Positions 1 through 30,889 of a DNA stretch of 30,889 bases are shown in pieces. The notes beneath the pieces are model-generated. The model was not told the origin of the DNA, ran no database searches, and saw only the letters and a program-made list of their open reading frames with translations. The first letter of the stretch is position 1. Every line of letters starts with the position of its first letter. The stretch spans positions 1-30,889 of the IMG/VR virus record IMGVR_UViG_3300000116_004747. One strand, written 5' to 3'. The position numbers and the translations under genes were made by a program. Source of the stretch: a virus.

Positions 1-507
1 GGTAACTGGGCAGATCAAGTTAATGATGCTTCAACTGTTCTTGCATGGAGAAAGAAGAACCGCATTAATGAGTCCGTTGAACTCGACGAAGCAACTCTTA
101 AATTTGATTCTGGTATGAGTGGTAAGTCCGGTGAGTTTATTAGATTCATCACCAACAACAAACTAGGACAGGCAAAAAAAGTTAAAGGTAAATTTGGTTC
201 CGGTACGGTAGAAGTTACACCGTTCAAAGAAAGTAGTACTGGAAGAATTAAAAAAGCGGCATCTAAGTATGGTATGATTGGCGAATCAAATCTTAAGGCA
301 ATTACAGAATCAGCAAGTACCAAAATGCCGATTGACATAGATATAGATAATCAAATTATCCATGTAACACCAGATATTGCAAGTAATTTAATTAACCTTC
401 ATGATGAACTAAATGAATCTAATCAGAAAGACATGATTGACATGTTAGAATCCGATAAAAGTTCATTCCTAAAATTAGTCAAATTTGCTCAGAGGAGACA
501 ACAATGA
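1..507 (+). CDS. Partial unknown protein upstream of the prohead-core genes (5' end outside window)
   Basis: The reading frame is open from base 1 with no start codon needed, so the gene begins upstream; 168 residues are visible. The first internal ATG is at 115, but the frame continues upstream of it with normal codons, including the stretch INESVELDEA. No domain is recognised. The visible part is mostly polar, with a basic middle (KKVKGKFGSGT, RIKKAASKYG) and an acidic helical end (NESNQKDMIDMLESDKS). Its stop overlaps the start of the next gene (ATGA at 504-507), which suggests translational coupling with the prohead-core genes. Its position just upstream of gp21 corresponds to the gp20-gp67-gp68 area of T4, so a virion or prohead role is inferred from position only. 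Confidence 0.75.
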   Translation, partial: GNWADQVNDASTVLAWRKKNRINESVELDEATLKFDSGMSGKSGEFIRFITNNKLGQAKKVKGKFGSGTVEVTPFKESSTGRIKKAASKYGMIGESNLKAITESASTKMPIDIDIDNQIIHVTPDIASNLINLHDELNESNQKDMIDMLESDKSSFLKLVKFAQRRQQ

Positions 508-902
508 ATAATAGAGTTAACAGAATTTTCGACAGCATCCTTCAAGGTAACCTAGTAGAAACCAAAGAAGAACTAGAATCTGTCCTTTACAGTAAAATGA
601 ATATGTTCATTGAGGGCAAGAAAAAAGTTCTTTATAGCGAACTAGATGCTGTTGGCAAAGAAGACGACGATGTAGATAACGACGGAGACGTTGATGACTC
701 TGATAAGTATCTTAAGAATCGTCGTAAAAAAGTCAAGAACGCCATGAAAGAAAACAAAGATGAATTTAAACCACACATGATGTATGATCCTAAGAGTGGT
801 AAAGGCTATAAAGCAAACACATACGAAGATCATGTTCGAATGGATAAAATGGGTTATGTTCATGATCAACCAAAAAAGATTAACTCCAGTTACAAGTATT
901 GA
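504..902 (+). CDS. Prohead-core-like protein with an EF-hand-type acidic loop
   Basis: 132 residues, lying two genes before the prohead protease, where T4 has the small prohead core proteins gp67/gp68; that role is inferred from position. The N-terminal half (MNNRVNRIFDSILQGNLVETKEELESVLYSKM) looks helical. Residues about 57-68 read DVDNDGDVDDSD, which fits the EF-hand/dockerin calcium loop DxDxDGxxxxxD. A basic helix (KYLKNRRKKVKNAMKE) follows. The C-terminal part (YDPKSGKGYKANTYEDHVRMDKMGY) is basic and rich in Tyr. The start overlaps the upstream stop (ATGA). Whether the loop binds calcium cannot be told from sequence. It is not clearly homologous to T4 gp67 or gp68 by eye. Confidence 0.8.
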   Translation: MNNRVNRIFDSILQGNLVETKEELESVLYSKMNMFIEGKKKVLYSELDAVGKEDDDVDNDGDVDDSDKYLKNRRKKVKNAMKENKDEFKPHMMYDPKSGKGYKANTYEDHVRMDKMGYVHDQPKKINSSYKY

Positions 903-910
903 GGTTATAA

Positions 911-1600
911 ATGAATCTATTCGAAAAATACAACCTAATATCTGAACAAGGTCCACCTCCCGGTGGTAACCCAATGGCAGCAATGATGGGTATGATGGGT
1001 GGTGGACAACAAGGTCCTCCCCCTTCAACAGAGGATCAACTTTTTGAGAGAGTTCGCAATTACCCCAAGATTAATCTTATAATTCAGTCACTTCAACAGA
1101 AGGGTGTTTCAGACTCTAGAATTCTTGATGAAATCTATAAAAAGTTTAAACCCGAATTTGTATACTTCGCAAAAGAAATAATCCAACAAGCAAACAAACC
1201 TAAACCACCGGCTGGACCTGGTGGTCCCGGTGGTATGCCTGGTATGCCTGGTGGTATGCCTGGTGGTGCAGGTCCGGTTGCTGAACAGTTTGGTGGTCTT
1301 AATAACCGAATCCATCCGTTCCACGAAGACTTCCTCGATCAAATCAAGGGACTGATCCGCAACGCAGATGGCACCGTTGATTTTGACTCAGACTTCGTGC
1401 CTTCGAAGAGGGTTCCTAAGAGGGTTCCTCCACTAGCGCCTCGTGCGCCGATTCACAACAATTACGGAACCGGCTCAACAACCAATCAAGTTGATCCTCT
1501 GCGTAGATTCGATAAAGGTGACACCACACCGACGGAGATAAGGCGACTTATCAGACAAAAAAACAGAGAACGACTGGCAAATATTAGAAAAAATAGGTAA
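911..1600 (+). CDS. Gly/Pro/Met-rich protein of the prohead gene cluster, function unknown
   Basis: 229 residues, beginning 8 bases after the previous stop and ending 4 bases before the protease gene. The N-terminus (MNLFEKYNLISEQ) is followed by low-complexity segments rich in Gly, Pro and Met (PPPGGNPMAAMMGMMGGG, about 16-33; GGMPGMPGGMPGG, about 107-119). These surround a compact helical segment of about 45 residues (QLFERVRNYPKINLIIQSL and onward). The C-terminus is basic (EIRRLIRQKNRERLANIRKNR), as expected for something that packs against acidic core or DNA. No family is recognised. Position suggests a prohead core or internal head component, but this is inference. Confidence 0.8.
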   Translation: MNLFEKYNLISEQGPPPGGNPMAAMMGMMGGGQQGPPPSTEDQLFERVRNYPKINLIIQSLQQKGVSDSRILDEIYKKFKPEFVYFAKEIIQQANKPKPPAGPGGPGGMPGMPGGMPGGAGPVAEQFGGLNNRIHPFHEDFLDQIKGLIRNADGTVDFDSDFVPSKRVPKRVPPLAPRAPIHNNYGTGSTTNQVDPLRRFDKGDTTPTEIRRLIRQKNRERLANIRKNR

Positions 1601-1604
1601 TCAA

Positions 1605-2249
1605 ATGAAACTAATCACAGAAACAACTGAAGATATCAAACTCATCAAAGAAGATGTAGCAGGTGGAAACCCAAACTACTACATCAGTGGTGTTTTTATG
1701 CAAGCCGAACAGAAGAATAGAAACGGTCGCATTTACCCCAAGAAGACTTTGATGAAGGAAGTTAATAACTACAACGAAACCTTTGTGAATGGTAAAAGAG
1801 CATTCGGTGAACTCGGACACCCAGAAGGTCCAACCGTAAACCTAGAACGAGTATCTCATATCATCACTGATCTTCACACAGAGAACAATGACGTAATGGG
1901 TAAAGCCAAAATTATGGATACTCCTATGGGTAAGATTGTAAAGAATCTACTGGACGAAGGCGCCCAACTGGGTGTGTCTTCCCGTGGTATGGGGAGTCTT
2001 GAAGAAAAGAATGGTTCTAAGTACGTCGGTGATGACTTTATGCTTGCTGCTGTTGATATTGTTGCTGATCCTTCCGCACCCAATGCTTTCGTAGACGGCA
2101 TCATGGAAGGTAAGGAATGGATCTGGGACAACGGAACCATCAAAGAATCTAGCATAAACAACTACAAAAACCTAATAGAAAAGGCATCTCAACGAACGAT
2201 AGATGATGTATCTACATACTGTTTTGCCGATTTCTTATCCAAATTATAA
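1605..2249 (+). CDS. 21: Prohead core protease, gp21-like
   Basis: 214 residues, matching the usual size of T4 gp21. This serine protease matures the T4-type prohead by cleaving scaffold, core and capsid proteins, then itself. The sequence shows the family landmarks: QNRNGRIYP-like start (QKNRNGRIYPKKTL, about 37-50), ELGHPEGP with the presumed catalytic His72, the Ser motif LGVSSRGMGSL (Ser125/126), and DIVADPSAPNAFV (about 151-163) near the end of the catalytic domain. It lies immediately upstream of scaffold and capsid genes, as in T4. The conserved motifs and neighbourhood make the assignment strong. Confidence 0.95.
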   Translation: MKLITETTEDIKLIKEDVAGGNPNYYISGVFMQAEQKNRNGRIYPKKTLMKEVNNYNETFVNGKRAFGELGHPEGPTVNLERVSHIITDLHTENNDVMGKAKIMDTPMGKIVKNLLDEGAQLGVSSRGMGSLEEKNGSKYVGDDFMLAAVDIVADPSAPNAFVDGIMEGKEWIWDNGTIKESSINNYKNLIEKASQRTIDDVSTYCFADFLSKL

Positions 2250-2254
2250 AAAAC

Positions 2255-2262
2255 TATAAATA
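2255..2262 (+). promoter_or_regulatory. T4-type late promoter box upstream of gene 22
   Basis: The exact octamer TATAAATA, preceded by C, lies in the short gap between genes 21 and 22, about 30 bases before the gene 22 start. This is the consensus recognised by the T4-type late sigma factor gp55, which this phage encodes. A good ribosome site (AAGGAGAAT) follows at about 2280-2288. Intergenic placement before a late gene supports it, though the octamer alone could occur by chance in AT-rich DNA. Confidence 0.7.
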
Positions 2263-2293
2263 AACTAAGTACTTAAACCAAGGAGAATCTCCA

Positions 2294-3445
2294 ATGAACA
2301 GTGTAATCAATTCTGCTCGAAACCTCGTAGAGCGAGCAAACAACGAAGAAACCGCAAGATCTGGACAAAGAGTCCAGTCGGTTATCTCAGAACTAACCAA
2401 CATGGGTGTATCACAAGACTATATCTCTGGTGTCCTCCAGAGACTTGCTCAGTTTGATACTGAATCAGATCTATCAGAAGCAATCGGTAGAGAACTTTAC
2501 AAGGCAACTCAGTTTTCCATCATGGAAGACGACGATGAGGATGCAACTGGTAAGGGTTCTGAAGATGCTTCTGGTAAGGGTGCAATCTTTGCTCGTCCTG
2601 TCGCTAAGAAAAGTGCAGAAAGCACTCTTAAAGGCAAGAAAGCAAAGAAGGAAAAGGAACTACAAGCCAGTTACAACAAGATGGAACATCTTGAAGCACT
2701 CTTCTCTGGTGAAAACCTAACTTCTTCGTTCAAGCAAAAGGCCGCTTCTATCTTCGAAGCAGCAGTAAATGCTAGAGTCGAAGAAATTCAAGCAGAACTC
2801 GTTCGTCAGTCAAGAGACGTTTTTGTCGAAGAAGTTACATCTGCAAAATCAGACATGGCTGATAAACTCGATGACTACATGAACTATGTCGTTTCTGAGT
2901 GGATGGACGAAAATGAACTCGCAATTGATTCTGGTATTCAGAACGAAGTCACCGAGTCATTCATGAACGGTCTTCGAGATCTTTTCGAAAACCACTACAT
3001 CGAAGTACCACAAGGTAAGGTTGATTTGGTTGATGCTCTCACTCATAAGGTAGATACCCTCACCGGAAAACTCAACCATAGCATTCAGGAAAACGTGAAA
3101 CTAAGCAATGCAAAGACTGTATCAAACTGTGATGTAATCTTTGAAGCCGCTTGTCACGGACTCGCTGCTACTGAAGTTGAAAAGTTCAAGTCACTCGCTA
3201 GAGGCATTGAATATAGAACAGAAGACGAGTTTTCATCTAAACTTGCTACCATTAAGGAAAGTTACTTCAACAGTGCTGCAAGAGGTGTTACTCCCCTTCT
3301 AACTGAAACCGTTGAAGATTATACTCTCCCTGCGACCGCAGTCCCTGTCGCCCCAATTATGGAAGATATGAACCCAACAATGGCAACATACTTCAACAGC
3401 GTTGGACGCCTTGCCGGTGTTGAGTATAACAAAACACAGTCGTAA
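2294..3445 (+). CDS. 22: Prohead scaffold (main core) protein, gp22-like
   Basis: 383 residues, between the protease and major capsid genes, the position of T4 gene 22. The protein is highly charged and mostly helical, as expected for a scaffold. An acidic and Gly/Lys-rich linker (EDDDEDATGKGSEDASGKG, about 76-94) precedes a Lys-rich helix (KSAESTLKGKKAKKEKEL), followed by long Glu/Lys-rich coiled-coil-like stretches. It is longer than T4 gp22 (about 270 residues). The family builds the internal core around which gp23 assembles and is then degraded by gp21. A strong Shine-Dalgarno (AAGGAGAAT) precedes the ATG. Assignment rests mainly on position and composition. Confidence 0.88.
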   Translation: MNSVINSARNLVERANNEETARSGQRVQSVISELTNMGVSQDYISGVLQRLAQFDTESDLSEAIGRELYKATQFSIMEDDDEDATGKGSEDASGKGAIFARPVAKKSAESTLKGKKAKKEKELQASYNKMEHLEALFSGENLTSSFKQKAASIFEAAVNARVEEIQAELVRQSRDVFVEEVTSAKSDMADKLDDYMNYVVSEWMDENELAIDSGIQNEVTESFMNGLRDLFENHYIEVPQGKVDLVDALTHKVDTLTGKLNHSIQENVKLSNAKTVSNCDVIFEAACHGLAATEVEKFKSLARGIEYRTEDEFSSKLATIKESYFNSAARGVTPLLTETVEDYTLPATAVPVAPIMEDMNPTMATYFNSVGRLAGVEYNKTQS

Positions 3446-3523
3446 ATTTTCAAATTACTATATAACTAGAACTCATATAACAAGTCTTAACAACAGACAA
3501 AAAGAAATCAAGGAGAATCACCA

Positions 3524-5005
3524 ATGAGTAATCTCGAAACAGCAGCCCAGTTCTTGGGTGAAAAGTGGAAGCCCATCATTGAGCATCCAAGCCTTCCCGA
3601 AATTAAGGATTCGTATAGAAAGAACGTCACAACCGTTCTTCTAGAGAACCAAGAAAAAGCACTTCAAGAACAGGCAAACAACATTGTCGGTGGTGGTATG
3701 TCACCAGCAGTCGGTAGTGAAGGTAACATTAAGGGTTTCGATCCTATTCTTATCTCACTCGTTCGTCGTGCAATGCCCAACCTAATGGCATACGACATCT
3801 GTGGTGTTCAGCCCATGACTGGTCCTACCGGACTTATCTTCGCACTTCGTGCTAAGTACGCTACGCAGGACGGTGCTGAAGCACTCTTCAGCGAACCTGA
3901 CTTCACCTTCTCCGGTTCTACCAGTGCAACTGGTGGTGTTGGTATCACTCACGGTGCTTCCGGTACTGATGGTGATCCAATCGGTTTAGCAGCATACCGC
4001 GATGGTGCAAGTGCAGACGGTTCTGCCGCAGCATACTCCGGTGCTTCCGTGCAGGGTGGTCTTTCGACCAATCTCGCCGAAGTCCTCGGTGCATCCGGTG
4101 CCTTCCCAGAAATGGCGTTTAGCATTGAGCGTACCGCTGTTGAAGCAAAGACTCGCGCCCTCAAGGCAGAGTACACCACTGAACTCGCACAAGACCTCAA
4201 GGCCGTTCACGGACTTGATGCAGAGACTGAACTTGCTAACATTCTTAGCACCGAAGTCCTTGCAGAAATCAACCGCGAAGTCATTCGTACAGTCTACCGA
4301 ATCGCTAAACTTGGCGCCCAGCAGACTGACTTATACTTCAGAGGTGGTTCAACCGCTGCTGGTTCACTCATGGTAGGTACTGGTGCTGGTGCAACCGCTA
4401 TCGCCGCTGTCGGACTCGGTGGTATCTACGACCTCGATAAGGACTCTGATGGACGATGGAGTGCAGAACGCTTCCGTGGCCTTCAGTTCCAGATCGAACG
4501 TGAATGCAACCAGATCGCTAAGGATACTCGTCGCGGTAAGGGTAACTTCGTCATCGTAACTGCTGACGTTGCTTCTGCTCTCGCAATGAGTGGTTTCCTT
4601 CAAATCTCGGGTGCTAAGGGACTCGAAGGTGAAGTTGATGACACTGGTAATACCTTTGTCGGAACCCTCAACGGTAAGGTTAAGGTTTACATTGATCCTT
4701 ACTCAGCCGGTACTAACTACGCTTGCGTTGGTTACAGAGGTACTTCACCATATGACGCTGGACTGTTCTACTGTCCATACGTCCCACTCCAGATGGTTCG
4801 CGCCGTTGGTGAGAACGACTTCCAGCCTCGTATCGGGTTCAAGACTCGTTACGGAATGGTAATGAACCCATTCGCTGGTGGTACTAACGCCTATGCTGAT
4901 CTTGAACCAAGTTCAATCGCAGCAATCCGCAAGAACCAGTACTTCCGTATCTTCCGTATTGACGGACTCCACGGTGGTGCAGTAGGTGCCGCAGGTACTC
5001 CGTAA
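3524..5005 (+). CDS. 23: Major capsid protein precursor, gp23-like
   Basis: 493 residues, close to T4 gp23. Recognisable family segments include FDPILISLVRRAMPNLMAYD (about 73-92), the nearby VQPMTGPTGLIFALRAKY, and the C-terminal region with KTRYGMVMNPF. The first 50 or so residues resemble the propeptide removed by gp21; candidate (L/I)xE cleavage sites are PIIE (residues 17-20) and ALQE (46-49), the latter just before the conserved Gly-rich region. Codon use is visibly biased toward C-ending and highly used codons, as expected for the most abundant virion protein. A strong AAGGAGAAT ribosome site precedes the start, and a hairpin terminator follows. Confidence 0.97.
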   Translation: MSNLETAAQFLGEKWKPIIEHPSLPEIKDSYRKNVTTVLLENQEKALQEQANNIVGGGMSPAVGSEGNIKGFDPILISLVRRAMPNLMAYDICGVQPMTGPTGLIFALRAKYATQDGAEALFSEPDFTFSGSTSATGGVGITHGASGTDGDPIGLAAYRDGASADGSAAAYSGASVQGGLSTNLAEVLGASGAFPEMAFSIERTAVEAKTRALKAEYTTELAQDLKAVHGLDAETELANILSTEVLAEINREVIRTVYRIAKLGAQQTDLYFRGGSTAAGSLMVGTGAGATAIAAVGLGGIYDLDKDSDGRWSAERFRGLQFQIERECNQIAKDTRRGKGNFVIVTADVASALAMSGFLQISGAKGLEGEVDDTGNTFVGTLNGKVKVYIDPYSAGTNYACVGYRGTSPYDAGLFYCPYVPLQMVRAVGENDFQPRIGFKTRYGMVMNPFAGGTNAYADLEPSSIAAIRKNQYFRIFRIDGLHGGAVGAAGTP

Positions 5006-5023
5006 TCTAGACTAGGATAAACG

Positions 5024-5050
5024 GGGAGAGTCCTTCGGGACTCTCCCTTT
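5024..5050 (+). terminator. Intrinsic terminator after gene 23, UUCG tetraloop
   Basis: A perfect 10-bp stem (GGGAGAGTCC at 5024-5033 with GGACTCTCCC at 5038-5047) closes a TTCG tetraloop and is followed by TTT. It begins 18 bases after the capsid stop codon. The short T tract means some readthrough into the next gene is possible; the hairpin could also protect the 3' end of the capsid mRNA. Confidence 0.88.
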
Positions 5051-5081
5051 CCTGGCTTACAATCAACTAAAGGAAACTAAA

Positions 5082-5558
5082 ATGCATAGATTTAACATGG
5101 GTAATGATAACCCAATTCGAAACAGTAAACTTCTTCGTGAAGCATACGAAGCAGGTCGTCGTCAGGCTCTTAATGAGCAAATGGGCGGCGGCATGGGCGG
5201 CATGGGCCGCGGCATGGGCGGTTTGCAGGATTACATGGACACGTCGAACCGTTTTCCCGATGAACTGTTTAGTGGTATGAATCCCACGACCACCGGAAAA
5301 GGTATGGGTGGTAAAGGAGCCATCTCAGCCGAGCCAGGTGCTTGGACAACCACTTGGCCATGGGGTAATGATCCTTACCCCCCTAACGGCTGGCAAGGCC
5401 CTGACGGCTGGCAATGGCAACGAAGGCCCGGGAGCAAGGGCAATAGTGGATGGCAAAGAAGACGTTTCGATCCATTCCCCCCACCCGGACAATGGTCCGA
5501 CTGGCAGCCTCCATCCGGGACTGGGTGGTCTCCAACGTCATGGCCGAAGTATCAATAA
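5082..5558 (+). CDS. Gly/Met- and Trp/Pro-rich protein downstream of the capsid gene, function unknown
   Basis: 158 residues. The N-terminal 30 or so are helical (NSKLLREAYEAGRRQALNEQ). A Gly/Met run (GGGMGGMGRGMGG, about 36-48) follows, then a C-terminal half extraordinarily rich in Trp, Pro and Gly (PNGWQGPDGWQWQRRPG and onward). The start has an AAAGGAAA ribosome site between the gene 23 terminator and the ATG; a second ATG at 5097 is possible. The Gly/Met segment is locally GC-rich compared with the surrounding AT-rich DNA. No domain is recognised. Its place between capsid and tail tube genes, bounded by terminators on both sides, suggests a virion component, possibly head decoration or tail; this is inference. 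Confidence 0.75.
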   Translation: MHRFNMGNDNPIRNSKLLREAYEAGRRQALNEQMGGGMGGMGRGMGGLQDYMDTSNRFPDELFSGMNPTTTGKGMGGKGAISAEPGAWTTTWPWGNDPYPPNGWQGPDGWQWQRRPGSKGNSGWQRRRFDPFPPPGQWSDWQPPSGTGWSPTSWPKYQ

Positions 5559-5590
5559 TCGAAATATAATCAAAACCAATAAAAAAGAAG

Positions 5591-5615
5591 CACTCCTCTC
5601 GGGGAGTGTTTTTTT
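5591..5615 (+). terminator. Intrinsic terminator before the tail tube gene
   Basis: Hairpin CACTCC (5591-5596) / GGAGTG (5603-5608) with a six-base loop, followed by seven T residues (5609-5615). It ends transcription of the Gly/Trp-rich gene. Its last T is also the first base of the late promoter box at 5615-5622. Confidence 0.85.
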
Positions 5616-5622
5616 ATAAATA
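5615..5622 (+). promoter_or_regulatory. T4-type late promoter box upstream of the tail tube gene
   Basis: Exact TATAAATA, starting on the last T of the preceding terminator and lying 17 bases before the ATG at 5640, with the ribosome site AAGGAGAA between. A promoter directly after a terminator is a sensible reset of the late transcript, so this is the most convincing late box in the window. Confidence 0.8.
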
Positions 5623-5639
5623 GAGTAAGGAGAATATAT

Positions 5640-6176
5640 ATGACAACTGAACTTCCAGGTCTGTCTTCCAAAGTCTCACAAGACATCACAGTAAGGCAAC
5701 CTTCAAACACAAACTATATTCAGAACACAGGGTTCTTCTTTAACATTCAGAGACTCCCCTCTGTTCAATTCTTTTGTCAGGAAGTTAATCTACCAGCAAT
5801 CAACTTTGATGCAATCATTCAACCCACTCGTTTCATCAACGTGAAACACCCAGCAGGAAAACTAAACTTTGAAAACCTTGAAGTCACTTTCATTGTAGAC
5901 GAAGATATGGCAAACTGGAGAGAAGTGTTTGAATGGTTGAAGACTATAGTTCCCATCGAAGATGCAGACGATCAGATCGCAGCAGACGATCACTACTGCG
6001 ATGCTACACTCACCCTACTCAACAGTGCAATGAATGAGAACCTCAGAGTTACATTCAAGAACTGCTTTCCTACTGCACTCTCAGGACTTCAGTTCATCAC
6101 CACACCAGGCGAGACTGAACCACAAACCGCAACCATGACTTTGACATTTGACACATACGAAATAGAAAAGGTCTAA
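5640..6176 (+). CDS. 19: Tail tube protein, gp19-like
   Basis: 178 residues, similar in length to T4 gp19 (163). It contains the pattern usual for T4-type tube proteins: an N-terminal region with NTGFFFNIQRLPSVQFFCQE (about 30-49) and LPAINFDAI, then the conserved core LNFENLEVTFIVDEDMANW and the helix WREVFEWLKTI, ending in a beta strand MTLTFDTYEIEKV. Such proteins stack as hexameric rings to form the inner tube of contractile tails. It could also be a related tube-fold protein such as the gp54 baseplate-tube initiator, but the length favours the tube itself. It has its own late promoter and ribosome site. Confidence 0.8.
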   Translation: MTTELPGLSSKVSQDITVRQPSNTNYIQNTGFFFNIQRLPSVQFFCQEVNLPAINFDAIIQPTRFINVKHPAGKLNFENLEVTFIVDEDMANWREVFEWLKTIVPIEDADDQIAADDHYCDATLTLLNSAMNENLRVTFKNCFPTALSGLQFITTPGETEPQTATMTLTFDTYEIEKV

Positions 6177-6177
6177 T

Positions 6178-6528
6178 ATGTCAGAGTACGAAGATTTCGA
6201 TTTCGGGTTCACTACAGTAGATGCCGATGAGGTTGAAGGTGGTGAAGATAAAGTAACCGAGGCGCAGATTGCAAACGAGGTAGCATCCGAAGTGTCTTCT
6301 TCCGTGCTTGAAAAGATTGGCGAACTAGAAGATAAAGTCATGGACATTATGGATTCTATTCAAGTTCAAAAAGAAGAAAAAACAAGCATGGTGGAGATTG
6401 AAGAAATGATTCTTCCTCTTCTCTATAACCTACTAAAGAATCCAGAGAGAGAATATATCTGCTGGCCTAATCGAACAGAAGTGATTCAAAAGCAGATTGA
6501 TAAAATCCTGCAACTTACTAGAAAATAA
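6178..6528 (+). CDS. Small acidic protein between tail tube gene and uvsY, function unknown
   Basis: 116 residues starting two bases after the tail tube stop, so it is probably co-transcribed from the late promoter at 5615. The first 35 residues are strongly acidic (SEYEDFDFGFTTVDADEVEG). The middle forms a likely amphipathic coiled coil (SSSVLEKIGELEDKVMDIMDSI). The C-terminus (EYICWPNRTEVIQKQIDKIL) resembles small uncharacterised proteins at this location in T4-like marine phages; it is a memory-based impression, not a search result. No enzyme motif is seen. The gene ends exactly where the uvsY promoter begins. Confidence 0.8.
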   Translation: MSEYEDFDFGFTTVDADEVEGGEDKVTEAQIANEVASEVSSSVLEKIGELEDKVMDIMDSIQVQKEEKTSMVEIEEMILPLLYNLLKNPEREYICWPNRTEVIQKQIDKILQLTRK

Positions 6529-6556
6529 TTGACTTCTAGTTTATTTGTGATATACT
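6529..6556 (+). promoter_or_regulatory. Sigma70-type promoter for uvsY (leaderless geometry)
   Basis: TTGACT (6529-6534), a 16-base spacer, and TATACT (6551-6556) with a TG extension at 6548-6549. Only six bases separate the -10 box from the ATG at 6563, so the A of ATG falls at the expected +1. No Shine-Dalgarno is present. The same spacing occurs before gene 55 and before the gene at 16446. Confidence 0.85.
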
Positions 6557-6562
6557 TAGTAC

Positions 6563-6997
6563 ATGGATATAAGCAACATTAAACAATTAGTGGCAGAAGA
6601 TATGCCTATCGACGATACCGAACTTGATATCGAATCGATGGCTATTCCTCAACTTCACAGCAAGTACCTCAACATCTATATGGACGAGAAACTTCTCCTC
6701 CAGAAAATCAACAGCGACTACTATAGGCTGAAGAAGATGAAGTGGGAATACTATACAGGGAAACTAGATCAGGATCAACTTGATGAATATGGCTGGGAAC
6801 CATTCCAACTAAAGATTCTCAAGCAAGACATTGATCTGTACATGGACTCTGACGAGGATCTACAGAAACTCATTAATAAGCAAACATACCAGAAAGAAAA
6901 AATTAACTATCTGGATGCCATTCTTAAGTCTGTAAACAACAGACAATGGAATATCAAAGGTGCCATTGAGTGGAGAAAGTTCATCAATGGACAGTGA
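6563..6997 (+). CDS. uvsY: UvsY-like recombination mediator protein
   Basis: 144 residues (T4 UvsY is 137). UvsY loads the recombinase UvsX onto single-stranded DNA covered by gp32. The sequence has the family character: a small, very charged helical protein with LHSKYLNIYMDEKLLLQKI, YYRLKKMKWEYYTGKLD and the C-terminal RQWNIKGAIEWRKFINGQ, which closely recalls the conserved UvsY end. It is placed near uvsW, as in related phages. It has a dedicated host-type promoter whose start site would coincide with the initiation codon. Confidence 0.92.
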   Translation: MDISNIKQLVAEDMPIDDTELDIESMAIPQLHSKYLNIYMDEKLLLQKINSDYYRLKKMKWEYYTGKLDQDQLDEYGWEPFQLKILKQDIDLYMDSDEDLQKLINKQTYQKEKINYLDAILKSVNNRQWNIKGAIEWRKFINGQ

Positions 6998-7514
6998 GGT
7001 ATCCTCATTATTAGAGAATGACACTATGTGTCGTATCTACCTGAGACATGCTTATCAGTATGCACAAGCATATAGCAAAGATCCGTCTACTCAACTCGGA
7101 GCAATACTTGTTCAGAAGGGCTCAGGAGTCATAGGATGGGGCGTGAACGCTTTGCCCAGTGGTATTTCCGATTCGGTGGACAAGTGGACTCCCCCACAGA
7201 AATACCAGTATATTGAACATGCAGAACGGAATGTAATATACAAATGTGCTGAACGGGGTATCTGTACAACGGGACTTGTGATGTATTGTCCTTGGTTTGC
7301 ATGTACCGATTGTGCAAGAGCCATCATACAATCAAAGATATCAGCAGTCGTTGGACATAAGCAGATGTATGATCTCGTCAACGAGAGATGGAGCGAATCT
7401 ATCAAAGTTGGTATGGAGATGATTAAAGAGGCGGGAATACAGATAAAACTGTGGGACGGAAAAATAGGCAATAATATATCCGTTCGAGTAAATAAAAAGG
7501 ATTTTAGTCCATAA
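6987..7514 (+). CDS. cd: Deoxycytidylate (dCMP) deaminase
   Basis: 175 residues from ATG 6987, which has GGAGA at 6972-6976 as ribosome site and overlaps the uvsY end by 11 bases; a frame extension to GTG 6960 is less likely. The zinc deaminase signature is complete: IEHAERNVIY (His78, Glu80) and CPWFACTDCARAII (Cys106, Cys109). The substrate region at 25-60 (YSKDPSTQLGAILV, GWGVNALPSG) is typical of dCMP deaminases, which make dUMP for thymidylate synthesis. T4 cd is of similar size. Its insertion next to uvsY places nucleotide supply among recombination genes. Confidence 0.92.
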   Translation: MDSEVSSLLENDTMCRIYLRHAYQYAQAYSKDPSTQLGAILVQKGSGVIGWGVNALPSGISDSVDKWTPPQKYQYIEHAERNVIYKCAERGICTTGLVMYCPWFACTDCARAIIQSKISAVVGHKQMYDLVNERWSESIKVGMEMIKEAGIQIKLWDGKIGNNISVRVNKKDFSP

Positions 7515-7522
7515 ATATTGTA

Positions 7523-9034
7523 ATGAGCGAACTTGTCATTACAAACATCGACGCGGTTAACATTCATATTGAATGTGACAAAAGCACCGCTAAAGAACTT
7601 TCGGATTTCTTTACATTCAAAGTTCCCGGTCACGAGTATATGCCTGCCTTTCGCAACAAACTCTGGGACGGTCAGATTAAACTATACAACATATACAAGC
7701 AAACCATATACACTGGGTTGTATGATTACGTCGTTAAATTTGCCAGAGATAGAAACTACAAGATAATAGAACCAGAACCAATCATATCCAAGGGTTCGGT
7801 AAAAGAAGAACACATTCAAAAGTTTATAAACGAACACCTGAAACCAGTTGCAGGTGGTAGTTCTATTGAAGCACACCAACATCAAATCGAAGCGGTCACC
7901 CACGCTATCAATAATGATCGGTGTCTTCTTCTATCTCCGACAGGATCTGGTAAGAGTCTAATCATTTATGCACTGGTTCGGTATTACCTTGACATAATTC
8001 CACCAGACAAAAAAGTTCTGATCATTGTTCCTACTACATCTCTAGTTCGTCAGATGCTTTCTGATTTTGCTGAGTACTCATCTAAAGACAAGTGGAAAGC
8101 AGAGAAAAACTGCCATTGTGTCTTTGCAGGTAAAGATAAATTGTCCAGCAAGAGAGTGATCATCTCCACATGGCAAAGCATCTACAAACTTGGGTACGAA
8201 TACTTCTCTAACTTCCATGCTGCATTTGGTGATGAGTGTCACTTGTTTAAGTCAAAGTCACTTACCACTCTGATGACAAAATTGCTAGAGTGTCCATACA
8301 GAATAGGCACGACAGGAACCCTAGACGATTCACTTACACATAAACTTGTAATTGAAGGTTTGTTTGGTAGAGTACAACATGTCACCACTACCAAGAAATT
8401 GATGAACAAGGATCTTCTGTCTAAACTAAAAATCGATTGTCTTCTTCTTAACTACCCAGAGAAGGTACGTCAAGAAAATAAAAAGATGAAGTACCAAGAC
8501 GAAATCGACTGGATCGTAACGAACGAAAATAGAAACAATTTCATATCCGATCTCAGTGTAAATCTAAAAGGAAATACACTTGTCCTGTTTCAGTATGTGG
8601 AGAAGCATGGTAAGCCTCTCTTTGAATCTATACAGAAAAAAGCAGGAGACGGCAGAGATGTATTTTTTGTTTTTGGTGGAACCGATGTCGAACTTAGAGA
8701 AGAGATCAGGAAGATCACAGAAAAGAAAGACAATGCAATCATTGTCGCTTCTTACGGAACCTTCAGTACTGGTATCTCAATTAGGCGACTTCATAACATC
8801 ATATTCGCATCACCGTCGAAGAGTAGGATTAGAATCCTACAAAGCATAGGTAGACAGTTGCGTAAATCCGAACATAAAGATGTGGCAAAACTATATGACA
8901 TTGCAGATGATATACACTGGAAGTCGTACAAGAACCACACATTGAACCACTTTGAGAGAAGATTAAAAATTTATCAATCAGAGGGATTTGAATTTAAACA
9001 AATCTCCCTACATATAAAAGGGAATCAATTATGA
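7523..9034 (+). CDS. uvsW: UvsW-like DNA/RNA helicase
   Basis: 503 residues, matching T4 UvsW in length. It is a superfamily 2 helicase that unwinds R-loops and branched DNA and drives the switch from origin- to recombination-dependent replication. Visible motifs are Walker A SPTGSGKS (138-145), the DExH box DECH (237-240), motif III-like GTTGTL, and the motif VI region QSIGRQLRKSEH. The N-terminal DNA-binding part includes PAFRNKLWDGQIKLYN, a UvsW hallmark. Six bases before the ATG is CATAAATATTGTA, which may be a variant late box (see findings). The gene overlaps the next start by four bases. Confidence 0.95.
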   Translation: MSELVITNIDAVNIHIECDKSTAKELSDFFTFKVPGHEYMPAFRNKLWDGQIKLYNIYKQTIYTGLYDYVVKFARDRNYKIIEPEPIISKGSVKEEHIQKFINEHLKPVAGGSSIEAHQHQIEAVTHAINNDRCLLLSPTGSGKSLIIYALVRYYLDIIPPDKKVLIIVPTTSLVRQMLSDFAEYSSKDKWKAEKNCHCVFAGKDKLSSKRVIISTWQSIYKLGYEYFSNFHAAFGDECHLFKSKSLTTLMTKLLECPYRIGTTGTLDDSLTHKLVIEGLFGRVQHVTTTKKLMNKDLLSKLKIDCLLLNYPEKVRQENKKMKYQDEIDWIVTNENRNNFISDLSVNLKGNTLVLFQYVEKHGKPLFESIQKKAGDGRDVFFVFGGTDVELREEIRKITEKKDNAIIVASYGTFSTGISIRRLHNIIFASPSKSRIRILQSIGRQLRKSEHKDVAKLYDIADDIHWKSYKNHTLNHFERRLKIYQSEGFEFKQISLHIKGNQL

Positions 9035-9621
9035 ATGATAAGACATTATATCGAATCATAAATCTTTCTAGCGGAGACAATCTAATTGCACAAGTCACCG
9101 AATCAGCGACAAAAGCAATTACTGTTTACAGACCTTTTCAAATGAAGGTAATTACCCTTCTTGATGAAGGAGGACCGCTTTCAGTGTCGTTCAGAAAAGA
9201 GGCATTGATATTCAGAAACTGGTTAGAATTTTCTACAGATCAAAAAGTTACAATTCCTAGAGACAAAGTAATTTCGATTACTCATCCTAATGACATGGTA
9301 AGTAGCCTGTATGATCAGGAAAAAGAAAAAGAAGACAATCCAAAATTTATGGACGATCTTCTAGAGAAATTAAAAAAGCATGATCTCAGAGAAGATTTAG
9401 AAGATATACTAGATGAAGCAGAAGAAGAATTATCAATCTCTCTTGAAGACATAGATATAGATGAAGTAATAGAAAATGTTACAGTAGAAATTGATCCTGA
9501 AGATATACGAGATATTGTTCATAAGATGCTAGAAGATTCTAAAAACATTCGTCCAATCGAACATGAACAAGAAGATATCGATATCGATTCAGATCAAGAT
9601 GATGATATGTTTGGTTGGTAA
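9031..9621 (+). CDS. Acidic protein with a small beta-rich N-terminus, uvsW-gene 55 interval
   Basis: 196 residues, starting within the uvsW stop (ATGA). The first 90 residues (RIINLSSGDNLIAQVTE, ITVYRPFQMKVI, SFRKEALIFRNWLEFS, VTIPRDKVISITHP) look like an Sm/LSm-type small beta barrel. The remaining 100 residues are very acidic and helical (EDILDEAEEELSISLEDIDI and similar). The protein ends DQDDDMFGW. This recalls the hydrophobic-after-acidic tails by which T4-group proteins bind the sliding clamp, such as the DNA polymerase C-terminus. Its position before the late sigma gene would suit a transcription role, but no homology to gp33 can be shown by eye. Confidence 0.82.
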   Translation: MNDKTLYRIINLSSGDNLIAQVTESATKAITVYRPFQMKVITLLDEGGPLSVSFRKEALIFRNWLEFSTDQKVTIPRDKVISITHPNDMVSSLYDQEKEKEDNPKFMDDLLEKLKKHDLREDLEDILDEAEEELSISLEDIDIDEVIENVTVEIDPEDIRDIVHKMLEDSKNIRPIEHEQEDIDIDSDQDDDMFGW

Positions 9622-9688
9622 TTAATACTATTCTATTAACCGGACAAAGTAATTATAACACTATTTTAAAAGTCGTCAAGAAAAACAT

Positions 9689-9716
9689 TTGACTTTCGTG
9701 AAAAAAAAGGTATAAT
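9689..9716 (+). promoter_or_regulatory. Sigma70-type promoter for gene 55 (leaderless geometry)
   Basis: TTGACT (9689-9694), a 16-base spacer, and a perfect TATAAT (9711-9716). Six bases later comes the ATG at 9723, so +1 would be the A of the start codon. The preceding gap of about 70 bases after the upstream stop holds no other recognisable element. Host-type transcription of the late sigma factor gene fits the regulatory order early or middle, then late. Confidence 0.88.
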
Positions 9717-9722
9717 ATAGTC

Positions 9723-10328
9723 ATGAGCAAAAAAGACAAAAAAGATACATCTACGCATTATGTGAACAACAAAGAATTCTTTGAGGCAATGAAAGAATGG
9801 AAAATAGTTGTTCGAGAATACGAAGAGGCGGATGATGGTAAACCCCCAGTGACTGACTATATTGGGGAGTGTTTTCTTAAGATTGCAGAGCATCTTTCAT
9901 ATAGGCCTAACTTCATCAATTATCCATATAGAGAAGAGATGGTAGGAGATGGGATTGAAAACTGTTTAATGTACGCTACCAATTTCGATCCAGATAAGTC
10001 AGACAACCCATTCTCGTATTTTACTCAGATAATTTATTATGCTTTCCTTCGGCGAATACAGAAGGAAAAGAAACAAGACTATGTTAAATATAGGTGCTTT
10101 GAAATTATGGATCAAAACGGAGTAATTCCCGAAGATTTCAAAAGACAAATACAAGATAAGTTCGATACGGCACAAAATCCATATGCTAGTATGTTGAAAC
10201 TTACTGATAATGATATAGATAATTTTACTCCTAAGAAGAAGAAGAAAAAGAGTAAAAAGAAAACCACTACCAATTTAGATTCTGTTCTTGAAGAGGAACC
10301 CCCAAGTGAAGATAGCAGTAATAAATGA
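9723..10328 (+). CDS. 55: Late-transcription sigma factor, gp55-like
   Basis: 201 residues (T4 gp55 is 185). This protein directs host RNA polymerase to TATAAATA late promoters. The central region carries the sigma region 2-like segment: YIGECFLKIAEHLSYRPNF, YREEMVGDGIENCLMYATNF and NPFSYFTQIIYYAFLRRIQ (about 83-120). The C-terminus has a very Lys-rich stretch (KKKKKKSKKK, about 172-181) and an acidic end (LEEEPPSEDSSNK) without an obvious hydrophobic clamp-binding motif. The gene has its own host-type promoter. Its 3' end overlaps gene 47 by 23 bases, and the Glu-Glu-coding bases double as the gene 47 ribosome site. Confidence 0.93.
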   Translation: MSKKDKKDTSTHYVNNKEFFEAMKEWKIVVREYEEADDGKPPVTDYIGECFLKIAEHLSYRPNFINYPYREEMVGDGIENCLMYATNFDPDKSDNPFSYFTQIIYYAFLRRIQKEKKQDYVKYRCFEIMDQNGVIPEDFKRQIQDKFDTAQNPYASMLKLTDNDIDNFTPKKKKKKSKKKTTTNLDSVLEEEPPSEDSSNK

Positions 10329-11358
10329 TACGCACTTCGGTGCAAGAGGCGACTCTCAACTTTTCTTTGATCACTTTATGAAATTCTTTGATGATGTTTT
10401 CTTTCCGTACGTAAATGAAAATAATATCAAGACAGTGATTCATGCCGGTGATCTTATGGACAGACGAAAGTTTGTTAACTTTAGTATACTGAATCAAGTT
10501 CGTTCTAGAATCATGGACAGACTAAAGGCTGAAGGAATACAAATGCACTGTATCCTTGGTAACCATGATGTCTATTATAGAAATACAAATGCAATAAATT
10601 CAATACGAGAACTTTTCAATGATGATTTGGTTCTATATGAAGAACCTACCGTAGTAAATTTTGACGGTTTAGATATTGCACTTCTCCCGTGGGTAAGCAA
10701 AGACACCGTGGATCAAAGTGTTGAATTTATTAAGACCGCACCAGCACCAATACTATTCGGACACCTAGAACTTGAAGGTTATGAAGTAATGCGAGGTGTT
10801 AATTTTAATGGTGGCGGAATCGATCCCGCAATTTTTAATAAATACGAAAAGGTATTCTCTGGACACTTCCATTGTCGCCAAGAAAAAGGCAACATCTATT
10901 ACATGGGAACCCAGTATCAAATCACCTTCTCTGATCTAAACGAAAATAAAGGCTTTCATGTGTTTGATACAGACACCCGAGAAATGGAATTCATCGAAAA
11001 CCCATATAAGATGTTCCACACTCTACAATATGATGACTCCGATGGTCCAATAGAGGCGGATAGTTTGAATAAACTGGATTACCTAAAGGATTCATATGTC
11101 AAACTGTTCGTGGAAAATAAGAAACACCCATACAGTTTCGACCGATATATGGATAAGTTGTATGAGGTAGGCGTTTCTAAGATTACCGTCGTTGAAGATT
11201 TTGAAGAATCTTCATGGACTAAGAAAGAAATACTTGACTTAGCGCAAGATACTGTTACAATTATAAATAACGAAATAGATTCTATCGAAGAGGTTGAAGA
11301 CAAAGATAAAATGAAACGCCTGATTAAAGATTTATATATGGAAAGTCTGTCCCTATGA
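10306..11358 (+). CDS. 47: Recombination nuclease subunit, gp47-like (Mre11/SbcD family)
   Basis: 350 residues from GTG 10306, chosen because AGAGGA at 10292-10297 lies 8 bases upstream and the family begins directly with the first metal motif; a TTG at 10288 in frame is less suitable. Calcineurin-like phosphoesterase motifs are intact: NDTHFG (Asp8, His10), AGDLMDRR (Asp49), LGNHDVY (Asn86-Asp88), FGHLELEGYE and FSGHFHCRQ. With gp46 it forms the phage Mre11-Rad50-type complex that resects DNA ends for recombination-dependent replication. T4 gp47 is 339 residues. Confidence 0.95.
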   Translation: MKIAVINDTHFGARGDSQLFFDHFMKFFDDVFFPYVNENNIKTVIHAGDLMDRRKFVNFSILNQVRSRIMDRLKAEGIQMHCILGNHDVYYRNTNAINSIRELFNDDLVLYEEPTVVNFDGLDIALLPWVSKDTVDQSVEFIKTAPAPILFGHLELEGYEVMRGVNFNGGGIDPAIFNKYEKVFSGHFHCRQEKGNIYYMGTQYQITFSDLNENKGFHVFDTDTREMEFIENPYKMFHTLQYDDSDGPIEADSLNKLDYLKDSYVKLFVENKKHPYSFDRYMDKLYEVGVSKITVVEDFEESSWTKKEILDLAQDTVTIINNEIDSIEEVEDKDKMKRLIKDLYMESLSL

Positions 11359-11822
11359 ACATTTTTGTACTTGATGAAAACCCAGTGATCGCCGCAAACT
11401 ATGCATGTGACAAACATGTAGTAAAAATGATTCTAGAATCTGCACAGATGTTGTGTGCTGTTCAACCAGAAGGTACTGCACCATACAAGCGTTCATTTTA
11501 TAACCACCCATGTACCAAGTGGGTTCGTGCATCCACAGAAAACTATGAATGGTTGATTGATCATGCAATGGGGCTGTGTTCAGAATATACAAGACGATAT
11601 GATAAAGTACATAAGTCCCAAAAAGTAATTGAGTGGTGTAATGCAAACCGACCAGAACTACCAACTGGAAGTCTAACAGAACATCCTAAGTGTATGCCTG
11701 ATCATTGTAAGACTGAATCTGTCGTAGAATCATATAGGCAGTACTACGTCATAGAAAAGTCATACTTCGCACAATGGAAAGATGGGAATATTCCAGAGTG
11801 GTATTTGGAGAAAACGGTTTGA
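11355..11822 (+). CDS. Small protein resembling phage-annotated pyrimidine-dimer glycosylase family
   Basis: 155 residues, start overlapping the gene 47 stop (ATGA). The sequence MNIFVLDENPVIAANYACDK and following HVVKMILESAQMLC is a pattern I associate with small proteins of marine T4-like phages that are often labelled pyrimidine dimer DNA glycosylase; it is not obviously similar to T4 endonuclease V (DenV). Several conserved His, Cys and Trp residues (NHPCTKWVRAS, ENYEWLIDHAM) point to a compact enzyme or binding domain. Lying between genes 47 and 46, a DNA repair role is plausible. Function is uncertain. Its end overlaps the gene 46 start by four bases. Confidence 0.7.
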   Translation: MNIFVLDENPVIAANYACDKHVVKMILESAQMLCAVQPEGTAPYKRSFYNHPCTKWVRASTENYEWLIDHAMGLCSEYTRRYDKVHKSQKVIEWCNANRPELPTGSLTEHPKCMPDHCKTESVVESYRQYYVIEKSYFAQWKDGNIPEWYLEKTV

Positions 11823-13531
11823 TAATATTCCAAAAACTAAGTTGGAAGAATTTCCTATCAACAGGAAATCACAAAACTACATTGGATTTTACCAGACATA
11901 ATAACACTCTGGTTTCTGGTGATAATGGAGCCGGTAAATCTACGATGTTGGACGCACTTACCTTTGCATTGTTTGGTAAGTCTTTTCGTGGTATTAAGAT
12001 TCCGCAACTCATCAATACAATCAACGAGAAAGAATGTGAAGTAGAAATTACATTCAAAGTGGGAAGTGATGAGTATAGAGTATTCCGTAGCATTAAACCA
12101 AAGAAGTTTGAGATATACAAAAATGGAGATCTCTTAGATCAAGACTCTAAGACTAGGGATTATCAAAAGATACTAGAAGAACAAATTCTTAAGATGACAT
12201 ACAAGTCTTTTTGTCAGGTAGTAATTCTTGGTTCTTCTAATTACGTCCCCTTCATGCAACTCAGCACAACAGACAGAAGACTTGTTGTAGAAAACCTATT
12301 AGACATTGATGTTTTTTCTGTGATGAACACTCTTGTTCGTGCGAGACTTCAGATGACAAAGGAATATGTCAAGGACATTGATACAAAAATAGAGATAGCA
12401 AAGAGCAAGGTAGACGAAAAGCAAAAGTTAATCAACACTCTAGAAAAGAAATCAAGCGACTCTGTAGAAAAATACGAACTTGAAATTGAAGAATCAAAGA
12501 AGCAGATAGAAGATTTAGAATCAGAAATTAAGGAACTGCAATCTAAAGTTGTAAAACTTAGGCAGAAAATTAAAGATGTAGATGTGGTTCCTAAATCTCT
12601 AATAAAGATGGAAACGCTGGAAGGACAATTGAAGTCCAAGATAAAGGGTATAACAAAAAATGCCAAGTTCTATGAAGACAACGATACATGTCCCTCATGC
12701 AAACAAAATATCCAAGAACACCACAAGAAAAATGTGTGGGAAGAGATGCTACAAGAACAAGAAGAAATTCAAAACGCAATCCTTGATCTCAACTCTAAAG
12801 TTAAAGACACAGAAAAGAGATTAGGTGAAATCAACTCTGTTGTTGAGGATATTAATAAACTAGAAAAAGGCATATCACATAAGCAGAACCAAATCAGCGT
12901 ATCTTCACAGTACACAAGAAAGATTCAAAACGATATTGATTCTATTCTTACTGAAGGTTCTGGGGTACAAGAATCAAAGGACGAATTGCAGCAATTACTA
13001 GGAGAGGGTAAGGTTCATGTTGAGAGAAGAAAAGAACTCATAGAAGACAAACATTACCTTGCAATTGCATCTACCTTGTTAAAGGACAGTGGTATAAAAT
13101 CAAAGATCATCAAGCACTACTTACCAATCATGAATAAGTTGATTAATAAGTATCTTGCGGATATGGATTTCTTCTGTCAATTCAATCTAGATGAAAACTT
13201 TAACGAGACAATCAAGAGTCGTCATCGTGACGAGTTCTCATACCACAGTTTCAGTGAAGGTGAGCGATTGCGTATCGACCTATCTCTTCTTCTTGCATGG
13301 CGTGAAATTGCACGACTCAAGAATAGTGTAAACTGTAACCTGTTGATTCTTGATGAAGTATTTGATTCAAGTCTCGACGCAGTTGGTACTGAAGAGTTTT
13401 TGAAACTCTTAACATCATTCGGAAGTCGTGCTAATATATTTGTAATTAGTCACAAGTCTGATACGATGACGGATAAGTTTCAGAATCATATCGTCTTCCA
13501 GAAGAAAAATAACTTCAGTGGGATAAAGTGA
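11819..13531 (+). CDS. 46: Recombination nuclease ATPase subunit, gp46-like (Rad50/SbcC family)
   Basis: 570 residues from TTG 11819, chosen because GGAGAA at 11807-11812 sits six bases upstream and translation then reads MIIFQKLSWKNFLSTG, the usual family start; an in-frame ATG at 11774 would add 15 unrelated residues. T4 gp46 is 560. Walker A is GDNGAGKS (34-41). Coiled-coil arms surround a zinc hook CPSC (291-294). The ABC signature is FSEGERLRIDLSLLL, and Walker B is NLLILDEVFDSSLD. It works with gp47 in end resection. Confidence 0.95.
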   Translation: MIIFQKLSWKNFLSTGNHKTTLDFTRHNNTLVSGDNGAGKSTMLDALTFALFGKSFRGIKIPQLINTINEKECEVEITFKVGSDEYRVFRSIKPKKFEIYKNGDLLDQDSKTRDYQKILEEQILKMTYKSFCQVVILGSSNYVPFMQLSTTDRRLVVENLLDIDVFSVMNTLVRARLQMTKEYVKDIDTKIEIAKSKVDEKQKLINTLEKKSSDSVEKYELEIEESKKQIEDLESEIKELQSKVVKLRQKIKDVDVVPKSLIKMETLEGQLKSKIKGITKNAKFYEDNDTCPSCKQNIQEHHKKNVWEEMLQEQEEIQNAILDLNSKVKDTEKRLGEINSVVEDINKLEKGISHKQNQISVSSQYTRKIQNDIDSILTEGSGVQESKDELQQLLGEGKVHVERRKELIEDKHYLAIASTLLKDSGIKSKIIKHYLPIMNKLINKYLADMDFFCQFNLDENFNETIKSRHRDEFSYHSFSEGERLRIDLSLLLAWREIARLKNSVNCNLLILDEVFDSSLDAVGTEEFLKLLTSFGSRANIFVISHKSDTMTDKFQNHIVFQKKNNFSGIK

Positions 13532-13532
13532 T

Positions 13533-13940
13533 ATGTGTTTATTTGATAATGATGTAAAAGAAGAAACAAAAGAATGTACCAAGTGTAAAAAAGAATTACC
13601 TAAGTCAAACTTTGGTCCTTCTAGCGGGGGAGTTTATCTGCGGGGTGAGTGTAGGAAGTGCGCCCGTTCAGCAACAAAACTCGTCAAAGAACTAAGAGAG
13701 AAACAAAGCAAACCAAAAGAAACACACATCTGTCCCATATGCGAAAAAAATGTAACAGAGATACAAGGTAACTCGTGGTGCTTGGATCATGATCACAAAA
13801 CAAAAAAATTCAGAGGTTGGTTGTGTCATAAGTGCAACCGAGCCTTGGGAAACTTTGAAGATAATATTGAATTGCTTAAAAGAGCGATAGAGTATATAAA
13901 GAAAGATCGTAATGACGACACAAATCAAACCTTACTATGA
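13533..13940 (+). CDS. Recombination endonuclease VII-like protein (His-Me finger nuclease)
   Basis: 135 residues, starting two bases after the gene 46 stop. The core CPIC (67-70), CLDHDHKTKKFRGWLCHKC (83-101) and ALGNFEDNIELLKRAIEYI matches the T4 endonuclease VII (gp49) catalytic fold: two CxxC zinc pairs around the DHDH active site. T4 gp49 resolves branched DNA before packaging. A further CxxC pair precedes it (CTKC 15-18, CRKC 40-43), forming an N-terminal zinc ribbon not present in T4 gp49. It may be the gp49 functional counterpart next to gp46/47, or a free-standing nuclease of the same fold that acts as a selfish gene. The end overlaps the next gene by 29 bases. Confidence 0.85.
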   Translation: MCLFDNDVKEETKECTKCKKELPKSNFGPSSGGVYLRGECRKCARSATKLVKELREKQSKPKETHICPICEKNVTEIQGNSWCLDHDHKTKKFRGWLCHKCNRALGNFEDNIELLKRAIEYIKKDRNDDTNQTLL

Positions 13941-15507
13941 ACGCAATGAACATGTGATAAACTCACATATCAATTGCAACTTCGAAGATTTGCTCGATAT
14001 GACACCAGACGAATTTCGTGATTGGGTTATTGAAATGCGAAAGGTCGTAAAGGATGCATGGGATACCTATGGTTGTCCTCCGCGAACTGGAAAGAACGAA
14101 GAAGAGATCGTAGACGCATTCAATAAGATTGCAGAGTACCCTGTACACCAGTTCACACATACCGACGAGTTGTCTGATGTTGATGATGACATAATAATTA
14201 ACAAGTCTCGTATGGCAGTTGAAGTAGATCAATGGTTTTCTAATATGTTCAAGACTAGAATCAACTACACCGAAAAGGACAATGGTTATTCGATTTACGA
14301 CTTGGTTGCAGACGATGAAAAACTAGATCGTGTGGTGAAGGGTGCGATGCGTCACCTTCGTCGTGATTCTTTTTATACTCATGCGTTATCTGCAATTAAG
14401 CATGACAAGAAATATTCAATCGTTGATGTTTCGAGTGGTGATGAGTGGGTGAATGTCTTCTTTGAGAATCCAAAGATATTCAAAGGATATGACTTTCTAC
14501 TTGAGCAAATTAAGATACGAGAAGGCGTAAACTCTGGTTACTTTCAACTCGAACAAGATGATGTTCTGCAACTCACCAAAGAGCAAGTAGAAAGTTGGAG
14601 AGACATGATGTCATATAGACATCACTCTACCTTTGATATCAATGATATGCCAGATGATAAGGTATACGCCATTCGAATCTACAAGACAGGACGAAAGGTT
14701 TTCCCTGCGGGATTTAAATCTTTTCGTATCGGGTACATTCAACCTGCTGTAAACTTCCCACCAATGACTGCTAAATACTTATATGAGAGGTTTACAGATG
14801 ACATCAAAGAACAAGAACGAATCGTTATCTATGATCCATCGAGCGGCTGGGGTGGTAGAATACTTGGTGCTATGGGTATTAGGGATGATCGTAGGATTCA
14901 TTATGTGGGTACTGATCCTAATCCTGACAATCTTCTTGATGATGGTAGTTATAGCAAGTATGAGTCTCTTGCCAATTTTTATAATACCAAGACTTATAGA
15001 GGAAATCCATTCTTTTCCGAAACAAACACGTTTGAGGTTTTTCACGAAGGATCAGAAGTAATACATCTCAACAAGGACTTTCAGAAGTATAAGAACAGTC
15101 TCGACTTGGTGTTTACTTCTCCTCCATACTTTAACCGAGAAGCATACTCCGAAGACGACAACCAGTCGTATAAAAAGTTTAACTCCTACGAATCTTGGAG
15201 GCATGGGTTTTTACGTCCTACTTTAGAAACTTGTGTTGAGTATCTAAAGGAAGAAAGATACCTTCTTTGGAACATTGCAGATCTTCTTGTGGGTGGAAAC
15301 TATCTACCGCTAGAGAAAGACAGCAAAGACATTCTAGAATCTTTGGGTATGGAATATAAGTATACACTAAAGATGGCACTAGAGGGTATGCCTGGAAAGA
15401 ATAGAATTGGTGAAGACGGAAAACCAACTTGTAAAAATTTCTGTCAAGTAGATGGTAAGTATTTAAAGTACGAACCTGTATTTGTATTTTGGAAACCAAA
15501 ACAATGA
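13912..15507 (+). CDS. DNA amino-methyltransferase (N4-cytosine or N6-adenine type)
   Basis: 531 residues, starting inside the preceding nuclease gene. The C-terminal half is a class I methyltransferase: the SAM-binding motif DPSSGWGGRILGA (308-320), acidic strand VGTDPNPDN (332-340), and catalytic motif IV TSPPYFNRE (402-410), in that order. SPPY, rather than DPPY, is commonest in N4-cytosine enzymes but also occurs in N6-adenine ones. The 300-residue N-terminal part is unlike a standard target-recognition domain and has an unknown role. No restriction endonuclease partner is visible, so it is an orphan that may protect phage DNA from host restriction. It ends in an ATGA overlap with the next gene. 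Confidence 0.88.
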   Translation: MTTQIKPYYERNEHVINSHINCNFEDLLDMTPDEFRDWVIEMRKVVKDAWDTYGCPPRTGKNEEEIVDAFNKIAEYPVHQFTHTDELSDVDDDIIINKSRMAVEVDQWFSNMFKTRINYTEKDNGYSIYDLVADDEKLDRVVKGAMRHLRRDSFYTHALSAIKHDKKYSIVDVSSGDEWVNVFFENPKIFKGYDFLLEQIKIREGVNSGYFQLEQDDVLQLTKEQVESWRDMMSYRHHSTFDINDMPDDKVYAIRIYKTGRKVFPAGFKSFRIGYIQPAVNFPPMTAKYLYERFTDDIKEQERIVIYDPSSGWGGRILGAMGIRDDRRIHYVGTDPNPDNLLDDGSYSKYESLANFYNTKTYRGNPFFSETNTFEVFHEGSEVIHLNKDFQKYKNSLDLVFTSPPYFNREAYSEDDNQSYKKFNSYESWRHGFLRPTLETCVEYLKEERYLLWNIADLLVGGNYLPLEKDSKDILESLGMEYKYTLKMALEGMPGKNRIGEDGKPTCKNFCQVDGKYLKYEPVFVFWKPKQ

Positions 15508-16415
15508 ATTGTTTAATTACAGGCGGAGCAGGACATATAGGATCTCACCTCGCTCTTCGTTTACACGAAGAAGGTCACGATGTCGATATCATTGATAATA
15601 TATCGATTGGTAAGAGGGACGCTATAAAGGATCTAACCGATAACGGTTGGGTTGGGAAATATGTAAAAGCAGACATAAAAGATCCTCGAATGGTAGCGTA
15701 TGCATTGCAGCAAAATAAGTACGACATATGTTTTCACTTAGCAGGATATACCGTACCGAACGAATCGACAGAAAATCCAATAGTATACTATGAAAATAAT
15801 CTTTCTTCATTCCCTCAGTTTTTATCTTCTTTAATTTTTCATGGAGTAAAAAGAATAGTAACCTGTCGTTCATCCTGTTACAAATCATGTCCATACGGAA
15901 TGTGTAATGATGTAATACAGAGAATGGTAGAGGATGTTTCTGCGGTTACTCCCGAACTAAAATATTCTTCTTTTCTTCTACCCGAAGTGGTAGGAAATAA
16001 TATTGAGGGAAAGATTGGCGATTATGGTTTTGATAAGAAGAATAAATTAATTCCAAACTGTATGTCTGCATCTGCAAATTTAAAACCCAATGTTACTGTA
16101 AAAAATGGAGCGGATATTTGTCACCTTATTCATGTTGATGATGTCATAGAGGTATTACTGAATGCTTTGACTGATACCGAAAATTGTCACCATGAAATAG
16201 AATGTGGTGTGGTTGCAACAAAAAGAGAAATTGTTGAGTCTTGTATAAAAGTTACCGCCGGTAGATATCCATTCATAGAAGAAGAATATGACGAGGATGT
16301 GGAGTTTATAACTCAAACCAATTCTACTGGCAACAAACAAGCCAGTATAACTTTCCTAGACACAATCACAAAATCAACTTGGAATTGGATAAAGAAAGTT
16401 AAGAATTTACCTTGA
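15504..16415 (+). CDS. GalE-like NAD-dependent epimerase/dehydratase, active-site Lys missing
   Basis: 303 residues from ATG 15504, overlapping the methyltransferase stop. The N-terminal Rossmann fold is intact (ITGGAGHIGSHLALRL, 5-20; DNISIGKRD; FHLAGYTVPNE) and closely follows UDP-sugar 4-epimerases, as does ENPIVYYENNL. The active site is not normal. The usual S-x-S...YxxxK array is compressed to CRSSCYKSCPYGMCND (121-136), so Tyr131 is present but the Lys four residues later is Asn135. The loop between the Ser and Tyr is about 15 residues shorter than in GalE. It may bind a nucleotide sugar without standard catalysis, or use another mechanism. It lies among replication genes, as a sugar-cluster outlier. 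Confidence 0.82.
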   Translation: MNCLITGGAGHIGSHLALRLHEEGHDVDIIDNISIGKRDAIKDLTDNGWVGKYVKADIKDPRMVAYALQQNKYDICFHLAGYTVPNESTENPIVYYENNLSSFPQFLSSLIFHGVKRIVTCRSSCYKSCPYGMCNDVIQRMVEDVSAVTPELKYSSFLLPEVVGNNIEGKIGDYGFDKKNKLIPNCMSASANLKPNVTVKNGADICHLIHVDDVIEVLLNALTDTENCHHEIECGVVATKREIVESCIKVTAGRYPFIEEEYDEDVEFITQTNSTGNKQASITFLDTITKSTWNWIKKVKNLP

Positions 16416-16439
16416 CACATCTAAAATATGTGGTATAAT
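16412..16439 (+). promoter_or_regulatory. Sigma70-type promoter for the gene at 16446 (leaderless geometry)
   Basis: Perfect TTGACA (16412-16417), a 16-base spacer, and perfect TATAAT (16434-16439) with a TG extension at 16431-16432. The ATG at 16446 is six bases downstream, so +1 coincides with the start codon. The -35 box overlaps the stop of the GalE-like gene. No ribosome site is present. Confidence 0.9.
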
Positions 16440-16445
16440 TTATAC

Positions 16446-16946
16446 ATGTCCAAAAAGAAAAAAACCAAGAAGAAGATTTCAAAGACGAGTGTTCGAAAAA
16501 CATGGGAAAACGGCGATAACCCAATTGGGTTGAATCTCATTTCTCCAATGTCATATGAAGATTACATGAAAGCCGGACTTGAGATTATGTCTAAGAGATT
16601 TCAGATTCGAACTTATAAACTAGCAAATGAAGATGATTATCCCGGATTCCTTCGAGGAAGAGATCTTCGTATTCAGGTGTGGTTCGATAAGAAGTACACA
16701 GGTTATGAACTTATAATTGAGGTTCCGTTCTGGTTACAGTCAAACCGTAATAAAGAAGATCGTTTGTATATGAGACAGGCAGCAAATGTGCATCTCAAAA
16801 CTATACATGAACAAGTAGAACAGGCAAAGAAAAAGTTCAACAAGAGTAGTCCCAAGACTACCAAGAAGAAGACTACCAAGAAGAAAAGAACAGTCAAAAT
16901 TGGAACCACACAAAAAGCATTCGAGAATGCAAAGAAAAGCAAATGA
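16446..16946 (+). CDS. Lys-rich basic protein with own promoter, function unknown
   Basis: 166 residues. An in-frame ATG at 16428 lies inside the promoter, so the start at 16446 is preferred. The protein is strongly basic at both ends: MSKKKKTKKKISKTSVRK at the N-terminus and TTKKKTTKKKRTVK in the tail (about 144-157), like histone-type tails that contact nucleic acid. Between them is a globular region of about 100 residues (MSYEDYMKAGLEIMSKRFQI, DLRIQVWFDKKYTGYELIIE, MRQAANVHLKTIHEQVEQAK) of mixed beta and helix. No family is recognised. Its stop overlaps the rnh start, so it is probably the first gene of an rnh-45 transcript. Nucleic-acid binding is inferred from charge only. Confidence 0.83.
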   Translation: MSKKKKTKKKISKTSVRKTWENGDNPIGLNLISPMSYEDYMKAGLEIMSKRFQIRTYKLANEDDYPGFLRGRDLRIQVWFDKKYTGYELIIEVPFWLQSNRNKEDRLYMRQAANVHLKTIHEQVEQAKKKFNKSSPKTTKKKTTKKKRTVKIGTTQKAFENAKKSK

Positions 16947-17794
16947 TTTTAATAGACAACAACCAACTAATAATCGCAAATGTTTTTGCTTCAATGAAGC
17001 ACCACAACATCGAAGATGAAACTATACTTCGTCATCTTGTTGTGAACACTTATAGAAATTACAACAGCAAATTCAAGGAAGAATATGGAGACATGATTAT
17101 ATGTCATGACTCTGCCCATTGCTGGAGGAAAGAGTTTTTTCCTCTATATAAAGCAAATAGAAAAATTACTAAGAAAAAGTCCAAGCATGACTGGGACAAG
17201 ATCTTCAATACCATGACAGAGATTCGTAAGGAAATCCAAGACAATTTTCCGTGGAAGAATGTATCTGTACCCAAGACAGAAGCAGATGATATCATTGCTT
17301 GCATTGCTAAGAATTCATCTCCAATGGAATCGGTTGTAATTGTTTCTGCTGATAAAGACTTTCAGCAACTTCAAAAGTATTCCAATGTTAAGCAGTGGAG
17401 TCCCATGAAGCAAGACTATTTGTTGTGTGAGGATCCAGAAGACTACCTGTTAACACATATTATTTCTGGTGATTCTTCTGACGGTGTTCCTAACATTCTA
17501 TCAGACGACGATACTTTTGTTGTTGACGGTAAAAGACAAAAACCATGCGGTAAAAAGAAGATAGAAATTTTCAAAGATAGATATCTTAAAGAGAATAGCA
17601 TTGATGATGATGTTCGCAAAAACTGGAGTCGAAATGAGAAGATGATTAATTTTGATTTGATTCCAGAAAATATTCAAAATGAAATTATGAAAGAATTCAA
17701 CAAGGAACACAACGGAGAAAACAAAAATATTTTTCAGTATCTCGTAGACAACAAACTAATTAAACTACTAGAATGCATTGAAGAATTGTATTAA
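16943..17794 (+). CDS. rnh: RNase H / 5'-3' exonuclease, T4 Rnh-like (FEN family)
   Basis: 283 residues (T4 Rnh is 305). This family removes RNA primers and adjacent DNA from lagging-strand fragments. The acidic metal ligands line up: Asp5 (LIDNNQ), Asp56 (CHDSAHCWRKEF), the block TEADDIIACIA (Glu113, Asp115, Asp116), SADKDFQQLQ (Asp137, Asp139), and the helix-hairpin-helix start SGDSSDGVPN (Asp177, Asp180). The FPLYKANRK segment is the conserved helical arch entry. It overlaps the upstream gene by four bases and lies just before the clamp gene, consistent with a replication operon. Confidence 0.93.
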   Translation: MILIDNNQLIIANVFASMKHHNIEDETILRHLVVNTYRNYNSKFKEEYGDMIICHDSAHCWRKEFFPLYKANRKITKKKSKHDWDKIFNTMTEIRKEIQDNFPWKNVSVPKTEADDIIACIAKNSSPMESVVIVSADKDFQQLQKYSNVKQWSPMKQDYLLCEDPEDYLLTHIISGDSSDGVPNILSDDDTFVVDGKRQKPCGKKKIEIFKDRYLKENSIDDDVRKNWSRNEKMINFDLIPENIQNEIMKEFNKEHNGENKNIFQYLVDNKLIKLLECIEELY

Positions 17795-17801
17795 TCATAC
17801 G

Positions 17802-17993
17802 ATGGCAAAGAACAAAAGAAAAAATAAACAGAAAGGTAATCAAAATAGTTTTCATCATGAAGATTATTATGATCTTAGAAATACCACAAAAAGACCTGCG
17901 AAACATAAGCGAGTAAAGGATAAGAAATATCTTAAAGATGCAATTCGAGGAGACATTGATCTAGATTCTTATCACGAATATAATGGTAATTGA
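17802..17993 (+). CDS. Small basic protein between rnh and gene 45, function unknown
   Basis: 63 residues from ATG 17802; an in-frame TTG at 17778 is possible, but it would begin inside rnh. The sequence is very basic and polar (MAKNKRKNKQKGNQNSF; KRPAKHKRVKDKKYLKDAIR), with an acidic Tyr-rich end (DIDLDSYHEYNGN). There is no clear ribosome site, so expression may depend on coupling to rnh, which ends 8 bases earlier. The protein has no hydrophobic core of note and may be disordered. No family is recognised. Confidence 0.65.
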   Translation: MAKNKRKNKQKGNQNSFHHEDYYDLRNTTKRPAKHKRVKDKKYLKDAIRGDIDLDSYHEYNGN

Positions 17994-18012
17994 TTTAAAT
18001 GGAGACTATATT

Positions 18013-18714
18013 ATGGAAAGCACAATGACACCAACTAAAATTTCAAACGAAACCCTAGATGTATTGAAGAACTTTTCTTCGATTAATTCTAACATTCTTG
18101 TCAAGGAAGGGAATGTACTAACAACAATTTCTCCCGTAAAGAATGTTATGGCAGAAGCAACTGTACCAGAATCATTTGATCAGAAGTTTGGTATCTGGGA
18201 TCTGAATAAGTTCCTTGGTACAATCTCTCTGTTCGAAGATCCGGAATATATGTTCGAAGAAAAGTGCGTAACAATTAGTTCGAGTAATAACAACTCTTCG
18301 GTTCGTTACTATTATTCAGAACCTTCACTTCTTACTACAGTAAACAAGCAAATCAACATGCCAGAATCAGTGGTTACTTGTTCAATTACCCAGAAAGTAT
18401 TCAATGAAATTCTAAAGGCATCATCTGTACTTCAAGTGAGTGATATTGCAATTCGATCTAATTCTGATGAACTTGAAATTGTAGCACTTGACAAGAAGGA
18501 CAAGAGTAGTAATAGTTACTCAATTACACTCGATCACCTTCCCGCAGGGGGACCTGAGTTTTCTTTCTTCTTTAAGTCAGAAAATCTAAAGATGCTTTCG
18601 GGTGATTATGATGTAAGTATCAGCGATAAGGTAGTTAGTCAGTTTACCAATATCAATCGTAGTTTGAAGTACTGGGTAGCACTAGAATCAGACTCATACT
18701 ACCAAGCATCATGA
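18013..18714 (+). CDS. 45: Sliding clamp, gp45-like
   Basis: 233 residues (T4 gp45 is 228). The start at 18013 is preferred to an in-frame ATG at 17983, because GGAG at 18001-18004 lies eight bases upstream and the family begins near the helix ISNETLDVLKNFSSIN. Other gp45 features are NSNILVKEGNVLTTISP, the FGIWDLNKFLGTISLF segment, and the C-terminal LKYWVALESDS. The trimeric ring tethers DNA polymerase and, in T4, activates late transcription through gp55 and gp33. The stop overlaps the start of a sugar-enzyme gene rather than gene 44. Confidence 0.95.
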   Translation: MESTMTPTKISNETLDVLKNFSSINSNILVKEGNVLTTISPVKNVMAEATVPESFDQKFGIWDLNKFLGTISLFEDPEYMFEEKCVTISSSNNNSSVRYYYSEPSLLTTVNKQINMPESVVTCSITQKVFNEILKASSVLQVSDIAIRSNSDELEIVALDKKDKSSNSYSITLDHLPAGGPEFSFFFKSENLKMLSGDYDVSISDKVVSQFTNINRSLKYWVALESDSYYQAS

Positions 18715-19619
18715 ATACTTTAGTAACAGGTGGAAGTGGATTAGTAGGATCCTGCATCACTGGAACGCATAAACCCCGTTCCAGTGATGTCAACTTGCTA
18801 GACTTTGATTCTGTGTTATCATATATTAAAGACAATGATATAAGACAAATAATTCATTGTGCTGCTCGGGTGGGTGGTGTGAAAGAAAATACCGACAAAC
18901 CCGGAGAGTTCTTTTATGAAAACACACAGATGACATTGAACATATTAGAGGCAGCAAGAATTTGTAATGTTGAAAAGGTAGTATGTGTGTTGTCAACTTG
19001 TATTTTTCCTGCTGAAGCAACATACCCAATTACAACAGATCAGATCCACTTAGGTGAACCACACAAATCAAACTATGGATATGGTTATGCCAAGCGTATG
19101 ACAGAAGTTAATGCTAGAGCATATAGAGATCAGTATGGTATGAATATTGTTACAGTTGTTCCGTGTAATGTGTATGGTAAAGGTGACAATTTTAATGTAA
19201 GCAGTTCTCATGTTATTCCCGGATTGATTCATAAGTATTATCTTGCATCAAGAGATGACACAGATGTTACGATCTGGGGAGGCGGACTAGCAAAAAGAGA
19301 ATTCATATACAACAAGGATCTTGGTAGAATTATAGATTGGGTAGTTGAGAATTACAACGATACAGAACCTCTTATAATTTCACCAGATGAAGAAATTAAT
19401 ATTGCAAGTCTTTCTAATAAAATTGCATCAATTTTTAAGTTTTTTAATACTATTCTGTTTGACAATTCAATGCCCGATGGTATGATTAGAAAACCATCGG
19501 ATAACACAAAACTTAAGGGTTTACTACCAGACTTTTCTTATACATCTATAGAGGATGGACTAGAAGAAACCATCCAGTGGTTTACTGATAATTATGATAA
19601 AGGAAATGTTAGATTATGA
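18711..19619 (+). CDS. GDP-L-fucose synthase-like (WcaG/ColC family) epimerase-reductase
   Basis: 302 residues, ATGA-coupled to gene 45. This SDR-family enzyme converts GDP-4-keto-6-deoxy-mannose to GDP-L-fucose; a close homologue, ColC, makes GDP-L-colitose. The cofactor site is TGGSGLVGS (6-14). The conserved HCAARVGGVKEN (49-60), LSTCIFP (94-100) and NYGYGYAKRM with Tyr124 and Lys128 form the active site. VGGVxxN and the cysteine in STCIFP are typical of the GDP-fucose synthase family. The next gene is a ColD-like dehydratase, which makes the colitose route attractive. A 13-bp perfect hairpin lies within its early codons. Confidence 0.92.
   Translation: MNTLVTGGSGLVGSCITGTHKPRSSDVNLLDFDSVLSYIKDNDIRQIIHCAARVGGVKENTDKPGEFFYENTQMTLNILEAARICNVEKVVCVLSTCIFPAEATYPITTDQIHLGEPHKSNYGYGYAKRMTEVNARAYRDQYGMNIVTVVPCNVYGKGDNFNVSSSHVIPGLIHKYYLASRDDTDVTIWGGGLAKREFIYNKDLGRIIDWVVENYNDTEPLIISPDEEINIASLSNKIASIFKFFNTILFDNSMPDGMIRKPSDNTKLKGLLPDFSYTSIEDGLEETIQWFTDNYDKGNVRL
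18755..18789 (+). repeat. 13-bp perfect inverted repeat within the early coding region of the fucose synthase-like gene
   Basis: CATCACTGGAACG (18755-18767) is exactly complementary to CGTTCCAGTGATG (18777-18789), with a nine-base loop CATAAACCC. It starts 44 bases after the ATG. There is no following T tract, so it is not an intrinsic terminator. Confidence 0.85.
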
Positions 19620-20785
19620 CGACTATGAAGAATTGGAAGTTGATGGATGATGCCATCACTCAAGAACAAAGAGAAAAACTATCTGATTTTTGCTTGAACA
19701 GCGATAGGTTTTCTCAAGGTGAAGAGGTGAGAAAGTTCGAGGAACAGTGGAGTAAATGGCAAGGATGTAAGTATTCTGTGTTCTGCAATTCTGGTTCCTC
19801 TGCAAACTTTTTGATGGTGCAAGCAGCAAGAGAACTGTGGGCGCCTCACCCCGGAGCAACTTGGGTTTCACAGGCATGTACATGGGCGACTACAGTTTCA
19901 CCCATCATGTTGTCGGGTGACAATCTACAACTCTGCGATGTAAGTATTCCTTCTCTCGGACCAGACAAAAAGAATCTAGAGCAGGTCTTTAAGGAGGGTT
20001 GTTGGGACGGTGATTGTCCACGTTATCTTTTCCTTGCACATCTTCTGGGGTTCCCTGCAATTGATGATGAAATCCTACAGTTGTGTGAATACTATGGAGT
20101 TACACTTCTTGAAGATTGTTGTGAGTCTCATGGTGCTACGTTTAAGGGTACTAAGATTGGTAATTTCGGAGACATGTCTTCGTTCTCTTTCTACTACGGA
20201 CACCACATGACAACCATTGAAGGTGGAATGGTATGTACCAACCACTCTGGACTTTATGAAAAACTTCTACTTCTTCGTTCTCACGGACTTCTCCGTGAAC
20301 TACCAAAGGAAGCACAAGAAGATTACAAGGACATGGTGGTAGATGATAACTTTACGTTTATGCTGCCTGGATATAATATGAGATCAACTGACTTCAATGC
20401 AGTTCTTGGTCAAATGCAACTGAAAGATCTGGACAAGCACAATGATATTCGAATTAAAAACTTTGACAAGTTTGCCTCTACTCTAGATCCGGAGAAGTAT
20501 CATGCTGATTTCAGAACCGAAGGTAATTGCAGTTTCTGTTTCCCTGTGATTACTAAGAATGGAAATGTACAGGATATAAGAAAAACTCTAGAAAGGGAGG
20601 GTGTAGAAACTAGACCAATTATTGCAGGTAATCTGTATAGACATCCGTTCATGAATAGAGTAAACCAAAAGAGGTTTGACACCAATGCAGAATTGGTACA
20701 CCAGAATGGATTTTATATTGGAAATAACCATTCGGTTCGGGTAGAAGATGTAGACTGGCTTACTGACTTGTTGAATAAAAATTGA
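19616..20785 (+). CDS. ColD-like PLP-dependent sugar 3-dehydratase (DegT/DnrJ/EryC1 fold)
   Basis: 389 residues, ATGA-coupled to the fucose synthase-like gene. The fold is that of sugar aminotransferases (FSQGEEVRKFEEQW, FCNSGSSANFL at 56-66, LLEDCCESHGATF at 164-176). However, the lysine that normally holds PLP is replaced by histidine: SFYYGHHMTTIEGGMV, with His196 at the Lys position (codon CAC at 20201). This Lys-to-His swap defines ColD (GDP-4-keto-6-deoxy-mannose 3-dehydratase) and RfbH/E1, which remove the 3-hydroxyl instead of transaminating. With the neighbouring ColC/WcaG homologue, GDP-colitose synthesis is the best inference. A GDP-mannose 4,6-dehydratase is not in the window. Confidence 0.9.
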   Translation: MTTMKNWKLMDDAITQEQREKLSDFCLNSDRFSQGEEVRKFEEQWSKWQGCKYSVFCNSGSSANFLMVQAARELWAPHPGATWVSQACTWATTVSPIMLSGDNLQLCDVSIPSLGPDKKNLEQVFKEGCWDGDCPRYLFLAHLLGFPAIDDEILQLCEYYGVTLLEDCCESHGATFKGTKIGNFGDMSSFSFYYGHHMTTIEGGMVCTNHSGLYEKLLLLRSHGLLRELPKEAQEDYKDMVVDDNFTFMLPGYNMRSTDFNAVLGQMQLKDLDKHNDIRIKNFDKFASTLDPEKYHADFRTEGNCSFCFPVITKNGNVQDIRKTLEREGVETRPIIAGNLYRHPFMNRVNQKRFDTNAELVHQNGFYIGNNHSVRVEDVDWLTDLLNKN

Positions 20786-20800
20786 TATGGAGTGTATAGT

Positions 20801-21754
20801 ATGAGTGTAGCAGAAGTAACAAAAGACTTTTTGTGGGTGGAGAAGTATCGACCTAGCAAAATTGAAGATTGCATTTTACCAAAGGACATCAAGGATACCT
20901 TTCGGGGTATTGTAGATTCGGGTGAATTGCAAAATCTACTTCTTTCGGGTGGTGCAGGTTGCGGAAAGACAACCATTGCAAGAGCCTTATGTAATGAAAT
21001 GGAATCAGATTGGATTATTGTCAACTGTTCAGAAGACGGTAACATCGATACTCTGAGAACGAAGATCCGTAATTTTGCCAGTAGCGTATCGATTGGCGGA
21101 GGAAACAAGGTAGTCATTCTTGATGAGTTTGATTACGCAAATGCACAGAGTATGCAACCTGCACTTCGTGGTTTCATCGAAGAGTTTGCAAACAACTGTA
21201 GGTTTATTCTGACCTGCAACTTCAAGAATCGGATCATCGAACCCCTCCATTCCAGATGTACTAATGTCGAGTTTAGAATTCCCAATTCAGAAAAACCCAA
21301 AATGGCAGCAGGGTTTCTAGAGAGAATCGAATTTATTCTCAATGAAGAAGGTGTCCAATACGAACAACGAGTCCTTGTTGAACTCGTAATGAGACACTTT
21401 CCTGACTTCAGAAGGGTAATCAATGAGATACAAAGGTATTCGGTAGCAGGAACTATTGACATTGGAATTTTGTCCAAGGTGGGTAGTGTTAAGATCAACG
21501 AACTTACTGCGGCGATGAAGTCGAAGAAGTTTCCGGATGTTCGTAAGTGGGTTGTTGAGAACCTAGATAATGATCAGACACGAATCTTTCGAAAGATATA
21601 TGATGGTTTGTATGAAACCATTGAACCACAAAGTATCCCTAGAGCAATTCTTGTTCTTGCGGAATACCAGTATAAGTCTGCATTCGTAGCAGATCAAGAA
21701 ATTAATCTTACAGCATGTTTAACAGAACTTATGATGGAGTGTGAATTCAAATGA
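20801..21754 (+). CDS. 44: Clamp loader large subunit, gp44-like (AAA+)
   Basis: 317 residues (T4 gp44 is 319). The start at 20801 follows GGAG at 20789-20792; an in-frame GTG at 20792 lies on top of that site. AAA+ motifs are complete: LWVEKYRPS at the N-terminus, Walker A GGAGCGKT (50-57), Walker B VVILDEFD (104-111), sensor 1 LTCN (137-140) and the SRC arginine finger (151-153). Four gp44 with one gp62 load the clamp on primer-template junctions. It is separated from gene 45 by two sugar genes, which is unusual, and its stop overlaps the GroES-like gene. Confidence 0.96.
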   Translation: MSVAEVTKDFLWVEKYRPSKIEDCILPKDIKDTFRGIVDSGELQNLLLSGGAGCGKTTIARALCNEMESDWIIVNCSEDGNIDTLRTKIRNFASSVSIGGGNKVVILDEFDYANAQSMQPALRGFIEEFANNCRFILTCNFKNRIIEPLHSRCTNVEFRIPNSEKPKMAAGFLERIEFILNEEGVQYEQRVLVELVMRHFPDFRRVINEIQRYSVAGTIDIGILSKVGSVKINELTAAMKSKKFPDVRKWVVENLDNDQTRIFRKIYDGLYETIEPQSIPRAILVLAEYQYKSAFVADQEINLTACLTELMMECEFK

Positions 21755-22059
21755 ATAAACTTAAAGGATTTAAACCACACGGTGATTGCGTAGTCATCGA
21801 ACTTTGCGAAAAGAAAACAGAGTTTGATAAGATCATCTATGAAGACAAGAAGAATATTCCTTGGGTAAAGGGTAGAGTTCTGTCTATTGGTAGAGGTGTA
21901 AAGGATCACAATGGAAACGTATATCCTTGTGATTTTAAAGTACACGACTATGTTGTATTCGACAAAACAAAGGGCGTAGAATCCTATGAAGGATTGGCTG
22001 TTGTTAAGGTACAATCTGTCATTATGGTAGTAGATAAAGATACAGAGATTTCGGGATGA
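21751..22059 (+). CDS. GroES-like co-chaperonin, possible gp31 counterpart
   Basis: 102 residues, ATGA-coupled to gene 44 and to gene 62. The pattern follows GroES over most of its length: FKPHGDCVVIELCE at the start, VKGRVLSIGRGVKDHNGNVYP (compare GxVLAVGxG...G...P), FKVHDYVVFD (compare VKVGDxVxF), YEGLAVVKVQSVIMVV at the end. The segment between the first strands (KKTEFDKIIYEDKKNIPW) would be the mobile loop that contacts GroEL; it lacks a plain GIVL but has hydrophobic FDKII. T4 gp31 (111 residues) replaces GroES so that GroEL can fold gp23. A host-derived GroES role is also possible. Confidence 0.82.
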   Translation: MNKLKGFKPHGDCVVIELCEKKTEFDKIIYEDKKNIPWVKGRVLSIGRGVKDHNGNVYPCDFKVHDYVVFDKTKGVESYEGLAVVKVQSVIMVVDKDTEISG

Positions 22060-22439
22060 AATTAGGAGATTATCTAAAAGCAATAAATACGACTAAGGAA
22101 CCCTTGATGGATTCTGATGATCAGTTTATAGAACGGGATTATACTCCGTTTGTTGTGAATCGGTGCTTGTCCTTTTTCCCAGACACGATACTGCAAGCGA
22201 ATGAAATGAATGTCAGATCTTCTGTCGATAAGAAGATGCAATTTGATTTTCTCTCTTCTACAATCAGGAAAGGACGTAGATATAGTCCTTGGATCAAGGA
22301 AACTTTACCCGATGATATTGAAATAGTAAAGGAGTATTTTAATTACAGCAACAAAAAAGCCAAAGAAGCACTAGATGTTTTGACTGATGGTGATATAGTA
22401 AACATCAAAAATAAACTCTCAAAGGGCGGAAAAATATAA
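22056..22439 (+). CDS. 62: Clamp loader small subunit, gp62-like
   Basis: 127 residues, shorter than T4 gp62 (187). The recognisable block is RDYTPFVVNRCLSFFPDTIL followed by QANEMN (about 27-52), a hallmark of the family in T4-like phages; the remainder is helical and charged (YSPWIKETLPDDIEIVKEYF). It sits downstream of gene 44 as expected, with one GroES-like gene between. The reduced length is probably natural for a minimal form rather than a truncation, since the frame ends cleanly before regA. It is the single non-ATPase subunit of the loader. Confidence 0.88.
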   Translation: MKLGDYLKAINTTKEPLMDSDDQFIERDYTPFVVNRCLSFFPDTILQANEMNVRSSVDKKMQFDFLSSTIRKGRRYSPWIKETLPDDIEIVKEYFNYSNKKAKEALDVLTDGDIVNIKNKLSKGGKI

Positions 22440-22442
22440 ATA
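22435..22442 (+). promoter_or_regulatory. Late-promoter-like box upstream of regA
   Basis: Exact TATAAATA overlapping the gene 62 stop codon and lying about 40 bases before the regA ATG. It is a good consensus match in the right orientation, but a TAA stop within an A/T-rich end can create this octamer by chance. Confidence 0.45.
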
Positions 22443-22483
22443 GTATGAATTAATAAAATGCCATTTATATAAAGGATGTGAGC

Positions 22484-22891
22484 ATGGAGAGAATTGAACT
22501 AAGTATTGATGATTTGGTAGAAGTGGAACTATTTGAAGACGATGACTTTTTAAAGATAAAAGAAACATTGACTCGAATAGGAATCTCTTCCAGAAAAGAA
22601 AAAAAACTATATCAGTCTTGTCATATTTTGCACAAAAGAGGCAAATATTACATTGTTCACTTTAAAGAACTTTTTTCTCTTGATGGTCTCCCTTCTAATT
22701 TTTCCGAAGAAGATATTGCACGAAGGAATACAATTGTTAATCTATTGGACGAATGGGAATTGTGTGAGATTGTCAAACCAGAAAAAACAGAATCTCCTGT
22801 GCTGAATATAAAACAATTAAAGATTTTGAGTCATAAAGAGAAAGAAGACTGGGAATTGTGTCCTAAATATCATATAGGAAAGAAGAGATAA
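22484..22891 (+). CDS. regA: RegA-like translational repressor
   Basis: 135 residues from ATG 22484, seven bases after AAAGGA (22471-22476); the in-frame GTG at 22478 is too close to that site. The protein matches T4 RegA (122 residues) closely: FLKIKETLTRIGISSRKEKK, LYQSCHILHKRGKYYIVHF, EEDIARRNTIVNLLDEWELC and the terminal WELCPKYHIG. RegA binds the initiation regions of many early phage mRNAs and blocks ribosome binding. In T4 it follows gene 62, as here; DNA polymerase does not follow it in this phage. There is a short N-terminal extension (MERIELSIDDLVEVELFE). Confidence 0.95.
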   Translation: MERIELSIDDLVEVELFEDDDFLKIKETLTRIGISSRKEKKLYQSCHILHKRGKYYIVHFKELFSLDGLPSNFSEEDIARRNTIVNLLDEWELCEIVKPEKTESPVLNIKQLKILSHKEKEDWELCPKYHIGKKR

Positions 22892-22907
22892 CTGGAGTTT
22901 TTATATA

Positions 22908-23417
22908 ATGAAAATTGATATTCGTGATGTTACCCAACAACTAGATTCTAAAAATAAAGAATCATACATTAAAACCCTTAAAACCGATACCCTCCCAATT
23001 CTAATATTGGAGGATGGTGTTGCTCGTACCGATTGGTACAAAGATACAATCGAAGTGCCTGACGATACAGATGCAATTTATCTGGGAATATCACAGGGAA
23101 ATGGTGACTATATTGCACAAGACATATCAGAACCCAACGGAGAATGGTTAGCAAAAATTCAAGGTGTTTCATCATCCCATGCTATCCTGTACTTATCCGA
23201 TAGATACAAAAAAGAAGTTCTTAGACTTGCAAACCAAGGGATGGATTTAAATTTGGCGTGTGCAAAAACACAACAAAACTTTAAGGTGGTTACGCCCCAT
23301 CTTCCTTTCTTCTTCCAAGAAGAAAATAAAGAAATGACACTAATACCATTAAAAATGCTGGCTTACGGTGCAGGACCGTTGGGACCAGGATACGGACAAG
23401 GACCAGTAGGAGGTTAA
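22908..23417 (+). CDS. Glycosyltransferase family 25-like or related protein of the glycan cluster
   Basis: 169 residues, ribosome site GGAG ten bases upstream. The arrangement LPILILEDGVARTDWYKDT (about 29-47), DDTDAIYLG (51-59) and GVSSSHAILYLSDRY (86-100) parallels the GT25/LPS-transferase pattern of an ILEDD acidic motif, a DWDIIYLG strand and a THAYII strand. The acidic motif reads LEDG rather than LEDD, so metal binding may be altered. The C-terminus is a Gly/Pro/Tyr-rich tail (YGAGPLGPGYGQGPVGG). The similarity is weak and by eye; it could be a distinct family. Location directly before fucosyltransferase genes supports glycan work. Confidence 0.65.
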   Translation: MKIDIRDVTQQLDSKNKESYIKTLKTDTLPILILEDGVARTDWYKDTIEVPDDTDAIYLGISQGNGDYIAQDISEPNGEWLAKIQGVSSSHAILYLSDRYKKEVLRLANQGMDLNLACAKTQQNFKVVTPHLPFFFQEENKEMTLIPLKMLAYGAGPLGPGYGQGPVGG

Positions 23418-23420
23418 ATT

Positions 23421-24305
23421 ATGTTAAGTTTTCCCAGAGTAGGTGATTATGGATATCTCGGTAATGCTATGTTTCAATATTCGGCACTGTTAGGAATCTC
23501 TGACAAGCACGGATATACTCCCGTTTACGATTACGACAAAACTGGATCAATGGTAACACTTCATGATCATTTTGATGTATCTAAAGCAGAGAATATGGAA
23601 CACTGGAAACAGGTTCACGGAATAAAGAGAGTATGGAAAGAACCACATTTTCATTTCTCTGATGTTGCATTTCAAGAAAAACCACACATGTCCAGTGAAA
23701 GAAAAGCCAAGTTAGGAATCGTAGACAATACACCTAACATCATCAAGGATGACACAGGACTAAACGGATACTTTCAATCTGAAAAGTATTTCAAGCACAT
23801 CGAAGATACAATTCGTTCGGAATTTAAGTTCAAGGAAGAAACAGAAAAGGAATGTGCTGAAAAAATTAAATCAATCAGAAACTCTGATGATACTGTTCTT
23901 GTTTCTTTGCATGTCCGACTTGGAGACTACAAAGTATTGGAACATGTATACGTTCCTCTTATCAAGACTGGATATTATCAACAGGCAATTACTTACATGA
24001 ATAATGAATTTGAAGGAAAGCCTATTAAGTTTGTTGTGTTCTCAGACGAACCCGAAACATGTAAGCAGGTATTCTCGGGAGAGAATGTAATATTTGCCGA
24101 AGGAGGATCCCAGACACAGGATATGTGCTTGATGTCTATGTGTGATCATAACATCATTGCGAACAGTTCTTTTAGTTGGTGGGGTGCATGGTTGAATACT
24201 AACGAAAACAAGAAAGTTGTTGCACCAACTGGCTGGTTCCAACCAAATGAAAAGGATCCAAAAAATGCAAAGGATCTGTATTGCGAAGATTGGATTGTTC
24301 TATGA
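23421..24305 (+). CDS. GT11 family fucosyltransferase-like (alpha-1,2-type)
   Basis: 294 residues, with a strong AGGAGG seven bases upstream. GT11 markers are RVGDYGYLGNAMFQYSALLG (6-25; the family GNxMFQYA), the GDP-binding HVRLGDY (164-170; HxRxGD), FSDEPETCKQVF, and the final block MCDHNIIANSSFSWWGAWLN. The family transfers fucose, or a related GDP-6-deoxysugar, from the GDP sugar to galactose-type acceptors. The two upstream GDP-sugar enzymes could supply the donor. Translation couples to the next gene (ATGA at 24302-24305). Confidence 0.92.
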   Translation: MLSFPRVGDYGYLGNAMFQYSALLGISDKHGYTPVYDYDKTGSMVTLHDHFDVSKAENMEHWKQVHGIKRVWKEPHFHFSDVAFQEKPHMSSERKAKLGIVDNTPNIIKDDTGLNGYFQSEKYFKHIEDTIRSEFKFKEETEKECAEKIKSIRNSDDTVLVSLHVRLGDYKVLEHVYVPLIKTGYYQQAITYMNNEFEGKPIKFVVFSDEPETCKQVFSGENVIFAEGGSQTQDMCLMSMCDHNIIANSSFSWWGAWLNTNENKKVVAPTGWFQPNEKDPKNAKDLYCEDWIVL

Positions 24306-25909
24306 AAAATTCACTTGCTATTTATGGCGGACATGACTCATCTGTTACGTTCGTAGATAAAAATGATCGTGTCCGTGTTGTTGAAATAGAAAGGTATGTT
24401 AAGCAAAGATATGCCGCATTTTCTTCCCACCACGATAACCGCTCATTCGGAATTACAGAAAATAAGAGAATTGATTTTCTTAATTACTTATACGATACCA
24501 TTTCTGATCCAGATAAGATAGAAACCATCTTATTCATGGGACTTGTTCCAAAGGATCGAGATCTTATTAAAAAGTTTTTTCCAAACGTCACTACATGGAA
24601 AAAAATGAATCATCATGTTTCTCATGCGTATTGTGGACATTTCCAATCTGGTTTTGATAAGACTATTATATTTTCAATAGACGGCGGTGGTCACGACCAC
24701 GGTAAAGTAGTAACCACTAAGGCATTCTTAGGAGACAAAGAAGAAATTACCGAACTGGTTGAGTGTAAAACAGATTTTGGTGGGGGATACACGAAGATTG
24801 GTGAGTTTATATCTGAAATTAAAAAGAAGCATGATGATTCTCTTTCTTGGGCGGGCAAGATCATGGGACTTTGTGCATACGGTAAAGTTCGAGAAGAATG
24901 GGTAGAACCCATGATTAAATATTATGATCTAATTTCAAAAGAAACTCATGACGATATATTTAGTGATAGGTTTATATACCATCTAAAAGAAATGTTACCA
25001 GATATTAATTTCGTACAAGATTGCTTAAGCGGACAAGACAGTTATGATATTGCTGCTACAAGTCAGTTTGTGTTCGAGAAACTTCTAAGAGAATGGATTC
25101 AACCTCTCGTCAATGAACACAAAGACAGAAATGTCGTTCTTGTTGGTGGATGTGCCTTGAATGTTTTATATAACCAAGAATTATCCGAATATATTTTTGA
25201 CATAACGATGAACAAACTTTACGTTCCACCAAATCCAAATGACTGTGGACTCTCGCTTGGTTTTTTCTTAGAGCAACATCCGGAATTACGAAAAAGAGAT
25301 TTTGTGTATGATGGTATCGAACTCCTCGACAAAGAGGATCTAGAATTACATATAACAAAAAGGAATGCAAGAGAGGTAACCACATCAGAAATTGTAGACA
25401 TCATCAAGAGAGGTGAGATTGTCGGGATGGTATATGGAGATTCTGAAATTGGACCAAGAGCATTGGGTAATAGAAGTATCATCTGCGATCCATCATTTGA
25501 TGGGATGAAAGACATTCTAAACAAGAAGGTTAAGTTTAGAGAATGGTATAGACCTTTTGCTCCGGTTTGTATGCTTAATGAATCAAACACATATTTCCAC
25601 AAAGTTTTTGAATCTCATTATATGAGTTTTGCACCGAAGGTAAAGGAAGAATACCACGAAAAACTTAAGGCTATTACACATATAGACGAAACGTCAAGAC
25701 TACAAACAGTCTCTAAAGTAAATGGACATAAGGTGTTTACTGAAATTCTAGAAGAACTGAAAAGCAGAAATGAAATTCCTGTTATCTTGAATACGTCATT
25801 TAACATTCGAGGATTTCCTATCCTCACAACGATAGAAGATGCTCTTCATGTCCTAGATAATACAGAACTAGATCATGTGGTAATTGAAGGATACCTTTTT
25901 TCAAAATGA
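24302..25909 (+). CDS. NodU/CmcH/TobZ-type O-carbamoyltransferase
   Basis: 535 residues from ATG 24302; upstream in-frame codons lie within the previous gene. The N-terminal Kae1/YgjD-like domain shows YGGHDSSVTFV (8-18), NHHVSHAYCGHF (103-114, metal-binding His) and SIDGGGHDHGKV (125-136). The C-terminal part shows GGCALNVLYNQEL, IGPRALGNRSIICDP, REWYRPFAPVCM and VILNTSFNIRGFP, all diagnostic of the family. Such enzymes place a carbamoyl group on sugar hydroxyls of Nod factors or antibiotics, using carbamoyl phosphate and ATP. Here it is flanked by two fucosyltransferase genes, so it probably decorates the same glycan. Confidence 0.95.
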   Translation: MKNSLAIYGGHDSSVTFVDKNDRVRVVEIERYVKQRYAAFSSHHDNRSFGITENKRIDFLNYLYDTISDPDKIETILFMGLVPKDRDLIKKFFPNVTTWKKMNHHVSHAYCGHFQSGFDKTIIFSIDGGGHDHGKVVTTKAFLGDKEEITELVECKTDFGGGYTKIGEFISEIKKKHDDSLSWAGKIMGLCAYGKVREEWVEPMIKYYDLISKETHDDIFSDRFIYHLKEMLPDINFVQDCLSGQDSYDIAATSQFVFEKLLREWIQPLVNEHKDRNVVLVGGCALNVLYNQELSEYIFDITMNKLYVPPNPNDCGLSLGFFLEQHPELRKRDFVYDGIELLDKEDLELHITKRNAREVTTSEIVDIIKRGEIVGMVYGDSEIGPRALGNRSIICDPSFDGMKDILNKKVKFREWYRPFAPVCMLNESNTYFHKVFESHYMSFAPKVKEEYHEKLKAITHIDETSRLQTVSKVNGHKVFTEILEELKSRNEIPVILNTSFNIRGFPILTTIEDALHVLDNTELDHVVIEGYLFSK

Positions 25910-26730
25910 ATAACATAGAAGAAAAATTAAAATTGTTTGTTGTGGGTGCTGATCCTTGCTGGACAGATCCAATTCAAACACACCAAACAAACAAATCCAA
26001 CTGGACTTTGCATGGTGATGGAACTAAAATTTTCGTAGATCATATGCTAATCGATGGGTTGTCCTGTAAAGATGAAAACAAGTATGCATGGATATATGAA
26101 CCGGCTTCTGTTATTCCTGATATAATTGGACACATAAAGAGCAATATTCATGTATACGGTAAAGAATACAAGAAACTGTTTACCCACAACAAACAGATTG
26201 CAAACCTCCATGATAATTTTGTTCTGGTAGAACCGGGATTTCCTAGTTGGATAGAATCCCCCGAAGTACACAAGAAAACCAAAATCGTTTCTATGATTAC
26301 CTCTACAAAGAATTTTACGGAGGGACATAGACACAGAATTAATTGGGCTTCAAAACTACAAGGAACCTTAGATCTTTTTGGTAGAAACCATAACCAGATT
26401 AAAACCAAAGAAGAGGGACTGAGTGATTATATGTTCTCTGTTAGTTTAGAGAACGACGATACCGTATATACCGAAAAACTTTTAGATTGTTTTTTGACAG
26501 GAACAGTTCCTATCTACTGGGGAAGTGAAGAGGTCAAAACCATATTCAATAATGATGGAATAATATGGATTGACAACAATTTCACAGTTGAGTCTTTGTC
26601 TGAGGAACTATATAATTCTAAGTCCGAAGCAATAAAAGAAAACTTTGAACTTGCAAACAAAATAAATAAAGGTATCCCAGAAATGCTAGACTTCTTTGTT
26701 GATGATTATATTTTAGGAGATTTGAAATGA
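25906..26730 (+). CDS. GT10 family fucosyltransferase-like (alpha-1,3/1,4-type)
   Basis: 274 residues, overlapping the genes on both sides by four bases. The C-terminal nucleotide-binding domain carries the GT10 signature: LDLFGRNHN (155-163), then YMFSVSLENDDTVYTEKLLD and CFLTGTVPIYWGS (175-207). Acceptor-side features such as WIYEPASVIPDI and TSTKNFTEGHRHR fit a compact enzyme without a membrane anchor. The donor would be GDP-fucose or GDP-colitose. Mimic roles such as Lewis-type glycans are known for family members, but nothing in this sequence fixes the acceptor. Confidence 0.88.
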   Translation: MNNIEEKLKLFVVGADPCWTDPIQTHQTNKSNWTLHGDGTKIFVDHMLIDGLSCKDENKYAWIYEPASVIPDIIGHIKSNIHVYGKEYKKLFTHNKQIANLHDNFVLVEPGFPSWIESPEVHKKTKIVSMITSTKNFTEGHRHRINWASKLQGTLDLFGRNHNQIKTKEEGLSDYMFSVSLENDDTVYTEKLLDCFLTGTVPIYWGSEEVKTIFNNDGIIWIDNNFTVESLSEELYNSKSEAIKENFELANKINKGIPEMLDFFVDDYILGDLK

Positions 26731-27989
26731 GTGATATTGTAAAACTAGGTTTATGTATGATTGTTAAGAATGAGGAACACTGCATTGAACGGTGTTTAGA
26801 ATCTCTTTCAAAGTACATTCAATATTGGGTTATATGTGACACGGGTTCTACTGATAGAACAAAAGAAGTCATCACTGAGTTTTTTGAAAAGAAGGGTATT
26901 CCCGGAGAAATTGTAGATCTTCCGTGGAAGGGATTCGGTGCATCAAGATCCGAAGCACTCGAATGTGCTAAAGGTAAAATGGAATATGCCTGGATGATTG
27001 ATGCTGATGACAGTCTTGAAGGAACTCCAGATTTACCCAATAAACTTACTGCTGATGGATATAGTCTTAAGATCAAAAGAGGAGACTTTACTTGGTGGAG
27101 AAACCACATCTTCAAAATGGAAAGTAACTGGAGATACGAAGGAGTCCTCCACGAATATGCTGCTTGCGATGCAGGAGCAGATATGGTTTGTTTACCACTC
27201 AATGGTGATTATCATATCGAAGCAAGAACAGAGGGTGGTAGAAACCTCGATGTTACTCCACAAGAAAAGTATCTCAAAGACGCTGAAGTTATTTTAGATG
27301 CTCTCACAAACAAAAAATCACCACACTACGAACCCGAAAATAGTCGATACTTGTTCTACCTAGCACAAAGTTATTTTGATGCAGGGGAATATGAGTTGGC
27401 AAAGGAATGGTATATTCGTAGAGCAAAAGCAGGCGGTTGGGAAGAAGAAGTTTTCTATGCAATGTATAGAGTAGGAATCTGTAACTGTCTTCTTGAGAGA
27501 CCTTGGAACGAAATTCAAGAAGCATTCATGCAATCTTGGAGTTACCGTCCATGTAGAATTGAACCCCTATGGCAACTTTCTAGACTATACAGACAAAATG
27601 GAAACCCAAGACTTGCATACCTCTTTGCAAACCAAGGCGCACAAATTCCATTCCCCAAGTCTGATATCTTGTTTATTGCACATGACATCTGGGAATGGCA
27701 AATTTTGGATGAAATTGCTGCTACTGCGTACTATACGCATGAGTTTGATAAGGGACTTGATGCTTGTAGATTCCTTCTGGAAAATCCAAACTTTCCCAAG
27801 GAACACCATGAAAGAACGAAGACAAACCTAAAGATGTACCAAGAAGCCATTATAAAAAGAGAAAAAGATAAAATGGTTCGTCAGGAACAATTAAAGGGAC
27901 ATAGTGATTATGGTTCTTCTGGGAACAAAAAAGAGGATCCTGTAAAAAAGAAAAACTTCAAGAAGCGAAAGAAGCAAAAGGCAAGATGA
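26727..27989 (+). CDS. GT2 glycosyltransferase with C-terminal TPR-like repeats
   Basis: 420 residues. The GT-A domain begins LGLCMIVKNEEHCIERCLES (7-26), with CDTGSTDRT (37-45) and the DXD metal motif WMIDADDSLEG (89-99). The second half is helical and resembles tetratricopeptide repeats: RYLFYLAQSYFDAGEYELAK, then AMYRVGICNCLLERPWN and LSRLYRQNGNPRLAYLFANQ. The C-terminus is Lys-rich (KKKNFKKRKKQKAR). This architecture (GT2 plus TPR) is common in phage and Bacillus SPbeta-type glycosyltransferases that modify proteins or surface glycans. It is the last gene of the glycan cluster and lies 30 bases before a virion gene. Confidence 0.93.
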   Translation: MSDIVKLGLCMIVKNEEHCIERCLESLSKYIQYWVICDTGSTDRTKEVITEFFEKKGIPGEIVDLPWKGFGASRSEALECAKGKMEYAWMIDADDSLEGTPDLPNKLTADGYSLKIKRGDFTWWRNHIFKMESNWRYEGVLHEYAACDAGADMVCLPLNGDYHIEARTEGGRNLDVTPQEKYLKDAEVILDALTNKKSPHYEPENSRYLFYLAQSYFDAGEYELAKEWYIRRAKAGGWEEEVFYAMYRVGICNCLLERPWNEIQEAFMQSWSYRPCRIEPLWQLSRLYRQNGNPRLAYLFANQGAQIPFPKSDILFIAHDIWEWQILDEIAATAYYTHEFDKGLDACRFLLENPNFPKEHHERTKTNLKMYQEAIIKREKDKMVRQEQLKGHSDYGSSGNKKEDPVKKKNFKKRKKQKAR

Positions 27990-28019
27990 AAATTTTCCTA
28001 AATAGACTAGGAGGAACTC

Positions 28020-28484
28020 ATGGCAGCAGGCGAATATGACATTGTATCAGAGCAAGGAACATCCTTTAAATTGTCATTGACATATAAGGATTCTACTGAT
28101 TCTGTAATAGATCTAGCAAGTTACACCGGAAATATGCAAGTAAGAAGGTCGGTTAGCGACACTCAAGCATTGTTGTTTTTAACCGGAGTTACTGGATCTC
28201 ATAGCGGAGTAGGAATCCGAGGTTCTCTTACTGGTGGTGGTTCTTCCGCAGAATTTACTACTGGGACAACTCAAGGACAAACAGGTACTGGCGGAATCAT
28301 GCTTAATACCAGTTCTACTGGTGGAACAGGAACGACTGGTGGAATTTACATTCAGATAGATGCAAGCACTCTGTCGAATGTACCAGCAGGTAACCATGTA
28401 TATGACTTGGAAATAGTTTCTGGTTCATCTGTTGATAGACTATTGCAAGGTAGGTTTGAGGTAACAGCGGAAGTCACTAGATGA
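28020..28484 (+). CDS. Virion structural protein, probably fibre- or baseplate-associated
   Basis: 154 residues with ribosome site AGGAGG (about 28008-28013). It begins [20 protein letters not shown] and ends [20 protein letters not shown] then EVTAEVTR, the beta-sandwich pattern of small phage proteins encoded before tail fibres and of the BppU N-terminal type. A Gly/Thr/Ser-rich loop (about 75-110; [22 protein letters not shown]) is inserted in the middle. Start coupling to the collagen-like fibre gene (ATGA at 28481-28484) suggests both belong to the same adhesion structure. No enzymatic motif is seen. Confidence 0.8.
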
Positions 28485-30703
28485 GTTTTAAGATTGTAGT
28501 AAACGATAACAGCGAACCGAACAAGGTCATCATCAAAGATGAAGTTGTTCATGTTATATTACAACCTATTCAGGACTCTACAAACAATGTTTACATAAAT
28601 TCTCCATCTGGTCTTGGACCAGGTGGTGCTAAGGGTGATCCCGGAACAACAGGAACAACAGGTGCTACAGGAACCACTGGTACTACAGGAACCACTGGTA
28701 CTACAGGAAACACTGGTGCTACTGGTGCTGACTCTTCGGTTGCTGGACCTAGAGGAACAACAGGAACAACAGGTGCTACAGGAACCACTGGTACTACAGG
28801 AAACACTGGTGCTACTGGTGCTACTGGTGCTGACTCTTCGGTTGCTGGACCTAGAGGAACAACAGGAACAACAGGTGCTACTGGTGCTGACTCTTCGGTT
28901 GCTGGACCTAGAGGAACCACTGGAACAACAGGTTCTACTGGTGCTACTGGTGCTGACTCTTCGGTTGCTGGACCTAGAGGAACCACTGGAACAACAGGTT
29001 CTACTGGCGCAGGAATCACAAATCCAAGAAAGATAGGAAACAATCTAGTCATAGATCAACTTCTTGTCAATGGTAATACTGGTGCTTCTTATGATCTTGG
29101 TAGTGTAAAGGGTGATCAAGGTATTCAAGGTATTCAAGGTACTACAGGAACCACAGGTACTACAGGAACCACTGGTACTACAGGTACTACAGGTACTACA
29201 GGAACCACTGGTACTACAGGAACGATAGGAAGAGTTGGACTATCTGGTGGTGCTTCATTTGATGACAACCAGTCTCTATTGTTCTTCTCTACCACCGATG
29301 GACTAACTTTATCTTCCACACAAGCAGGAACAATCACCAAGGTATTATTCGATGGTGATGGTCTTGTTGGTTTTGGTACAGATGGTTTATTCACCTACGA
29401 TTTAACTGGTGGTGCATTAAATGCTCTAACACCATCATCTAATGGTCAGTTACAATACAACGAAGATACCAAACAGTTGGGAATTTTCAAATTCGACAAC
29501 AACGGAACTGATTATAGACCTACTCTCTTCCATACAACATCAAACAATGCTAGTGGTAGAGTTAAAATTACATTCCCCGACGAGTTACAACATAGAACAT
29601 TTGAATTTGACGGTACAGATAGTGATGCTGTTTACAATGGAACATATTTCAGAATTCCCATCATCCAAATCAATGGGGGAACTGCCGGAGACGGAAGTGT
29701 AGTTAAGGTTGAAATTGAAATAGATAATCAGATCATGGGTCCGGGAGATGCTTTCCGTTTACCGGGTGGTGGTGAAACTTTCGACAGCGTTGTCACCATG
29801 CTCAATGGAATTACTGGTGGTATCACTCTTAATCATGGAACAGGAATTACCACTGCTGGTGCATCTGCTACTGGTATAACCATAGGAATTGATGCAACTT
29901 CTACTATTCAGGTTGCAGGTATCACAAGCACAAATGCCACCTTTACTGGACTTACTGCAACTACGATCAGATCAACAAACGCAACCATTACAGGCGCTAC
30001 CATCGGTGGTGTTGTATTTGGTGGTGCTTCTGGTGGTGCTACCTTTAGTCATACCATAAACACTTCTGCTAATATTGTCACATCTGGTACTATTAAAGGC
30101 AATGAAGCCACAGGGGCGATGTTAATAGATTTTACTTCTGCTGCTGATACGATGGAAATTGGTGAGTTGGCTGGAGAAGGCAACAATACGCACATTCTAA
30201 TTGGTGATGCCTTGTCACGGATTGCCATTGTGGCAGGAACTGCGGATTGTTCGGGAACATTTAAATCGACTGGATTGCTTGAGGCTGTTGCAGGTATCTC
30301 TGCTGCCGGAGCAACATTTACAGACATCATACGAGCAAGAGGTCTTACTCTCGGAACTGCCGGTGTTGTGTTTTCTGATGCAACGACAACAACATCTGCT
30401 ATCAGAACAGAAGCCTACACCGGACAAATTGAAACCGCCGCAGATAAAACATACACAATAGATCCAAAGGTTGCAACAGCAAGAACAATTGCTGGGTTTT
30501 ATATTAAGTCGGGTTCTGGCACTGTAACTGCAACTCTTAAAAATGGATCGGATACAATAAAGGCAGCAAGTGTGAGTACTTCGAGTGGTGATCAGACATC
30601 TCTTGCAAACACTTCTGTTTCTGCTGATGCTGTTCTTACTTTAGTAACCTCTAGCAACTCATCAGCAACTGATGTTATATTCAATATAGAGTATACATCA
30701 TGA
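28481..30703 (+). CDS. Collagen-like Thr-rich tail fibre / adhesin
   Basis: 740 residues. A short N-terminal domain (about 1-43) is followed by Gly-x-y triplets in two blocks, about 44-178 and 211-256, made chiefly of GTT and GAT with four [11 protein letters not shown] inserts. Between and after them are beta-rich segments. The last 300 residues have repeated short strands ([28 protein letters not shown]), typical of trimeric fibres in T4-like marine phages, and end in a likely receptor-binding domain. Thr dominates both the x and y positions and offers many O-glycosylation sites. The DNA repeats are nearly identical, so length may vary by recombination. The gene lies just downstream of the glycosyltransferase cluster. 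Confidence 0.88.
28727..28983 (+). repeat. Four identical 32-bp copies in the collagen-like region
   Basis: The 32-base unit beginning GCTGACTCTTCGG and ending CTAGAGGAAC occurs unchanged at 28727-28758, 28829-28860, 28886-28917 and 28952-28983. It encodes [10 protein letters not shown] and is separated by variable numbers of Gly-Thr-Thr or Gly-Ala-Thr codons. Distances between copies (102, 57, 66 bases) are all multiples of three. Confidence 0.95.
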
Positions 30704-30889
30704 CTCCTCCACGCTGGTTATTCTTTCCTACGCAGTCAACAGCGGCACAGTACATCTATGAGGTTCAAACTGATAGAACTGTCTCTCGTGGTACACCCCA
30801 GACCACGAAAAGAAATCAGGACAGCACTGGAACCGAAAGTGGTAGTCTAGCCGATCAATTTTCCCCATTTGATACCAGTAACCAATTCG
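30700..30889 (+). CDS. Partial gene downstream of the collagen-like fibre (3' end outside window)
   Basis: The ATG at 30700 overlaps the fibre stop (ATGA), and the frame stays open to the end of the window, giving 63 residues. The visible protein is [20 protein letters not shown], then a polar stretch with many Thr, Ser and Gln. No domain is recognised. Coupling to the fibre gene and the similar compositional style suggest another tail fibre-associated or virion protein. The assignment as a real gene is based on the coupled start and open frame. Confidence 0.65.

Follow-up and report, generated by a model that had tools for sequence, protein, structure and literature searches.

The window, meaning the whole stretch of DNA analysed here, is the 30,889-base IMG/VR virus record IMGVR_UViG_3300000116_004747, from an uncultivated marine T4-like phage whose similarity to cultured cyanophages is only distant. 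Three of its genes are each preceded by a sigma70-type promoter that ends close to the start codon:

6529–6556, plus strand: sigma70-type promoter of uvsY (-35 TTGACT at 6529–6534, N16, -10 TATACT at 6551–6556; ATG to 6565), flush to the ATG in 17 relatives
6563–6997, plus strand: uvsY, recombination mediator, predicted leaderless with expected +1 at 6563 (phrog_231, 2.9e-40; Pfam UvsY, 1.7e-31)
9689–9716, plus strand: sigma70-type promoter of gene 55 (-35 TTGACT at 9689–9694, N16, -10 TATAAT at 9711–9716; ATG to 9725)
9723–10328, plus strand: gene 55, late-transcription sigma factor, predicted leaderless with expected +1 at 9723 (phrog_234, 1.3e-58)
16412–16439, plus strand: sigma70-type promoter of a Lys-rich gene (-35 TTGACA at 16412–16417, N16, -10 TATAAT at 16434–16439, with TG before the -10; ATG to 16448)
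16446–16946, plus strand: Lys-rich gene (166 aa), predicted leaderless with expected +1 at 16446; N6 homologues at G007:76986, G005:14076 and in L574; no family

Geometry of the three promoters

A sequence-only reading had proposed that three TTGACW-N16-TATAMT-N6-ATG sites predict leaderless mRNAs. Read directly, the window holds all three at precisely the positions claimed, and the 5' ends given for them (6563, 9723 and 16446) are a correct deduction from promoter geometry. At each gene six bases separate the -10 box from the ATG, in line with the roughly 6–7 that would put +1 at the start codon. A search for TTGACW-N15..18-TATAMT-N5..8-ATG returned these three sites only, and widening the gap to N0..30 added no further site in the window. 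The same pattern had no match in 100 dinucleotide shuffles of the window.

The gene names in that reading were confirmed by phrog_231 and Pfam UvsY for uvsY, which stands after the head and tail genes, and by phrog_234 for gene 55. The third gene, described as an unknown Lys-rich gene, gave no convincing family in profile searches: it had no Pfam match, its match to phrog_22977 was non-significant (E = 0.016), and no relative was found among isolated phages. An in-frame ATG at 16428, missed by the earlier reader, lies inside the spacer of its promoter.

Two promoter types of T4 were considered and ruled out for these sites. T4-like late promoters are gp55-dependent TATAAATA boxes that lack a -35, whereas the -10 regions here are TATACTTA, TATAATAT and TATAATTT, each with a full -35. 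MotA-dependent middle promoters were rejected because all three sites have a TTGACW -35 at N16, with no MotA box replacing it.

The three genes were also said to have no convincing Shine-Dalgarno (SD), in contrast to their neighbours. Their predicted SD pairing is indeed weak (-2.9 to -4.0 kcal/mol, against a median of -5.3 for 29 genes), and any such pairing would fall inside the promoter itself. The contrast with neighbours does not hold throughout, as pairing is equally weak for several genes further downstream whose starts overlap or are tightly spaced; SD absence alone is therefore not diagnostic. Nor is the identical N16 spacer a mark of the class, since leadered promoters of the same genomes also have N16 and the relative L574 keeps N6 with N17. 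By these comparisons the N16 spacer is a lineage-wide habit that lies outside the class definition.

Conservation of the promoter-to-ATG distance in relatives

Exact TTGACW-N15..19-TATAMT sites were counted in nine records, comprising the window and eight relatives. Of the 36 promoters, 18 are followed by an ATG at exactly N6, every other gap being represented 0–3 times, and all 18 N6 ATGs open ORFs of at least 60 aa. Of 19 clade cases, 18 have a pyrimidine just before the ATG; the relatives are clustered, so these loci are not independent observations. The 118-kb record G007 carries five leaderless promoters beside five leadered ones. Its leaderless set comprises uvsY, gp55, the Lys-rich gene, a Destabilase-domain protein (Pfam PF05497) and a small acidic ORF, while its leadered genes have identical boxes at gaps of 18–72 bases, most of them with an SD. 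A clade gene of ~225 aa has gaps of 10, 14 and 18. Together with the N7, N8 and N9 variants found in relatives, it suggests that very short leaders may occur at some loci.

Downstream A-richness and low structure are sometimes linked with leaderless mRNAs. As a mark of this class, A-rich or unstructured 5' coding ends were rejected, there being no difference from leadered genes.

At two loci (G007:95554 and G005:29361) the predicted leaderless gene encodes a signal-peptide-like protein. The G007:95554 copy matches the Destabilase family (invertebrate-type lysozyme; Pfam PF05497, E = 1.6e-15), making its product a candidate unusual phage lysozyme.

Close relatives of uvsY on 17 viral contigs have the same promoter flush against the ATG. 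The expectation that relatives would keep N6 was borne out: with the window included, 16 of 18 uvsY loci show N16/N6, one shows N7 and one N8. In 143 of the 153 locus pairs the sequence from -110 to -40 is unrelated (26% identity), whereas identity in these pairs is 69% over the last 34 bases and 83% over the first 60 of the coding sequence. The promoter has thus moved together with uvsY while the upstream neighbour was swapped, which points to the geometry being kept by selection and not by shared surroundings. The uvsY protein aligns with its relatives from residue 1. A more distant uvsY (L101, 54% identical) has similar boxes followed by a leader bearing a TAGGAG Shine-Dalgarno.

Homologues of the Lys-rich gene stand in synteny in G007 (53% identical) and G005 (69%), with another in L574. 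All three keep N6, with a spacer of 17 in L574; such a promoter is missing from L575, a more distant homologue.

Gene 55 must start at 9723, since the conserved YVNNKE motif is reached at residue 13 and no earlier start is available. Across 86 gp55 loci the promoter gap is 6–9 in 25 and at least 20 in 52, with none at 10–19. When the strict leaderless label (N6–N7) was placed on the gp55 protein tree, about eight changes were required, at least five of them forced by well supported branches. On this tree, leaderless gp55 promoters thus appear to have been gained and lost repeatedly, returning to the same distance. In the cultured relatives Syn9, S-SSM7 and Melnitz the gp55 promoter is leadered, with gaps of 23, 26 and 46 and an SD-like motif. 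An Rfam search of the gp55 intergenic region gave sub-threshold matches only.

Several gp55 loci have arrangements of their own. Seven gap-9 promoters (L060, L065, L066, L067, L080, L081 and L083) carry GAGG immediately 3' of the -10 box, an SD-like motif that may lie outside the transcript. In L004 (~1050–1096; G005:6634–6671) the gp55 promoter abuts, at N7, an 11-codon ORF whose TGA overlaps the gp55 ATG (ATGA), which suggests a leaderless small ORF coupled to gp55. Upstream of gene 55 in phage T6 (L580), a TATAAT is followed at exactly N6 by an ATG opening a two-codon ORF (ATG AAT TGA), then by an SD and the gp55 ATG; this arrangement is possibly due to chance.

Gap distribution in viral and bacterial samples

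The sole requirement for drawing a viral contig was a consensus promoter with an ATG no more than 30 bases away, this phage playing no part in the choice, and the first ATG opening an ORF of at least 50 aa was scored. Among the 282 distinct promoters, 20 gaps were N6, 12 were N7 and 6 were N8; about one promoter per gap was found at N9–N18, followed by a second hump at N19–N30. An SD-like motif was present in 1 of 41 near promoters (N5–N8) versus 69 of 98 far ones. Counting each gap once per contig gave the same result, and a spacer of 17 was commonest in near and far classes alike. The class is therefore not peculiar to this phage, its geometry being the commonest short gap in an unbiased sample.

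The same scan of bacterial genomes showed no N6 spike (3 of 63), with 7 near and 42 far promoters. The contrast with the viral 41 and 98 is modest (Fisher p = 0.04), and the bacterial set, largely Clostridia and not host-matched, is a rough control. A pyrimidine precedes the ATG in 16 of the 20 viral N6 cases, compared with 557 of 1143 ORF starts generally (p = 0.006); this excess is as expected if the base is position -1. It is not significantly commoner than at leadered promoters (p = 0.20).

Leaderless initiation and its possible role

The claim that transcription starts at the A of the ATG draws on the conserved N6, bimodal gaps, SD loss, the pyrimidine at -1 and the repeated label changes across the tree; it remains a reading of sequence. 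These are observed properties of the loci, as are the rarity of the geometry by chance and its persistence in swapped surroundings, and the leaderless reading of the three mRNAs is strongly supported by them. We consider it probable that private near-consensus promoters place the transcription start at or near the ATG, yielding leaderless mRNAs with SD-independent initiation; the reason that we favour for the class is gating by the 5' end.

Each gene has its own near-consensus promoter of the host sigma70 type, from which transcription would start at the A of the ATG or within 1–2 bases of it. In place of SD pairing, translation would begin with ribosomes, probably 70S, recognising the AUG at the 5' terminus. 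Internal AUGs without an SD are poor translation starts. Such an AUG on a long late read-through transcript would accordingly be translated poorly, and uvsY, gene 55 and the third gene would be made only from their own early or middle promoters. Promoter and gene would form a compact unit (~37 bp plus the ORF), functional wherever recombination places it.

The gating step draws on this general property of SD-less internal AUGs and on late-promoter-like boxes, one of which lies upstream of uvsY:

5615–5622, plus strand: late-promoter-like box TATAAATA, upstream of a tail-tube-like gene at 5640; late transcripts reading through from this box would cross uvsY

The window contains four TATAAATA boxes against 1.84 expected, each individually weak. 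No plus-strand terminator-like site was listed by our scan between 5000 and uvsY. Under the gating proposal, UvsY protein would come only from its own promoter, because a late read-through mRNA without an SD should translate poorly.

A broader proposal, which we put forward tentatively and consider doubtful, is that leaderless mRNA is a standard arrangement for early and middle phage genes, accounting for about one quarter of ORF-adjacent consensus sigma70 promoters in viral contigs, and that in T4-like marine phages it gates uvsY and gene 55 off late read-through.

Alternative explanations

Transcription start-site choice can shift by 1–2 bases. The three mRNAs might therefore have ultra-short, SD-less leaders, with starts 1–4 bases upstream of the ATG, in which case the A of the AUG would not be +1 although the translation mechanism would be nearly identical. 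Start sites generally vary by a base or two, and relatives show N7, N8 and N9 variants, as this explanation would predict; yet N6 is a sharp mode among the relatives and the unbiased viral promoters alike, and in the clade the A follows a pyrimidine in 18 of 19 cases, as expected for a -1/+1 junction, so that we regard ultra-short leaders as unlikely. Alternatively, the promoters could be real while most protein of the three genes comes from longer upstream transcripts, the short distance having no translational role. The genes lie tightly packed on one strand, making upstream transcription likely. Against this, the three genes lack a good SD, the gap is bimodal with N6 surviving upstream swaps, and an irrelevant distance should give gaps of 10–19. 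We consider such a dependence on longer transcripts very improbable.

A different role for the class is suggested by another gene in the window:

22484–22891, plus strand: regA homologue, translation repressor (phrog_242, 1.2e-57)

On leadered early mRNAs, T4 RegA binds in the area around the start. A leaderless mRNA would lack the upstream half of any RegA site, and with the homologue present the class could serve escape from RegA-type repression, one of two roles raised by the earlier reader, the other being use when host initiation is altered; however, viral contigs drawn regardless of phage group often show this geometry too, so RegA is not needed to account for it, and we give this role little credence. 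The hardest alternative to credit is that the start codons are misassigned and translation begins elsewhere with an SD. The in-frame ATG at 16428 offers one such start for the third gene, but it sits within that gene's own promoter spacer; uvsY matches its relatives from residue 1, and gp55 has no alternative start before YVNNKE. 5'-terminal AUG initiation on leaderless mRNAs remains our preferred reading.

Relation to known systems

Leaderless initiation is an already known way to start translation. Leaderless genes of bacteria are recognised by the -10 box adjoining the ORF (Zheng et al. 2011, PMC3160421; Deinococcus-Thermus, PMC12340547), and the 5'-terminal-AUG route by which leaderless mRNAs are translated is discussed in the latter. 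The likeness is close: a -10 a few bases from the ORF, no SD, +1 at or near the start codon, and the same geometric argument. Here, by contrast, the genes are core replication and late-switch genes of a T4-like phage with a full consensus -35, and they form a minority alongside SD-led genes using the same promoter type.

The leaderless mRNA of phage lambda is that of cI, transcribed from PRM. Lambda was the first leaderless case (PMC3160421) and, as predicted here, a phage mRNA begins at the AUG; it involves a temperate repressor held at a low level, whereas the present promoters are a repeated class on core lytic genes. T4 uvsY likewise has its own promoter, a MotA-dependent middle promoter that also primes the R-loop origin ori(uvsY) (PMC3016281), unlike the full sigma70-type -35 of uvsY in the window. 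In Syn9, S-SSM7 and Melnitz, gene 55 likewise has a sigma70-type promoter to itself, in the same position along the gene order, but those promoters are leadered with an SD-like motif and that of the window is predicted leaderless. A side remark in the AR9 paper, referenced to an E. coli ribosome study, holds that phages often produce leaderless transcripts. Our literature search found no paper linking uvsY with leaderless mRNA. What is new is the set of core T4-like gene examples, the coexistence of two promoter classes in a single genome, the recurrent gain and loss at gp55, and the N6–N8 spike in viral contigs sampled without bias.

If the leaderless reading is right, marine T4-like phages would make their late-switch sigma factor and a recombination mediator from mRNAs that skip SD initiation, a design that, to judge from the unbiased sample, is common in phages. 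It would bear on the annotation of phage start codons and promoters, on the ribosomal state exploited in infection and on the means by which late transcripts are kept free of early genes, and it offers a simple geometric test applicable to any phage transcriptome.

A divergent promoter upstream of gene 55

The region upstream of gene 55 holds a further, near-perfect promoter on the opposite strand:

9652–9679, minus strand: divergent promoter facing away from gene 55 (TTGACG at 9679–9674, N16, TATAAT at 9657–9652)

A strict minus-strand search (TTGACN-N15..18-TAYAMT within 180 bases) of 55 dereplicated gp55 loci, among L004–L083, L570 and L578, found such a promoter in 35, against 0.16 expected by shuffling and at most one in any of 100 shuffled sets. 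The 35 include the cultured isolates S-SSM7 and P-RSM1, and by these comparisons the promoter appears deeply conserved. In the window the divergent RNA is predicted to run antisense to the upstream gene, starting ~25 bases from that gene's 3' end. By analogy with T4 ori(uvsY), the product may be an R-loop replication primer (PMC3016281); alternatively, it may be an antisense RNA.

Elsewhere in the window, the gp45 clamp ORF is listed from 17983, and its phrog_223 match starts at residue 18. The ATG at 17983 is probably not the true gp45 start, because the family match begins ~17 codons downstream.
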